This document shows positions 1 through 64,000 of a DNA stretch of 64,000 bases, one piece after another. The DNA is from Hyphomicrobiales bacterium. Its GTDB lineage: Bacteria > Pseudomonadota > Alphaproteobacteria > Rhizobiales > Rhizobiaceae. The stretch spans positions 1 through 64,000 of the forward strand of contig UBNQ01000006.1 in assembly GCA_900466875.1 (NCBI GenBank), written 5' to 3'. Both the position numbers and the translations under genes were made by a program. How positions within the stretch are numbered: the stretch's first letter is position 1; each line of letters begins with the position of its first letter. The notes under the pieces were generated by a model. That model had not been told where the DNA came from. It did not search any database and saw only the letters and a program-made list of their open reading frames with translations.

Positions 1-37
1 ACTCCCCTAGGGCGTGCCACCTCCCAATAAAGGCTGC

Positions 38-1870
38 TCACTTGGCCGGCGCTGCATCCAGCAGGCGCAACTGGATTCGTCTGCTTCCCTGCCAGTAGTC
101 GGCGCTCAGGGTTCCGGCGGCGTGGATCTGGAGACCACGCGACTTTGTCAGCAGATCGCCGAGCGGCGTATCGGCGGCACGGAACGCGATGCCGTCAAGG
201 CGTGAACCGTCCATGGCTTCCAGCGTGATCTTGATATGTGCCGTTCCCACGGGCCTCACATCCTTCAGGCGATGGGAGGGGATGGCGAAAATCGGCTGTG
301 GGTGACCCGAGCCGTAAGGCCCGGCCTTTTCAAGCTGATCGAAGAGATCCAGCGTTGCGCCTGATGCCGAAAGAGCGCCGTCGATCTTCAGTGAATGGTT
401 CGACACAAGGGATGGCACACGCGACGCGGCATTTTCCTCGAAAAACGTCCTCAGCGCGCCAAGCTTGCTGCGCTCGACGGTGAGGCCAGCTGCCATCGCG
501 TGACCGCCGCCCTTGACCAGCAGTCCGCCTTCAACGGCTGCGCGCACCATATGGCCCATGTCGAAACCGTTGATCGAACGGCCGGATCCGGTGCCCTTGC
601 CGGACGGATCGAAGGCGATGGCAAAGGCCGGACGCTTGAACTTTTCCTTCAGCCGCGCCGCCAGCAAGCCGACAATGCCGGGGTGCCAGCCTTCATGGGC
701 GGTGACCAGCACGTTGGCACCCTCCCCGTCCCCATATTCGGCAAGCACTTCGGCTTCCGCTTCGGCGAGCATTGCCGCTTCCATCGCCTGGCGGTCGCGA
801 TTGAGTTCGTCGAGGCGCGCGGCGATCTCTTCCGCCTGTGGGCCGTCGTCGAGGGTCAAGAGGCGGCTACCGAGCGCCGCGTCGCTGATTCGTCCGCCGG
901 CATTGATGCGCGGGCCGATCAGGAACCCGAAATGATACGGCGTCACAGGCCCGGACAGGCCGGCCTTCTTGAAAAGTGCGGCCAGACCAAAATTGGTCAT
1001 GTGGCGAGCGGCGATCAGACCCTTCACCACATAGGCCCGGTTCAGCCCCTTGAGTGGCACGACGTCACAGACGGTCGCGAGCGCGACGAGATCGATCCAT
1101 CCAAGAAGATCGAGATTTGCCGCGCGCCGATCCCCGGTTTCGCGCAGAAGGCGCGCCGTTGCGACAAGAACGAGAAAGACGACACCGGCGGCGCAGAGAT
1201 GCCCCTGCCCCGACAGATCGTCCTCGCGGTTCGGATTGACGAGAGCGACCGCCTTGGGCAGTTCGGTCCCCACCTGGTGATGGTCGATGACGACGACATC
1301 GCATCCCTTTGCCGCCGCGGCAGCCAGAGATTCGTGGCTGGTCGAACCGCAGTCGACGGTGACGATCAGGCTCGCACCACGCTCGATCAGCTGTTCCATG
1401 GCGGCGACATTCGGGCCGTAGCCTTCGAACACGCGATCCGGAATGTAGATCTCGGCATCAATGTCGAAATGTTTCAGGAAACGATAAAGAAGCGCCGAGG
1501 ATGAGGCGCCGTCGACATCATAGTCACCGAAGATCGCGACGCGTTCCCGTTTCCGGATCGCCTCCACAATCCGCGCGGCGGCCTTGTCGCAATCCGTCAG
1601 CGTCAACGGATCAGGCATCAGCGAACGGATGGTCGGATCGAGAAAAGCCGGCGCATCATCCAGTTGCACGCCACGCCCGGCAAGCACCCGCGCGACGATT
1701 TCGGGAATTCCGTGGATCTGGGCGATTGCCAGCGCACGGTTCTGCGCCGCCTGGTCGAGCCTGGACATCCAGCGTTGGCCAGAAGCCGAACGCTCGACAC
1801 CGAGAAAGGCCCGTTGAACGGGATCTGCAGGTTCCGGGGGCGTGAGAGCCGTAAAGGTCTTTGTCGTCAT
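38..1870 (-). CDS. recJ: Single-stranded-DNA-specific 5'-3' exonuclease RecJ
   Basis: RecJ degrades single-stranded DNA 5' to 3' during recombination (RecF pathway), mismatch repair and base-excision repair in the cytoplasm. The 610-residue protein has the DHH phosphoesterase motifs in order: DYDVDG near residue 116, a VDCGS motif near 172 and DHH near 196. A C-terminal DHHA1 region carries GGGHAMAAG, and an OB-like tail follows. The length is normal for the family. The start is the first in-frame ATG; it lies downstream of hom on the same strand with a small membrane-protein gene between them. Identification rests on the full set of DHH motifs and is secure. Confidence 0.97.
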   Translation of the reverse strand: MTTKTFTALTPPEPADPVQRAFLGVERSASGQRWMSRLDQAAQNRALAIAQIHGIPEIVARVLAGRGVQLDDAPAFLDPTIRSLMPDPLTLTDCDKAAARIVEAIRKRERVAIFGDYDVDGASSSALLYRFLKHFDIDAEIYIPDRVFEGYGPNVAAMEQLIERGASLIVTVDCGSTSHESLAAAAAKGCDVVVIDHHQVGTELPKAVALVNPNREDDLSGQGHLCAAGVVFLVLVATARLLRETGDRRAANLDLLGWIDLVALATVCDVVPLKGLNRAYVVKGLIAARHMTNFGLAALFKKAGLSGPVTPYHFGFLIGPRINAGGRISDAALGSRLLTLDDGPQAEEIAARLDELNRDRQAMEAAMLAEAEAEVLAEYGDGEGANVLVTAHEGWHPGIVGLLAARLKEKFKRPAFAIAFDPSGKGTGSGRSINGFDMGHMVRAAVEGGLLVKGGGHAMAAGLTVERSKLGALRTFFEENAASRVPSLVSNHSLKIDGALSASGATLDLFDQLEKAGPYGSGHPQPIFAIPSHRLKDVRPVGTAHIKITLEAMDGSRLDGIAFRAADTPLGDLLTKSRGLQIHAAGTLSADYWQGSRRIQLRLLDAAPAK

Positions 1871-1925
1871 CGGCTATCCATAGCCGACGACGTGCCGAAC
1901 CGGAAATGCTTTCAAGCAGAAGACG

Positions 1926-2150
1926 TCAGAGCCAGTTGTGGATCAACAACCACACCGCTGCAAACATCGACGCAGATGCGACGGCGAGGATTGCTACGAC
2001 AAAAGAGCCGGCCCTTTCGGGCTCTCCATCATCCTCGCCAACCAAGTCCTCGTTGAAAGAATAGACAAGTTTCAGGTATGGGACGTTATCGTGCCTCCCC
2101 CGCCGCAGCTTGGGGTGGCCGTAAGTGTCTTCACTCAGATCAATGGACAT
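1926..2150 (-). CDS. Small tail-anchored membrane protein, unknown function
   Basis: About 74 residues. The N-terminal two thirds are hydrophilic, with an acidic stretch (GEDDGEPE), and the C-terminus is a single hydrophobic helix from about residue 49 (SFVVAILAVASASMFAAVWL), so the protein is probably anchored in the inner membrane with its N-terminus in the cytoplasm. A strong ribosome site (AGGAGGAGG) sits 10 bases before the ATG at 2150; a GTG one codon upstream at 2153 is 7 bases from the same site and is an equally possible start. It lies between hom and recJ, the slot where I would expect a metabolic gene in relatives. I do not recognise the family. Confidence 0.6.
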   Translation of the reverse strand: MSIDLSEDTYGHPKLRRGRHDNVPYLKLVYSFNEDLVGEDDGEPERAGSFVVAILAVASASMFAAVWLLIHNWL

Positions 2151-2273
2151 CACGCAAACGCCTCCTCCTGCGATGGTGAATGAGGAGAGTGTAGGGTGAT
2201 TTGCTCCGGGCGACCAGTCATCAAACTGTCATCCCGAAACAATTTTCATGGAATGCTGAAATAAGCCGGGATT

Positions 2274-3593
2274 TCAGGACGCGCGGGGTCTCTCGATCCG
2301 GATCACCTGCGGCTCACCGACGAGATAAGTTTCCTGCTTGATCCCCTCGACCGCCTTGCGGATGGATGCTTCGGTGGTGGCATGGGTCACAAGGATGATC
2401 GTCTTCGAGCTGTCCGCCTGCGCCGGCTTCGGGCGCTGGACGATCGATTCCAGCGAGATGCTGTTTTCGGCCATCCGGGTCGCGACGCTGGCGAAGACGC
2501 CTGCCCGGTCTGCGACCGTCAGCCGGATGAAGTAACCGCCCTCATGGCTACGCATCCGTGCCTTCTGATAGGGAGCAAGCGAGATTGCGGGCTTGCCAAG
2601 CACAGGAACGCGCTGCGCGCCCGGCTGGCTCTTGGCGATGTCGGCAATATCGCCGAGCACGGCGGAGGCCGTGGCATTGCCGCCGGCACCCGGGCCGACC
2701 ATCAGAAGCTCGCCGAGAATATCGGATTCGATCGCGACCGCATTGGTGACGCCGTCGACCTGCGCGATGACGCTGTCGTGCGGCACCATGGTGGGATGAA
2801 CGCGCTGTTCGATACCGCTTTCGGTGCGCTGGGCAACGCCCAGGAGCTTGATGCGATAACCGAGATCGGATGCGGCACTGATATCGTCGATCGAGATATT
2901 GGTGATGCCTTCGAGATAGATCTCGTCGGCCGCGATTTTCGTGCCGAAAGCAAGCGTCGTCAGGATCGCGAGCTTGTGGGCGGTGTCATTGCCCTCGATA
3001 TCGAAGGCCGGATCGGCCTCTGCATAACCGAGACGCTGGGCTTCCTTCAGGCACTCGGCAAACGAAAGGCCTTCCTTCTCCATCTTGGTCAGGATGTAGT
3101 TGCAGGTGCCGTTCATGATGCCGTAGACGCGCGAGACGGTGTTGCCCGTCAAGCTTTCGCGCAGCGCCTTGATGACCGGGATACCGCCGGCAACGGCTGC
3201 TTCGAAATTCAGCAGCGCGCCTTTTTCCTCGGCGATCGTCGCTAGCTCGACGCCCGACGCCGCCAGCAGTGCCTTGTTGGCCGTCACCACATGGAGACCG
3301 CGTTCCAGCGCTATTTTCACGGAATCGGCTGCGGCACCGGTAGCGCCGCCCATCAGCTCGACGAAGACATCGATATCGGCTTCAGCGGCAAGCTTTTCCG
3401 GTGTTGCGAACCAGGCCATGCCGGACATGTCAAAGCCGCGGTCGCGATTGCGGTCACGGGCGGTAATGGCAGTGATCTCGATCGCTCGTCCACATGTCAC
3501 GGCCAGTTCATTGGCGCGCGTCTGGATGATCTTGACCAGCGAAGCACCCACGGTTCCAAGACCCGCGATGCCGACTTTGAGGGCGTCTGCCAT
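2274..3593 (-). CDS. hom: Homoserine dehydrogenase
   Basis: Reduces aspartate semialdehyde to homoserine with NAD(P)H, the branch point towards threonine and methionine. The 439 residues contain an N-terminal Rossmann motif GLGTVG (residues 10-15), the central catalytic domain with GIMNGTCNYILT and the downstream EGNDTAHKL segment, and a C-terminal ACT domain (about 350-430) that in this family gives threonine feedback control. This is the stand-alone form, not fused to aspartate kinase. The start MADALKVGIAGLG follows family practice. A terminator just upstream separates it from the aminotransferase gene on the same strand. Confidence 0.97.
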   Translation of the reverse strand: MADALKVGIAGLGTVGASLVKIIQTRANELAVTCGRAIEITAITARDRNRDRGFDMSGMAWFATPEKLAAEADIDVFVELMGGATGAAADSVKIALERGLHVVTANKALLAASGVELATIAEEKGALLNFEAAVAGGIPVIKALRESLTGNTVSRVYGIMNGTCNYILTKMEKEGLSFAECLKEAQRLGYAEADPAFDIEGNDTAHKLAILTTLAFGTKIAADEIYLEGITNISIDDISAASDLGYRIKLLGVAQRTESGIEQRVHPTMVPHDSVIAQVDGVTNAVAIESDILGELLMVGPGAGGNATASAVLGDIADIAKSQPGAQRVPVLGKPAISLAPYQKARMRSHEGGYFIRLTVADRAGVFASVATRMAENSISLESIVQRPKPAQADSSKTIILVTHATTEASIRKAVEGIKQETYLVGEPQVIRIERPRAS

Positions 3594-3611
3594 TTCGCAT
3601 TCCCGATGTTT

Positions 3612-3640
3612 GAAAAAGCGGCCACGAACGGGCCGCTTGA
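3612..3640 (-). terminator. Rho-independent terminator after the aminotransferase gene
   Basis: On the minus strand an AGCGGCC/GGCCGCT stem is followed by a run of five T. It lies between the end of the aminotransferase gene and the start of hom, so hom probably has its own promoter. Confidence 0.75.
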
Positions 3641-3666
3641 GGCTGATTACGGTCGAGGACCGGAGA

Positions 3667-4887
3667 TTAGCGATGCGAGTTCAACGAAATCACGTTGTGC
3701 ATCGTGTCGTCGGCGGTGGAAAAGAACTTCTTGATGCTACGGGCCGCCTGACGGATCCGGTGCTCGTTCTCGACGAGTGCAAGGCGCACGTAATCATCGC
3801 CCATTTCGCCAAACCCGATACCCGGAGCAACGGCGACATCGGCCTTTTCGACCAGAAGCTTGGAAAATTCGAGCGAGCCGAGATGGCGGAACTTTTCCGG
3901 GATCTTTGCCCAGGCAAACATGGTCGCAGCCGGCGGCGGCACTTCGAAACCTGCCTTGCCGAAAGCATCGACCATGACGTCACGGCGGCGCTTGTAGACA
4001 TTGCGGACTTCCGCAATATCGGAACCATCGCCGTTCAATGCGTGAGTTGCGGCCACCTGAATGGGCGTAAACGCGCCGTAATCCAGATAGGATTTCACAC
4101 GTGTCAGCGCCGCGATCAGGCGCTCGTTGCCAACGGCAAAGCCCATGCGCCAGCCAGGCATGGAGAAGGTTTTCGACATCGAGGTGAACTCGACGCAGAC
4201 GTCGATGGCACCCGGCACTTCAAGAACCGATGGCGGCGGATTGTTGTCGTCGAAGTAGATTTCCGAATAGGCCAGATCCGACAGAACGATGATATCGTGC
4301 TTCTTGGCGAACGCGATGACGTCCTTATAGAAATCAAGCGTTGCGACATAGGCGGTCGGGTTGGACGGATAGTTGATGATCAGCGCCAGCGGCTTGGGGA
4401 TCGAATGCTTGATCGCGCGCTCCAGCGGCGGGAAAAAGCTGTCGTCGGGTTCGACCGGCAGAGACCGGATCACACCGCCCGCCATCAGAAAACCGAAGGC
4501 GTGGATAGGATAGGTCGGGTTGGGGCACAGGATGACATCGCCCGGTGCCGTGATCGCCTGCGCCATGTTGGCGAAGCCTTCCTTCGACCCGAGGGTCGCC
4601 ACGACCTGAGTATCAGGATTGAGCTTCACGCCGAATCGGCGCGCGTAATAGGCGGCCTGGGCACGGCGCAGGCCGGGAATACCCTTGGAGGACGAATAAC
4701 GGTGAGTGCGCGGGTCCTGGACCACTTCGCACAGCTTGTCGACGATCGCCTTGGGTGTCGGAAGGTCCGGATTGCCCATGCCGAGATCGATAATGTCCGC
4801 GCCACCCGCTCGCGCGCTGGCCTTCAAACGGTTGACCTGTTCGAAAACGTAAGGCGGCAGTCTGCGGACTTTGTGAAACTCTTCCAT
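3667..4887 (-). CDS. AlaC-type class I aminotransferase (PLP-dependent)
   Basis: A fold-type I PLP enzyme of 406 residues. It has the substrate/PLP-binding GNPDLPTP segment, NYPSNPTA (PLP-binding Asn), the Asp/Tyr pair in SDLAYSEIYFDD, and the Schiff-base lysine in SMSKTFSMPGWRMG. This combination matches the AlaC (alanine-synthesising, glutamate-pyruvate) group, which is often annotated as LL-diaminopimelate aminotransferase; the exact amino donor cannot be read from sequence. The start was moved to the second Met (MEEFHKVRRLPPYVFEQ), which follows a GGAAGAG site and is the usual rhizobial start. An alternative ATG lies at 4899. Confidence 0.88.
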   Translation of the reverse strand: MEEFHKVRRLPPYVFEQVNRLKASARAGGADIIDLGMGNPDLPTPKAIVDKLCEVVQDPRTHRYSSSKGIPGLRRAQAAYYARRFGVKLNPDTQVVATLGSKEGFANMAQAITAPGDVILCPNPTYPIHAFGFLMAGGVIRSLPVEPDDSFFPPLERAIKHSIPKPLALIINYPSNPTAYVATLDFYKDVIAFAKKHDIIVLSDLAYSEIYFDDNNPPPSVLEVPGAIDVCVEFTSMSKTFSMPGWRMGFAVGNERLIAALTRVKSYLDYGAFTPIQVAATHALNGDGSDIAEVRNVYKRRRDVMVDAFGKAGFEVPPPAATMFAWAKIPEKFRHLGSLEFSKLLVEKADVAVAPGIGFGEMGDDYVRLALVENEHRIRQAARSIKKFFSTADDTMHNVISLNSHR

Positions 4888-4995
4888 CTCTCTTCCCATG
4901 GGGCACGAAGCAGCAATTGCGCGACATCAATGTGTCGCATCTGCCTGCTTTGCGGCCAAACCGGACGAAAGGCAAGTGCTAAGAGAGAGCAGACG

Positions 4996-5397
4996 TTACT
5001 TCGAGATGTCGTTCAGCGCGTCGGTGCCGTGTTCGGTGGCCAGTTTGCGGTATTCGGCGACCCGCCTTTTATATTCCGCCTCGCTGATCGAGCCGCTACG
5101 GCGGGCGCGGGCAAGAGCTGCCATGCGCGGTTCGGATTTGTTGTAATCCTCGTCCTCGATCTGCTCGTTGGCGGCGAGCAGCGTGCGGTCGAAGGTCGGA
5201 TAGGTTCCGGTATCCTTCTTCACCACCGGACCCGGCGCACGTTCCGCTTTCGACTGGGAAATCACGGCCGGAGGCGCGGTGTTGGGAATGCCGTCATCAA
5301 GCGCAAAGCTCTGGCTGTTGCAGGAAGCCAGCAGCGGCAATAGAGCCAGAGATGTCACGACCGACAAGCATCTGATCCCGTGCTTTTGAATTCCCAT
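4996..5397 (-). CDS. Putative lipoprotein with C-terminal SHOCT-like segment
   Basis: 133 residues. A signal peptide ends in the lipobox LLASC, so the mature protein probably starts at Cys26 and is lipid-anchored in the envelope. The middle is a disordered Pro/Lys linker. The C-terminal 40 residues (from RMAALARARRSGSISEAEY) resemble a SHOCT-type short helical module, with alternating small and charged residues. It is transcribed away from phaC, with a 135-base shared promoter region. Function unknown. Confidence 0.7.
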   Translation of the reverse strand: MGIQKHGIRCLSVVTSLALLPLLASCNSQSFALDDGIPNTAPPAVISQSKAERAPGPVVKKDTGTYPTFDRTLLAANEQIEDEDYNKSEPRMAALARARRSGSISEAEYKRRVAEYRKLATEHGTDALNDISK

Positions 5398-5532
5398 AGG
5401 CCTGCCCCATCTCCGTCAATATCGTAACCGGACCCCGTCCGATCCTGAAGCGGCGGCGATCACCCGCCACCGTCATCCTTTCGGGCACTTGTATTCGGTT
5501 TCGGGGGCGATGTACAAACGAAAACAACGGTC

Positions 5533-7419
5533 ATGCACGGGAGGCTGCGATTGGCGCGAAAGTCCGACGATCACGGGCATTCCGGACAGGAATTTCCCGG
5601 CTTCGATGCGCGTTTCTTCGAAACCTACGCAATCAAGGATCCCCAGTCCCTGATGATGAATGCTGCGCGGGCGCTTGAGAATCTGGGTCACGCAGCGTCC
5701 GAATGGATCGGGCCGCGTGAACGCGGCGAGACCTCGGACGATCTTTTTGCCGGGCCGATCGGCGATTTCATCAAGACCATGTCGGCGCTTACCGAATACT
5801 GGATGTCCGACCAAAAGCGGATGCTCGAAGCGCAAACCCTGCTCATGTCGACCTATTTAGAGATCTGGATGCGCAGCGTTCAGCAGGCGGGCGGGGCTGA
5901 GGACAAGAGCGCCGAGGCCGAAATGGCGGCCAACAAGGATCGGCGTTTCGCCGACGAGGACTGGTATCGCAACCCGTTCTTCTCCTTCCTGCGGCAGGTC
6001 TACCAGGCGAGCGCCTCCTGGGCCGACAGGCTGGTCACGGAGGCAGACGGGCTCGACGCAATGACCAAATACAAGGCTCGTTTCTATGTCAGGCAGTTCA
6101 CGGCCGCCCTTTCACCCAGCAATTTCGCGGTGACCAATCCTGAAGTCTATCGCGAGACGGTGGAAAGCCACGGGATGAACCTGGTTGCCGGCATGCGCAT
6201 GCTGACCGAGGACGTGATTGCCGGCGGCGGACATTTGCGGCTACGCCAAACGGACGCCAAACAGTTTGCCGTTGGGACCAATCTCGCTTTGACGCCCGGC
6301 AAGGTGATTGCCCGCAACGCGCTTTGCGAGATCATCCAATATGCTCCCTCGACGGAGACGGTGCTCAAGCGGCCGCTGGTCATCATCCCGCCCTGGATCA
6401 ACAAGTTCTACATTCTCGACCTCACGCCGGAGAAAAGCTTCATCAAGTGGTGTGTCGACCAGGGGCATACGGTGTTCGTGGTCTCCTGGGTCAATCCGGA
6501 CCGCGACCATGCGACGAAGGATTGGGAAGCCTACATTCGCGAAGGCATCGATTTCGCGCTCGATACGGCCGAACAGGCGACGGGAGAAAAACAGGCCAAC
6601 GTCATCGGTTATTGCGTTGGCGGCACGCTGCTTGCCGCAGCGCTTGCCTGGCATGCTCAGACGAAGGACGCACGGATCGCCTCTGCCACGCTCCTGACCG
6701 CGCAGGTGGATTTCGTCGAGGCCGGAGAGTTGAAGGTTTTTGTCGACGAGGAACAGCTTGCCGTCATCGAAAAACAGATGGAGGCGAGCGGTTATCTGGC
6801 GGCGTCGCAGATGGCAGCCGCCTTCAACCTTCTCCGATCGTCGGAACTCATCTGGCCTTATGTCGTCAACAATTACCTCAAGGGCAAGGATCCGATGCCC
6901 TTCGACCTTCTCTACTGGAATTCCGATTCGACGCGGGTCGCGGCCGCCAACCATGCCTATTATCTGCGCAACTGCTATCTGGACAACGCGCTTTCCGCCG
7001 GCCAGATGAGGCTCGGCGGCGGCACCATCGATCTTAGCGACATCAACATCCCGATCTACAATCTGGCTACGCGGGAAGATCACATCGCCCCTGCCCGATC
7101 GGTCTTTCGCGGAAACGCGCTGTTCGGCGGCCCGGTCGAATTCGTGCTGTCCGGTTCCGGGCATATTGCCGGCGTCGTCAATCCGCCCAGCCGGACAAAA
7201 TACCGCTACTGGGCTAGGGCCGAGACAAGCGGCAAGCCGGCCGACACGCTGGACGGGTGGCTGGAGGATGCCACGGAGACCGCCGGTTCCTGGTGGCCCC
7301 ATTGGCAGGCCTGGGTGGAAGCGCTGGAGCCTCAACGTGTACCCGCCCGCACTCCCGGCGACCGCGACCTGTCACCACTCGCAGATGCGCCCGGAACCTA
7401 TGTTCTGGCGCGCGCCTGA
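5533..7419 (+). CDS. phaC: Class I poly(3-hydroxyalkanoate) polymerase PhaC
   Basis: Polymerises (R)-3-hydroxybutyryl-CoA into PHB storage granules. About 628 residues, with the N-terminal PhaC_N domain and an alpha/beta-hydrolase core. The lipase-like box is GYCVGG with nucleophile Cys361, the catalytic Asp lies in ATREDHIAP and the His in SGSGHIAGV. These are the hallmarks of an active synthase of ordinary class I size. The start is uncertain: the ATG at 5533 has a weak site, while a TTG at 5551 sits 6 bases after a strong GGGAGG. The sfsA gene begins 10 bases after the stop, so the two are probably cotranscribed. Confidence 0.95.
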
Positions 7420-7429
7420 CGGATATTTC

Positions 7430-8194
7430 ATGCGATTTCATCCTCCTCTCGTTCCCGCCACGCTGGTCCAGCGCTACAAGCGTTTCCTGTTCGATGCCGT
7501 TCTCGAAGACGGGACGCCCATCACCGGCTCCTGCCCGAATACCGGTTCGATGCGCGGGCTGACGACACCCGGATCGAAGATCTGGCTGTCGGAACATGAC
7601 AGCCCGACCCGCAAATACCGACATGTCTTCGAGATGATCGAGGCCGAGGGCGAAATGGTCGGCGTCAATACCGGCATGCCGAACCGGCTGGCGGAAGAAG
7701 CGATCCGCGCCGGCCTGATCCCCAGTCTTTCCGGATACTCGACGATCCTGCGGGAGCAGAAATACGGCCGAAATTCGAGGATCGATTTCCTGCTGAAGCA
7801 CGGCGACCTGCCGGATGCCTATGTGGAAGTGAAAAACGTCCATTTCAGCCGGCAGACCGGTCTGGCCGAATTCCCCGATACTGTGACCAAGCGCGGTGCA
7901 AAACATCTCGAAGAACTCGGCGACATGGCCGAGCTCGGCCACCTGGCGGTGATGGTCTACCTGATCCAGCGATCGGACTGCGAAAGCTTTGCGATCTGCG
8001 CCGACCTCGATCCCTTCTATGCTGCGGCATTCGTCCGCGCACAGAGCCGCGGCGTTGAGGCCTATGCGCTGCGATGCAGGGTGACGACCGAGGGGATAGA
8101 GCCGCTGGGCCTGATCGAAATGGCGCCTCCGGCGAAAGGAATGCAGTCGCAGTTACTGTTCGGCATGGACGAAGACGGGCGTGCTGCATTATGA
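7430..8194 (+). CDS. sfsA: SfsA family DNA/RNA nuclease-like protein
   Basis: A protein of the sugar fermentation stimulation family with a nuclease-like fold; in E. coli it was tied to maltose gene expression, but its molecular role is unclear. The 254 residues carry the family signatures: GSCPNTGSM near the N-terminus, [14 protein letters not shown] and [10 protein letters not shown] (the endonuclease-like D...ExK core), then [16 protein letters not shown]. The start [20 protein letters not shown] is used because the longer frame runs back into phaC in another frame. It overlaps or abuts map. Confidence 0.93.
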
Positions 8195-8219
8195 ACGGGG
8201 GAACGATGAGAGAAAGATG

Positions 8220-9059
8220 ATGGTCAATTATATCGAGGCGGTTTCCGCCCCCCCCAAAAACACGGGTGCAATCCGTCTTTACAACACGACCGACGATTTC
8301 GCCGGCATGCGCAAGGCGTGTCTTCTGACCGCGCGCTGCCTCGATGAACTCGCTTCGATCATCAAGCCGGGCATCACGACCAGCGCGATCGACCGGTTCG
8401 TCTTCGAATTCGGCATGGATCACGGCGCGCTTCCCGCAACGCTGAACTATCGCGGTTACAAATATTCCGTCTGCACCTCGATCAACCACGTCGTCTGCCA
8501 TGGCATGCCGGACGACAAGCCGCTGCGCGAGGGTGATATCGTCAATATCGACGTCACCTATATCCTCGACGGATGGCATGGCGATTCGAGCCGCATGTAT
8601 CCGGTCGGCCAGATCAAGCGTGCCGCCGAACGGCTTCTGGAAGTGACCTATGAATGCCTGCTGCGCGGCATTGCGGTGGTGAAGCCCGGCGTACGCACCG
8701 GCGCGATCGGCGAAGCGATCCAGACTTATGCCGAGGCGGAACGCTGCTCGGTGGTGCGCGATTTCTGCGGCCATGGTGTCGGGCGGCTGTTTCATGATTC
8801 GCCGAACATCCTGCATTACGGCCGGTCCGACGAAGGGCCGGAACTGAAGGAAGGGATGATCTTCACCATCGAGCCGATGATCAACCTGGGCAAGCCGCAT
8901 GTGAAGGTTCTGGCCGACGGCTGGACCGCTGTGACCCGCGACCGGTCGCTATCGGCCCAGTATGAGCATGCGGTCGGCGTCACCGCCACGGGCTGCGAGA
9001 TCTTCACCCTTTCTCCCGGCGGCTTCGACCGTCCCGGACTTCCGCCGCTCGAAGGCTGA
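8220..9059 (+). CDS. map: Type I methionine aminopeptidase
   Basis: Removes the initiator methionine from nascent proteins. The 279-residue protein has the pita-bread metal ligands in order: two Asp in NIDVTYILDGWHGDSS, His in FCGHGVGR, Glu in FTIEPM and Glu in YEHAVGV. The start MVNYIEAVSAP follows a GAGAGAAAG site; an adjacent ATG at 8217 is equivalent, and an ATG at 8181 would overlap sfsA but has no good site. A run of eight C followed by five A lies about 30 bases into the gene. The radC gene begins 3 bases after the stop, indicating an operon. Confidence 0.96.
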   Translation: MVNYIEAVSAPPKNTGAIRLYNTTDDFAGMRKACLLTARCLDELASIIKPGITTSAIDRFVFEFGMDHGALPATLNYRGYKYSVCTSINHVVCHGMPDDKPLREGDIVNIDVTYILDGWHGDSSRMYPVGQIKRAAERLLEVTYECLLRGIAVVKPGVRTGAIGEAIQTYAEAERCSVVRDFCGHGVGRLFHDSPNILHYGRSDEGPELKEGMIFTIEPMINLGKPHVKVLADGWTAVTRDRSLSAQYEHAVGVTATGCEIFTLSPGGFDRPGLPPLEG

Positions 9060-9062
9060 TCC

Positions 9063-9881
9063 ATGAACAAGCGCCCCTTTTCCTCGCACGGACCAGATCA
9101 ACCAGCCGAGGAGACGGGGCGTGACGACCTGTTTACTGACGAGCGCGGTCATTTTGCCGAACATGTTGGAAAACGGGCGCCCCTGAAGGCGGATCGGCTA
9201 CCCGACGCCGCCGAGCATTATCTCGGGCATCGCGAACGGTTGCGCGACAAATATCGAGACCACGGCGACACGTCTCTCGCCGATTATGAAATTCTCGAAC
9301 TCCTGTTGTTTCGGTCGATCCCGCGCAGGGATACGAAGCCACTCGCCAAGGCGCTGCTGGCCCGCTTTGGTTCTCTTGCCGGTGTCTTCGGCGCGCCGGT
9401 CAGCCTCTTGCAGGAGGTAAAAGGGATCGGTGAGAACGTGGCTCTCGACCTGAAACTGGTGGCAACGGTCGGCCAGCGGATATTGCGGAGCGAACTGCGG
9501 GAAAAGCAGGTGCTTTCCTCTTGGTCATCGGTGATCGATTATTGCCATGCTGCGATGGCCTATGAAGCGCGCGAACAGTTTCGCATTCTCTTTCTCGACA
9601 AGCGCAATGCGCTGATTGCCGACGAAATCCAGGGCAAAGGTACGGTCGATCATACGCCGGTCTATCCGCGCGAAGTGGTGCGGCGAGCGCTGGAACTCTC
9701 CGCCACGGCCATCATTCTCGTCCACAATCATCCAAGTGGCGATCCGACCCCGTCACGCGCCGATATCGACATGACGAAAACGATCGTGGATACGGCAAAG
9801 CCGCTCGGCATCACCGTCCACGATCACATCATCATCGGCAAGGATGGTCATGCAAGCCTCAAGGGGCTGAGGCTGATCTGA
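9063..9881 (+). CDS. radC: RadC family JAB1/MPN protein
   Basis: 272 residues. A disordered N-terminus of about 55 residues is followed by the UPF0758 helix-hairpin-helix region ([27 protein letters not shown]) and a JAB1/MPN metalloprotease-like domain. The JAMM zinc motif is complete ([14 protein letters not shown] from about residue 221, with the upstream Glu in AREQFR). Historically called a DNA repair protein, its actual role is not settled. It is probably cotranscribed with map. Confidence 0.93.
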
Positions 9882-9896
9882 CCCCTCACCTTAGCG

Positions 9897-10793
9897 TCAA
9901 TTCTCAAAATAAGAATCCTGATCGAGATCCTGCAGCAAACCGGGATGGGACGGGTTCCAATTCAGCCATTCCTGCGTTTTTGCGCTGGAAGCCGGACTGT
10001 CCATGCCGACAAAATGGGCAAACCAGCCGAAATGCGTCGCGGCCTCCTCGTGGGATAGTGAGACAACCGGCAGACCCAGGCGGCGACCGATCAGTTCGGC
10101 TATTTTCCTGAACGGCACGCCTTCCTCGGCAATTGCATGGTAGCGCGGCTCTGCCGCACCCCGCTCCAGGGCAAGGCGATAGACCCTCGCTGCATCGAAC
10201 CGATGTACAGCCGGCCAGCGGTTCTCACCCGTCCCGACATAGGCGGAAATGCCGGTCTCGCGCGCCTTTGCAATCAGCATCGGCACGAAACCATGGTCGC
10301 CGACACCATGGACCGAAGGGGGCAGGCGGACCAGGGACGCCTTTATGCCTCGTTTCGTGACCTCCGCCACAGCCTCGTCGGTCGCCACGCGCGGGATGAC
10401 GGATGAATCGACATTGGGAAGATCATCCTCCGTCGACGATTGGCCTTTCTGCAATAGGCCAGAAGCCGACGTCACCAGAAGGAGACGATCCGAACCGGCG
10501 AACTCATCCGCGAAGGCCGCGACGATGTGTCGGTCGGCTTCGCAGCTCTCCTTGTATTTCGAAAAATCATGGTTGAAGCCGATGTGAACAACGGCATCCG
10601 CTGCGGCCGCCCCTGCCCGAAGGCTGGAAAGATCATCCAGTGAGCCGCGGTGCACCTCGGCTCCCGCAGCCCGCAGCGAGGCGGCACCGGCGTCCGAGCG
10701 CGACAGGCCGAGAACCTGATGACCGGCAGAAAGAAGCTCGCCAATAACGGCGGAACCGACGAAACCCGTTGCACCCGTAACGAAGACACGCAT
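9897..10793 (-). CDS. NAD-dependent epimerase/dehydratase family protein (atypical SDR)
   Basis: 298 residues with the extended-SDR nucleotide motif GATGFVG at the extreme N-terminus. The usual YxxxK catalytic pair is not evident: the expected region reads SSVIPRVATDEAV. It therefore resembles the atypical SDR group related to NAD(P)-binding epimerase-like proteins. The start at 10793 has GAGG 6 bases upstream; the ATG at 10805 lacks a site. It is divergent from an XRE/MmyB-type regulator, a pairing common for SDR genes controlled by their neighbour. The substrate is unknown. Confidence 0.85.
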   Translation of the reverse strand: MRVFVTGATGFVGSAVIGELLSAGHQVLGLSRSDAGAASLRAAGAEVHRGSLDDLSSLRAGAAAADAVVHIGFNHDFSKYKESCEADRHIVAAFADEFAGSDRLLLVTSASGLLQKGQSSTEDDLPNVDSSVIPRVATDEAVAEVTKRGIKASLVRLPPSVHGVGDHGFVPMLIAKARETGISAYVGTGENRWPAVHRFDAARVYRLALERGAAEPRYHAIAEEGVPFRKIAELIGRRLGLPVVSLSHEEAATHFGWFAHFVGMDSPASSAKTQEWLNWNPSHPGLLQDLDQDSYFEN

Positions 10794-10865
10794 ATGAAAC
10801 CTCATGCTTGCATATTGACGGGTGTCGAATAGGCTCCTGATACAGGCGTTAAAAGCCGTGACCTT

Positions 10866-10875
10866 ATACCGGTAT
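10866..10875. promoter_or_regulatory. Candidate operator in divergent promoter region
   Basis: A perfect 10-base palindrome, ATACCGGTAT, in the 104-base gap between the SDR gene and the XRE/MmyB-type regulator. It sits 22 bases before the regulator start, where autoregulation would be expected. It is the only perfect palindrome of this size in the gap. Function inferred from position only. Confidence 0.35.
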
Positions 10876-10897
10876 CGGAACTAACAGGCTGACGATC

Positions 10898-11761
10898 ATG
10901 GTAGAGACGATGCAACAGACGCTCCAGTTGGCGCAGGACGACAACCCGCTTGGACGCTACCTGAAGGATCGTCGCGCCAAGCTCGATCCTGCGGCGTTCG
11001 GGATCACGGCCATGCGCCAGCGCACACCGGGCCTTCGGCGCGAGGAAGTCGCGCAACGCGCCAATGTCAGCGCCACATGGTATACGTGGCTGGAGCAAGG
11101 ACGCGGCGGAGCACCATCGGCAGATGTCCTCAACCGGCTCGCCCTGGCGCTCGCGCTTACCACGGCCGAACGCGAGCATCTTTTCCTGCTCGCACAACAT
11201 CGGCCGCCGGAGATACGCCGCCTGCCCTTCGAGCCCATCTCACCGCAATTGCAGCGAGTTCTCGATGCCATGACTTTGAGCCCTGCAGTGCTGCGCACGG
11301 CGCTGTGGGATGTTGTCGGCTGGAACGCGGCCGCAAGCGCGGTTATGACCGACTACGCGCTGCTGCGGCCGGAAGAACGCAACATCCTGAAGCTGATCTT
11401 CTGCAACGATCGTGTCCGCGGCCATCTGGTCAACTGGGAAGGGGTTGCGCGGTCAGCCGTGGCAGCTTTCCGTGCGGACGCGATCAAGGCAGCTCCTCCC
11501 GAGGCTCTACAGGCGATGGTCGATGAACTGAGCCGGAAAAGCCCCGAATTCAGGTCGATCTGGCAAGACTACGACATCCAGAATTACGGCACGGGAACCA
11601 AACACCTTCGCCACGAAATCGCCGGCGACCTGATGATGGAATATTCCTCCTTCACGGTCGATGGGCGACCGGATCTCGGCCTCATCATCTTCACGCCAAC
11701 GACTGATGCGGATGCCGAGCGCGTCCGGTATCTGCTGGAGACGAAAACAACCAATCGATAA
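10898..11761 (+). CDS. XRE-family regulator with MmyB-like ligand-binding domain
   Basis: 287 residues. The N-terminal helix-turn-helix (about residues 15-90) has the typical GLRREEVAQRANVSATWYTW and LEQGR motif of this subgroup. It is followed by a C-terminal PAS-like MmyB domain (about 110-280) with WNAAASAVMTDYALL and the RNILKLIF segment. Members usually repress or activate an adjacent oxidoreductase gene in response to a small ligand, possibly a fatty acid. The divergent SDR gene is the likely target. An ATG four codons downstream is an alternative start. Confidence 0.9.
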   Translation: MVETMQQTLQLAQDDNPLGRYLKDRRAKLDPAAFGITAMRQRTPGLRREEVAQRANVSATWYTWLEQGRGGAPSADVLNRLALALALTTAEREHLFLLAQHRPPEIRRLPFEPISPQLQRVLDAMTLSPAVLRTALWDVVGWNAAASAVMTDYALLRPEERNILKLIFCNDRVRGHLVNWEGVARSAVAAFRADAIKAAPPEALQAMVDELSRKSPEFRSIWQDYDIQNYGTGTKHLRHEIAGDLMMEYSSFTVDGRPDLGLIIFTPTTDADAERVRYLLETKTTNR

Positions 11762-12051
11762 AAGCTAACGGCGCTCTGTTTTCGCCACCCGGTCTGCTTG
11801 CCGAAACCGTCACTGATGGTAATGGCGCTGGATGTTTCACGGATCGTTTCAGGTGCGAGGCAATGCCCGGCGCGATGCGTCGACGCCTGAGCCATGACCA
11901 TTGTCAATTTTAGGCCTTGCCTCGATTTTTGTCATTTGCCATTTTTTCTCGATAACGTCCTCCCTGCAATCAAAATTTCAGAATGCTTATGTAGATTTAG
12001 GTCTTGTTGTTGCGGTTGGCGGAGACCGGCAAACTTAGAGCGGAGAATTTC
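11762..12051 (+). other. Intergenic region without recognised gene
   Basis: This 290-base AT-richer gap separates the regulator gene from sthA. I see no open frame with a ribosome site, no long hairpin and no repeat. It presumably holds the terminator of the regulator and the promoter of sthA. Confidence 0.5.
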
Positions 12052-13551
12052 ATGCATCAATACGACCTCATCGTGGTTGGTAGCGGACCGGCCGGGCGCC
12101 GGGCGGCCATCCAGGCCGCCAAGCTCGACAAGAAGGTGCTCGTCGTCGAGCAGGGCCGCCGCGTCGGGGGCGTATCGGTCCATACGGGCACGATCCCGTC
12201 GAAAACGCTCCGCGAGACCGCGCTCAATCTTTCAGGCTGGCGCGAGCGCGGCTTCTACGGCCGCTCCTACCGGGTCAAGCAGGAGATCAGCGCCGAAGAC
12301 CTGCGCCAACGCCTTCTGATTACGCTCGATCACGAAGTGGATGTGCTGGAGCACCAGTTTGCCCGTAACCGGGTGCAGCATATTCGCGGCAAGGCCAGCT
12401 TCGTGTCGAAGGACACGATGCAGATCCTGAAGGACGACGACGACATCGTCCAAGTCACAGGCAAGAGCATCCTGCTGGCCGTCGGCACGCGCCCCTATCG
12501 CCCGGCCTCTATTCCCTTCGATGGAAAAACGGTTCTCGACAGCGACGAACTTCTCGAAGTCCACAGCATCCCGCGCTCGATCGTGGTGATCGGCGCAGGC
12601 GTCATCGGTATCGAATATGCGACGATCTTTTCCGCGCTGGATGCAGCCGTGACGGTGATCGATCCCAAACCCGCTCTTCTCGATTTCATCGACAAGGAGA
12701 TCGTCGAAGACTTCACCTACCAGTTGCGTGACCGGAACATGAAACTGCTTCTCGGCCAGAAGGCAGAAAAGGTCGAGATTCTGCCCGACGGCAAAGTCTC
12801 CGTTTCGGTCGACACGGGACGCCGGATCATCGCCGACATGGTGCTGTATGCCGCGGGCCGGGTCGGCGCAACCGACACGCTCAACCTGCCTGCAGCAGGG
12901 CTTGAGGCGGACAGCCGGGGCCGGTTGCGCGTCAATCCCGAAACCTTCGAGACGTCGGTCCCCGGCATCTATGCCGCCGGCGATGTGGTCGGCTTTCCGA
13001 GCCTTGCATCGACCTCGATGGAACAGGGGCGGATCGCGGCGCGGGTTGCGGTCGGCGCGATCGCCAAGGAACCGCAGAAATATTTCCCCTATGGTATCTA
13101 CGCCGTTCCGGAGATTTCCACCTGCGGCCTGACCGAAGAAGAGATGAAGGAGCGCGGCATTCCCTATGAATGCGGGATCGCACGTTTTCGCGAGACGTCG
13201 CGCGGCCATATCATGGGCCTCGACAGCGGCCTGCTGAAACTGATCTTTTCGCTGAAGACACGGCGCCTGCTCGGCGTCCATATCGTCGGCGAAGGCGCCA
13301 CCGAGCTGGTTCACATCGGCCAGGCCGTGCTCAACCTCAAGGGAACCGTCGAGTATTTCGTCGAAAACACCTTCAACTATCCGACGCTCGCGGAAGCCTA
13401 CAAGATCGCCGGCCTCGACGCCTGGAACCGCATGGGTGAAAAACCGAGCAACGAAAAACCTTCCGATACGGTTCATTTGACGGATACGGCGACGCCGACG
13501 ACGGTGGAGACGAAGGTTACCGTCGAAAAGAAGAAGGTAACCTCGAAATAG
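12052..13551 (+). CDS. sthA: Soluble pyridine nucleotide transhydrogenase
   Basis: A flavoprotein that interconverts NADPH and NADH. The 499 residues have the FAD motif GSGPAG (residues 10-15), the NAD motif GAGVIGIEYA and a C-terminal dimerisation domain. The redox disulfide CxxxxC of related lipoamide dehydrogenases is missing (VHTGTIPSK instead), which distinguishes SthA. The start MHQYDLIVVG follows a GCGGAG site. The last 35 or so residues are a Thr/Val/Lys-rich tail not seen in E. coli SthA. A strong terminator follows. Confidence 0.94.
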   Translation: MHQYDLIVVGSGPAGRRAAIQAAKLDKKVLVVEQGRRVGGVSVHTGTIPSKTLRETALNLSGWRERGFYGRSYRVKQEISAEDLRQRLLITLDHEVDVLEHQFARNRVQHIRGKASFVSKDTMQILKDDDDIVQVTGKSILLAVGTRPYRPASIPFDGKTVLDSDELLEVHSIPRSIVVIGAGVIGIEYATIFSALDAAVTVIDPKPALLDFIDKEIVEDFTYQLRDRNMKLLLGQKAEKVEILPDGKVSVSVDTGRRIIADMVLYAAGRVGATDTLNLPAAGLEADSRGRLRVNPETFETSVPGIYAAGDVVGFPSLASTSMEQGRIAARVAVGAIAKEPQKYFPYGIYAVPEISTCGLTEEEMKERGIPYECGIARFRETSRGHIMGLDSGLLKLIFSLKTRRLLGVHIVGEGATELVHIGQAVLNLKGTVEYFVENTFNYPTLAEAYKIAGLDAWNRMGEKPSNEKPSDTVHLTDTATPTTVETKVTVEKKKVTSK

Positions 13552-13570
13552 GATCCTGCCATACCGAACG

Positions 13571-13602
13571 AAAAAGCCGCCCCGAAAGGAGCGGCTTTTT
13601 TT
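13571..13602 (+). terminator. Terminator after sthA
   Basis: AAAAAGCCGC and GCGGCTTTTTTT flank a short loop, giving a stem followed by seven T on the plus strand. It terminates sthA and, with A-runs on the other side, could also act on the minus strand. Confidence 0.85.
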
Positions 13603-13631
13603 GTTGCGACGGCATTGCGACCGGAAGATAC

Positions 13632-13657
13632 AAAAATGGCCCCGGAAGGGGCCATTT
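13632..13657 (-). terminator. Terminator after rpsD
   Basis: A 9-base stem ATGGCCCC/GGGGCCAT with a four-base loop and T-runs on both sides, 20 bases after the rpsD stop on the minus strand. Confidence 0.85.
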
Positions 13658-13676
13658 TCGCAAATCTTCGTCGCGA

Positions 13677-14294
13677 TTAACGCGAGTAGAATTCGACGAC
13701 GAGCGACGGTTCCATGATGACCGGGTACGGTACATCCGACAGGCTCGGTACGCGAGCGTAGGTGGCAACCATCTTGTTGTGGTCGACTTCGAGGTAATCC
13801 GGAACGTCGCGCTCAGCGAGCGAAACGGCTTCGAGAACCGTAACGAGCTGCTTCGACTTCTGGCGAACTTCGATGACGTCGCCGGCCTTGCAACGGTAGG
13901 AACCGATGTTGACCTTGACGCCGTTGACCGTGACATGGCCGTGGTTGACGAACTGACGGGCAGCAAAGACCGTCGGTACGAACTTGGCGCGGTAGACGAT
14001 GGCGTCCAGACGCGATTCCAGCAGACCGATCAGGTTTTCACCGGTGTCGCCCTTGCGGCGGTTGGCTTCTTCGTAGATCGCGCGGAACTGCTTCTCGCGG
14101 ATATCGCCGTAGTAGCCCTTCAGCTTCTGCTTGGCGCGCAGCTGCACACCGAAGTCCGAAAGCTTGCCCTTGCGGCGCTGGCCGTGCTGGCCCGGGCCGT
14201 ATTCGCGGCGGTTAACCGGGGACTTCGGACGACCCCAAATGTTTTCGCCCATACGGCGGTCAATTTTGTACTTGGACGATTCGCGCTTGCTCAT
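13677..14294 (-). CDS. rpsD: 30S ribosomal protein S4
   Basis: A primary 16S rRNA-binding protein that nucleates 30S body assembly. The 205 residues match the usual alphaproteobacterial length. It has the N-terminal S4 domain ([31 protein letters not shown]) and the S4 RNA-binding module ([31 protein letters not shown]). The start [10 protein letters not shown] follows AAAGGA at good spacing; a longer frame to 14333 has no support. The gene is monocistronic here, outside the alpha operon, as is usual in Rhizobiales. Confidence 0.98.
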
Positions 14295-14559
14295 CGCATT
14301 TCCTTTCGAACAGTTACACCGGTTTGTTACCAAACCGGATCAAGGAAACACGCCCTCCTCTGAACCTCGTTTTGGAAGTTCTGACAGGCTTCTCACGACA
14401 GCGATCGGAGAGTGCCACGGGACATGTCAAATGAAACACCGGGCGTTGCCACCCGGTGCTGGGGCGGTCTTTAGGCGGCTGTCATGGAATTGTCAACAGC
14501 GGGACGCGTTGAGCGGGCACGGGTTTCGCTATATAGTCACGACAAAGGAGCGGCTCATC

Positions 14560-14805
14560 ATGAAAATGACGATCGACATAGATGACGACATCATTGATGC
14601 GGCTAGAAACGCAGCTGCCCGGGACGACAAAAGCCTTGGCCAAGCCATATCGGAATTTGCTCGCCGCGGTCTGCAGGACCGTCCGCTTATAGCATACAAG
14701 AACGGTATTCCCGTCATCCTGAAATGTCCCGGCAGCAAGCCGGTTACCCTTGAACTCGTAAACGAACTTCGGGACGATGACTTTGAGTTACCTTCTCGAC
14801 GTTAA
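14560..14805 (+). CDS. Ribbon-helix-helix-like antitoxin (VapB-type)
   Basis: 81 residues starting MKMTIDIDDDIIDAARNAAA, a typical RHH or DUF2191-like antitoxin N-terminus with a hydrophobic beta strand then a basic helix. A strong AAAGGAG site precedes the ATG, and a CTATAT box lies at 14529. The gene overlaps the PIN-toxin gene by 29 bases, as is common in type II toxin-antitoxin pairs. The C-terminal part (LELVNELRDDDFE) is likely the toxin-neutralising segment. Family assignment is by context and fold pattern. Confidence 0.8.
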   Translation: MKMTIDIDDDIIDAARNAAARDDKSLGQAISEFARRGLQDRPLIAYKNGIPVILKCPGSKPVTLELVNELRDDDFELPSRR

Positions 14806-15238
14806 CGTCCTCATCGCTCTGCTCGATGAAAACCACGATTTTCACGACGTGGCGACCACCTGGTTTCATAATCACGGCAAAAATGACTGGTCAAGTTGTC
14901 CGATAACCGAAAACGGCGCCCTGCGGGTAATGTCGAATTCGAGATATCCCAACAGGCCGGGTGGGCCGCAAGATATTCTCGCTTTGCTTGGGGAGTTGAA
15001 AGACCAGGGAAGTCACGTGTTCTGGTCGAACGACGTGAGCTTTTCGAATCCGTCTATCTTCGACTTGAGGCAGATCACGAACGCCAATGATTTGACCGAC
15101 ATCTACCTTCTTGGCCTAGCGAGATCGAAGGATGGAAAGCTCGCCACATTTGACAAGCGCATCCGCAGCGAAGGCGCAATAGACGGCCTTAACGCACTCT
15201 ACCTCATAAATATTTGGACTACTCCGCAGCAATCTTGA
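14777..15238 (+). CDS. PIN-domain ribonuclease toxin (VapC-type)
   Basis: 153 residues. The PIN domain begins LLDVNVLIALLDENHDFH, with the first acidic residue of the active site. A central Glu lies in CPITENGALRVMSN, and acidic residues in NDLTDIYLLGLA and ATFDKRI complete the metal-binding quartet. The pattern matches the TA-system VapC subgroup with the conserved ITENGALR motif. It probably cleaves tRNA or other RNA when free of the antitoxin. Its 3' end overlaps the convergent ATPase gene by 20 bases. Confidence 0.88.
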   Translation: MTLSYLLDVNVLIALLDENHDFHDVATTWFHNHGKNDWSSCPITENGALRVMSNSRYPNRPGGPQDILALLGELKDQGSHVFWSNDVSFSNPSIFDLRQITNANDLTDIYLLGLARSKDGKLATFDKRIRSEGAIDGLNALYLINIWTTPQQS

Positions 15239-16742
15239 TATCGCCCCCGTCCGGCGCCTCGGCGCTTCCGGGGGCGGTTTCGGCCTGCAGGTCCGGAAAG
15301 GCGACGATGCGCTTGCCGGAGAAATCCGCATGCACGACGATCAGCCCCTGTTCCTCGAAATAACCGAGAAGGCGTCGGGCGCGGCGCGCGGAGTGGGTGC
15401 CGTATGCACGGGCGATGCGGGCGTCGGATGGGCAAGGCTCAGTGCCGAGCGCGGCCTTTGCCATCATCAGGAAGACGCCCTGCAGGTCATCGGAAACACC
15501 GTTGGACAATGAAAGGACGGTCGCCCAAGCCTCGCTTGCTGCCATCGTCGCATCGACGCCGGAACGGGCTATCGCCGTGCGACGGCGGAAATCACTGAGC
15601 GAGATCGGTGGGCCGGGCAAGCGGCGCATGCGGGCGCGCACGAGAAAATCCTGATACAGCACGCTGTCGGTTCGATAGGCCGATTGCGGATCGTCGAGTA
15701 TCTCCGACATGACCGCCATCAGGCGCTCCTCGCGCTCGTCTTCCGAGAGTTCCGGCATCGGCGTGCGTGATTCTCCCGGCGCTGGCTGGGCCGCGGCAGG
15801 CGTCGAGCGGGAAAGCTCGGCCAGAATATCCGTCGTCGGCCGGGGCGTAGGTGTCGGCCGGCGCACAGCCGTGATCGGACGCGAAAACTCTTCCGGATCC
15901 GGCGTAAAAATCAGGTCTTCGACATCCTGCGGTGCATCCGGCAACGGCATCAGCTTGGGGCTGGAGGAGCGCGCAGACGTTTCCACATTTCCGATGACGA
16001 TCGGCAGCGGGCGACGCGACAGAGCCGGACCGAGCGCGACGAAATTGCCGCGCTTCAGATCACGGAACATTTCCGCCTGGCGGCGATCCATGCCGAGCAG
16101 ATCGGCCGCGCGCGCCATGTCGATATCGAGGAAGGTGCGGCCCATCAGGAAGTTGGAGGCTTCCGCCGCAACGTTCTTGGCAAGCTTTGCCAGACGCTGA
16201 GTGGCGATGACGCCCGCCAGACCACGCTTACGGCCCCGGCACATCAGGTTGGTCATCGCGCCGAGCGACATTTTCCGGGCGTCTTCGGAGACATCGCCGC
16301 CGACGGAGGGGGCAAACATCTGCGCTTCGTCGACCACGACGAGCACCGGATACCAGTAATCGCGATCGGCATCGAACATGCCGTTCAAGAAGGCTGCGGC
16401 CGCACGCATCTGCTCTTCGAGATCGAGACCTTCCAGCGTCAAAACACAGGAGACGCGGTTCTTGCGAATGCGGTTGGCGATGCCGGCAAGCTCGGCTTCG
16501 GTGCGTTCGCCATCGACGACGACATGACCGTATTTATCCGACAGGGTGACGAAATCGCCTTCGGGATCGATGACGACCTGCTGCACCCAGGGGGCAGACT
16601 GTTCCAGCAGCCGGCGCAGAAGATGCGACTTTCCCGAGCCGGAATTGCCCTGGACGAGCAGACGCGTCGCCAGAAGCTCCTCGATATCGAGCTTGGCCGG
16701 CGCTCCGCCGGTCACAGTTCCCATATCGATGCCGACTTGCAC
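15219..16742 (-). CDS. HerA-like (DUF87) ATPase
   Basis: 507 residues. The N-terminal HerA/FtsK-type ATPase has Walker A GNSGSGKS (about 33-40), Walker B VLVVVDEAQMF and the arginine-rich CRGRKRGLAGVIATQR segment. The C-terminal half holds a proline-rich linker (about 290-330) and a helical domain with a winged-helix-like segment (ARIARAYGTHSARRARRLLGYFEEQGLIVV). HerA proteins usually work with NurA in DNA end processing or in defence systems, but no NurA or other partner is next to it. A conserved rhizobial gene of unknown specific function. Confidence 0.85.
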   Translation of the reverse strand: MQVGIDMGTVTGGAPAKLDIEELLATRLLVQGNSGSGKSHLLRRLLEQSAPWVQQVVIDPEGDFVTLSDKYGHVVVDGERTEAELAGIANRIRKNRVSCVLTLEGLDLEEQMRAAAAFLNGMFDADRDYWYPVLVVVDEAQMFAPSVGGDVSEDARKMSLGAMTNLMCRGRKRGLAGVIATQRLAKLAKNVAAEASNFLMGRTFLDIDMARAADLLGMDRRQAEMFRDLKRGNFVALGPALSRRPLPIVIGNVETSARSSSPKLMPLPDAPQDVEDLIFTPDPEEFSRPITAVRRPTPTPRPTTDILAELSRSTPAAAQPAPGESRTPMPELSEDEREERLMAVMSEILDDPQSAYRTDSVLYQDFLVRARMRRLPGPPISLSDFRRRTAIARSGVDATMAASEAWATVLSLSNGVSDDLQGVFLMMAKAALGTEPCPSDARIARAYGTHSARRARRLLGYFEEQGLIVVHADFSGKRIVAFPDLQAETAPGSAEAPDGGDIKIAAE

Positions 16743-16893
16743 TATGCTGCCCTCGTATGCCGTAGATTGGTGGTTTGCCGGCGGTCGCCCTGCAAGGACA
16801 CAATGCGCCGACCCCTCCCCTTAACAGAGATCGAGATTCGTTTCTTCGGGAAAGAGATAAAAATCAACAGGCTTTAAAATCAGGCATTTTCAA

Positions 16894-17532
16894 TCAGGCC
16901 GCGACACGCTTGAAACCGAGCGACAAAAGGCCTGCGCCGATCATCAGCGAACCACCGGTGCGATTGACGATGCGCTGGACCTTCGGTTTGCGAATGGTGT
17001 TGCGGGCCATCGATGCCAGAAGCCCATAGAGCGCGGCATTGATCGTCGCCAGAACCAGGAATGTCACCTCGAAGACCGCCATCTGGAAAAACAGAGGTTT
17101 CGACAGGTCGAGGAACTGAGGAAGGAAAGCGACAAAGAAGACAATGCTTTTCGGGTTGAGCGCCGTCACGGCATAGGTGTGCAGGAAGACGCGAAATGGC
17201 CGGACGACCGGCGCATCGGCATCTTCGACCGCCGTCGACTGCGCCGACACCGGCGCGCGCCAGAGCTTGATGCCGAGATAGATGAGATATGCGGCGCCGG
17301 CCCATTTCAGCACGGTAAACAGCATGGCAGATGTCGCCAGAAGTGCGCCGAGGCCCAGCATGGAGGCCGTCATCGCCGTAAAGTCACCGAGTGCCACACC
17401 GGCCACCGTCGCGCTTGCCACCTTGCGGCCGTGGCTCAGCGCATAGGAAATAACGAGAAGGATGGTTGGTCCCGGAATTGCCAGCAGCACGGCGGATGCG
17501 GCAACGAATGCAAGCCAGTGTTCGAGCGACAT
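16894..17532 (-). CDS. LysE/RhtB family amino-acid exporter
   Basis: An inner-membrane efflux protein of 212 residues with about six hydrophobic segments and the family pattern at the N-terminus (AIPGPTILLVISYALSHG, then GVALGDFTAM). Members export lysine, homoserine, threonine or similar amino acids; the substrate here cannot be read. The start MSLEHWLAFVAASAVL was chosen over an extended frame to 17628 because the extension is not hydrophobic and would lengthen the family-typical protein. A DUF1127-type gene lies upstream on the same strand. Confidence 0.9.
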   Translation of the reverse strand: MSLEHWLAFVAASAVLLAIPGPTILLVISYALSHGRKVASATVAGVALGDFTAMTASMLGLGALLATSAMLFTVLKWAGAAYLIYLGIKLWRAPVSAQSTAVEDADAPVVRPFRVFLHTYAVTALNPKSIVFFVAFLPQFLDLSKPLFFQMAVFEVTFLVLATINAALYGLLASMARNTIRKPKVQRIVNRTGGSLMIGAGLLSLGFKRVAA

Positions 17533-17637
17533 GGGCGTTTTCCCGACAGAATTAAGAATAGCAAGCCACGGAAGACCGCGGCTTGCAAGATGGGAGCATG
17601 TGAGCAATCTCGCCAGATAGCTGAGCATGGGAAGCGA

Positions 17638-17901
17638 TCAACGCGGCCCCCACAGATGGAGGCTCCCATGGACGTAGCGAGCGCGTTCGAACGGCACGGG
17701 ATCGTTCGTGATCTCGGGCAGGCCGATATCCCGCCGCTGGTAGTTGTCGAGATCGGACAGGCGATTTCCCGCAGACGGCATGGACCGCCTGACGAGGGTT
17801 GCGACAAGTGCCCTGATCAGGCGCCATGGACCATGGCGTTGATGAAGAGCGTCCATTTCTGCCGACAGAACATCGGCAACCATTACGTGCATTTCACGCA
17901 T
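17638..17901 (-). CDS. Elongated DUF1127 family protein
   Basis: 87 residues with a central DUF1127 signature LSDLDNYQRRDIGLPE (about 47-62). It has an N-terminal extension and a 25-residue C-terminal tail (PFERARYVHGSLHLWGPR), where the usual DUF1127 protein is 45-50 residues long. Two further Met codons at residues 4 and 7 are possible starts; the first has a weak GGCGGA site. DUF1127 proteins in alphaproteobacteria have been linked to RNA binding and phosphate metabolism. No partner is obvious. Confidence 0.7.
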   Translation of the reverse strand: MREMHVMVADVLSAEMDALHQRHGPWRLIRALVATLVRRSMPSAGNRLSDLDNYQRRDIGLPEITNDPVPFERARYVHGSLHLWGPR

Positions 17902-18060
17902 AGTTTTTCCGCCCCGGCCTGCTACAGCAGCCAGGTCCTTTCGTGGTTTGGAAGGACGTGCGCGGGATTGCAGACGGAGAAAGCCGTCAGACGAATAGAC
18001 CGGTCACGTCAGATCGAATTTAGATAGAGGAAGATGCCAAAAGGCGGATTTCGGGCGTTA

Positions 18061-18162
18061 TCAGCCCTTGAATGCCAGTCCGAGCACATTGCGCGGGTGG
18101 TTCACCCGCATGGTTCGGATGGATCCGCCGGAGAGGCGCATATAAACAAAAAATGTATTCAT
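18061..18162 (-). CDS. Candidate 33-residue peptide
   Basis: A short frame starting MNTFFVYMRLSGGSIRTM with a strong GGGAG site 7 bases before the ATG. The product is basic and without a clear membrane helix. A small inverted repeat, CGGGTG/CACCCG, lies inside the coding sequence. The ribosome site argues for translation, but there is no family match that I can name. Confidence 0.4.
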   Translation of the reverse strand: MNTFFVYMRLSGGSIRTMRVNHPRNVLGLAFKG

Positions 18163-18362
18163 CTCTGCGCTCCCTTCAATTGAGTTGCGGATGCCCGGAA
18201 CATGGCACGGTCCTTTCAGAGTCGCAAGCACTCGCAATCGAAAATTGCAACCAAGGGGATTATCGTTGCAGATCCGCAACAGTCAGGTTCGAGCGGGCTC
18301 CAAAGCGCCATTTGGGAAAGATATCCTTTTCGAGTTTCAAGCTCACTCGTCAATCATCCGGA

Positions 18363-18380
18363 TGTAAAGCATGCTTGACA
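18363..18380. promoter_or_regulatory. Upstream operator copy with embedded -35 box
   Basis: TGTAAAGCATGCTTGACA resembles the perfect operator 37 bases downstream but is degenerate in its right half. That half supplies TTGACA (18375-18380), a consensus -35 element. Binding of the adjacent HTH protein would occlude RNA polymerase. Confidence 0.6.
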
Positions 18381-18399
18381 GCCTCGCCAGATTGGCGAA

Positions 18400-18417
18400 T
18401 GTAAAGCACGCTTTACA
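18400..18417. promoter_or_regulatory. Palindromic operator TGTAAAGC-N2-GCTTTACA
   Basis: A perfect 8+2+8 inverted repeat ending 10 bases before the membrane-protein start and running into its ribosome site (AGGAG). The left half also lies where a -10 box would fall. It is the likely autoregulatory site of the HTH protein encoded by the second gene. Confidence 0.7.
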
Positions 18418-18427
18418 GGAGAGCATC

Positions 18428-18802
18428 ATGAGCCATATCCGCTATTTCAAGGAATTCATCGTCGTCCTGATCGCCTATGCGATCGCTTTGACCCTATCGA
18501 TCACGCTTCTCGCGCATGTCGAATCGCCGATGCTTCGCCCGTTTCTGGCTCTGCTTCCAATTGTCCCCGCGTTTGCCATGTGCTGGATCGTTCTCAGGCA
18601 ATTGCGACGCGTGGATGAATTGCAGCGGCGCATCCAGCTGGAAGCCATGGGTTTTGCCTTTGCCGGGACGGCGCTCATCACATTCAGCTACGGCTTCCTG
18701 GAGATCGCAGGTTATAATAGGCTTTCGATGTTCTTCATCTGGCCGCTGATGGCCATCCTGTGGATCGCCGGTACGATCATCGGCAACAGGCGTTACAGGT
18801 AA
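18428..18802 (+). CDS. Small integral membrane protein paired with HTH regulator
   Basis: 124 residues with four predicted transmembrane helices (about 8-28, 36-58, 72-95 and 101-118), separated by a basic cytoplasmic loop (LRQLRRVDELQRRIQLEAM). Such four-helix proteins next to a YozG-like HTH gene are a recurring pair in bacteria, but their function is not known to me. An AGGAG site precedes the ATG. The HTH gene starts 3 bases after the stop, and twin operators lie just upstream. Confidence 0.8.
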   Translation: MSHIRYFKEFIVVLIAYAIALTLSITLLAHVESPMLRPFLALLPIVPAFAMCWIVLRQLRRVDELQRRIQLEAMGFAFAGTALITFSYGFLEIAGYNRLSMFFIWPLMAILWIAGTIIGNRRYR

Positions 18803-18805
18803 GCG

Positions 18806-18997
18806 ATGAAGAACCACATCCGCATACTCCGCACCGAAAAGGGCTGGTCGCAGGGCGAACTGGCAAACCTTCTCGGTGTCTCGCGGCAGACGGTGAATGC
18901 GCTTGAGAACGGGCGTTATGACCCGAGCCTGCCGCTCGCCTTCAAGATCGCGCGCCTTTTGTCTCTGCCGATAGAACGAATATTCGAGGATGAATGA
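18806..18997 (+). CDS. YozG-like short XRE/HTH regulator
   Basis: 63 residues consisting almost entirely of one HTH_3 domain: RILRTEKGWSQGELANLLG, then VSRQTVNALENGRYDPSLPL and the C-terminal IERIF. It forms an operon with the upstream membrane protein and probably represses the pair through the TGTAAAGC palindromes. Translation is likely coupled because the gap is only 3 bases. Confidence 0.92.
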   Translation: MKNHIRILRTEKGWSQGELANLLGVSRQTVNALENGRYDPSLPLAFKIARLLSLPIERIFEDE

Positions 18998-19012
18998 ACC
19001 CTGAGGACGGTT

Positions 19013-19810
19013 TTAAACCGTCAGACCAAATCCCTGCATCAGCCGGCGCGTGGCGAAATCGGGATTGCCCGAGGTGAAAACGGCAAAGTCGAACCCTTCG
19101 GGATGTTCGGCGCCTTCGATGAGGGGCGTCTTGCGACGCGCCTGTCTGGCAATGGCTTCGGCGGGATCGAGCCAATCGACCGGCCAGGGTGCCAGACGGC
19201 GGAAGAGATTGGCCATGAACGGATAATGCGTGCAGGCAAGCACGACGATATCGGTCTTTCCGCCATCCTTTTCCACGAAGCAGGGAGCGATCTCGGCTGC
19301 GACAGCGTCATCGGAAATCGCCTCGCCGCGGATATAGCTTTCCGCCATGCGGGCGAGATTTTCGGATCCGACGAGACGGACATGGCACTGGGTGGCGAAA
19401 GACTGGATGAGATCACGCGTGTAGGCGCGCTTGACCGTGCCGGGCGTCGCGAGAACCGAGACGAGCCCCGATCGGGTGCGCTCGGCCGCGGGCTTGATCG
19501 CCGGCACCGTGCCGACGAAGGTCATGTCGGGGAATTTTTCGCGAAGTGCAGCACCGGCCAGCGTGAAGGCCGTGTTGCAGGCGATAACGCAGATTTCCGG
19601 TTGATGGTCCGCAAGCAGCGTTTCGAACAGCGAGAGGATGCGCTCCTGCAGAGCACCCTCTTCCCAGCTGCCGTAAGGAAAGGCCGCGTCGTCCGCGACA
19701 TAGACGAAACCGCGTTCCGGCATCAGCACTCGCGCTTCGCGCAGCACCGTCAGTCCGCCGATGCCCGAATCGAATACCAGGACGGGCTTCAGCTCATTCG
19801 CCGCTGTCAT
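19013..19810 (-). CDS. murI: Glutamate racemase
   Basis: Makes D-glutamate for peptidoglycan. The 265 residues show [10 protein letters not shown] with the conserved Asp/Ser, the first catalytic Cys in VIACNTAFT and the second in VLACTHYPF. The start [16 protein letters not shown] is used; a longer frame to 19906 would run deep into the upstream gene. It overlaps the upstream methyltransferase gene by 17 bases, suggesting coupled translation. A GACGGTTT/AAACCGTC hairpin spans the stop codon and faces the convergent HTH gene. Confidence 0.95.
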
Positions 19811-20633
19811 TCCCTTCTGTCTCCCCTGCCTCTGAGGCCTTTTTCTGTCTTGGAACAATCTTTTCCGGCCATTGCCGCGGGAAGCGGTCGAGCGAGCGGA
19901 TAACACCGCGAAACACGCTGATCTCCTGCTCGGAAAAGGCCCGCCGCGACAGGACTGCGCGCAGGTTGTCGATCATTTTGGGCTTTTTTTCAGGCGGATG
20001 GAAATAACCGCGGGCGTCCAGCGCTTCTTCGACATGCTCGAACATGCCGAGCACCTGTTCCTTGGTCGAAGGGTTCTGCTCGATCGGCTGGAAGCGCGTT
20101 TCCTCCAGATCGTCGATGCCCGACTTCATCCAGTCATAGGACATCAGCAGCACAGCCTGGGCGATATTGAGCGATGCAAAGGCCGGGTTCACCGGGAAGG
20201 TGACGATCTCATCGGCTAGCGCCACTTCCTCGTTGTTCAGGCCCCAGCGTTCTCGACCGAACAGAATTCCGGTTTTCTCACCTGCCTTGAACTTTTCACG
20301 CAGGGTCGCTGCGGCAAAAACCGGGGAGCGCACAGGCTTGAAGCCGTAACGCTCGCGCGCTGTCGTGGCATAGACGAAATTGAGGTCGCTGATTGCCTCT
20401 TCCAGCGTATCGTAAACCTTGGTGCCATCGATCACGTGATCGGCCTTGGAGGCCGCTGAACGCGCCTTCTCGTTCGGCCAGCCATCACGCGGGTTGACGA
20501 GACGCAGTTCGGCCAGACCGAAATTGGCCATGGCGCGGGCAACCATGCCGATATTTTCGCCAAGCTGCGGCTCGACCAGAATGATCGCCGGTCCTTCGGC
20601 AATGAGTTCACGTTCGCTATTGGTGCCCGACAT
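19794..20633 (-). CDS. TrmJ-like SPOUT RNA methyltransferase
   Basis: 279 residues of the SpoU/TrmH superfamily with the knotted methyltransferase motifs: [42 protein letters not shown] and [16 protein letters not shown]. The first and last match the TrmJ group, which methylates tRNA at position 32 in E. coli; the target here is inferred. The C-terminal helical tail (from about 200) is longer and includes a Lys-rich end. The start [10 protein letters not shown] was chosen because upstream residues are out-of-frame FUSC sequence. Confidence 0.88.
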
Positions 20634-20695
20634 ATTCGTTTCCGCTTGTTCTTGAAGGCGGGGAATAGACCCGTCGGACCACGACGGCAAGCCGG

Positions 20696-22738
20696 TTATT
20701 GGCTCTTTTGCTTGTCGGCGGCGGCTGGATAAAGACGCGTCAACAGATTGGCGACCATATCCGCCCCATGCGCCACACCCTGCCCCGGAGCCGCCGGATT
20801 GGTTCCGACTGCCGCGTGCCGCGGCGTCCGCGAAGAGAAACATTCCGCTCCCCTCGCCGCCGCCTTCTCGAGCGCTCGCCTGGCGCCGTCGATCGCGCGA
20901 CGGACTTCAGGAGTGTCCTGGCTTTCGGCATTGGCAAAATCCCGTGCCAGAATGCGCGCCCAATAGGACGAGGCCAGAAACACCGCCAATGTCTGGCGGA
21001 TCGGCCCCGGTCGCGTGACCAGCGACCATGCACTGCCCAGCGGGCGCGCGGCAACCGTCAGGTCCCGATAGGCCTCATCAAGCCGGTTCGACAATTCGAT
21101 CAGCCTGTAGCGCCCCTCACCGCTGCTCACCGCGTCCAGCAATTGTCCGAGAGCGTCGTACCAGCGAGCAAGCGCCAGCTCGACGGTCGAGCGGGTCGAG
21201 GAGGGAAATATGACGAAGGCGACGAACATGCCGGCGACCGAACCGATCACGGTTTCTTCCAGACGCAAAAGCAGCACCTCGAATGTCAGCTGTCCGATCA
21301 GGCCGTAGACGAGGCAGAGAACGATGGTGACGAAAAAGCTGAGAAGCGCGTAGGAAACCTGCAGGAAATAGAAGGCAAGAAAGACGCAGACCGCCGCGAG
21401 CATGACGGTTGCCGCCATATGACCGGTAAGAAGCGTCGCCAAGGCGAGGCCGATGGCAACGCCGATCAGCGTGCCGACCGATCGCTGGACTGCCCGCAGG
21501 GCCGCATCACCGCGCGAGCGGGTGTTGTTGAATACGAGGAATGCGGTCAACACCGCCCAGAACCAGCGGTCGCGGGATAAAAGCAGCCCGAAAATCATGG
21601 CGATGCCGGATGCGATGGTGATCTGCACTGCGGCGCGGACGAGCGGATTTTTCCAGGAAAAATCCGGCTTGGTCGATGGCCCGGCCGGCGGCAATCCACC
21701 GAAGGCCATCAGTTGTAGAAAACTCCGGTCGTTGGCGGCCTCGTTCAATGCGGATGACGCGCGCTGCAGCCACAAAAGCGCGTGAACGCTTTGTTTCGCC
21801 CGTTCGTCGCCGCTCGCGACATCCTGATCGTCTGCGATCTTCCTTGCCGCCGTCGCATCACCGTTGAGCACCGCATCGAACAGGGATGCGGGCGCCAAGG
21901 CTCCGAGCGATTGCACGATCACGCTTTCGGCCGCGAGGTGAAGGTCGAAAATGGCGATGGAAACCGCAGTGACCGGATTGTCCCCGCTCGGAAGAGAGCC
22001 GTCGGCATTGCGGGGAAGCAGGCCTTCAGCCATCAGGACCACGTCCTTCAACTGTTCTTCCATCTGCCGCAATTCGAGACGGTCCTTGTCCGTCAAGGCT
22101 CCGCTTCTGGAAAGTCGGGCAAGGCGCAGCAGAATATCCGATACCCGGTGCTGTATCGCCCTCAATGTCTTGGCAAGATCGCGACGCCAGTCATCGACAA
22201 GCAGATATTTGCGAATGAGATGCCCGAAGGCGACAGCGAAAAGCGGCCCAAGTGCCGCGAGCGGCAGCTCAGTCAGCGTCGGCCGCAGGTATGCGCCGAT
22301 GAAATAGGAAATGAAGGCGAACATGCCGACCGCAAAACCGCGCGCACCGAACACACGCGCAAGGCTCGCAGCAAAGATCACGCCCAGAAATGTCAGGTCG
22401 GCGACAAGCCGGTACGGTTCCAGTGCGGCCGCAAGCGTGATGCAGAAAAGGCTTGCGGCACAGCCCATCAGGCGCGTCGTCAGTTGTTCCCCGGGGGTCT
22501 TGTCCTTCACCGCGACGCCGCCTTCGATCGAAAGCACGATGGCAAGCGCGTAGGAAATCGATGGAAGAGGGACAAAGGCCAGATGGACGGCGATCAGGGT
22601 GATGATCGAAGCAAGGATGGTGAGCGTGACGCGCGCACCCATCTTCACCCGCGACAGAGCGGGATCATGCGCCAAAAGGCGATCAACCATTTTGGCAACC
22701 ATGGCCGCAGCCATCCGCGGCAGCCTAGACGTCACCAT
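20696..22738 (-). CDS. FUSC family inner-membrane transporter
   Basis: 680 residues in the classic AaeB/FUSC architecture: two blocks of about six transmembrane helices (about 35-175 and 360-500), separated by a cytoplasmic helical domain and followed by a soluble C-terminal region. The motif SFFVTIVLCLVYGLIGQL lies in the second block. Relatives export aromatic acids or detoxify hydrophobic compounds; the substrate is unknown. A secreted-protein gene lies 70 bases upstream on the same strand. Confidence 0.88.
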   Translation of the reverse strand: MVTSRLPRMAAAMVAKMVDRLLAHDPALSRVKMGARVTLTILASIITLIAVHLAFVPLPSISYALAIVLSIEGGVAVKDKTPGEQLTTRLMGCAASLFCITLAAALEPYRLVADLTFLGVIFAASLARVFGARGFAVGMFAFISYFIGAYLRPTLTELPLAALGPLFAVAFGHLIRKYLLVDDWRRDLAKTLRAIQHRVSDILLRLARLSRSGALTDKDRLELRQMEEQLKDVVLMAEGLLPRNADGSLPSGDNPVTAVSIAIFDLHLAAESVIVQSLGALAPASLFDAVLNGDATAARKIADDQDVASGDERAKQSVHALLWLQRASSALNEAANDRSFLQLMAFGGLPPAGPSTKPDFSWKNPLVRAAVQITIASGIAMIFGLLLSRDRWFWAVLTAFLVFNNTRSRGDAALRAVQRSVGTLIGVAIGLALATLLTGHMAATVMLAAVCVFLAFYFLQVSYALLSFFVTIVLCLVYGLIGQLTFEVLLLRLEETVIGSVAGMFVAFVIFPSSTRSTVELALARWYDALGQLLDAVSSGEGRYRLIELSNRLDEAYRDLTVAARPLGSAWSLVTRPGPIRQTLAVFLASSYWARILARDFANAESQDTPEVRRAIDGARRALEKAAARGAECFSSRTPRHAAVGTNPAAPGQGVAHGADMVANLLTRLYPAAADKQKSQ

Positions 22739-22807
22739 TGTCGATCCGCATGGCGCACGTGTCCGGGAAGGCAGAAGAGACCAGATCCTCCGGTATCGCG
22801 TCGGGCA

Positions 22808-23338
22808 TCACTCACCCTTGGCGATGGACTGCATTTCCTCGATGACGCTGTCGCTTTCGCCATCGGCCACACGGTGGATGTCGTCGATCACCGGCTTGCC
22901 GGCTTCGTCGATCACATCGAAAAGCACTTCCGAGGCGGTGTCCTTCAGATCGGTATCGTCGATGCAGGTCCATTGCTTGAACGTGACCTTGAAGCTGGTC
23001 TTGTAATTGGCCGCCACGCCCGGCGCTATTGTGACATCCTGTAGCGGGCAACCATCCTGCGAGGCGGTAACGACATCATAACCGAACGGATCGCCCGGCT
23101 GATTGTTTTCCGTCTCATAGGCGGGATGCTTGGCCGCATCGGCGTAAGCCGTCTGGAAACGCTTGCTGAACAGCCGTGCCAGTGGTTCCGGATCGAAGAT
23201 GAATTTCCAGTCGCTGTCGTTGCTGTTCCAGTTGTCCTCGGTGATCTTCATCACCTCCTTGACCGGATCCGCGGGATCGGCCGCCAGCGAGACCGTGGAC
23301 AGAAACGACAAAGCAAGAGCGAGCGGCAGAGTTCGCAT
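22808..23338 (-). CDS. Periplasmic protein of unknown function
   Basis: 176 residues with a clear Sec signal peptide (LALALSFLSTVSLAAD; cleavage after ALA-like SLA at about residue 20). The mature part resembles small DUF3828-type periplasmic proteins: an N-terminal helix rich in acidic residues, two Cys (in DGCPLQ and QWTCID) that may form a disulfide, and a C-terminal acidic helix. It precedes the FUSC gene on the same strand and may be cotranscribed. No catalytic motif is visible. Confidence 0.75.
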   Translation of the reverse strand: MRTLPLALALSFLSTVSLAADPADPVKEVMKITEDNWNSNDSDWKFIFDPEPLARLFSKRFQTAYADAAKHPAYETENNQPGDPFGYDVVTASQDGCPLQDVTIAPGVAANYKTSFKVTFKQWTCIDDTDLKDTASEVLFDVIDEAGKPVIDDIHRVADGESDSVIEEMQSIAKGE

Positions 23339-23566
23339 GGTGGTGATCCGTATTTGAGGCGATTTGCGCGGACATTACCCCTCGGCCTTTATTTGGCAAT
23401 GACCATTCTTGCTGTTTTTCAAAGCCGGAAAGGCCCTGCGTTGAAATCTCACAGAAAAGGCCCCAATCCCTGTCTCACGGCTTTGCACGCTCCGCCTGCG
23501 ATGTTATAGCGCAACCCGTTGACCCATTCGGGGCCGTCCTGGCCCATTCACGACAAGAGGAAGTCC

Positions 23567-24778
23567 ATGCAGAAGATCAAGGTAGCCAACCCTGTCGTCG
23601 ATCTCGACGGCGACGAGATGACCCGCATCATCTGGCAGCTGATCAAGGACAAACTGATCCTGCCCTATCTCGATCTCGACATCGAATATTACGATCTTTC
23701 AGTCGAGAACCGCGACGCCACCGACGACCAGGTGACGATCGATGCCGCCAATGCCATCAAGAAGCACGGCGTCGGCATCAAGTGCGCCACCATCACGCCG
23801 GATGAAGCCCGCGTTGAAGAATTCAAGCTGAAGAAGATGTGGAAGAGCCCGAACGGCACGATCCGCAACATTCTCGGCGGCGTCATCTTCCGCGAGCCGA
23901 TCATCATGCAGAACGTGCCGCGTCTGGTTCCGGGCTGGACCAAGCCGATCATCGTCGGCCGTCACGCTTTCGGCGACCAGTATCGCGCAACCGATTTCAA
24001 GTTCCCGGGCAAGGGCAAGCTGTCGATCAAGTTCGTCGGCGACGACGGCCAGACGATCGAGCACGACGTCTTCGACGCACCGTCCTCGGGCGTTGCCATG
24101 GCGATGTACAATCTCGACGATTCGATCCGCGATTTCGCCCGCGCTTCGTTCAACTACGCCCTGCAGCGTGGTGTTCCCTGCTACCTGTCGACCAAGAACA
24201 CGATCCTCAAGGCCTATGACGGTCGCTTCAAGGACCTGTTCCAGGAAATCTTCGACGCCGAGTTCAAGGCGCAGTACGATGAAGCCAAGATCTGGTACGA
24301 ACACCGCCTGATCGACGACATGGTCGCCTCCGCGCTGAAGTGGTCCGGCGGCTACGTCTGGGCGTGCAAGAACTACGACGGCGACGTGCAGTCGGACATC
24401 GTTGCGCAGGGTTTTGGCTCGCTCGGCCTGATGACCTCGGTTCTGATGACGCCGGATGGCAAGACGGTCGAAGCCGAAGCCGCACACGGCACGGTGACCC
24501 GTCACTACCGCCAGCACCAGAAGGGCCAGGAAACCTCGACGAACTCGATTGCTTCGATCTTCGCCTGGACCCGCGGCCTCGCACACCGCGCCAAGCTGGA
24601 CGACAATGCCGAACTGACGAAGTTCGCACTGACGCTCGAAAAGGTCTGCATCGATACCGTCGAAGCCGGTTTCATGACCAAGGACCTGGCATTGCTCATC
24701 GGCCCGGATCAGCCGTGGCTGTCGACCACAGCCTTCCTCGACAAGATCGACGAAAATCTGCAGAAGGCGATGGCGTAA
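23567..24778 (+). CDS. icd: NADP-dependent isocitrate dehydrogenase
   Basis: The TCA-cycle enzyme converting isocitrate to 2-oxoglutarate with NADPH production. The 403 residues are of the eukaryote-like homodimeric type typical of Rhizobiales. Motifs include [15 protein letters not shown] at the N-terminus, [12 protein letters not shown] (substrate loop), [10 protein letters not shown], and the NADP-site [17 protein letters not shown]. The start [10 protein letters not shown] follows an AGAGG site and fits the family; the frame extends to 23519 without support. A strong terminator follows. Confidence 0.97.
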
Positions 24779-24802
24779 GCCTCAATCTTCGGATTAGATT
24801 TG

Positions 24803-24833
24803 AACGGCGGGGTTTTCCCCGCCGTTTTCTTTT
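24803..24833 (+). terminator. Terminator after icd
   Basis: AACGGCGGGG/CCCCGCCGTT stem with a TTTT loop and a T-rich tail. It lies between icd and the acetyltransferase gene, so the latter probably has a separate promoter or is read through. Confidence 0.85.
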
Positions 24834-24848
24834 CGAGGAGGTTTTAGC

Positions 24849-25304
24849 ATGGCCGCCAATCGTCCCGTCGAAATCCGCCCCCTGGCACCATCCGACCGCG
24901 AGGCGTGGCAGCCATTGTTCGAGGCCTATATAGGTTTCTACGAATCGGAACTGCCGAAAGAGCAATACGACATCACCTGGTCGCGCTTTCAGGATCCTGA
25001 CGAGCCGATGCATGTGCTCGGCGCGTTCGACGAGGGCAGACTGGTCGGCATCGTACATGCGCTCTTCCATCGCTCGACCTGGCTGCCGGATACGACATGT
25101 TATCTGCAGGACCTCTATGTCGACGACAGCCAGCGCGGTCGAGGCGTCGGCGAAGCATTGATCGAGAAGGTGGCGCTGCTTGCCCGCGACAAGAATGCCG
25201 GGCGTCTCTACTGGCTGACGCAGGAGAAGAACGACGCGGCCCGCCGGCTCTACGACCGGGTAGCCGTGGCACCGGGGTTCATCCAGTACCGCAAGCCGCT
25301 GTAG
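24849..25304 (+). CDS. GNAT family N-acetyltransferase
   Basis: 151 residues with a single GNAT fold. Motif A (acetyl-CoA pyrophosphate loop) reads DSQRGRGVGEALI, preceded by the beta strand YLQDLYV, and motif B is RLYWLTQEKNDAARRLYDRV. It acetylates an unknown small molecule or protein. A GAGGAGG site is 8 bases before the ATG. The start overlaps the end of the icd terminator region, so the transcript may begin upstream of the hairpin. Confidence 0.9.
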   Translation: MAANRPVEIRPLAPSDREAWQPLFEAYIGFYESELPKEQYDITWSRFQDPDEPMHVLGAFDEGRLVGIVHALFHRSTWLPDTTCYLQDLYVDDSQRGRGVGEALIEKVALLARDKNAGRLYWLTQEKNDAARRLYDRVAVAPGFIQYRKPL

Positions 25305-25405
25305 CCTACACGGGAATCCGAGAGTTCATTGCCCAAAACCTCGCCAGAGCCTTGATTGTCTCGGTGCGCGCTCCAAAACAAAGTGCGGCAACAGGAGGAT
25401 AACGG

Positions 25406-26035
25406 ATGGCAGACGAAATCGTATTTTACACCAACCCGATGTCACGTGGGCGCATCGCCCGCTGGATGCTTGAGGAAACCGGCGTTCCCTACCGCACGGA
25501 GATCCTTCAGTTCGGAACGACGATGAAGGACGAAGGCTACAGGTCAGTCAATCCGATGGGCAAGGTGCCGACAATCGTCCACGGCAAGAAAACGGTGACC
25601 GAATGCGCCGCCATTTGCGCCTATCTCGCCGATGCCTTTCCTGAGAAAGGCCTGGCGCCCTCGCCGACTGACCGCGCCGACTATTATCGGTGGATGTTCT
25701 TTGCCGCCGGTCCGCTGGAAGCCGCCGTCAGCAACCGCGCGCTTGGCTTCGAAGTCCCGGCCGGCCAGGAGCGCATGATCGGATATGGCAGCTATGGCGA
25801 CGTGATGGATGCTCTTGAACTTGCCGTTCGCAGCAATTCCTACATAGCCGGCGAAAAATTCAGCGCGGCGGATGTCTATGTCGGATCACAGGTCGGCTGG
25901 GGGCTGCAATTCGGCTCGATCGAAAAACGCCCTGCCTTCGAGCAATATTTCGGGCGCCTCGCCCTTCGAGATGCCTATCAGCGCGCTTCCGAAAAGGACG
26001 ACAAGGCGGCAGGCGAAATGCAGCGATCCGTCTGA
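25406..26035 (+). CDS. Glutathione S-transferase family protein
   Basis: 209 residues with an N-terminal thioredoxin-like domain (IVFYTNPMSRGRIARWML; Ser near the glutathione sulphur) and the cis-Pro motif KVPTIV, followed by TECAAICAYL. The C-terminal helical domain has the N-capping pattern FSAADVYVGSQVGW. Similar rhizobial enzymes conjugate or reduce electrophiles; the substrate is unknown. A GGAGG site precedes the ATG. Confidence 0.92.
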   Translation: MADEIVFYTNPMSRGRIARWMLEETGVPYRTEILQFGTTMKDEGYRSVNPMGKVPTIVHGKKTVTECAAICAYLADAFPEKGLAPSPTDRADYYRWMFFAAGPLEAAVSNRALGFEVPAGQERMIGYGSYGDVMDALELAVRSNSYIAGEKFSAADVYVGSQVGWGLQFGSIEKRPAFEQYFGRLALRDAYQRASEKDDKAAGEMQRSV

Positions 26036-26131
26036 ACAAAGTCAAAATTCATCATGAATCGAAGGTTCGATTGCAGCGATTTTAGCGGGTGCTAATTTTT
26101 CTTTTGCCCGATCATGGGCTGGGAGGCTGCA

Positions 26132-26470
26132 ATGTCGAAAATCACCCGAATGGCTGCGGGCCTTTCCGCAGCGCTTTTGCTGCTGGCAGGTACGGCGCGC
26201 GCCGACGATCTTGCCTTCATGCTGACCAACAAGACGGATGGCGTGCTCGAGCGCTTCTACACGTCACCGGTCGGCGTCGACAACTGGGAGGAGGATGTCT
26301 TCGGCAAGGACGTTCTCGAGCCCGGCGAAAGTATCAAGATCACCATCGCGGACGGACGCCGGGTCTGCAAATACGACCTGCGATTCGAATTCACGGAGGA
26401 TTCCGGCTATGAGGACATGGAGGACAGCCAGGATCTCTGCAAAATGGGATCCTACGAAATCCACGAATGA
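26132..26470 (+). CDS. Small secreted protein of unknown function
   Basis: 112 residues with a Sec signal peptide (AAGLSAALLLLAGTARAD; cleavage after ARA). The mature part is a compact beta-rich acidic domain: DLAFMLTNKTDGVLERFY, then a D/E-rich middle and a C-terminal DLCKMGSYEI. Two Cys (in RRVCKYD and QDLCKMG) could form a disulfide. GGGAGG precedes the ATG at 26132; the longer frame to 26114 lacks support. Confidence 0.78.
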   Translation: MSKITRMAAGLSAALLLLAGTARADDLAFMLTNKTDGVLERFYTSPVGVDNWEEDVFGKDVLEPGESIKITIADGRRVCKYDLRFEFTEDSGYEDMEDSQDLCKMGSYEIHE

Positions 26471-26598
26471 CAGCGCGGCAAGGCGGCGATGAAACGCTCC
26501 GGTCGCGGAAGCAGGTTCATTCAAGATCCGTTAATCCGGAAAGGTGCATGGTCCGGTATCGAAGCACTGGAAATGTCTGGTGCCCAGGGATTACATCG

Positions 26599-26973
26599 AT
26601 GAAGAAGATCATTCTTTCTGCACTGTCCTTCGCCATCCTTACCAGCGCAGCCATGGTTCCCGCCGGCAGCGCGCTGGCGCAGTGGCGCGACGGGCCACCG
26701 CCGCGCTGGGAAGACCGTGGACCGCCACCGCCCCGTTGGGATCGCGACCGCGATCGCCATCACCGCCGCCATCACGACAATACGGGAAAGGTCATTGCCG
26801 GTGGCCTCGCGGCCGGCATTGTCGGCGGCCTGATCGGCGGCGCTCTGGCCAATAGCGGCCCGCGCTATGTCGAGCCACCACCACCTCCCCCGCGCTGCTG
26901 GTTCGAGGATCAGCAGGTTCGCAATGCCTATGATGGCGGCTGGCATATGGAATCGATCCGCGTCTGCCGATAA
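26599..26973 (+). CDS. Secreted Arg/His/Pro-rich protein with glycine-zipper
   Basis: 124 residues. The signal peptide (ILSALSFAILTSAAM, cleavage after ALA) is followed by a Pro/Arg/His-rich basic segment (WDRDRDRHHRRHHDN) and a glycine-zipper-type hydrophobic helix (VIAGGLAAGIVGGLIGGALA). It ends with a Cys pair in RCWFEDQQ and IRVCR. Glycine zippers suggest membrane insertion or association with the outer membrane. The histidine-rich stretch could bind metal, which is inference. A GGGA site lies 8 bases upstream of the ATG. Confidence 0.8.
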   Translation: MKKIILSALSFAILTSAAMVPAGSALAQWRDGPPPRWEDRGPPPPRWDRDRDRHHRRHHDNTGKVIAGGLAAGIVGGLIGGALANSGPRYVEPPPPPPRCWFEDQQVRNAYDGGWHMESIRVCR

Positions 26974-26994
26974 TTCCTATAGCTAAAGCACTTG

Positions 26995-27021
26995 AAAAGC
27001 CGCGCATTGCGCGGCTTTTTT
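26995..27021 (+). terminator. Bidirectional terminator between convergent genes
   Basis: AAAAGCCGCGC/GCGCGGCTTTTTT stem with a short loop and A/T runs on both sides, between the glycine-zipper protein and the convergent lipoprotein gene. Confidence 0.85.
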
Positions 27022-27039
27022 CGTCAAACATATGCGGAC

Positions 27040-27525
27040 TTACCGCGCCTTCTTTTTCCGGGCATAGATCAGACAATTGTCGATCATGCTGACGCAGAGG
27101 CCATTGATATCGGTCGAGGTGTTGTTGTCGCCGGCGAACTCCACCTGCCTGAGCTTCCTGTCGGCGAATCGGAACTGCGTGCTGCAATTGCCGCCCGATG
27201 AACCGCTTGTCGATGTGTTGACCGCGGGTATCGCGCCGAAAAGGGTGAAGGACGGATTGACGACATTCCAGCTTCCGCGCGGCATGTCGCGCCGATAGGC
27301 CCAGATCGATCCCCCGTCGGCAGTCGATGTGCTTGCCGTCGGAAAGCCGGCGCACATACGAACATCGTCTTCGTCCAGCCCGACGATTTCAGCCCGCGCT
27401 GCCGCCACCGTCGAGTTCTCGCTGACGACCCGCGACGTATCGGCCGGGATCGTGCAGGCGCCAAGCAAAAAGCTCAAAATCGATAGCCGGGCGAAAGCCC
27501 GCAAACGCAGTATCTGAAAATCCAT
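27040..27525 (-). CDS. Putative lipoprotein of unknown function
   Basis: 161 residues with a signal peptide ending in lipobox LLGAC, so Cys24 is the likely lipidated residue. The mature part has a conserved-looking segment DEDDVRMCAGFPTAS and further Cys (GGNCSTQF, GLCVSM, DNCLIY). The frame is open to a typical start MDFQILRLRAFARL, but the ribosome site is weak. Envelope location inferred; function unknown. Confidence 0.72.
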   Translation of the reverse strand: MDFQILRLRAFARLSILSFLLGACTIPADTSRVVSENSTVAAARAEIVGLDEDDVRMCAGFPTASTSTADGGSIWAYRRDMPRGSWNVVNPSFTLFGAIPAVNTSTSGSSGGNCSTQFRFADRKLRQVEFAGDNNTSTDINGLCVSMIDNCLIYARKKKAR

Positions 27526-27659
27526 AATCCAACATCGCCGTTTTACCTTTACCAGCCTCCAGAGGGCTAGCTAGGCGCAAGACGCTATGGATCAAGATGC
27601 GGCAAGCCACTCATCGGCCAGACAGCCGATCACAATTGCCTGTCGCATTCAGCAGGATG

Positions 27660-29282
27660 TCAGGCAACCAGACCAGGCGCCTCGTAGCCTGTGCGTTCGA
27701 CATATTCGCGGTACCCGCCGTCATACCGATGAATACCTTCGGCCGAGACTTCCAGAACACGGTTGGACAGTTCGGAGAGGAAATGACGATCGTGGCTGAC
27801 GAAGAGCATCGTGCCTTCGTACTCGGACAGCGCCTTGATCAGCATTTCCTTGGTATCGAGATCAAGGTGGTTGGTCGGCTCGTCGAGAACAAGAAAGTTC
27901 GGCGGATCGAAGAGCATTGCGGCCATGACGAGGCGCGCCTTTTCCCCACCGGAAAGGACACGGCACCTCTTCTCGACGTCGTCACCGGAAAAGCCGAAGC
28001 AGCCGGCGAGCGTGCGTAGAGCACCCTGCCCGGCACGCGGGAATTCCGATTCAAGCCATTCGAACACGGTCTGCTCGCCATCGAGCAGATCCATGGCATG
28101 CTGGGCGAAATAGCCCATCTTGACGCTGGCACCGATCGCAACCGATCCCTGATCCGGCTCCGCCGAACCGGCGATCAGTTTCAGAAGGGTGGACTTGCCG
28201 GCGCCGTTGATGCCCATGATGCACCAGCGCTCCTTGCGGCGGATGGCGAAATCCAGCCCATCGTAGATCGTTTTCGCGCCATAGGCCTTATGCACGCCCT
28301 TCAGGTTTGCCACATCTTCACCGGAGCGCGGCGGTGCCTGGAATTCGAAGGCCACCGACTGGCGGCGCTTCGGCGGTTCGACGCGCTCGATCTTGTCGAG
28401 CTTCTTCACCCGGCTCTGCACCTGGGCTGCGTGCGAAGCGCGGGCCTTGAAGCGCTCGATGAACTTGATTTCCTTTGCAAGCATTGCCTGCTGGCGCTCG
28501 AACTGCGCCTGCTGCTGTTTCTCGTTCTGTGCCCGCTGCTGTTCATAGAAACCGTAATCGCCGGCATAGGTATTGAGGGAGCCTGCATCGATCTCGATGA
28601 TCTTGTTGACAATACGATTCATGAACTCGCGGTCATGCGACGTCATCAGCAATGCGCCGTCATATCCTCTCAGAAACTGTTCCAGCCAGATCAGGCTCTC
28701 GAGATCGAGATGGTTCGATGGTTCGTCGAGCAGCATCACGTCAGGCCGCATCAGGAGAATGCGGGCAAGCGCCACGCGCATCTTCCAGCCGCCCGAAAGC
28801 TTGCCGACATCGCCGTCCATCATTTCCTCGCTGAAGGACAGGCCGGCCAGCACTTCGCGGGCGCGGCTCTCAAGGCCGTAACCATCGAGTTCCTCGTAGC
28901 GCGCCTGAACCTCGCCGTAACGCTCGATGATGGCGTCCATCTCGTCGATGCGATCGGGATCGACCATGGCGGCTTCCAGCTCGCGCAATTCGGCGGCAAC
29001 GGTGCTCACCGGCCCTGCTCCGTCCATCACCTCGGTGACGGCGCTGACGCCCGACATTTCCCCGACATCCTGATTGAAATAACCGATGGTGACGTGCTTT
29101 TCGACGGCGACCTGACCCTCATCCGGGATTTCGCCGCCGGTGATCATGCGGAACAGTGTTGTCTTGCCGGAACCGTTCGGACCGACGAGGCCGATCTTCT
29201 CGCCGCGATTGAGCGCAGCCGAGGCCTCGATATAGAGAATGCGATGGCTGTTCGACTTGCTGATATTTTCGATACGGATCAT
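27660..29282 (-). CDS. ABC-F family ATPase
   Basis: 540 residues with two ABC ATPase domains in one chain and no membrane segments. Domain 1 has Walker A GPNGSGKTT and signature LSGGWKMRVALARIL; domain 2 has GINGAGKST and LSGGEKARLVMAAML. The linker between them (about 240-310) is a long charged helical arm (FYEQQRAQNEKQQQAQFERQ) typical of ABC-F factors that act on ribosome-bound tRNA. The subfamily most resembles YbiT-like proteins in length. A role in translation is inferred from family. Confidence 0.93.
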   Translation of the reverse strand: MIRIENISKSNSHRILYIEASAALNRGEKIGLVGPNGSGKTTLFRMITGGEIPDEGQVAVEKHVTIGYFNQDVGEMSGVSAVTEVMDGAGPVSTVAAELRELEAAMVDPDRIDEMDAIIERYGEVQARYEELDGYGLESRAREVLAGLSFSEEMMDGDVGKLSGGWKMRVALARILLMRPDVMLLDEPSNHLDLESLIWLEQFLRGYDGALLMTSHDREFMNRIVNKIIEIDAGSLNTYAGDYGFYEQQRAQNEKQQQAQFERQQAMLAKEIKFIERFKARASHAAQVQSRVKKLDKIERVEPPKRRQSVAFEFQAPPRSGEDVANLKGVHKAYGAKTIYDGLDFAIRRKERWCIMGINGAGKSTLLKLIAGSAEPDQGSVAIGASVKMGYFAQHAMDLLDGEQTVFEWLESEFPRAGQGALRTLAGCFGFSGDDVEKRCRVLSGGEKARLVMAAMLFDPPNFLVLDEPTNHLDLDTKEMLIKALSEYEGTMLFVSHDRHFLSELSNRVLEVSAEGIHRYDGGYREYVERTGYEAPGLVA

Positions 29283-29368
29283 GGCTGCCGGTGTTCCTGG
29301 GGGAATTCGGCCTGCCTTATGTCACGAGATTGCGGGAATGTCGCGGGGTTTTATCCCGCTACGAGCGG

Positions 29369-29497
29369 TCATTCCGCCGGATGCCGGTTACGAGGTGGTT
29401 TAGGGTCGTTGCGTGTCACATAAGCAGCAACAGCCAAACCGAAAGAGCCGATCAGAATTGGCAGAACATACCAGAAAAAGAAGTATGCAGAGGTCAT
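29369..29497 (-). CDS. 42-residue single-pass membrane protein
   Basis: The frame MTSAYFFFWYVLPILIGSFG continues as LAVAAYVTRN and a basic tail (PKPPRNRHPAE). One hydrophobic helix spans about residues 5-26. GGGAGG lies 9 bases before the ATG, and the ATG overlaps the upstream gene's stop (ATGA), so translation is probably coupled. Function unknown; below the usual size cut-off for gene callers. Confidence 0.68.
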   Translation of the reverse strand: MTSAYFFFWYVLPILIGSFGLAVAAYVTRNDPKPPRNRHPAE

Positions 29498-29739
29498 CAG
29501 CGTAAGCCTCCCAGCACTTGCCTACCCGCTATATGTAGCATCAGTGCCCCTATGATCCAAATCCCAACTTCGACGATTGATCGCCAAGACACCGAGAGGG
29601 AGTTGGATTGAACGATCTGTCCGAAGACACCAAGCGCCAAACACGCGGTTGATGCACGGTCAAATGCGCTTGCAAGATATTTCCTACGTTCGTTATGCAC
29701 CAAGTCCATGACCGCCTCATCAACATAATCATAGATCAC
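29497..29739 (-). CDS. Small two-helix membrane protein, partner of the 42-residue protein
   Basis: About 80 residues. An N-terminal acidic/charged segment (IYDYVDEAVMDLVHNERRKY) is followed by two hydrophobic segments near residues 30-45 and 54-72. A GTG at 29739 with GGAG 5 bases upstream is the best start; the longest frame starts at a TTG (29784) inside the tig terminator and is less likely. The stop overlaps the next gene by ATGA. The pair is likely an operon of unknown function. Confidence 0.65.
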   Translation of the reverse strand: MIYDYVDEAVMDLVHNERRKYLASAFDRASTACLALGVFGQIVQSNSLSVSWRSIVEVGIWIIGALMLHIAGRQVLGGLR

Positions 29740-29782
29740 ATTAACTCCGATCTCGACGCCGTTTTCAATCAGCCAAAAACGC

Positions 29783-29813
29783 AAAAAGCCGGGTCATTTC
29801 CGACCCGGCTTTT
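29783..29813 (-). terminator. Terminator after tig
   Basis: AGCCGGGTC/GACCCGGCT perfect 9-base stem with a six-base loop and five T on the minus strand, 20 bases after the tig stop. Confidence 0.9.
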
Positions 29814-29833
29814 CTAATCATTGTTTGCGAAGA

Positions 29834-31306
29834 TTACTCGGCGCTGTCTTCAGCGGCCTTCTTCTTCGGAGCAGCCTTCTTCTTCGGAGCGGCTTCTTCG
29901 CCTTCCTCAGCTTCAGCCTTTGCCTTCTTCGGCGCGGCCTTCTTCTTGGCCGGCTTGTCGTCGCCTTCGGCTTCGTCGTCAGCCATCAGCTCTTCCTTGG
30001 TGACGGTCTTGTCGGTGACCTTCACTTCCGTCAGCAGCTTGTCGATGACCTTCTCTTCGAAGATCGGAGCGCGCAGCGAGTTGGAAGCGCCAGGGGTGTT
30101 GCGGAAGAAATCGAGGATTTCCTTCTGCTGGCCCGGGAACTGCTGAAGCTGTGCGTAAAGCGCGCGCTGCAGTTCTTCTTCGGTCACTTCGACGCCGGCC
30201 TTTTCGCCGATTTCGGAGAGGACGAGGCCCAGACGAACGCGACGCTCGGCAAGCTTGCGGTATTCCGCGCGAGCTTCTTCCTCGGTCGTGTCTTCGTCTT
30301 CGAAGGTCTTGCCGGACTGGGCGAGATCGGTGTTGATCTGGCGCCAGATGTTGTCGAACTCGGCGTCAACGAGACCCTGCGGGGTGTCGAACTGGTACAT
30401 TTCGTCGAGCTGGTCGAGGATTTGACGCTTGACCTTCTGACGGGTCAGGTTGCCGTACTGGCTCTCGATCTGGCCACGAACGATTTCCTTCAAGCGGTCG
30501 ACGGATTCGATGCCGAGCTTGGAAGCCAGTTCGTCGTTGATTTCAACTTCGCCCGGAGCAGCAACGTCCTTGACGGTGATGTCGAAGGTAGCTTCCTTGC
30601 CTGCAAGGTTTGCAGCCGGATACTGTTCCGGGAAGGTAACCGTGATGACCTTTTCATCGCCGGCCTTGACGCCGACCAGCTGGTCTTCGAAGCCCGGGAT
30701 GAACTGGTTGGAACCGAGAACCAGTTCGGCATCTTCGGCAGCGCCGCCATCGAAGGCAACGCCGTCGACCTTTCCGAGATAGTTCATGGTGACGCGGTCG
30801 CCATTGGCGGCCTTGCCCTTCTTGGTCTCATAGGTGCGAGCGCTTTCGGCGATCTTGACGATCTGCTCGTTGACTTCCTCGTCGGCGATCTCGACGACTT
30901 CACGGATCACCGTGATCTTGTCGGTCGACTTCAGCTCGATCGGCGGAATGACTTCGTAGGAGAGCGTGAACTCAAGATCGGCCTGTGCGGACAGGATCTT
31001 TTCAGCTTCGTCCTGATCTTCGGTCATCGAGATCGACGGCTGGGTCGCCGACTTCTCGCCGCGTTCGGAGAGAATCGTGCCCGGACGGTCACGGATGATC
31101 TCGTTGACGAGATCGGCCATGATCGACTTGCCGTAGGTCTTCTTAAGATGCGCGAGCGGCACCTTGCCCGGACGGAAGCCGTTGATGCGGACCTTATCCT
31201 TCGCGTCGGCGAGGCGCACGTTCAGCTGTGCTTCCATCTCCTGCTTCGGGATGACAACTTTGATTTCGCGCTTCAGCCCTTCAGCGAGCGTTTCGGTAAC
31301 CTGCAT
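29834..31306 (-). CDS. tig: Trigger factor (ribosome-associated chaperone)
   Basis: A nascent-chain chaperone and peptidyl-prolyl isomerase. The 490 residues show the N-terminal ribosome-binding domain with the signature [17 protein letters not shown] (about 45-61), a central FKBP-like domain (about 155-240, with [14 protein letters not shown]) and the C-terminal cage domain. The last 60 residues are a Lys/Ala/Glu-rich repeat tail ([19 protein letters not shown]) common in rhizobial Tig. The start [15 protein letters not shown] follows a GAAGG site; upstream frame to 31372 is unsupported. Confidence 0.97.
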
Positions 31307-31465
31307 TTTCAAACCTTCATATCGTGGCGGCGGTGCCCGACTATCCGGCATCTCCAGCCGTTCAACAGTCAATACATCGCCGGAACTTCAAAGAGACCAG
31401 CCGCGGCATTAAAGGCGCCGGTCGTTCGCCTATTCTTTGGCTCAAGACCACACCCTAGCGGTGCT

Positions 31466-31550
<85 letters not shown>

Positions 31551-31880
31551 GCCCCAAACCGCGTCGAAATACCTCGTCGCCGGAGGCCTTCCAGAGCGCG
31601 CGTCTCTATATCATCCGTTTTCCTGCACGCAAAGGAAAAATGACAGTGACCAAAGAAGACTGCCCGCCGGCCATTCGCGACGCAAGTTCCGGTTCGGACA
31701 GACCTTGAGAATGCCGTCCCTGCGCGGGTTCGAGCACACCGATAGCCATGCAATTCAAGCATGCCATCCATTCGACGTTTGCAGTGCACAATTTCCCTGT
31801 CTTTCTGTAGGTTCGAGTGAACGAACGAAGCGGACGTCTTTCTTATAAACGACAGCTTCATAGGCGGATCTTCCGCAAGA
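31551..31880. other. Intergenic region upstream of sRNA, no gene seen
   Basis: About 330 bases between tRNA-Leu and the anti-SD small RNA. Short frames on both strands lack ribosome sites and codon bias. A TATAAA at 31844 could be a -10 box for the sRNA, but no good -35 is visible. A small hairpin GCGGA/TCCGC (31864-31876) lies near the sRNA start. Confidence 0.45.
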
Positions 31881-32008
31881 CATTCGGGCCACGCACTCCT
31901 CCTCCCAAGCGTGATCCCGTTCAGACCGGCGATACTCCTCCTCCCATTCGCCGGTCACCCATATGACGCCCACCGGATCTCCTCCCCCGGTGGGCGTCGT
32001 TCGTTTCG
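31881..32008 (+). ncRNA. Anti-Shine-Dalgarno small RNA (cuckoo / alpha-r14 NfeR1-like)
   Basis: Three consecutive hairpins each display an anti-SD motif in the loop. Hairpin 1 (31885-31919) has stems CGGG/CCCG and CACGC/GCGTG with CCTCCTCCC at 31898-31906. Hairpin 2 (31924-31956) has a perfect stem GACCGGCG/CGCCGGTC with CCTCCTCCC at 31937-31945. Hairpin 3 (31965-31998) has a perfect 12-base stem GACGCCCACCGG and its complement with CTCCTCCC at 31979-31986, followed by GTTCGTTT, and would act as terminator. This is the layout known for the alphaproteobacterial CcsR/cuckoo and rhizobial NfeR1 RNAs, which repress translation through C-rich loops. The 5' end is approximate. A DUF1127 gene follows 170 bases downstream on the same strand. 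Confidence 0.85.
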
Positions 32009-32178
32009 GCAGGCACTTCAATTCCCATCCACCTCAGCCAGGCATGCCTCATACCGAAATGCACCAGACGCATAGGTGGCATACGTAACGAGCGCTGTTT
32101 TTTGTGCAGAATAGAATTTAAAACGATTAGCAGATGAAGAGGGCGGAGATGACGCCCACAGGGCAAAGGACCCCCACC

Positions 32179-32325
32179 ATGAGCATCGCAAAGAAATTCA
32201 ATGACTGGCGCAAGTACCGCGAAACCATTTCCGAGCTCGGCCGCATGACCGACCGCGAACTTGGCGACCTCGGAATCGGCCGCGCCGACATCCGCCGCGT
32301 GGCTCGGACTGCAGTCGGCTTCTGA
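32179..32325 (+). CDS. DUF1127 family small protein
   Basis: 48 residues: MSIAKKFNDWRKYRETISEL followed by the conserved core MTDRELGDLGIGRADIRRVA. This is the canonical short alphaproteobacterial DUF1127 form; relatives bind RNA and affect sRNA maturation or phosphate metabolism. The start was moved from the longer frame because MSIAKKF is the family start and lies after an AAAGGA site. It is the first of two DUF1127 genes downstream of the anti-SD sRNA and may share its transcript. Confidence 0.92.
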   Translation: MSIAKKFNDWRKYRETISELGRMTDRELGDLGIGRADIRRVARTAVGF

Positions 32326-32351
32326 TAAAATCTCGACTCTTCAGTCGGTCG

Positions 32352-32378
32352 AAAGCGCCTCCTTCGGGAGGCGTTTTT
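32352..32378 (+). terminator. Terminator after first DUF1127 gene
   Basis: CGCCTCC/GGAGGCG stem with a TTCG tetraloop and five T. It separates the two DUF1127 genes. Confidence 0.9.
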
Positions 32379-32581
32379 CGTTTGTGCACTTCTTTTGTCC
32401 GCGATGCCGAGGCATACGCTCATTTTTCGCGCGTCGCCCATAAAAGCGACAATTCACCGCACAAACGCATGGCAGTTGCACATTATTTGCACTGCACATT
32501 GTTATTGTTCGGGCGTATAAGAAGCACATCGCCGGAGCCAATAGTGAGACATCCGGACAAAGACGATTTGAGGAAACGACC

Positions 32582-32725
32582 ATGAACCCGATCCGCATCG
32601 CAAAGAACTGGATCAGCTACCGCCGCACGATGAACGAGCTTGGCAACCTGTCGAACCAGGCCCTCTCCGACATTGGCCTGACCCGCTACGACATCCGTAA
32701 CGTCGCTTCTCGCTCTTTCCGTTAA
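32582..32725 (+). CDS. DUF1127 family small protein (second copy)
   Basis: 47 residues: MNPIRIAKNWISYRRTMNEL then GNLSNQALSDIGLTRYDIRN, ending in a basic tail. It has a GAGGAAACGACC leader. The promoter region upstream contains a repeated TGCACATT (32475-32505) that may be a regulator site. It diverges from the first copy at most positions outside the core, so this is not a recent tandem duplication. Too short for most gene callers. Confidence 0.9.
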   Translation: MNPIRIAKNWISYRRTMNELGNLSNQALSDIGLTRYDIRNVASRSFR

Positions 32726-32793
32726 TCCCGACGGATTGCGGTACCCCACCGCTGAACGAGCAAGTCTAGCGGCAGAAATGCCCAAGTATGATC

Positions 32794-32819
32794 AAAGGCA
32801 CCTTCTCAGGTGCCTTTTT
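32794..32819 (+). terminator. Terminator after second DUF1127 gene
   Basis: GGCACCT/AGGTGCC stem with a short loop and five T, 70 bases after the stop. Confidence 0.88.
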
Positions 32820-32908
32820 GATTCTGGCTTACCTCAGGGCCAAATTGAATTCGAAACAGCCGCCTTTTTGATTCCTGTCGGCAACGCGTCGTGATAATGA
32901 CGCGCCCC

Positions 32909-34318
32909 ATGACAGAGACATCCTACTCCCCCATTCACGTGATCGGCGGCGGCCTGGCAGGTTCCGAGGCGGCCTGGCAGATCGCACAGGCCGGCATTCC
33001 GGTCATCCTGCACGAGATGCGCGGCATACGCGGGACCGATGCACATAAAACAGACGGCCTTGCCGAACTGGTGTGTTCCAACTCCTTCCGCTCCGACGAC
33101 GCAACGGCAAATGCCGTCGGCGTCATCCATGCCGAAATGCGGCTTGCCAATTCGCTGATCATGGCATCGGCCGACAAACACCAGGTTCCGGCCGGCGGCG
33201 CGCTCGCCGTGGACCGGGACGGGTTTTCAGATGCGGTGACGGCTTCGATCTCGAACCATCCGCTGATCACCGTCGTGCGCGAGGAAGTGCAGGGGCTGCC
33301 GCCGAAGGAATGGGATCTGGCAGTTGTCGCCACTGGCCCTCTCACGTCGCCGTCGCTTGCGTCCTCCATCCAGTCCGAGACCGGTGAAGACCAGCTTGCC
33401 TTCTTCGATGCGATCGCCCCGATCGTGCATCGCGATTCGATCGACATGGATACCTGCTGGTACCAGTCTCGCTACGACAAGGTCGGCCCCGGCGGCACGG
33501 GCAAAGACTATATCAACTGCCCGCTCGACAAGGATCAGTACGACGCCTTTGTTGATGCACTGATCGCCGGCGATACGGTCGGTTTCAAGGAATGGGAAGG
33601 AACACCTTATTTCGACGGCTGCCTGCCGATCGAGGTGATGGCGGAGCGCGGTCGCGAAACGCTGCGCCACGGCCCCATGAAGCCGATGGGCCTCACAAAT
33701 TCTCACAATCCGACCGTCAAGGCCTATGCCGTCGTCCAGCTTCGCCAGGACAATGCACTCGGCACGCTCTACAACATGGTCGGTTTCCAGACGAAGCTGA
33801 AATACGGCGCGCAGGCGGAAATTTTCCGGATGATTCCGGGCCTGCAGAATGCCGAATTCGCCCGGCTCGGCGGCCTGCACCGCAACACCTACATCCAATC
33901 GCCGATCCTACTCGACCGTTCTCTGACGCTGAAGAGCCGGCCGGGCCTGCGTTTTGCCGGCCAGATCACCGGTTGCGAAGGTTATGTGGAAAGTGCTGCG
34001 ATAGGCCTGCTCGCCGGGCGATTCGCGGCTGCCGAGCGCAAGGGAGAGCCGCTCACGCCACCGCCCGTCACCACGGCCTTCGGCTCGCTTCTCGGCCACA
34101 TTACCGGCGGCCACCTCATTCACGACGAGGAGCCCGGAAAACGGTCGTTCCAGCCGATGAACATCAATTTCGGCCTGTTTCCCGAGCTTGAACCCGGCTC
34201 GATCGTCAAGCCGGAAGGCGTCAAGCGCTTCCGCGGCAAGGACAAGACGATCATGAAGCGGCAGCTGTTGTCGGCGCGGGCCTTGAAGGATTGCGCTAGT
34301 TGGCTCGGTCTGGCGTAG
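32909..34318 (+). CDS. trmFO: tRNA uridine-54 C5-methyltransferase, folate/FAD-dependent
   Basis: Makes ribothymidine at tRNA position 54 with methylene-tetrahydrofolate and FAD. About 469 residues. The FAD motif [13 protein letters not shown] is at the N-terminus, followed by CSNSFRSDD with the catalytic Cys, the [11 protein letters not shown] region and [20 protein letters not shown] at the C-terminus. The start [15 protein letters not shown] is preferred; a GTG at 32891 and an ATG at 32897 are alternatives with equally weak sites. It overlaps the convergent membrane-protein gene by 23 bases. Confidence 0.95.
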
Positions 34319-34838
34319 GCGTATCGCCATCGGCGGCGGCCATTTCCGGGCCGCCGGCCTTCCGGGCGGATCCGTCTTCACCAGTCTCGCTGGCCCTGCC
34401 GGAGACGCTGACGTAATTGTCGAGCAGCCAGAGTGACACTTCGGCGGCTTCCTTTTCATTGACGAACACGAATTCACTGTTCAGCATCGGCGCATCGAGA
34501 AACTCCGCCGCAAACCCTTTTGCATCGGCAAGAGGAACAATCCTCACGCGTCCCGGCTGGATGAGATGGCAGGCATAGTGGTTGCGGCGATTGCGCATGA
34601 ACCCGGTCTTGTCGTTATGCAAACGGACAAAGACATCGCCATCCGTCGTGCCGTGGAGACTGCGGATTGCCTCCTCGGGAAAAGCGCGACCAAATTCCAG
34701 GATCGCAGTTCCAAGATCGAAGCGCGCCTGTTCGTCGCTCCTACGGGCAATCCGCCTGATGTAGAAAACGAGAATGAGAATCAGAGCAACGATCGTCATC
34801 CAGATGATAAGGGCACTCAAACCGCTTCTCCTAGGCAT
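34296..34838 (-). CDS. Single-pass membrane protein of unknown function
   Basis: 180 residues with one N-terminal hydrophobic helix ([18 protein letters not shown], about 10-27), then a basic RRIARR stretch, so the rest is cytoplasmic. The cytoplasmic part includes [16 protein letters not shown] and an acidic, disordered C-terminus. Its 3' end overlaps trmFO tail to tail by 23 bases. No known domain recognised. Confidence 0.72.
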
Positions 34839-34913
34839 AGAAGGTTTTTTTTGGGGCAGCTTTTTGGTTGCATAGTGCCTAGCCTGCGAGGCTTGCGCGA
34901 GTGTTATGTCGCT

Positions 34914-35768
34914 TCAGAAGCGGCGTAGAATCGCAGCCTTCATCATCCGGATCTGGCGCCGCCATTGCGACTGCTGCAGCCCCTCCGACAATACGTCGGA
35001 GCCTATTTTTCGTGCGCGTTTCAGAACCGGCTCGGCCAGCGCAACCGGTAGGAAAGCGGGAAACAGCAAAGCCGGGATCGGCCCGGCGCGACGCGCCTTT
35101 TCAAGATGTTCCAACCCAAGACCGGCAAATGCTTCGATCGCGGCCGAAATGCGCGGCTTGTCCTCGCCGGCCAGAAAGCTGTCGCGGTCGAGGCCGGTCG
35201 CCGAAAGGATATCGAGCGGCACATAGATTTGCCGCCTGCGGTTATGGATCGGCAGAAGCATCAACAAGCCGGCTATCGACTGCGCCACGCCTGCGTGTCC
35301 GGCCCCATCGACGGACTGGATCGCGTCTTCCGGCGAAAGAACGAGGCCAGCCAGCTGGATCAGCGCCGATGCCGTCTCGCCCGAATATCCTTCCAACGCA
35401 TTGCGGTCCGGCAGGGCATCGTCGTAGAGATCGAATATACGGGCCTCGGTCATCGCAACCAGCGTCTGGCGTGGCAGATGATACCGGTCCACCGTCTCAA
35501 TCAGGCCGGCGGCCAAGGGATTTCCGCCGGTGTCACCTTCCGCGACGCCCTCCAGCAGGTCGCGCCACCATTGCAGCCGGATCTCGCCGGGCAGCGGTTC
35601 ACGCACAACATCGCGAACACGGGCAATCTCGGCGTTGAATGCGTAGAGAGAAGCAAGCGCGCCGCGCTTGTCTTCCGGCGATAGAAGGCAGGCCAGATAG
35701 CGGTCGCGATCCGTATCCCGCAGCATGGCGAGGCAGAGCGCAGCATTGTCTGAGACTGTGCCGGCCAT
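34914..35768 (-). CDS. NDUFAF6-like squalene/phytoene synthase-fold protein
   Basis: 284 residues of the trans-isoprenyl diphosphate synthase fold. The expected Asp-rich substrate motif is replaced by FNAEIARVRD (about 43-52), and the second DxxxD site is also changed, so catalysis is unlikely. The downstream segment EIRLQWWRDLLEG and the later RRRQIYVPLDIL resemble human NDUFAF6, a complex I assembly factor. The start MAGTVSDNA lies 2 bases after the stop of the upstream gene (TGATATG), implying coupled translation with the NDUFAF3-like gene. Relationship to NDUFAF6 is from recalled motifs, not a search. Confidence 0.8.
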   Translation of the reverse strand: MAGTVSDNAALCLAMLRDTDRDRYLACLLSPEDKRGALASLYAFNAEIARVRDVVREPLPGEIRLQWWRDLLEGVAEGDTGGNPLAAGLIETVDRYHLPRQTLVAMTEARIFDLYDDALPDRNALEGYSGETASALIQLAGLVLSPEDAIQSVDGAGHAGVAQSIAGLLMLLPIHNRRRQIYVPLDILSATGLDRDSFLAGEDKPRISAAIEAFAGLGLEHLEKARRAGPIPALLFPAFLPVALAEPVLKRARKIGSDVLSEGLQQSQWRRQIRMMKAAILRRF

Positions 35769-35769
35769 A

Positions 35770-36156
35770 TCAGACCGCAATAAGAGCCGCCGCGACGGCG
35801 CGGGATTCGGCAAGCATGATGTTGAACGTGCGCACCGCGGCGCCGGTGCTCATCGGGTCGGAAGAAATACCCTTGGCCTTCAGTGCGGCTTTTACCGCGG
35901 CAGGTATAGGCTTGAGGTTTGCGCCGGTACCGACCAGCAGAACCTCGATGCCGGATGCATCCGCCAGCACGCGCTCCAGGGAGGCTGCGGTCAAGGCATC
36001 GCCCTCCAGCATGTCCCAGCCATAAACACCCGAGGGCAGGCAGAGGATGGAGCCGCGATGCGACATGTCGGCAAAACGAAAACCGCCATTGCCATAGGCA
36101 TCAATCGGCGCGCGCCCCGGGAAATGGGCGTCTCGGATTTCGATGCCTTTCACCAT
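35770..36156 (-). CDS. Mth938 (DUF498) domain protein, NDUFAF3-like
   Basis: 128 residues forming one Mth938-like domain. The core reads GIEIRDAHFPGRAPID, then GSILCLPSGVYGWDM and the conserved VLLVGTGANLKPIP, followed by GISSDPMSTGAAVRTFNIML, which is the family signature near the C-terminus. This family includes human NDUFAF3, an inner-membrane complex I assembly factor. In bacteria I recall it sitting in a yajC-secDF neighbourhood, and here yajC is next upstream but secDF is missing. The NDUFAF6-like gene follows with a 1-base gap. Confidence 0.88.
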   Translation of the reverse strand: MVKGIEIRDAHFPGRAPIDAYGNGGFRFADMSHRGSILCLPSGVYGWDMLEGDALTAASLERVLADASGIEVLLVGTGANLKPIPAAVKAALKAKGISSDPMSTGAAVRTFNIMLAESRAVAAALIAV

Positions 36157-36268
36157 GGACCGCTTCCTTCCAGAATGATTTTGCCCGGATCAAGCCTCTG
36201 CCAGACAGGCAGGAGCGATCCGGGCAATCAACTATCCGGCTTGATGACAAGCCGGCTGAGTGTACCGC

Positions 36269-36625
36269 TTACTTGGTCGGTGCAGCTTCGGTCTTGACCG
36301 GCTCGCCCTTGACCTTCACTTCGGCGATATAGGCGCGCTGTGCGCGGATCTTGATGCCTTCGGCAATCTCGACTTCGAGTTCGTTGTCGTCGATCACCTT
36401 GCTCACCTTGCCCGTGATGCCGCCACCGAGAACGACCTGGTCGCCACGACGGATGTTGTCGAGCGTTTCCTTGCGCTTCTTGGCCTGGGCGCGCTGCGGA
36501 CGGATGAGGAAGAAATACCACACCACCATCAGGGGTGCGAACAGCATGACCATCTGCAGGATGGAATCGGTGCCCGAGGGGGCTGCTGCGCCACTCGCCT
36601 GGGCGAATGCTTCGGTAATGAACAT
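36269..36625 (-). CDS. yajC: Preprotein translocase accessory subunit YajC
   Basis: 118 residues with one transmembrane helix (about 22-41; QMVMLFAPLMVVWYFFLIRP) and the conserved KKRKETLDNIRRGDQVVLGG segment after it. YajC forms part of the SecDF-YajC complex that assists Sec-dependent export. The usual partner secDF is not beside it. A long inverted repeat, TTGCCCGGATC/GATCCGGGCAA (36180-36231), separates it from the Mth938 gene. The start has a GGAG site. Confidence 0.95.
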   Translation of the reverse strand: MFITEAFAQASGAAAPSGTDSILQMVMLFAPLMVVWYFFLIRPQRAQAKKRKETLDNIRRGDQVVLGGGITGKVSKVIDDNELEVEIAEGIKIRAQRAYIAEVKVKGEPVKTEAAPTK

Positions 36626-36809
36626 CGAGAACTCCTAAAACTACCGGAGACTCCCCGCCCCCGTTCAAGCCGCCGGAATATAGTTGCGATGGACCGGAAT
36701 GCAACAGAAAGCGGCACATCGCCGTACCGAATCCACGGCCTAACGCCTTTCTATGCAATGACGAGCGTGTTACCGGCCCCAAAAGAGGATGAAAAGAAAG
36801 GGAAGCGTC

Positions 36810-37682
36810 ATGAGCGACGACATCAACGCACAGGTGCTTGCCGAAATCCGGCGCCTTGCCGACGCAGTCGAACGCCTTGCGGGGCCGCCGCCTGCCGTCA
36901 ATGACTGGAATGCCGCCGATTGCTTCGTCTGGGTGCCGGCAAACCTCAAGCTTCAGCCCGTGCCGCGACCGAACCGCATTGCGCTCTCGCTGATCCGCGG
37001 CGTCGATCATGTCCGCGACATCCTGCACGAAAACACGCTTCGCTTCGCAGAAGGCTATCCGGCAAACAACGTGCTGCTGTGGGGCGCACGCGGCATGGGC
37101 AAATCGTCGCTGGTCAAGTCCGTGCACGAGGATGTGCGCTCGGCGACCGGTGCATCCCTCAAGCTCGTCGAGGTTCATCGCGAGGACATCGCCTCCCTGC
37201 CCGGCCTGCTGGATATCCTCAAATCATCGGATCAGCGTGTCATCCTGTTCTGCGATGACCTGTCCTTCGACCACGACGACACGGCCTGCAAGTCGCTCAA
37301 GGCGGCGCTCGATGGGGGCATCGAAGGGCGACCGGACAATGTGCTTTTCTATGCGACCTCCAACCGTCGCCATCTTCTGCCCCGCAACATGATGGAGAAC
37401 GAGCAGTCGACGGCCATCAACCCGTCGGAAGCCGTGGAAGAAAAGGTCTCGTTGTCGGATCGCTTCGGTCTGTGGCTCGGTTTCCATAAATGCAGCCAGG
37501 ACGACTATCTGGCGATGATCGACGGTTATGCGACGCATTTCGAGCTCGGTCTGGATCAGGCAACCCTGCATGCGCAGGCGCTCGAATGGGCAACCACGCG
37601 CGGCGGGCGCTCGGGCCGAGTCGCCTGGCAATATATTCAGGATCTTGCCGGCCGGATGCGCAAGCCGCTGGATCGCGCCTGA
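36810..37682 (+). CDS. DUF815 family AAA+ ATPase
   Basis: 290 residues with a single P-loop AAA+ domain: Walker A GARGMGKS (about 88-95), Walker B VILFCDDLSFD, sensor-1 VLFYATSNRRHL and the family motif SDRFGLWLGFHKCSQDDYL. DUF815 proteins have no assigned biochemical function. The start at 36810 follows a GGGAAG site; an earlier ATG at 36789 has a site too close to be useful. Divergent from yajC. Confidence 0.9.
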   Translation: MSDDINAQVLAEIRRLADAVERLAGPPPAVNDWNAADCFVWVPANLKLQPVPRPNRIALSLIRGVDHVRDILHENTLRFAEGYPANNVLLWGARGMGKSSLVKSVHEDVRSATGASLKLVEVHREDIASLPGLLDILKSSDQRVILFCDDLSFDHDDTACKSLKAALDGGIEGRPDNVLFYATSNRRHLLPRNMMENEQSTAINPSEAVEEKVSLSDRFGLWLGFHKCSQDDYLAMIDGYATHFELGLDQATLHAQALEWATTRGGRSGRVAWQYIQDLAGRMRKPLDRA

Positions 37683-37702
37683 CGCCACCTTAAGCTTAGA
37701 CG

Positions 37703-37731
37703 CAAAAAAGCCCGGCACTGCCGGGCTTTTT
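37703..37731 (+). terminator. Bidirectional terminator between DUF815 and LytM genes
   Basis: AAAAAAGCCCGGC/GCCGGGCTTTTT, a short-loop hairpin flanked by A and T runs, lying between convergent genes. Confidence 0.9.
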
Positions 37732-37756
37732 CGTTGTCCCCTTGAAACGCACTACA

Positions 37757-39307
37757 TTATTCAAGGAAGGTATTCGGGTTGACCGGGGTCGCGTCCTTGC
37801 GCACCTCGAAGTGAACCTGCGGACGCTGTGCGTCACCGCTCATACCCGACGCTGCGAGCGTCTGGCCACGGGTGACCTTCTGGCCGCGGGTCACGTTGAT
37901 CGCACTGGCATGGCCGTAGACGGTAACCTTGCCGTCGTCATGGCGCACCAGAACGGTGTTGCCGAGCTGCTTCAGGCCGTTGCCTGCATAGATGACGACG
38001 CCGTTTTCGGCGGCCTTGATCGGTGTGCCTTCCGGAACAGAGATATCGATGCCATCGTTACGGCTGCCGTTTACGTTGGATCCGTAGCCGGCGATCACCG
38101 CACCGTTGACCGGCCAGCGGTACTTGTCGATGCCGGTGGATTGCGGGGCGACGGAAGCCACATCGGCCTTCTTTTCCACTTCGCTCAGCGATGCTTTTTC
38201 CGCGACAGCCGGCTTGGACGGTGCGGCAACGGCAGGCTCGATCTTGGCTACAGCCGGAGCCGGCTGCTGAGCGGCGACCTTCGGCGCGACCGGCGCAAGT
38301 TCGGCAGGCTTCTGCGGAACCGATGCGGTACGGACAGGATCGGTCATTCCATTGGCGACCTTCAGCGTCTGGCCGATACGGACGGTGCCGTCGGTCATGC
38401 CGTTTGCAGCCTTCAGCGCATCGACAGACGTGCCGGTTTCGCGGGCGATCCTGGTCAACGTGTCGCCGGGCTTGACGGTATAGGTGCCGCCAAGCGGCTT
38501 GCCGCCCGGAGGCGTGATCTTGCCCGGCTCCGCCAGCGACTTGTCACGCGATGGCAGAACGGCGAGCTTCTGCTCGGCCTGGTTTGCCGGTGCCGGCGCG
38601 TTGTTCTGCAGGTCGATATCGCCGGCAGCAGTCTTGGCGGAGTTGCGCGCAGGGCCGAATGTCGGAATGACGATCGACTGGCCGGCGGCAAGAGCGCCAC
38701 CGTTGGCCCGCAGAATTTCCTTTTCCGGAACACCATAGCGGTTCGCCAGAGTCTTGGCGGTTTCGCCCGGCTTCAGTGTAACGCGCGGCGCATTGACGGT
38801 CGACCAGCCGGACATCGGCTTGACGGTGCCCGTCGTCAGAGTGTCGGCGCTGCGAGCCGGAGCGACATTCGACTGCTGCGGGAATGGCTGGGCCATAGCC
38901 TGCTGGCGCGTGGACACGTCCGAACCGGATACCGGCGGAAGCGCGCCCGGAGCAGCAAGCTCGGAACGCTGGACGCTGGACGGCGCAGACGCGACACGTG
39001 CTGGCGACGAATAACCACCCGAAGCTGGATAGGACGGGGCCGAAGCCGAGGCCATGTTGTTCGAGCCGTATTGCGGCTGCATACCCTGGGATGCCGACAT
39101 GTCGCCCCGTGGGACAGGCGCCTGACCATATGCACCGCCACCCTGCCTCTGCGGAATGGAGGCGGTGGTCATATTGTCCGTGCCGTCGAACAGTCCGGAA
39201 AAACGTGTGGCGTCCGAACTGCAACCGGTCGCAGCGCTGGCCAGCAAGGCTGCCGCTGCAAACTTTACAACGGATGTACCGAACTTGGATGAACTCTTGA
39301 AACGCAT
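37757..39307 (-). CDS. LysM/LytM (M23) lipoprotein, likely amidase activator
   Basis: 516 residues. A signal peptide with lipobox SAATGC anchors it at Cys29. Two LysM peptidoglycan-binding modules (about 174-214 and 279-322) are followed by a C-terminal LytM domain (about 395-510). The zinc ligands are degenerate: the first motif reads SRNDGID (Asn in place of His) and the last reads PQVHFEV (Gln for the first His). Such domains, as in NlpD, EnvC and Caulobacter DipM, activate cell-wall amidases at division rather than cutting peptidoglycan. The gene precedes pcm and surE, the order known for nlpD loci. Confidence 0.88.
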   Translation of the reverse strand: MRFKSSSKFGTSVVKFAAAALLASAATGCSSDATRFSGLFDGTDNMTTASIPQRQGGGAYGQAPVPRGDMSASQGMQPQYGSNNMASASAPSYPASGGYSSPARVASAPSSVQRSELAAPGALPPVSGSDVSTRQQAMAQPFPQQSNVAPARSADTLTTGTVKPMSGWSTVNAPRVTLKPGETAKTLANRYGVPEKEILRANGGALAAGQSIVIPTFGPARNSAKTAAGDIDLQNNAPAPANQAEQKLAVLPSRDKSLAEPGKITPPGGKPLGGTYTVKPGDTLTRIARETGTSVDALKAANGMTDGTVRIGQTLKVANGMTDPVRTASVPQKPAELAPVAPKVAAQQPAPAVAKIEPAVAAPSKPAVAEKASLSEVEKKADVASVAPQSTGIDKYRWPVNGAVIAGYGSNVNGSRNDGIDISVPEGTPIKAAENGVVIYAGNGLKQLGNTVLVRHDDGKVTVYGHASAINVTRGQKVTRGQTLAASGMSGDAQRPQVHFEVRKDATPVNPNTFLE

Positions 39308-39431
39308 TGACTCGACCTACTCATGACGCAACCATCATGACGATCATTAAAACCCGTTAGTCTTACTGGGTGGTTAAGGCACCGCACCAAAAGTCGGTAT
39401 TTTGTCAAATTGCTAACCATGCCCGCCGCGC

Positions 39432-40073
39432 TCAGAGCGCGGCTGCCACATGCGGCACGAGCGGAAGATAAGGTGCCGGGAAGAGATCCTCGCGCTCGAA
39501 CCGGCTGCCGGTCTTGGTCAGACGCGTCATCAGACATGTCTCGTCATCGAGGATAAGCGGGGCGATCATGGAGCCGCCATGGGTCAGCTGTTCGGCATAA
39601 AAACGCGGCAGCGTGGTAAAGGCTGCGGTGACCAGGATGCGATCGAACGTGCCCTCGCCCGGCTGACCATTGCTGCCATCGGCCTGGCGAATGATGACAT
39701 TGCGAAGCCCAAGCGCATCCATCCGGGTGTTTGCAGCGGTGACCAATGTGCGATAGCGCTCGACGGTCGTCACGCGCTCGGCGATGCGTCCCATAACGGC
39801 GGCGGTAAAGCCACTGCCTGTGCCGATTTCGAGCACGCGATGACCGGGCTTCACCTGCAGGCGGTGCAGAAGCCGGACGGCGAGATCGGCGCCTTCCATG
39901 AAGGCGCCGCAGTCGATCGGGATGGTACGGCTGGAATAGGCTTCCTCCGCAAGCGGAGCCGGCACGAACTGGGAACGAGGCGTCTGTTCCACCGCCGTCA
40001 GAAGGTCAAGATCGGAAATTCCCTCGGCCCGCAGCCGCAGGACGAGTGCCGCAAACCCTTCTTTCTCGACCAT
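39432..40073 (-). CDS. pcm: Protein-L-isoaspartate O-methyltransferase
   Basis: Repairs isoaspartyl residues in aged proteins with SAM. The 213 residues show the methyltransferase motif VLEIGTGSGFTAAVM and the substrate segment SRTIPIDCGAF near the N-terminus. The start MVEKEGFAALVLRLR was chosen because the frame further upstream is surE sequence. Only 8 bases separate it from surE, and the LytM gene follows, matching the surE-pcm-nlpD cluster widely seen in proteobacteria. A second pcm paralogue occurs at 61788. Confidence 0.92.
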   Translation of the reverse strand: MVEKEGFAALVLRLRAEGISDLDLLTAVEQTPRSQFVPAPLAEEAYSSRTIPIDCGAFMEGADLAVRLLHRLQVKPGHRVLEIGTGSGFTAAVMGRIAERVTTVERYRTLVTAANTRMDALGLRNVIIRQADGSNGQPGEGTFDRILVTAAFTTLPRFYAEQLTHGGSMIAPLILDDETCLMTRLTKTGSRFEREDLFPAPYLPLVPHVAAAL

Positions 40074-40081
40074 TCCAGTTT

Positions 40082-40852
40082 TCAACCGGCGACTCCCGAT
40101 CCCAACGCGGACGCAAGGCGATCCTGAACCGAATAATCGGTCAGGTCCAGTTTCAGCGGCGTTACGGAAATCCTGTTTTGCTTGAGCGCCTGGATATCCG
40201 TCCCGTCGCGGAAATTGCCCTTCCGCTCCGAGAATTTCAGCCAGTAATAGGGCCGGCCGCGGCCGTCTTCGCGTGCATCGATCATCAGGCCGAAATCGAG
40301 TTTGCCCTGCGAGGTAACCTCGATGCCCTGAACCTCTTCCGGCGCGCAATGCGGGAAGTTGACGTTGAGGAAGGTTCCGTCGGGAAGCTCGACCGTCATC
40401 AGCTTGCGGATGAGATCGGCGGCATGGGCTTCTGCCACGTCCCATGGCGTAAAACGGCCATCGTCCTTGCGCGCCGCCTGGCTGACCGCGATCGAACGCA
40501 CACCCTGAAGCGTTCCCTCGATCGCGCCCGCAACCGTGCCGGAATAGGTGACATCATCGGCCATGTTGGCGCCGTCGTTGATCCCCGACAGGACGAGATC
40601 GGGCTTGCCACCCATGATCTCGCTGATCGCCATGATGACGCAATCGGTCGGCGTGCCGCGCAGCGCATAACGCTTCTCGTCGATCTTTCTCAACCGCAGC
40701 GGCTCGGACAAGGTCAGCGAATGCGCAAGACCGCTCTGGTCCGTCTCCGGCGCAACGATCCAGACATCATCGGAAATGCTTCTTGCTATCCGTTCCAGGA
40801 CGGCAAGGCCTTCCGCGTGGATACCGTCGTCGTTGGTGAGGAGAATGCGCAT
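40082..40852 (-). CDS. surE: 5'/3'-nucleotidase SurE
   Basis: A survival protein that hydrolyses nucleoside monophosphates and short polyphosphates. The 256 residues have the metal-binding N-terminus [12 protein letters not shown], the second site [18 protein letters not shown] and the family-specific GTPTDCV loop. The length and motifs are standard. It is in a likely operon serS-surE-pcm, with 11 bases from serS and 8 to pcm. Confidence 0.97.
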
Positions 40853-40863
40853 TCTTACGTCCT

Positions 40864-42144
40864 TCAGGCCTTTTCGATTCTGGTCAGGCCGCCCATGTAG
40901 GGCAGAAGCGCATCCGGAATTGTGACGGAACCGTCTTCGTTGAGGTAATTTTCCAGAACCGCAATGAGGCAGCGGCCAACAGCAGTGCCCGAACCGTTCA
41001 GCGTGTGGACGAAGCGCAATGCCTTCTCATCCTTGACGCGGTAACGGGCGTTCATGCGACGGCCCTGGAAATCACCGCAGACCGAGCAGGACGAGATTTC
41101 GCGATAGGTATCCTGTCCCGGCAGCCAGACTTCGATGTCATAGGTCTTGCGGGCGCCAAACCCCATGTCGCCGGTGCAGAGCGTCATGGTGCGGAAATGC
41201 AGGCCGAGACGCTTCAGGACGTTCTCGGCGCATTCCGTCATGCGCTCATGCTCGGCAATCGCGCTTTCGGCATCGGTGATCGAAACCAGTTCGCATTTCC
41301 AGAACTGGTGCTGGCGCAGCATGCCGCGCGTGTCACGACCTGCCGAACCGGCTTCCGAACGGAAGGATGGCGTGAGCGCGGTGAAGCGCAGCGGCAGCTT
41401 TTCCTGCTCCAGCGTTTCGGCCGAAACGAGATTGGTCAGCGTCACCTCGGCCGTCGGAATGAGGTAACGGCCGTCGGTCGTCTTGAACAGATCTTCCTCG
41501 AACTTCGGCAACTGGCCGGTGCCATACATGGCCTCCGCCTTCACCATCAGCGGCGAGGAGACTTCGGTATAACCGTGCTCCATCGTGTGCATGTCGAGCA
41601 TGAACTGGCCGAGCGCACGTTCCAGACGGGCGAGCTGGCTGGTCAGAACCGTAAAACGCGCGCCCGAAAGCTTCGAGGCGCGATCGAAATCCATGTAGCC
41701 GAGCGCTTCACCGATATCGAAATGTTCTTTGGCCGGATGGTTCCAGCGCGGCTTTTCACCGACAACATGCTTCACCACATTGTCGTGCTCGTCCTTGCCG
41801 ACCGGCACATCATCGAAGGGAATGTTGGGCAGACGCGACAGTGCGTCATCGAGCGCGGCAATTGCCTCGCGCTCTTCCTGCTCTGCTGCAGGCATGGTTT
41901 CCTTGATTTCGGCAACTTCGGCCTTGAGCCTTTCGGCCAGTTCAAGGTTCTTCTGCGCCATGGCAGCGCCGATCTCCTTGGAGGCGGCGTTGCGGCGGGA
42001 CTGCATATCCTGAAGCTTCTGGATCACACTGCGGCGACGTTCGTCCATCGCCACGAGTTCGGCAGCCATCGGCCCTGCGCCGCGCTTTGCCAGCGCTTCA
42101 TCGAGCGCCTGTTCGTTTTCACGAATCCATTTGATATCAAGCAT
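40864..42144 (-). CDS. serS: Seryl-tRNA synthetase
   Basis: Charges tRNA-Ser. The 426 residues have the N-terminal long coiled-coil arm (about 30-100) that binds the tRNA variable arm. The class II core includes motif 2 [20 protein letters not shown] and motif 3 near the C-terminus ([18 protein letters not shown]). The start [18 protein letters not shown] is typical of the family. First gene of the serS-surE-pcm cluster. Confidence 0.98.
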
Positions 42145-42195
42145 AATCCCTAGCCTTCAACGCGAGATGCCGCGCGCGTCAGGCCAGGAAAATCC

Positions 42196-43017
42196 TCAAG
42201 CCTTATCGGTCTCGGCGACGTCCGAGGACGAGTCTGCGGTTTCAGATTCGTCACGTCGTTTGCGCTCGACGAGTCGCGCGGCATAGATGGAAATCTCGTA
42301 GAGAATGATGGTTGGTATAGCAAGACCGATCTGAGACATCGGATCCGGCGGCGTCAGGACTGCCGCAACGATGAATGCGATGACGATCGCGTATTTGCGC
42401 TTTTCCCGCAGCCAGTCGCTGGTGAGAAGGCCGACACGCGCGAGAAGCGTGGTCACCACCGGCAACTGGAAGACCAGGCCGAAGGACAGGACCAGCGTCA
42501 TGATCAGGCTGAGATATTCCGAAACCCGCGGCAGAAGTGAAATGCCGACTTCACCTTCGGTCGGCGCCTGCTGCATGGCGAGGAAAAACCACATCACCAT
42601 CGGCGTGAAGAAGAAGTAGACCAGCGCACCGCCCAGAAGGAACAGGATCGGGGAAGCGATCAGAAAGGGCAGAAAGGCCGAGCGTTCGTTCTTGTAGAGA
42701 CCGGGCGCGACGAACTTGTAGATCTGCGAGGCAATCACCGGAAAAGCGATGACCAATGCACCAAACATCGCGACCTTCACCTGGGTGAAGAAGAATTCCT
42801 GCGGCGCGGTGTAGATCAGTTCGGACTTCTTGATGTCCAATCCCGCCCAGACGACGGCCCACTTGTAGGGCACGACCAGGAGGTTGAACAACTGCTTGGC
42901 GAAGAAGAAGCAGCCGACAAAAGCCAGGAAAAAGGCACCGATCGACCACATCAACCGGGTGCGCAGTTCCATCAGGTGTTCGATAAGCGGCTGCGGCTTG
43001 TCCTCGTAGTCGCTCAT
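42196..43017 (-). CDS. tatC: Twin-arginine translocase subunit TatC
   Basis: The six-helix receptor subunit for Tat signal peptides in the inner membrane. The 273 residues begin with the conserved cytoplasmic HLMELRTRL and have the first periplasmic loop and FTPMVMWFFLAMQ helix. The C-terminal tail is hydrophilic (RKRRDESETAD). It overlaps tatB by 4 bases (ATGA), so translation is coupled. Part of tatABC. Confidence 0.97.
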   Translation of the reverse strand: MSDYEDKPQPLIEHLMELRTRLMWSIGAFFLAFVGCFFFAKQLFNLLVVPYKWAVVWAGLDIKKSELIYTAPQEFFFTQVKVAMFGALVIAFPVIASQIYKFVAPGLYKNERSAFLPFLIASPILFLLGGALVYFFFTPMVMWFFLAMQQAPTEGEVGISLLPRVSEYLSLIMTLVLSFGLVFQLPVVTTLLARVGLLTSDWLREKRKYAIVIAFIVAAVLTPPDPMSQIGLAIPTIILYEISIYAARLVERKRRDESETADSSSDVAETDKA

Positions 43018-43865
43018 GCTTCGTCCTTCGGGGTATCAGTCTTTTTGGCCGCGCGCTTGCGGGCGGGCGCCTTGGCAACCGGCGTTTCAACGGCCACGGA
43101 GGCGGTCTCGACAACCGTCTTGGATGCGGCCTTGGCGCGCTTGGGCTTTACAGCTGAAGCATCGGTTTCGGCTACCGCAGAACCGGTAGACGACTTGGCA
43201 GACCTGCTGCGCGCCGTGGCCTCACCCTCGGCTTTCACCGCGGCCTTGCGTGGGGCACGGGGCTTTGCAGCAGCCGGTTCGACCTTGGTCGGAGCAGCCG
43301 CGACGGGCGTCGTCGAGGCCACAGGCTTTGCAGCGGCCGTGGTTTTCGTGTCGGCAACGGCGGTCGCTGGTGTCGCCGGCGCTGCAGCAGATGCCACCGG
43401 TGCAGCAGCAATGGCAGGAGCGTTGGTTGGCGCTGCGGACGGCTCGACGCTTGTCGGAACTTCCGGAGCGGCAGAAACCGGCTCGACACCTTCAATCGCC
43501 TGCTGCGCTTCGGCATCCGCCGGTGAAAGCTCGGTCGTATTGTCGGCGAGCGGGTTGGGGATCTGGGTCGCCTTCTGCAGGTCCGACTTGATGTCCTGTC
43601 CCATCTGCCTCAGCGGATTGATCGCGTCACGCAGGGCATTGGTCGGATTGAGCTTCTGCGCATCCGAAATGGTCTTGCGGACATCGTCCATATCCGCTTC
43701 GCGCAGCGCCTCATCGAACTGCGTGCGAAAATCGCCGGCCATCTTGCGGAAGTTGGCAGTCATCTTGCCGAACGCACGGATCATCGGCGGCAGGTCCTTT
43801 GGACCAACCACGACAATAAGCACGACCGCAATGACGAGCAATTCGGTCCAACCGATATCAAACAT
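43014..43865 (-). CDS. tatB: Tat translocase subunit TatB
   Basis: 283 residues. The N-terminal membrane helix (MFDIGWTELLVIAVVLIVVV) is followed by the GPKDLPPMIRAFGKM hinge and an amphipathic helix. The rest, from about residue 95, is a long Ala/Pro/Lys-rich disordered tail, much longer than in E. coli TatB (171 residues) but common in rhizobia. TatB forms the substrate receptor with TatC. Ends with a 4-base overlap to tatC. Confidence 0.95.
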   Translation of the reverse strand: MFDIGWTELLVIAVVLIVVVGPKDLPPMIRAFGKMTANFRKMAGDFRTQFDEALREADMDDVRKTISDAQKLNPTNALRDAINPLRQMGQDIKSDLQKATQIPNPLADNTTELSPADAEAQQAIEGVEPVSAAPEVPTSVEPSAAPTNAPAIAAAPVASAAAPATPATAVADTKTTAAAKPVASTTPVAAAPTKVEPAAAKPRAPRKAAVKAEGEATARSRSAKSSTGSAVAETDASAVKPKRAKAASKTVVETASVAVETPVAKAPARKRAAKKTDTPKDEA

Positions 43866-43900
43866 GCAACGAAGCTCCTGAAGCCCCCTGCCCGGTCATT

Positions 43901-44113
43901 TTAAGACCGGGTGGTTTCCTTCGCCTCGTCAGCCTTGTGGTCGACGGTCTTCGCAGTGGTCGTGTCCGGAGCGTCCTCGTCGGTCATGCCCTTCTTGAAG
44001 CTCTTGATGCCCTTTGCGACGTCGCCCATCAGTTCCGGAATTTTACCACGCCCGAACAAGACGAGCACGATGACCAGAACGATCAGCCAATGCCACACAC
44101 TGAAAGAACCCAT
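43901..44113 (-). CDS. tatA: Tat translocase subunit TatA
   Basis: 70 residues: membrane helix [20 protein letters not shown], hinge and amphipathic helix ([19 protein letters not shown]), and a short charged tail. TatA oligomerises to form the protein-conducting element. First gene of tatABC; the tatB start is 35 bases downstream. Confidence 0.97.
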
Positions 44114-44269
44114 TAGTCCAACTCCAAATTCGAATTAGTCCCCGATGTAAGCGCTTTGTTGTGCTTTTTCAAACGGCAAATTCACATGATACATCGCTAA
44201 TCACGCGGTCGTTAGCGCCATGCGGGATCAGCTGTCGCCGCTACACGCTGTGCGATAGATTACGGTACC

Positions 44270-44998
44270 CTAGTCATCGGAAGCCCCGCCGGGGGGGAGA
44301 AGGCCCAGTTCCTCGAGATCGAGCTGGGTGATCGGATCCTCTTCGTCCGACAGATCCGTGTCCGCGCCAGGCATCGGAATATGGAATCCGGGCGGAATAC
44401 GGCCGCTCAGCAGGCCGGCGCCCTTCAGTTCCTCCAGCCCCGGAAGATCGCGCAGTTCCTCGATACCGAAATGGTCGAGGAAATCCGTCGTGGTCCCAAG
44501 CGTGACCGGGCGACCCGGCGAGCGCCTGCGTCCGCGAAAACGAACCCAGCCGGCTTCCATCAGCACGTCGAGCGTGCCCTTGGATGTCTGGACACCGCGG
44601 ATATCCTCGATTTCCGCACGGGTGACGGGCTGGTGATAGGCGATGATCGCCAGAACTTCCAGCGCTGCCCGCGACAGCTTTCTGACTTCGTTTTCATCCT
44701 TGCGTATGACGAAGGAAAGATCGGCGGCGGTGCGGAAGGCCCAGCGATCCGCCATCCGCACGAGATTGACGCCACGGCCCGCATAGTTCTCGGCAAGCCG
44801 CACCAGGAGCGCCGAAATATCGGTTCCACGCGGCAGCCTGTCAGCCAGAAAACTTTCAGGAACGGGCTCGGCCGAGGCAAAGATCAGCGCTTCAGCGATG
44901 CGCCCGGCTTCGAAGTCGGAGAAATCCACGACCTGTGCGTCATCTACATCTCGCCCAGTATCCATGGCTGCCGCGATCTTATCCGTATCGGACATCAT
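44270..44998 (-). CDS. scpB: Segregation and condensation protein B
   Basis: A winged-helix subunit of the SMC condensin complex. The 242 residues include the core RIAEALIFASAEPVPESFLA and the signature LEVLAIIAYHQPVTRAEIEDIRG, split here between positions about 110 and 133, followed by the GRPVTLGTT segment. The C-terminal tail is acidic. The start is at an ATG that overlaps the scpA stop (ATGA), with GGAGGTG just upstream; a second Met follows immediately. Confidence 0.95.
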   Translation of the reverse strand: MMSDTDKIAAAMDTGRDVDDAQVVDFSDFEAGRIAEALIFASAEPVPESFLADRLPRGTDISALLVRLAENYAGRGVNLVRMADRWAFRTAADLSFVIRKDENEVRKLSRAALEVLAIIAYHQPVTRAEIEDIRGVQTSKGTLDVLMEAGWVRFRGRRRSPGRPVTLGTTTDFLDHFGIEELRDLPGLEELKGAGLLSGRIPPGFHIPMPGADTDLSDEEDPITQLDLEELGLLPPGGASDD

Positions 44999-45831
44999 TC
45001 GCCACCTCCCGGCACATAGGGGGACCGCGCAGGGTTGCCGCCGCGCAGGTAGATCGGCTGGAAGGCACCGTCCTGGCGGATTTCCAGCTTGCCCTCGCGC
45101 ACCAGTTCCAGCGATGCCGCAAAGGCGCTCGCGGTCGCCGTCACCCGGTCCTCCGGTGGCAGATAGGGAAGAAGATAGGTCTGCAAGGCCGTCCAGTCGG
45201 CGATCTCGCCGAGCATGCGCGTCAGCAATTCGCGGGCATCCACCAGCGACCAAACCTTGCGTCTCTCGATCGTGACCTGGGTAATCGCCGTACGCTGCCT
45301 CAGATTGGCGTAGGCCGACAGAAGATCATAGAGGCTGGCGTCATAGGCGGACTGGACGCGATGCGGGATATGTTCCGGCGCACCGCGGGCAAATACGTCG
45401 CGGCCCAGCCGGTTGCGATTGACCAGCTGGTTTGCCGCCTCGCGCATCGCCTCAAGCCGCCGCAAACGAAACGCAAGGGTTGCCGCCATTTCTTCGCCGG
45501 TCGGACCATCGTCGACCTTGATCTGCTGGGGGATGAGAAGGCGGGATTTCAGATAGGCGAGCCAGGCCGCCATGACCAGATAGTCAGCCGCCAGCTCGAT
45601 ACGCACACGCCGCGCACTGTCGACGAAAAGGAGATATTGTTCGGCAAGCGCGAGCACGGAGATGCGGGACAGGTCCACCTTCTGGCTGCGGGCCAGATGC
45701 AGAAGCAAATCGAGCGGACCTTCGAAACCGGCAACGTCGATGACGAGCGCGGGATCATCGGCAGCACGCTCGGAGACGTCCTGCCAGAGCTTGTCCATAG
45801 GAATGGCGCCCTGCCCCGAATTCACCGCCAA
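44995..45831 (-). CDS. scpA: Segregation and condensation protein A
   Basis: The kleisin subunit that bridges SMC heads. About 278 residues with the conserved N-terminal segment FEGPLDLLLHLARSQKVDL and the KSRLLIP loop. The C-terminal winged-helix region includes LARSPYVP-like AFQPIYLRGGNPARSPYVPG. The start is at a TTG with AGAGGTGA 6 bases upstream; an ATG at 45798 (MDKLWQD) is the conservative alternative. It overlaps scpB by 4 bases. Confidence 0.93.
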   Translation of the reverse strand: MAVNSGQGAIPMDKLWQDVSERAADDPALVIDVAGFEGPLDLLLHLARSQKVDLSRISVLALAEQYLLFVDSARRVRIELAADYLVMAAWLAYLKSRLLIPQQIKVDDGPTGEEMAATLAFRLRRLEAMREAANQLVNRNRLGRDVFARGAPEHIPHRVQSAYDASLYDLLSAYANLRQRTAITQVTIERRKVWSLVDARELLTRMLGEIADWTALQTYLLPYLPPEDRVTATASAFAASLELVREGKLEIRQDGAFQPIYLRGGNPARSPYVPGGGE

Positions 45832-45867
45832 ACCAGTTCACCTCTCTCGTTTGGCGATGCTGCCTTG

Positions 45868-46884
45868 TCAGGCGACCGCCATCATCTCATGGAACTCTGC
45901 ACGCAGTGCCTGTTCGTCGGAAGCATCCGGCGTTGCAAAGCCGCGCTCGACCGCCTCGGCGCGCTGCAAAGCCTTGCCCGACAGCGGCACCACTTCCTTC
46001 ACCACGGCCTTCATTTCGTCCATCAGGCCGTTGCAATGCAAGACAATATCGCAGCCTCCCCCCATGATTCGTGCGGCACGTTCGCCGATCGTGCCCTTCA
46101 GGGCATTCATGGAGGTATCGTCAGAGACCAACAGGCCATCAAAGCCGATATGACCGCGAATGACCTCTTCGATCACCACCGGCGAGATGGTCGCGGGATC
46201 ACGCTCATCATAGGCAGTGAAGACGATATGCGCGCTCATTGCCATCAGTTCATCCTTCAGTGCAACGAAGGGGATGAAATCATGGGTTTCGAGTTCGGCG
46301 CGCGAAGCGGTGACGACCGGCAGTTCGTGATGGGAATCGGCCATGCCGCGGCCGTGACCCGGCATGTGTTTCATGATCGGCAGCATGCCGCCGGCCTTCA
46401 ACCCTTCGGCCGCAGCCTTGCCCATATCCGCGACCGCCTTCGGATCAAATCCATAGGCGCGATCCCCAATGACATTGCTTGCGCCTTCGATCGGGACGTC
46501 AAGGACGGGAAGGCAATCGACAGTGACGCGGAGTTTCATAAGGTCGAATGCGTGCAGGCGCGACATAAGCCAGGCCGCACGCAGGCCCTTCTCTTTGTCC
46601 TGCCGGTAGATTTCGCCCAGCGCGGCGGCCGAGGGATAACGCTCGATCATCGGTGGGCGAATGCGCTGCACCCGGCCGCCCTCCTGGTCGATCAGGACCG
46701 GTGCGTCCGGCCGACCGACGGCATCGCGCATCGACGCCACGAGATCGGCGATCTGGGGAAGCTCAACGCAGTTGCGGGCAAAAAGAATAAAGCCCCAGGG
46801 GCGTTCGTCACGATAGAGCGAGATTTCGTCGGCGGTCAGCGTTGCGCCGCTGGCGCCGAGAATCATGGATTTCGAAACACTCAT
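45868..46884 (-). CDS. nagZ: Beta-N-acetylhexosaminidase NagZ
   Basis: A glycoside hydrolase family 3 enzyme that removes N-acetylglucosamine from muropeptides in cell-wall recycling. The 338 residues include LIDQEGGRVQRIRPP, the catalytic His loop KHMPGHGRGMADSHHELP and the nucleophile Asp in LLVSDDTSMNAL. Cytoplasmic: no signal peptide. It precedes scpA on the same strand with a 36-base gap, a conserved alphaproteobacterial arrangement. Confidence 0.95.
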   Translation of the reverse strand: MSVSKSMILGASGATLTADEISLYRDERPWGFILFARNCVELPQIADLVASMRDAVGRPDAPVLIDQEGGRVQRIRPPMIERYPSAAALGEIYRQDKEKGLRAAWLMSRLHAFDLMKLRVTVDCLPVLDVPIEGASNVIGDRAYGFDPKAVADMGKAAAEGLKAGGMLPIMKHMPGHGRGMADSHHELPVVTASRAELETHDFIPFVALKDELMAMSAHIVFTAYDERDPATISPVVIEEVIRGHIGFDGLLVSDDTSMNALKGTIGERAARIMGGGCDIVLHCNGLMDEMKAVVKEVVPLSGKALQRAEAVERGFATPDASDEQALRAEFHEMMAVA

Positions 46885-46964
46885 GTCAAATTACCCGATG
46901 TAATGATGATCTGGACCAATTTCGCCTTTCTGCGAAACGCGAAAACGGTCCTCTCCCTGTACCA

Positions 46965-47014
46965 ACGCAATTCCGGACGCAAAACCGGTTCCCACTTTTG
47001 CTGGAATTGCTTTA
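46965..47014. repeat. Rhizobial intergenic palindromic repeat (RIME-like)
   Basis: GCAATTCC (46967-46974) and GGAATTGC (47003-47010) flank an inner segment AAAACCGGTTCCCACTTTT. This matches my memory of the rhizobial intergenic mosaic element, type with GCAATTCC ends. It lies between the SPOR-protein gene and nagZ. Confidence 0.65.
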
Positions 47015-47063
47015 ACGAAAAACGGGGCGCCATGCGCCCCGTCTGTTTTGGCAAAATTTCGTC

Positions 47064-50075
<3,012 letters not shown>

Positions 50076-50140
50076 GACCTCGTCCACTCACCTACATTAC
50101 TACGCTTCTGCCAGAGCAATATGGGCAAATGAGGGCGTTT

Positions 50141-51898
50141 TCAGCGCATCTCGTCCGGCGCAGCCGTGCCCGTAATCGTGAGGCCAGACCTCAATACGGA
50201 AGCAACTGCACGCACCAGCCCAAGTCTGGCGATACTCAATTCTCGGTTTTTATCGTTAACAAAACGTAATTCCGGTTGTTCCTTACCTTTATTCCAATGC
50301 GCATGGAAGAAGCTGGCTAGGTCGTAGAGGTAAAACGCGATGCGATGCGGCTCCTGCGAAAGCGCTGCGCTTTCGACGATCCGGGGGTATTCCGCAAGCT
50401 TGGCAACCAGCTGCAACTCGTTGGGATCGCTGATTCCACCGGCTGATGCGGCCAGATCGAGCGAATCAAGGTCGAGATCCGGAAAGGCGTCCTTCGCCTG
50501 GCGGAAAACCGACATGCAGCGGGCATGCGCATACTGGACGTAAAAGACCGGATTATCCTTCGATTGTTCAGTAACTTTTGCGAAATCGAAGTCCAGCGGC
50601 TCGGAATTCTTGCGGTAAAGCATCATGAAGCGGACCGAATCACGGCCGACTTCATCGACGACTTCGCGCAGGGTGACGAAATCGCCCGAACGCTTCGACA
50701 TCTTGACCGGTTCGCCGTCGCGATAAAGCTTCACCAACTGGCACAGAAGCACCGTCAGCTTCGCCTTGCCGTCCGATACGGCGCGGGCAACGGCCTCGAG
50801 CCGCTTGACGTAGCCGCCATGGTCGGCGCCGAGCACATAGATCATCTCGTCGAAGCCGCGATCATACTTCTCCTTGAAGTAGGCGACGTCGGCGGCGAAA
50901 TAGGTGTAAGCGCCGTCGGACTTGATCAGCGGCCGGTCGATATCGTCACCGACCTCCGTCGAGCGGAACAGCGTCTGGTCGCGGTCCTCCCAGTCTTCCG
51001 GCAGCTGTCCCTTCGGCGGCGGCAGCTTGCCCTTGTAGACATGCCCCTTGAAGGTCAGGTCGTTGATCGCCGCGCGGATCAGCTTGGCGCCTTCGGCATG
51101 CAGCGTGCGCTCGGAGAAGAATACGTCGTGATGCACGTTAAGGGCTTCGAGATCCTCGCGGATCATCACCATCATCGCCGCAACGGCACGATCCTTGACG
51201 AGCGGCATCCACTCCTCTTCCGGCATGTTGTGCAGCCGCGGACCGAACTCTTCCGCCAATTCCCTGCCGACCGGGACGAGATAGTCGCCCGGGTAAAGCC
51301 CAGCCGGAATCTCGCCAATCGCTTCACCCAGCGCTTCGCGGTAACGCAGGAAGACCGAGCGCGCCAGCACGTCGATCTGGCCGCCCGCGTCGTTGATGTA
51401 ATATTCCTTCACGACCTCGTAGCCGGCAAAGGACAAAAGATTGGCCAGCGCATCGCCGACGACCGCACCACGGCAATGTCCGACATGCATCGGGCCGGTC
51501 GGATTGGCCGAAACATATTCGACATTGGTCTTCTTGCCGGAACCTGTGGTCGAACGGCCGTAATTGGTCCCGGCGCTGATGACAGAGCTCAACAGACGCT
51601 GCCAGTAACCGGTCGAAAGACGGATGTTGATGAAGCCGGGGCCGGCAACGGAAACCTCGCTGACATCCGGATCATTGCGCAGTGCCGCCGAAATCAGGTC
51701 CGCAAGCGCACGCGGATTGGTGCCGAGCGGCTTTGCCAGCACCATGGCCGCATTGGTCGCGACATCGCCATGGCTCTGGTCGCGCGGAGGCTCGACGGTC
51801 AGTCGTCCGAAATCGACTTCGCTGCGCTTTTCCTTGATAATATCAATTGTTTCCAGCGCATTCTTAATTCTTGTATCGAAGTCAGCAAAAAGGTTCAT
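50141..51898 (-). CDS. argS: Arginyl-tRNA synthetase
   Basis: Charges tRNA-Arg. The 585 residues have the N-terminal Add-1 domain, the HIGH-type motif [18 protein letters not shown], the KMSK-type loop [12 protein letters not shown] and the C-terminal DALR anticodon-binding domain ([15 protein letters not shown] onward). Length and motifs are standard. It sits between dgt and the SPOR gene on the minus strand, a typical rhizobial order. Confidence 0.98.
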
Positions 51899-51961
51899 AT
51901 CTCGTATCCACGCGCAATGCGAAGCGGGCCTTTGAAAGGCCGTTGGTGTTTGGAGGTCGGC

Positions 51962-53179
51962 CTAGCGCAAATCGGGAGTCTGGTCAAACAACTCCCCATG
52001 CACCCGGATGGCATAGGTATCGGTCATTCCGGCCAGATAATCGGCGACATGGCGCGCCTTGGCCGCCTGTTTTAGCCCGGAAATATGGTTGACCCAATAG
52101 TGGCTGCGCATCAGCGTCGGGTCGTTCATATAGACCTCGAAGAGATCGGTGACGATCTTCGACGCGCCTGCGCGGATGCGCATGATCTCCGGATGGCGAT
52201 AGATGCGGGCAAACAGCAGCTTCTTGATCATGCGGTCGGTTTCGGCCATTTCCAGCGAGAACGTCGCAATCACCTGGCCGGCCGAGCGCACATCAGCCGC
52301 GCATTGCGGACGAACCGAAGCTAGATTGGTCTGCGCCACGCCGATCACGTCCTCGACCATATGGGTGATCTGCCGACGCGTCACTTCATAGGCGAAGCGG
52401 CTCGGTTCGAGGTCGGGATATTTGTCGCGCACCTGCCGCATCAACCTCGCCAGGAACGGCACATCCTCCAGCATCTCGAAGGTCAGGAGGCCGGAGCGCA
52501 GACCGTCGTCGATATCGTGGGTATTGTAGGCGATGTCGTCCGAAATCGCCGCGACCTGTGCCTCAAGGCTGGCATAACTTGCCAGTTCGAGATCGTGAAG
52601 CTCGCAATAATCGCGGATCGGCTGCGGCACAGGGCCGTGCAGCCCCTCACCCTGCGGCGTCATCAGCGGGCCATTGTGCTTGACCAGGCCTTCAAGGCTT
52701 TCCCAGGTCAGGTTGATGCCGTCGAATTCCGCATAACGGCGCTCCAGCTTGGTGACGATGCGCAGCGACTGGGCATTGTGATCGAAGCCGCCGAAGGGCT
52801 TCATCATCTCGTCGAGCGCGTCCTCGCCGGTATGGCCGAAGGGCGTGTGGCCGAAATCGTGGACAAGCGCCACGCCTTCCGCCAGATCCTCGTCGATCTT
52901 CAAGGCGCGCGCCAGCGCACGGGCAATCTGAGCGACTTCGATCGTATGGGTCAGACGGGTGCGGTAATGATCGCCATCGGGGCTGATGAAGACCTGCGTC
53001 TTGTGCTTCAATCGGCGAAAGGCGGTCGTATGGACGATGCGGTCGCGGTCGCGCTGGAACTCGGAGCGCGTCAGGCTGCCGTCTTCGGGAAACATCCGGC
53101 CCCGGGAGCCCCATGGGTCCGATGCATAAACCGCCCGCTCGCCGCTTCCAAAACCGAGCGTCCTGGTATCGATCGTCAT
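51962..53179 (-). CDS. dgt: Deoxyguanosinetriphosphate triphosphohydrolase-like protein
   Basis: 405 residues of the HD superfamily. The metal-binding HD motif is present: [18 protein letters not shown], then [14 protein letters not shown]. It splits dNTPs to nucleoside and triphosphate; the preferred dNTP is not predictable. The start [13 protein letters not shown] follows AGGTGAAGG; an upstream in-frame ATG at 53239 lacks support. Divergent from erpA across 170 bases. Confidence 0.94.
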
Positions 53180-53348
53180 GCCTTCACCTGCATTTCCATT
53201 GCAATTCCGTTCCGCTCGGCCCATTGACGTGCCGTTCACGTCTTCATACCTATAGTGGGACCGTGCGCAAAGCCGGTGACAATAATCTTCGAGTTGTTCA
53301 GGCCCGACCTGCAGCTCACCGGGCCTTTACCCCGGCAGGAGACACGAA

Positions 53349-53678
53349 ATGACTGAAAATGTAACCCTCTCCGATGCCGCGGCCAAGCGCATCACCCAGA
53401 TCGTCGCAGCCGATACCGGCAAGCAGGCGCTGCGCGTCTCCGTCGAAGGCGGCGGCTGTTCCGGCTTTTCCTACAAGTTCGATCTGGCCGACGCGCCGGA
53501 GGCCGATGACGTGGTCATCGAGAACGGCGACGCCAAGGTGCTGATCGACAGCATGTCGCTGATCTATATGGTCGGATCGGAAATCGATTTCGTCGACAAC
53601 CTGCTCGGCCAGTCGTTCCAGATCAAGAACCCGAACGCGGTGGCAAGCTGCGGCTGCGGCACGAGCTTCTCCATCTGA
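53349..53678 (+). CDS. erpA: A-type iron-sulfur cluster insertion protein (ErpA/IscA-like)
   Basis: 109 residues with the three conserved cysteines of A-type carriers: GGGCSGFSY (Cys37) and SCGCGTSF near the C-terminus. It delivers Fe-S clusters to apoproteins. ErpA is preferred over IscA because it stands alone outside an isc or suf operon, which is inference. GCAGGAG lies 7-10 bases before the ATG. Confidence 0.92.
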   Translation: MTENVTLSDAAAKRITQIVAADTGKQALRVSVEGGGCSGFSYKFDLADAPEADDVVIENGDAKVLIDSMSLIYMVGSEIDFVDNLLGQSFQIKNPNAVASCGCGTSFSI

Positions 53679-53773
53679 TCCTTCTCTCGCGACCGGCATT
53701 TCGATCCGACCCGGCTTCCCTCCTGCGCTCGATCGTCTAAAAGAGACGGCAAGGAACAGAAGGTGGATACGGC

Positions 53774-54580
53774 ATGAAGATCGCGACCTGGAACATCAAC
53801 GGCGTCAAGGCGCGGATCGACAACCTGCGCCAGTGGCTTGCCGATTCGTCGCCGGACATCGTCTGCCTTCAGGAAATCAAATCGGTCGACGAGGGTTTTC
53901 CGCGGCTTGAGATCGAATCGCTCGGCTACCATGTGGAAACTCATGGCCAGAAGGGGTTTAACGGCGTCGCGATCCTCTCGAAGGTCAAACCCGACGAAGT
54001 GATGCGCGGCCTGCCGGGCGGCGAAGGGCCGGACGGTATCGTGGACGAGCAATCACGTTACATCGAATGCGTGTTTTCCGTCGCGAGCGGCGTCATCCGC
54101 GTCGCCTCCATCTACCTGCCCAACGGCAATCCGGCCGACGACCCGGTCAAGTATCCCTACAAGCTTGCCTGGATGGAACGGCTGCGGCGTCATGCACAGG
54201 CCTGCCTCGCGCTGGAAGAGCCGCTTATCCTCGCCGGCGACTACAATGTGATCCCCGAGCCGCATGACTGCTTCGATCCCGCTGTCTGGGCCGCGGACGC
54301 GCTCTTCCTGCCGCAAACGCGGGCAGCTTTTCGGCGGCTGGAAAATCTCGGTCTGATCGACGCCGTACGCGCAACGACCGATGCGACAAAGCTCTATTCG
54401 TTCTGGGATTATCAGGCCGGGGCCTGGCCGAAGAACAATGGTATCCGCATCGATCATCTTCTGCTGTCACCGGAGGCCGCAGATCGGCTCAAGGCAACCT
54501 CGATCGAAAAACATGTGCGGGCGTGGGAAAAACCATCGGATCACGTTCCGGTGGTCGGCCTGTTCGATTTCGCAGCCTGA
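53774..54580 (+). CDS. xthA: Exodeoxyribonuclease III (AP endonuclease)
   Basis: 268 residues of the EEP (endonuclease/exonuclease/phosphatase) family. Motifs: WNINGVKARIDNL at the N-terminus, CLQEIKS (metal-binding Glu), GDYNVIPEPHDC and the catalytic pair in GIRIDHLLLS and SDHVPVVG. It cleaves at abasic sites in base-excision repair. An AAGGTGG-like site precedes the ATG. Convergent with exoR, as in relatives. Confidence 0.96.
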   Translation: MKIATWNINGVKARIDNLRQWLADSSPDIVCLQEIKSVDEGFPRLEIESLGYHVETHGQKGFNGVAILSKVKPDEVMRGLPGGEGPDGIVDEQSRYIECVFSVASGVIRVASIYLPNGNPADDPVKYPYKLAWMERLRRHAQACLALEEPLILAGDYNVIPEPHDCFDPAVWAADALFLPQTRAAFRRLENLGLIDAVRATTDATKLYSFWDYQAGAWPKNNGIRIDHLLLSPEAADRLKATSIEKHVRAWEKPSDHVPVVGLFDFAA

Positions 54581-54631
54581 TCCGTGATCAAAGCACTGAA
54601 ACCCGAACGAGCCTCTTAAGCGCGGTTCGGG

Positions 54632-55426
54632 TCAGTCGTCGGTATCTGCCAGCTGGTGTGACATCGCAACGGCACCGCGGCGATCGCGCTCGTCAGCGAC
54701 CGAGAAGGCCTGTTCCTGAAGCTGCTCCATCCAGCCGCAATCCTTGGCGATGCAGCGATCCAGCGCCGCCGTCATGAAGGCCAGGCCGCGGACAGCCTGC
54801 CCTTCCTGGAAAAGAATATTGCCGAATACGGCCATGGCGCCGGCATGGCCGGTCTTGCGCGCCTGATTGAGCCACTTCTTGGCCTGCTGGATGTTGGAGC
54901 CACCGCCCTCGCCCGAAAGCATCATTCGAGCGAGCTGGTACTGGGCTTCCGCCACACCGAAGGTCGAGGCCACCTGGAAATAGAGCTGGCGCGCCTGATA
55001 AAGATCGGGCTTGACCGGGCTGCCCGGAATGCCGTGGCTGTAATAGCTCGCAAGCGACAGAAGCGCGTTGACGAAAAAGCCCGTGTCCTCCGACCCCGGC
55101 TCGACGCCCTGGGCTGCAATTTCATTATAGATCTTGAAGGCGGTGTAATCGTCCTTGGTCACGCCGTCGCCATAGGCATACATGTTGGCCAGCGCCCAGC
55201 GCGAACCGGTATGGCCTTTTTCAGCAGCATACCGATAGGCTTCGACCGCATCTTCCTTCTGGCCGTTCTTGTAGGCCTTGAAGCCGAACTTGAAGAGGTC
55301 GAAGGGGCCGGACTCCTTCGACACACCTGCCTTTATGTCGAAGGCAAGAGCGTTTCCGGCACAGAATGCCGCCAGCGATATTCCAAGAAGCAATACTCTC
55401 ATGGACCTGGTGCTAGACTTCCGCAT
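54632..55426 (-). CDS. exoR: Exopolysaccharide regulator ExoR (periplasmic Sel1-repeat protein)
   Basis: 264 residues with a Sec signal peptide (VLLLGISLAAFCAGNALA) and Sel1/TPR-like repeats: AVEAYRYAAEKGHTGSRWAL, TAFKIYNEIAAQGVEP, and QARQLYFQVASTFGVAEAQY followed by two more. The mature N-terminus FDIKAGVSKESGPFDLFKFG closely matches my recollection of Sinorhizobium meliloti ExoR. ExoR inhibits the ExoS/ChvI two-component system in the periplasm and is removed by proteolysis, linking stress or host signals to succinoglycan, motility and virulence. The start is the first ATG; M9 is an alternative. Convergent with xthA, as in rhizobia. Confidence 0.93.
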   Translation of the reverse strand: MRKSSTRSMRVLLLGISLAAFCAGNALAFDIKAGVSKESGPFDLFKFGFKAYKNGQKEDAVEAYRYAAEKGHTGSRWALANMYAYGDGVTKDDYTAFKIYNEIAAQGVEPGSEDTGFFVNALLSLASYYSHGIPGSPVKPDLYQARQLYFQVASTFGVAEAQYQLARMMLSGEGGGSNIQQAKKWLNQARKTGHAGAMAVFGNILFQEGQAVRGLAFMTAALDRCIAKDCGWMEQLQEQAFSVADERDRRGAVAMSHQLADTDD

Positions 55427-55848
55427 GGTTCAGTTTCTTTCGACCCGCGCGCGGCTTGGAGCCGAGGCGTGCATTATTGGCCGTGCATACGGAAGATCAG
55501 GATAAGACGATCCCGACATTCCGCCTCCCGATAGGCGAGAGAAACTGTAGGTTCCATTTCCGGCAAGACTTGGACCCCCGAACAAGGTTGTTGCGTGAGC
55601 GCAAAACGAATTGGCAATTTGCCCATCCGCGCCAGCAAAGCCCCGTTTATCTTGAAAAAACCCGCCCATGATACTCCAACATGCACACACCGCCCCCGCA
55701 GTCCGTGCTCTCTACTTCCCTACCGCTGCGCTTCGTTTGTGGCGGGAAATGGACAAAAGTCCTAGCCTTGATGCGCGGCGTGATCGTCACAAAAAAGTGT
55801 TGCGAAATCGTCACAGAATTTTAGCAGTCGAATAGATAACCAGCCAAG
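55427..55848. other. Upstream region of exoR, no gene seen
   Basis: About 420 bases between exoR and the FadL-type gene. Short frames on both strands lack ribosome sites and family resemblance. It should contain the exoR promoter and any ChvI site, but I cannot identify a motif with confidence. Confidence 0.5.
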
Positions 55849-55875
55849 AAAAAGCCCGATCGAAACCGGGCTTTT
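55849..55875 (-). terminator. Terminator after FadL-type gene
   Basis: AAAAAGCCCG/CGGGCTTTT hairpin with an 8-base loop, 20 bases past the stop on the minus strand. Confidence 0.8.
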
Positions 55876-55895
55876 GGCATTGCAGAGAGCAGAGG

Positions 55896-57131
55896 TCAGA
55901 AACGGACCTTGACGCTCGTCGAGATGGCCGCGACGAGATCGTCGTCGAAGTCATAGTTGGCGCGCTGACCGTAGGTTACACCGTCGAGCGTGACGGTCCG
56001 AGAAGAACCGCCGGTCATCAGACCGAGGACACCGGCCAGACGAAATTCGAGATTTTTCGTGGGAGAATAGGATCCGAGAACGCCCAAAGCCCAGGTATCG
56101 GTCTGTGAGCCGAAGCCCTGCGAGGTGCCACGATCCCAGGTCAGGCTGACGGCACCGCTCCACTGTTCGTTGAACTTGTGGCCGATACCGCCCATGACCG
56201 TCCAGCCGTCGCGGTAACCGAGATCGAGCGTGGTCGCACCGCCAGGTAGTGCACAGAGCGGCACGCCCGGTGCATCACAGAAGAACGGAACCTTCTGGAG
56301 CTGACTCCAGTCCGTCCACTTAACAGATCCAAAGGCGAGCCAATCCGGCGCTATACCAGACTGGACCTTCAGTTCGAGAACATCCGGCATTGCCTGCGAA
56401 CCGTATACGTCAACGGGTCCACCCAGTGCCGGAAGAACCTGCCTCAGATCGAGCGTGCCCGTAATATCGTTCAGCTTGACCTCACTATTGTAGACGAGGC
56501 TGGCCCGGAAAGCATATTCGGGAATCTCGTAGGCCACGCCCGCACGCCAGCCCCAGCCATCCCCTTCAAGATCGAGTCGCCCTATACCGGTAATCGGCGC
56601 CCCCGGTGGCACGGCCTGTACCAGACGCTCTTGGAAGCCATAAACTTCCTGATAGAATCCACCACCAATCAACCGAAGCTGGCCCGGCCCCACATCGAAA
56701 CGATAAGAACACGTCAGTGCATAGTTATGGCTCTCGACCTTCGTTTCGATATCCTCGTTGGCACCTGCCCAGTTCTGACCCGGATTTTTATGCGCGCCCC
56801 ATGGTTCGGAATAGTCGAACATGCAATCAGCCGCATCGCCGATCCCGGCTTTCACGCCAATCCGAGGAGACCAATAGTTTTCGCTCCCATTGGCAGAGGT
56901 CGGCAACCCGGTGAGGTCCCCTCCTCCGCCGAGCGGCTGGTCCGTCACATTCTTCAGCTTGCGGTCAGGCATGACGAACGTCGACGTCGCTTCCGCCGTA
57001 AACCGCGACGTGTCGAACAACAGATCGATATTGTAACCGCCGCGCTCAAGCCCCCCTGCGAGCGCCGGCGACTGCAGCATTCCGACCGCCGCCGCAGCCA
57101 GAACTCCGCCAGAAATAAAGTGTCTTACCAT
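55896..57131 (-). CDS. OmpP1/FadL family outer-membrane transporter
   Basis: 411 residues. A signal peptide (GGVLAAAAVGMLQSPALAGG; cleavage after ALA) is followed by a beta-barrel with alternating hydrophobic strands, many aromatic residues and a C-terminal Phe (TSVKVRF), a typical outer-membrane insertion signal. The FadL family takes up hydrophobic compounds such as long-chain fatty acids. The substrate is unknown. The start MVRHFISGGVLA follows a GGGAGATAAC site; the frame runs upstream to 57224 without support. Confidence 0.88.
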   Translation of the reverse strand: MVRHFISGGVLAAAAVGMLQSPALAGGLERGGYNIDLLFDTSRFTAEATSTFVMPDRKLKNVTDQPLGGGGDLTGLPTSANGSENYWSPRIGVKAGIGDAADCMFDYSEPWGAHKNPGQNWAGANEDIETKVESHNYALTCSYRFDVGPGQLRLIGGGFYQEVYGFQERLVQAVPPGAPITGIGRLDLEGDGWGWRAGVAYEIPEYAFRASLVYNSEVKLNDITGTLDLRQVLPALGGPVDVYGSQAMPDVLELKVQSGIAPDWLAFGSVKWTDWSQLQKVPFFCDAPGVPLCALPGGATTLDLGYRDGWTVMGGIGHKFNEQWSGAVSLTWDRGTSQGFGSQTDTWALGVLGSYSPTKNLEFRLAGVLGLMTGGSSRTVTLDGVTYGQRANYDFDDDLVAAISTSVKVRF

Positions 57132-57427
57132 GTTATCTCCCACTCCCGGTAAGTTACCGGTGTCACTGTAGTTCGTTGATCCTAAACAACAACTTTCGAG
57201 TGTCGGGACGATTGCAACGCACAATCGCTCAAAATTTACGTAAGCTCTTCAGCAACAAGGAGAGAATCGGCCGACAAGAGATGAAATTACCTGCGAAATT
57301 GACGAATCGCAGCCGGCCATAGAATTTTATCTTGTGGTAATATGCGGCTGTGTCCCTGGCGCAACAGAGCGGATTTTCTCCGGTTACGCAGCCGCACAAT
57401 AAATCAAGACGACATGTAAGCGCACGC
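57132..57427. other. Region between porin start and valS terminator, no gene seen
   Basis: About 300 AT-richer bases. It presumably contains the promoter of the FadL-type gene. No supported open frame, repeat or RNA gene is visible. Confidence 0.5.
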
Positions 57428-57461
57428 AAAAATGCCGCACCCATCGCTGGATACGGCATTT
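57428..57461 (-). terminator. Terminator after valS
   Basis: AAATGCCG/CGGCATTT stem with a 16-base loop and a T-run on the minus strand, 25 bases after the valS stop. Confidence 0.75.
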
Positions 57462-57485
57462 GGTGTTGATGCCCGGCTCTGAGAA

Positions 57486-60401
57486 TCAGCCGGCTTCGGC
57501 AATTCGCGTCAGTGCGATCTTGAGATTCGCAAGTTGCACTTCGAGTTCGGCGTAACGCTCCCGGTCAGCGGCCACGACTTCCGGATCGGCATTGGCGATG
57601 AATTTTTCGTTGGAGAGCTTTTTGTTCAAGCGCTCCATCTCCTGCTCCGTCTTGACGATCGCCTTTTCGATACGGGCCTTTTCAGCGGCCAGATCGATCA
57701 GGTTGCCGAGCGGCAGGCAGACGGTCGCTTCGCCGACGACGATCTGGGCCGCGCCCTTCGGTGCGACATCTGCCGTCTCGATGCTTTCCGCACGCGCCAG
57801 GCGCTTGATCGCGGCCTCGTGTCGACCGAGACGCTCCGCGGTCACCTCATTGGCGCCAACGACGATCAAGGGCGCGGTGGCGGACGGCGGGACGTTCATT
57901 TCCGAACGTGCCGAGCGGAGGCCGGACACGATGTCGATCAGCCAGTTGATCTCGTCTGCCGCGCTTTCGTCGGCAAACTCTGCCGCCGGCCAGTCGCCAT
58001 GCGCCAGCAGACCATCACGCTCCGCCGTATGCGCCCACAGTTCTTCCGTCATGAACGGCATGAACGGGTGCAGAAGCGCATAAGCCTTTTCCATGACATA
58101 GGCCATGCAGGCCTGGGCTTCGGCCTTTGCGGCTTCGTCTTCGCCCATGAAGACCGGCTTCAGCAGTTCGACATACCAGTCGCAGACCTGGTTCCAGACG
58201 AAACGATAGAGACCGCCGGCCGCTTCGTTGAAGCGATAGGTCTCGATCGCCGTCGTCACTTCCAGAACCGTCTTCGACAATTCGGTGAGGATCCAGCGGT
58301 TGACGGTCAGCTTTGCGTCTTCCGGCTTGAAGTCCGCATTGCGGGCAACACCGTTCATCTCGCCGAAACGCGTGGCGTTCCACAGCTTGGTGCCGAAGTT
58401 TCGATAACCGGCGATGCGGGCCGGATCGAGCTTCACGTCCCTGCCCTGCGCTGCCATGATGGCCAGCGTGAAGCGTAGCGCATCGGCGCCGTATTCGTCG
58501 ATCAGGTCGAGCGGGTCGATGACGTTGCCCTTGGACTTCGACATCTTGTTGCCGTTCTTGTCGCGAACCAGCGCATGAATATAGATCGTGTTGAACGGCT
58601 CGACGCCATTGCCTTCGGCGTCCTTCATGAAATGAAGGCCCATCTGCATCATGCGCACCACCCAGAACGGGATGATGTCGAAGCCGGTGACAAGCACGTT
58701 GGTCGGATAATAACGCTCCAGTTCAGGCGTCTTGTCCGGCCAGCCGAGCGTCGAGAACGGCCAAAGCGCCGACGAGAACCAGGTGTCGAGAACGTCTTCA
58801 TCGCGCGTCAGGATTTCGCCGGGTGCGAAGTTTTCAAGCTTTTCCTGAACCCAGGCCTTCCACGGGCCTTCATGCGCCAGATAATGCTGGATTGCCGCTT
58901 CCAGCGCCTCTTCCTCGCCCTTTTCGACGAAGCACTGGCCATCCGGGCCATACCAGGCCGGGATCTGGTGACCCCACCAGAGCTGGCGCGAAATGCACCA
59001 GGGCTCGATGTTTTCCAGCCAGTTGAAGTAGGTCTTTTCCCAGTTCTTCGGAACGAAATTGGTGCGACCTTCGCGAACCGAATCGAGTGCCGGACCGGCA
59101 AGCGCCTTGTTGTCGACGAACCACTGGTCAGTCAGCATCGGTTCGATGACGACGCCGGAGCGGTCACCGAAGGGCTGCATGATCTTCTTGTTCTCGACAT
59201 AGGGAATGTCGTTGCCTTCGGCGTCCTTGACGGTGACGGCAAGACCTTCGGCATTGATCGCCTCGATGATTTTTGCCCGCGCGACCAGCCGGTCGAGACC
59301 GCGATAATCATCGGGAACGAGATTAATCTCGTCGACATCGTTTTCGCTCGGCAACTCACCGGATCTGGTGATCGCCTGGGCCTTTGCGGCGCAATCGGCA
59401 TATGCTTCGCCGTCGTCGCGCATCGCTGCCCTGGTATCCATCAGGCGGTAGAGCGGGATGTCATTGCGCTTGGCGACCTGATAGTCGTTGAAATCATGCG
59501 CGCCGGTGATCTTGACCGCGCCCGAGCCGAAATCCTTTTCCGGATATTCGTCGGTGATGATCGGGATCAGGCGGCGATGCTCCTTCGGCCCGACCGGGAT
59601 TTCACACAGTTTTCCGACGATCGACGCATAACGCTCGTCGGTTGGGTGAACCGCAACAGCACCGTCACCCAGCATGGTTTCCGGGCGGGTGGTGGCGATC
59701 GAGATATAGTCGCGTTCTTCCGACAGGATGACGTTACCGTCTGCATCCTTCTCGACATAGGTATAGGTTTCGCCGCCGGCCAGCGGGTACTTGAAGTGCC
59801 ACATATGGCCGTCGACTTCCTTGTTCTCGACTTCCATATCGGAAATGGCCGTCTCGAACTTCGGATCCCAGTTGACCAGCCGCTTGCCGCGATAGATCAG
59901 GCCTTCCTTGTAGAGCGTGACGAAAACTTCGAGCACGGCCTTGGAGAGCCCCTCGTCCATCGTAAACCGCTCGCGTGACCAGTCGCAGGAGGCGCCGAGG
60001 CGCTTGAGCTGATTGAAGATCAGGCCGCCCGATTCTTCCTTCCACTCCCAGACTTTATCAATGAAAGCCTCGCGACCCATCTCGCGACGGCCGGGAAGCT
60101 TTTCGGCAGCCAGCTTGCGCTCGACGACCATCTGGGTGGCGATCCCGGCATGGTCCATGCCCGGCTGCCACAACACGTCCTTGCCGCGCATGCGCTCGAA
60201 GCGGACCATGATGTCCTGCAACGTGTTGTTGAGCGCATGGCCCATATGCAGCGAACCGGTAACGTTCGGCGGCGGGATCACGATGGTGAAGGTTTCCGCA
60301 CCCGGCTTGGCATTGGCGCCGGCGCGGAAAGCATCCGCATCGTCCCAGGCTTTTGCGATCTTCGGTTCGACGGCGGCGGAATCGTAGGTCTTTTCGAGCA
60401 T
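57486..60401 (-). CDS. valS: Valyl-tRNA synthetase
   Basis: Charges tRNA-Val and edits threonine. The 971 residues include the HIGH motif PPPNVTGSLHMGHALNNTLQ at about 45-64, the CP1 editing domain (with TTRPETMLGDGAVAVHP), the KMSKS motif NKMSKSKGNVIDPLDL and the C-terminal coiled coil (from about 900). The start MLEKTYDSAAVEPKIAKAW is standard. The gene follows popZ on the minus strand, separated by a terminator and a RIME repeat. Confidence 0.98.
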   Translation of the reverse strand: MLEKTYDSAAVEPKIAKAWDDADAFRAGANAKPGAETFTIVIPPPNVTGSLHMGHALNNTLQDIMVRFERMRGKDVLWQPGMDHAGIATQMVVERKLAAEKLPGRREMGREAFIDKVWEWKEESGGLIFNQLKRLGASCDWSRERFTMDEGLSKAVLEVFVTLYKEGLIYRGKRLVNWDPKFETAISDMEVENKEVDGHMWHFKYPLAGGETYTYVEKDADGNVILSEERDYISIATTRPETMLGDGAVAVHPTDERYASIVGKLCEIPVGPKEHRRLIPIITDEYPEKDFGSGAVKITGAHDFNDYQVAKRNDIPLYRLMDTRAAMRDDGEAYADCAAKAQAITRSGELPSENDVDEINLVPDDYRGLDRLVARAKIIEAINAEGLAVTVKDAEGNDIPYVENKKIMQPFGDRSGVVIEPMLTDQWFVDNKALAGPALDSVREGRTNFVPKNWEKTYFNWLENIEPWCISRQLWWGHQIPAWYGPDGQCFVEKGEEEALEAAIQHYLAHEGPWKAWVQEKLENFAPGEILTRDEDVLDTWFSSALWPFSTLGWPDKTPELERYYPTNVLVTGFDIIPFWVVRMMQMGLHFMKDAEGNGVEPFNTIYIHALVRDKNGNKMSKSKGNVIDPLDLIDEYGADALRFTLAIMAAQGRDVKLDPARIAGYRNFGTKLWNATRFGEMNGVARNADFKPEDAKLTVNRWILTELSKTVLEVTTAIETYRFNEAAGGLYRFVWNQVCDWYVELLKPVFMGEDEAAKAEAQACMAYVMEKAYALLHPFMPFMTEELWAHTAERDGLLAHGDWPAAEFADESAADEINWLIDIVSGLRSARSEMNVPPSATAPLIVVGANEVTAERLGRHEAAIKRLARAESIETADVAPKGAAQIVVGEATVCLPLGNLIDLAAEKARIEKAIVKTEQEMERLNKKLSNEKFIANADPEVVAADRERYAELEVQLANLKIALTRIAEAG

Positions 60402-60470
60402 TTCCTGACCCGTTTTTTATTTATGAATGAGATGCAGGGTTGTTAAAGATGTGGGGGGTGGCAAGTCAAT

Positions 60471-60498
60471 AAAAAAGCCGCCCCGTGTCCGGAGCGGC
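60471..60498 (-). terminator. Terminator between popZ and valS
   Basis: GCCGC/GCGGC stem with a C-rich loop followed by six T on the minus strand. It ends transcription from popZ before valS. Confidence 0.8.
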
Positions 60499-60534
60499 CA
60501 TATGCAATGACACAAGCGGCGCAATGACGGCGCG

Positions 60535-60637
60535 CTAAAGCACGTCGCGATATTTCAGATTCGCTTGCCGTGCTTTAGTTCCTTGTGTTGGCGCATGTCT
60601 TTATCCCGAAACCGGCAACCACTTTCGGGAGACATGC
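60535..60637. repeat. RIME-type rhizobial intergenic repeat
   Basis: Two nested inverted repeats: CTAAAGCAC (60535-60543) with GTGCTTTAG (60570-60578), and GCATGTCT (60593-60600) with AGACATGC (60630-60637). The inner text GTCGCGATATTTCAGATTCG is the conserved core of rhizobial intergenic mosaic elements as I recall them. It sits between popZ and its terminator. Confidence 0.8.
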
Positions 60638-60664
60638 TATAGCCTGTCCGCTCGCCGGCGCAGC

Positions 60665-61567
60665 CTATCGGCGAGGTCCGCGCGCCACCCGCTCGATCTC
60701 TTCGCGCACGAGGCGTTCGACCAGCGTCGGCAGATTATCGTCCAGCCATTCCTGCAGCATCGGGCGCAGCATGTCCTGAGCCATCTCTTCCACCGAACGA
60801 CGCTCCAGGCCATCAAAGACATCGGCGAGTTCGCCGAAGGATTTGGCAACCTGCGCACCGGCAGATTCGGACAGCAGGCCGGCCATGGCGGCAATCGACG
60901 TTCCTGCCTGCGGGGTTTCCGGCTTGATCTCCTCAGGGGCCGGATCATACGCAGTTTCGACAGGTTCCAGCGTTACAGCCGCCGACAGAGCTGCATCCTC
61001 AACGGAAACGGCACGTAGCGGCTGCGGCGCCTGCTCGTCATCACTGCGCGAGGCCTCGATTGCGACCGGAGCGGCCGGCTGAACGGTTGGGCCATCGGCA
61101 AACGAGGGACGCAGTTCCGGGAGATGCAGAGGAATGACCGGCGCGGAAGGCTCTTTGAACGTGGTCTGTGCCAGCGGTTCGGCGGCAGCCGAAGCGGTAT
61201 CGCGCACCAGATCCGATCCGCCATTGGCGCGGGCCACCGCCATATCCTGGTGGCGTGCGGAGGCTGCGCGAACCCGGGCTGCGACATCGGCAAGCGACAG
61301 GGAGCGTTCTGCAATCGCCGGCGCGGCAACAGGCTCCGATCTGACGGGAAATTCCGGCTGGCGCGGCAGGCCGGCATCATTGGCGGCGAGATCAGGCACG
61401 AAAGCACCCGGCTCATCAAAGCTGTCGATGTCGTCGTCATCGAATGAAGACGATGTATCGTTCAGGTCAGCCGCGTCCGAACCGGGATCATTGCTTTCGA
61501 TGATCCGACGGATCGAAGCCAATATCTCCTCCATGGAGGGTTCACGCGCTACATTTGGCTGAGCCAT
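60665..61567 (-). CDS. popZ: Polar organising protein PopZ (DUF2497)
   Basis: 300 residues. The N-terminal recognition helix is EPSMEEILASIRRIIES, the middle is a long acidic, Pro-rich disordered segment, and the C-terminal assembly domain reads MLRPMLQEWLDDNLPTLVER, then REEIERVARG. This is the PopZ architecture. In Agrobacterium PopZ marks the growing pole and tethers the centromere. It lies upstream of valS, as in relatives. The tolC gene that I expect between popZ and the second pcm is absent. Confidence 0.94.
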   Translation of the reverse strand: MAQPNVAREPSMEEILASIRRIIESNDPGSDAADLNDTSSSFDDDDIDSFDEPGAFVPDLAANDAGLPRQPEFPVRSEPVAAPAIAERSLSLADVAARVRAASARHQDMAVARANGGSDLVRDTASAAAEPLAQTTFKEPSAPVIPLHLPELRPSFADGPTVQPAAPVAIEASRSDDEQAPQPLRAVSVEDAALSAAVTLEPVETAYDPAPEEIKPETPQAGTSIAAMAGLLSESAGAQVAKSFGELADVFDGLERRSVEEMAQDMLRPMLQEWLDDNLPTLVERLVREEIERVARGPRR

Positions 61568-61739
61568 TTCATCCTCGCAGTTGCCGAGTGCCGCCGCTTA
61601 TCCGACGGTGGTAAACTTGCGGCTAGTGTAAGGGCTTGGCGACAAGACACAATGTGACCGGCTTGCGCAAAGGCGGCGATACACAGCTTTTGCACAGCCA
61701 TTGAGTCCTCTTCGCAACAGCTGCCGACGGGCAAAAACG

Positions 61740-61762
61740 AAAAAGGGGCGCCAAGCGCCCCT
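61740..61762 (-). terminator. Terminator after second pcm
   Basis: GGGGCGC/GCGCCCC stem with a three-base loop and a T-run on the minus strand, 25 bases after the gene's stop. Confidence 0.88.
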
Positions 61763-61787
61763 CACCCGACGGTCCGTCAGAGCAGTG

Positions 61788-62441
61788 TCAGAACACGAAT
61801 TCCTTGACCTTGGAAAAGCCGGGCAGCGGCTTCACCGAAAGATTGAAACGCGAGCTTTCGGAAATCGCACCATGTTCCTTGAGCAGTATCTTGGCTTGCG
61901 CAGCATTGCCGTAACCGATCACGGCGACAAGCCGCCCGCCTTCCGCCAGCTGATCGAGAAGCGGCGCCGGCACCTCTTCCACCGCACCATTGACGAAAAT
62001 GAGATCGTAGGGCGCGTCAGCCGCATAGCCCTTTGTGAGATCGCCGGTCACCACAGTCGCGTTGCGACAGTCGAGGGCTTTCAGATTGACGGTGGCCTGT
62101 TCAGCCAGCGCCGGGTCACTTTCGAGCGCGGTCACCGAACCCGCCAGCCGCGACAAAAGCGCTGCCACGTAGCCGGTTCCGGTGCCGACATCCAGAACCC
62201 GTTCGTCGCTGGTGATCTCGGCAGCTTGGAGCTGCTTGGCCAAGGGGGAGGCTTCCATGAGGTAGCGGCCCGGCGCCAGTTCGATATCGGCATCGAGATA
62301 GGCCAAAAGCTTTGACTTTTCAGGTACAAAAGCCTCGCGCGGCACCGCGAAAAACGCGCGCAGAACGGAGTGTGACGTTACATCTGTGGTCCGGATCTGG
62401 TTTTCCACCATCTTTATCCGGGCGGCTTCGAAATCTATCAT
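61788..62441 (-). CDS. Protein-L-isoaspartate O-methyltransferase family protein (second copy)
   Basis: 217 residues of the Pcm family with the SAM motif VLDVGTGTGYVAALL and the N-terminal segment RIKMVENQIRTTDVTSHSVL, FAVPREAFVPE. The classical substrate loop of true Pcm is altered here (YLMEASPLAKQL), so it may act on a different protein or small molecule. In S. meliloti the corresponding gene lies beside tolC. It differs in sequence from the pcm at 39432 and is not a recent duplicate. Confidence 0.9.
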   Translation of the reverse strand: MIDFEAARIKMVENQIRTTDVTSHSVLRAFFAVPREAFVPEKSKLLAYLDADIELAPGRYLMEASPLAKQLQAAEITSDERVLDVGTGTGYVAALLSRLAGSVTALESDPALAEQATVNLKALDCRNATVVTGDLTKGYAADAPYDLIFVNGAVEEVPAPLLDQLAEGGRLVAVIGYGNAAQAKILLKEHGAISESSRFNLSVKPLPGFSKVKEFVF

Positions 62442-62604
62442 ATCCTGCCCCTCGCATCCTGTCTGTCGACCGTATTACTGGCGCAGGCCAATCGTTTCAA
62501 GACGGCGCGTGGCGGGTCGGTAAAAAACCTGCCTATCCGCCTCCTCCCCTTAATAGGGTAAAGAAGGGATTACGATACGGAGCGGATACCCGCCCGGTCC
62601 GATA

Positions 62605-62802
62605 TCAGGAATGCGCCCGCAACGGATTGTTGAGCTTTTTCGCCAGCATGTAATCCTGCCCGTAGGAGGAGCGCATGTTGCTGGCCTCGTCGGATTTTGC
62701 CTGGTTTGAAATGGCGGCTGCGAACAAGCCGTCCGGATAGGTGCCTGTTCCTTCAGCGTCGGCAACAGACGGGCGAAACGCATTGACGAATTTGGTGAGC
62801 AC
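62605..62802 (-). CDS. Small rhizobial protein of unknown function
   Basis: 65 residues: MLTKFVNAFRPSVADAEGTG, then DGLFAAAISNQAKSDEASNM and SSYGQDYMLAKKLNNPLRAH. It is hydrophilic, with no membrane helix or signal peptide. The regular amino acid use favours a real gene, though the ribosome site (GGATC before ATG) is weak. I do not know its function. Confidence 0.6.
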   Translation of the reverse strand: MLTKFVNAFRPSVADAEGTGTYPDGLFAAAISNQAKSDEASNMRSSYGQDYMLAKKLNNPLRAHS

Positions 62803-63044
62803 GGATCCGATCCTCCATTCAGGGCATTGACGGCCTTAAAAGCGCGAAGCACGCCTTCGGTTCCAGGCTGTCGCAAAGAAGTTAAAAATTAACCATGTTG
62901 CGTGGCGAGACTGAGGTGGCTGCATGAAATTTCTGCGACACCGGATGCGACAAGAAAAATATGCGCATCGGCCCTCAAGGCGCTTGCGCGACAATTCGAT
63001 TCGTTCTAAACGCCCCACCACACACCGCAAACTACTGCATGGAT

Positions 63045-63118
63045 GGCCTCGTGGCGGAGTGGTGACGCAGAGGACTGCAAATCCTCGTACCCCGGTTCAA
63101 TTCCGGGCGAGGCCTCCA
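63045..63118 (+). tRNA. tRNA-Cys (anticodon GCA)
   Basis: A 74-base plus-strand tRNA with acceptor stem GGCCTCG/CGAGGCC, encoded CCA, and anticodon stem GAGGA/TCCTC. The loop CTGCAAA gives anticodon GCA. The T-loop GGTTCAATTCC is canonical. Confidence 0.97.
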
Positions 63119-63349
63119 ATCCCTTTCAGACAGAACTATAAACATACAGAAACACTGAATAGTTTCTCAGGTGTGGCGATATGGGTTGCAAACGTTCTGC
63201 CGGATGAACCCCAGGCGTTTCGCTTCGAGCACTCCGCCTGACTTAACCCAATATTTACACTCTCCATTCGGCCATTTTTAAAGCACCGTCATTATTCATG
63301 TCGGAAGCGGCGATGTTGCCGCAACGTCCTTTATTTTAGAAGGATCGCC

Positions 63350-63466
63350 ATGACGGCGATGATCGACATGAAACTCACTTTTTCAGACGCCTTCGCGGCG
63401 TTCGCGACCATCATCTCGCTTTCTGCCATACTCTATGTTCTGCACATGGTGCTGGCGCTCTTCTAA
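63350..63466 (+). CDS. 38-residue membrane protein
   Basis: MTAMIDMKLTFSDAFAAFAT followed by IISLSAILYVLHMVLALF: a short N-terminus and one hydrophobic helix running to the C-terminus. GAAGGA lies 7 bases before the ATG. The stop codon TAA is part of the RIME repeat's CTAAAG border. Function unknown; too short for most gene callers. Confidence 0.6.
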   Translation: MTAMIDMKLTFSDAFAAFATIISLSAILYVLHMVLALF

Positions 63467-63564
63467 AGCGTGTCGCGATCCTTCGGATTCGCTCCAAACG
63501 CTTTAGATTTTTAATTTATCGCATGTCTTTTGCGCAAACCTCTGCACGGTTTTGCGCGCCATGC
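63463..63564. repeat. RIME-type repeat, partly diverged
   Basis: CTAAAGCG (63463-63470) and CGCTTTAG (63499-63506) flank the core TGTCGCGATCCTTCGGATTC. The second half (GCATGTCTT, then GCGCAAACC with GGTTTTGCGC) is changed relative to the copy at 60535. It overlaps the end of the 38-residue gene. Confidence 0.7.
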
Positions 63565-63860
63565 TTTATATGACATTCCAGCGACACTCGTCCCGCCAAT
63601 CGAGATAGCGGCCAAAAGCCGCCTTTCCCAAACCAATCGACGCCAGTCCAGACCCGCACAGAAGCAGGGAGCCAGGCGCACGCCTTGCGCGCCGCTCCCT
63701 GACGCGCGTCCTCTCCTAACGCTTTCACCTGCATGGCTCAAAGCCCATGCGGCGTTTTGGCGTGCAGCATTTTTTGCATCAACTGGGCGTTGGTGATACC
63801 ATCTGCTCATACTGGGTGGGAGAAGGCACCCGGTATCGAATGCAGCAGGAGGAGACTGGC
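63565..63860. other. Intergenic stretch without a supported gene
   Basis: About 300 bases between the RIME copy and the 36-residue gene. Open frames on both strands are Arg/Ala-rich with no ribosome site and look like GC-rich noncoding sequence. No hairpin with a T-run is visible. Confidence 0.5.
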
Positions 63861-63971
63861 ATGCATTACTTCGAATTTTTCACATCCATCAATCCGATTG
63901 TCCTGGGCGTTTTGGCTGCGGTCGTCGTTTGCGGCCTATACGACCATTGGCTGGAGACGCACCAGAAGTAG
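63861..63971 (+). CDS. 36-residue membrane protein
   Basis: MHYFEFFTSINPIVLGVLAA followed by VVVCGLYDHWLETHQK. One hydrophobic helix (about 12-27) is followed by a charged tail. AGGAGGAGA lies 7 bases before the ATG, one of the strongest ribosome sites in the window. Earlier in-frame Met codons lack a site. Function unknown. Confidence 0.62.
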   Translation: MHYFEFFTSINPIVLGVLAAVVVCGLYDHWLETHQK

Positions 63972-64000
63972 CAAACCTGTCGAAACGCACCGCGTCAGAC

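Follow-up and report, generated by a model that had tools for sequence, protein, structure and literature searches.

An ar14-type RNA with three anti-Shine-Dalgarno loops precedes two DUF1127 genes in a Rhizobiaceae genome and is probably co-regulated with them

Small RNAs with anti-Shine-Dalgarno (aSD) loops and DUF1127 proteins recur together in alphaproteobacteria, and the locus analyzed here bears on why they do so: is the RNA tied to its DUF1127 neighbors by a common transcript or by common regulation? An initial annotation of the window (the whole stretch of DNA that was analyzed, 64,000 nucleotides) had assumed CcsR/CcaF1-like co-transcription and a DUF1127 protein that matures or stabilizes the RNA. 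Our analysis suggests that the link between the RNA and the DUF1127 genes at this locus is co-regulation rather than one transcript. The features of the locus are the following.

29834-31372, minus strand: tig, beyond the tRNA-Leu gene (Pfam trigger-factor domains)
31466-31550, minus strand: tRNA-Leu, the upstream flank
31749-31762, plus strand: TGCA-N6-GCAT box upstream of the RNA, in the form of the S. meliloti nfeR1 LsrB site
31759-31788, plus strand: P1, bipartite element GCAT-N16-TTGCAGTGCA upstream of the RNA
31879-32002, plus strand: ar14 (NfeR1-type) sRNA with three aSD hairpins (Rfam match, fold, covariation)
31885-31919, plus strand: hairpin H1 of the ar14 RNA
31898-31906, plus strand: aSD loop 1, CCTCCTCCC (motif count)
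31924-31956, plus strand: hairpin H2 of the ar14 RNA
31937-31945, plus strand: aSD loop 2, CCTCCTCCC (motif count)
31963-32000, plus strand: hairpin H3 of the ar14 RNA
31979-31986, plus strand: aSD loop 3, CTCCTCCC, inside the terminator-like hairpin
32059-32078, plus strand: P2, ATGC-N7-GCATAGGTG box between the RNA and DUF1127 #1
about 32117-32122, plus strand: TTTAAA of the P2 block
32179-32325, plus strand: DUF1127 protein #1, 48 aa (Pfam PF06568, 53.5 bits, cut-off 23.3)
32467-32496, plus strand: P3, bipartite element GCAT-N16-TTGCACTGCA upstream of DUF1127 #2
32582-32725, plus strand: DUF1127 protein #2, 47 aa (Pfam PF06568, 50.5 bits, above the cut-off)
32891-34318, plus strand: GIDA-family gene, the downstream flank (Pfam GIDA)

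The GIDA-family gene is presumably trmFO, and we refer to it by this name. The distance from the end of the RNA to the start of DUF1127 #1 is 176 nt, close to the 170 bases noted initially, and the second DUF1127 gene that had been noticed further downstream is likewise a PF06568 match.

The Rfam model ar14 (RF02344) matches the RNA with 100.7 bits (E-value 1.6e-18, gathering cut-off 58.8) over model positions 1-123 of 123, which confirms the proposed membership in the alpha-r14/cuckoo group; apart from this match, two tRNAs are the only Rfam matches above the cut-off in the window. The CcsR1 model (RF02791) scores 31.1 bits at the same place, below its cut-off of 65.3, and the covariance-model search thus supported the initial annotation for ar14 and not for CcsR1. 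As in ar14, there are three hairpins, each with an aSD loop, on variable stems, the third loop being CUCCUCCC. All three plus-strand hairpins reported initially were located with their loops; the predicted fold of 31879-32006 has an energy of -57.8 kcal/mol (z = -7.3), and none of 200 shuffles was equally stable. The last hairpin indeed has a perfect stem of 12 pairs (31965-31976 with 31987-31998); H3 is not among the hits of a simple terminator scan of the window, in which loops of 3-8 were allowed. The motif CCTCCTCCC occurs four times in the 64-kb window, compared with 0.57 expected, and this count was reached by none of 100 shuffles. Its two occurrences outside the RNA (26286-26294, minus strand, and 62540-62548, plus strand) coincide with no Rfam match above the cut-off.

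Forty genomes, including the window's own and 23 same-genus relatives, were searched for ar14, which was found in 32 of them at E ≤0.001 and in 25 above the cut-off. Loci in which an ar14 copy is followed by two DUF1127 genes on the same strand were assigned to class A. This order is kept in all 23 same-genus relatives, that is, in 24 of 24 genomes with the window genome, so that the adjacency of the RNA and a DUF1127 gene seen in the single sequence recurs in every same-genus genome examined; one copy (G021, 54.7 bits) falls just below the ar14 cut-off. The three C-rich loops are kept in all 24 class-A copies, with some letters changed (e.g., in G009, G013 and G021). In the alignment of these copies, 23 of which are distinct (alignment A2), standard pairs constitute 98.0% of the pair cells and eight of the 24 pairs change on both sides; neither value was reached in any of 500 shuffles, and sliding the pair partners cuts the pairing to 32-48%. 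The number of further pair types in the class-A alignment was not unusual (98 of 500 shuffles). An extra hairpin just 5' of H1, visible in many relatives, was considered and is not claimed, since its stability lies within the range of the controls (mean z of -0.90 compared with -1.24, -0.58 and +0.16, single-letter shuffles).

A second arrangement, class B, in which the DUF1127 gene comes first and is followed by an RNA with four aSD motifs, was found at at least 16 loci, which are spread over 14 of the 23 same-genus relatives. At 16 class-B loci, the DUF1127 gene has its own terminator-like hairpin and the RNA is preceded by a promoter-like block (both identified by eye). In the class-B RNAs (L064-L079) the fourth aSD motif precedes the three modelled by ar14. 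The window's own genome (5.6 Mb) contains six ar14 matches, four of them above the cut-off, and five DUF1127 matches at E ≤0.01, of which four are above the cut-off. A DUF1127 match adjoins just one of the six ar14 matches, the window copy, even when the two ar14 matches below the cut-off are counted. The copy on contig C57 (L001) has, by eye, a class-B third hairpin and a fourth aSD motif, and this contig has no DUF1127 match. A class-B-like DUF1127 gene lies on a different contig, C26 (L080), and the class-B pair of this genome seems to have come apart.

The class-A alignment features three conserved promoter-like blocks; we initially compared them visually and counted the patterns afterwards. 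In P1, TGCA-N6-GCAT is exact in 12 of 24 genomes and T-N-GCA-N-TGCACA is present in 20; across the relatives the P1 letters lie approximately 60-165 nt upstream of the RNA. The window's TGCA-N6-GCAT begins 130 nt before 31879, about 57 nt further upstream than in nfeR1, where the LsrB box is described at -72 to -60 from the start (PMC10746234), and hence a longer 5' part or processing of the RNA would be expected. P2 has the form TGC-N6/7-GCAT(A/G)GGTG in all 24 genomes, and the ATG of DUF1127 #1 follows at a distance of 119-139 nt; the pattern ATGC-N6/8-GCATRGGTG occurs at four places in the own genome, and the three besides P2 look like coding sequence by eye.

P1 and P3 have in common a 30-nt bipartite element, GCAT-N16-TYGCASTGCA. 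In a slightly looser form (A or G as the first base, any base for Y, a length of 28-32 nt allowed) it was found at P1 in 14 and at P3 in 22 of 24 genomes; all these matches are 30 nt long, the search being lazy, with the shortest spacing reported for each start. At P2 the element was found in none of the 24 genomes, and DUF1127 #1 therefore has just a related-looking box. The pattern GCAT-N14/18-TYGCASTGCA has five matches in the own genome, two of them at the locus, whereas the reversed control has none. The element shared by the RNA and DUF1127 #2 is new here and provides, at the level of sequence patterns, the strongest indication of joint control of the RNA and a DUF1127 gene.

The element could perhaps be read by LsrB/VtlR. 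LsrB is reported to bind the nfeR1 promoter via TGCA-N6-GCAT, and changes of this site abolish the binding (PMC10746234); VtlR, the LsrB orthologue in Brucella and Agrobacterium, is described as an activator of DUF1127 genes and AbcR RNAs (PMC12595884, PMC7486931, PMC11975290). The locus resembles this regulon, where a single LysR regulator controls both sRNA and DUF1127 genes in Brucella and Agrobacterium (PMC12595884, PMC7486931), in that the window has similar GCAT/TGCA boxes, but the window blocks match the published VtlR 15-mer, the consensus of which is that of Brucella, at 11 of 15 positions at most. None of the matches in the window is significant: P1 and P2 have 11 of 15 positions each (20 and 16 of 300 shuffles as good, respectively) and P3 has nine (264 of 300). 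Elsewhere in the own genome, the 15-mer matches at 13 positions at the copy L003 (2 of 300 shuffles as good), at 11 positions at L002 and L001 (25 and 15 of 300, respectively) and at ten positions at the class-B-like DUF1127 promoter on L080 (108 of 300). At the 16 class-B RNA promoters, 11-14 of 15 positions match at nearly the same position, these scores having no shuffle background.

We then have to consider loci where the RNA is absent. A scan for DUF1127 #1 yielded 521 loci, and the best 80 of them, some from the genomes of the 40-genome set, provide all counts in this and the next paragraph. Synteny was defined as the presence either of tig and tRNA-Leu or of trmFO and a second DUF1127 gene. 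It holds at 62 of the 80; the RNA is found upstream at 41 of these 62 and is absent at 21 (class-A model, E <1e-9), including all 13 Agrobacterium-labelled loci. Rfam at E ≤0.1 agrees: of 26 loci scanned, 24 belong to the 62 (the 21 RNA-less loci and L106, L119 and L152), and ar14 was found only in the latter three, below the cut-off. The P2 box was recognized by pattern at 54 of the 62 loci: at 19 of the 21 without the RNA (all except L109 and L112) and at 35 of the 41 with the RNA (six being without the box). When 17 of the 21 RNA-less loci were aligned, GCAT(A/G)GGTG was present in all 17, the RNA was gone and P1 was not conserved across them. The initial annotation had named, as a result that would refute it, the absence of the three loops from close relatives with conserved flanking genes; this result is observed at these 21 of the 62 syntenic loci and in none of the 24 same-genus genomes. 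As the RNA-less loci, in Agrobacterium and elsewhere, keep the DUF1127 genes and the P2 box, they support the reading of the RNA and the DUF1127 genes as separate units. In five RNA-less Agrobacterium intervals (L120, L135, L137, L139 and L142), ATGCRGCT followed by TGACATTATATATAG lies between tRNA-Leu and the DUF1127 gene; it may start a transcript.

Conversely, the RNA is present in three tandem copies in L144 and L163 and in two copies in L150, L159 and L161, one of the L161 copies being a short form with two loops; GCAT/TGCA-type letters are seen by eye between the copies in L144, L159 and L161. All these tandem copies (L144, 1539-2283; L163, 1541-2285; L150 and L159, 1836-2278; L161, 1895-2280) precede the DUF1127 pair at the trmFO site, and the organisms are Rhizobium subbaraonis, R. 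rhizolycopersici, Rhizobium sp. GN54, Mycoplana azooxidifex and isolate AFS031141. Among the 80 named loci, the one closest to the window is that of Rhizobium smilacinae PTYR-5, with 100% identity of protein #1 and 88.5% identity of DNA over 4,961 aligned positions, and the source of the window is thus probably a Rhizobium/Neorhizobium-like member of the Rhizobiaceae. At one and the same site, relatives may carry the RNA once, in two or three copies or not at all; this natural experiment makes the co-regulation question testable.

Taken together, we consider it likely that the window encodes a trans-acting aSD RNA of the ar14/NfeR1 type that is transcribed independently of its DUF1127 neighbors and co-regulated with them. 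Experiments on NfeR1 are reported to show silencing of ntrB and of some transporter mRNAs through its aSD loops (PMC10746234, PMC7143759), and, judging from the family, the three C-rich loops would pair with the Shine-Dalgarno regions of several mRNAs and block their translation; the predicted targets in S. meliloti are mostly transporter mRNAs. There is no sign in the sequences that the neighboring DUF1127 genes are the main targets: in the 25 bases before the ATG, at most four contiguous bases are complementary to the loops for DUF1127 #1 in all 24 genomes, while for DUF1127 #2 there are five such bases in 20 genomes and four in the other four, these match lengths having no computed background. 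The RNA would start at its own upstream promoter and end at hairpin 3, and the two short DUF1127 genes would each form a transcription unit with a promoter-like block of its own; they are probably not made from the transcript of the RNA and need not act on it. Co-regulation would keep the RNA and the DUF1127 genes together, as both P1 and P3 contain the bipartite element, the likeliest reader of which would be a LysR-type regulator of the LsrB/VtlR kind. Against this reading, the bipartite pattern misses P1 in ten of the 24 genomes (T-N-GCA-N-TGCACA being present in 20) and P2 in all of them, the P2 box is not recognized at eight of the 62 syntenic loci, and P1, P2 and P3 match the VtlR 15-mer poorly; the weak U-tract after H3 and the detection of just one of six S. 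meliloti copies, both described below, also count against it.

Co-transcription of the RNA with DUF1127 #1 in an operon of the CcsR/CcaF1 kind, with the protein helping RNase E to mature or stabilize the RNA, is unlikely. The order conserved in 24 of 24 genomes would fit such an operon, and CcaF1 is reported to bind RNA and to help mature the CcsR RNAs in R. sphaeroides (PMC10253847). Moreover, the U-tract after H3 is interrupted in the window (five T in nine letters; 15 of the 24 class-A copies have more T), and this weak U-tract makes read-through into DUF1127 #1 possible. However, the P2 block stands between the RNA and DUF1127 #1 in all 24 genomes, the gene order is opposite to that in R. 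sphaeroides, where the DUF1127 gene comes first (PMC10253847), and 21 of the 62 syntenic loci among the best 80 of 521 keep the DUF1127 gene without the RNA. Co-transcription as initially annotated is thus disfavored, and so is the maturing or stabilizing role of the neighboring protein, given that five of the six ar14 matches in the own genome have no DUF1127 gene beside them and that the short DUF1127 proteins of A. tumefaciens are described as acting through PhoR, a protein contact (PMC12501420). According to the same source, the RNA binder CcaF1 can replace these proteins in the PhoR assay.

The notion that H3 is a conditional attenuator, and the RNA both an sRNA and a leader into DUF1127 #1, draws on S. 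meliloti duf1127-1, which is attenuated in a 279-nt leader and for which an sRNA holding a uORF has been seen (PMC12218461), and on the interrupted U-tracts of several class-A copies. We regard it as very unlikely: the duf1127-1 case depends on translation of a uORF that has a ribosome site of its own, and P2 is a likely separate start for DUF1127 #1 in all 24 genomes. An 11-base repeat, ATGACGCCCAC, seen by eye in H3 and in the leader of DUF1127 #1, was considered as an antiterminator and rejected, since the leader version is limited to the window's nearest relatives in the alignment. Finally, the window copy might be a silent or redundant ar14 duplicate, without function and at a conserved site by chance. 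There are several ar14 copies per genome, Agrobacterium-labelled loci among the best 80 of 521 lack the RNA, and just one of six S. meliloti copies was detected by Northern blotting (PMC7143759), so the window copy might be silent as well; yet the loops are kept while the stems covary, and the RNA is kept in 24 of 24 same-genus genomes, which makes this explanation highly improbable.

The closest known system is ar14/NfeR1 (RF02344; SmelC397; the SmelA075/SmelA099 models; the cuckoo RNA family), which has in common with the locus the three hairpins with CCUCCUCCC loops, the third being terminator-like, several copies per genome and an upstream TGCA-N6-GCAT box; the position of this box differs, as described above (PMC10746234). 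Publications from 2011 on describe RNAs that have three or four CCUCCUCCC hairpins and how they are likely to act (PMC3927594). At the CIN1 locus of Rhodobacter sphaeroides (CcsR1-4 and CcaF1), aSD-loop RNAs adjoin a small DUF1127 gene, as they do here in 24 of 24 genomes, but there the RNAs follow the DUF1127 gene and an RpoHI/HII promoter yields one transcript of them all (PMC10253847), whereas in the window the RNA comes first, there are separate promoter-like blocks, and the CcsR1 covariance model stays below its cut-off. Since DUF1127 genes beside CcsR-like RNAs were already published as CIN1 (cited in PMC10253847), both the kind of RNA and the association are known. S. meliloti duf1127-1 resembles the locus in the sRNA-sized leader upstream of a DUF1127 gene and differs in acting via the translated uORF (PMC12218461); the words cuckoo, NfeR1 and CcsR are absent from the main text of that paper. 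Among the papers listed in literature searches, judged by titles and beginnings of abstracts, none concerned the shared P1/P3 element or the RNA-first order at trmFO, a negative of little weight. The RNA kind being known, it is the arrangement that is noteworthy.

The history of the locus was addressed using eight stretches from other families of the order. In three of them (G030, G033 and G038), a DUF1127 gene is directly followed by aSD hairpins, and trmFO lies in the same stretch of 5.5-6.5 kb; in G038, the hairpins are approximately 750 bases from trmFO, and in G030, trmFO is preceded by four DUF1127 units, the first of which lacks clear aSD letters. The G035 stretch has C-rich hairpins after a DUF1127 gene and does not contain trmFO, and no DUF1127 match was found in the other four stretches. 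As the former three loci resemble CcaF1-CcsR, trmFO may be the old home of the pair, which was then split in Rhizobiaceae; the few genomes compared suggest this at the sequence level. It is quite possible, though we propose it tentatively, that the locus is a split remnant of an ancient DUF1127 messenger with an aSD RNA as its 3' end: the RNA and the proteins would have become separate genes in Rhizobiaceae, kept in step by the shared bipartite promoter element, and the RNA would then have multiplied (two or three copies at five loci) or been lost (Agrobacterium).

Two further observations were made. In L086 (G028:C13), several aSD hairpins in which GCATGGCTG letters are repeated follow one another near 75198-75339, and this stretch contains no DUF1127 match. 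In G030, which is an AT-rich 2.3-Mb genome from another family, the four DUF1127 units are in tandem at 2146-3840 of L081 (G030:C130), each preceded by a GCAT/TGCA-type box identified by eye, and after three of the units there are an aSD hairpin and a terminator-like hairpin rich in C; trmFO lies downstream of the whole array.
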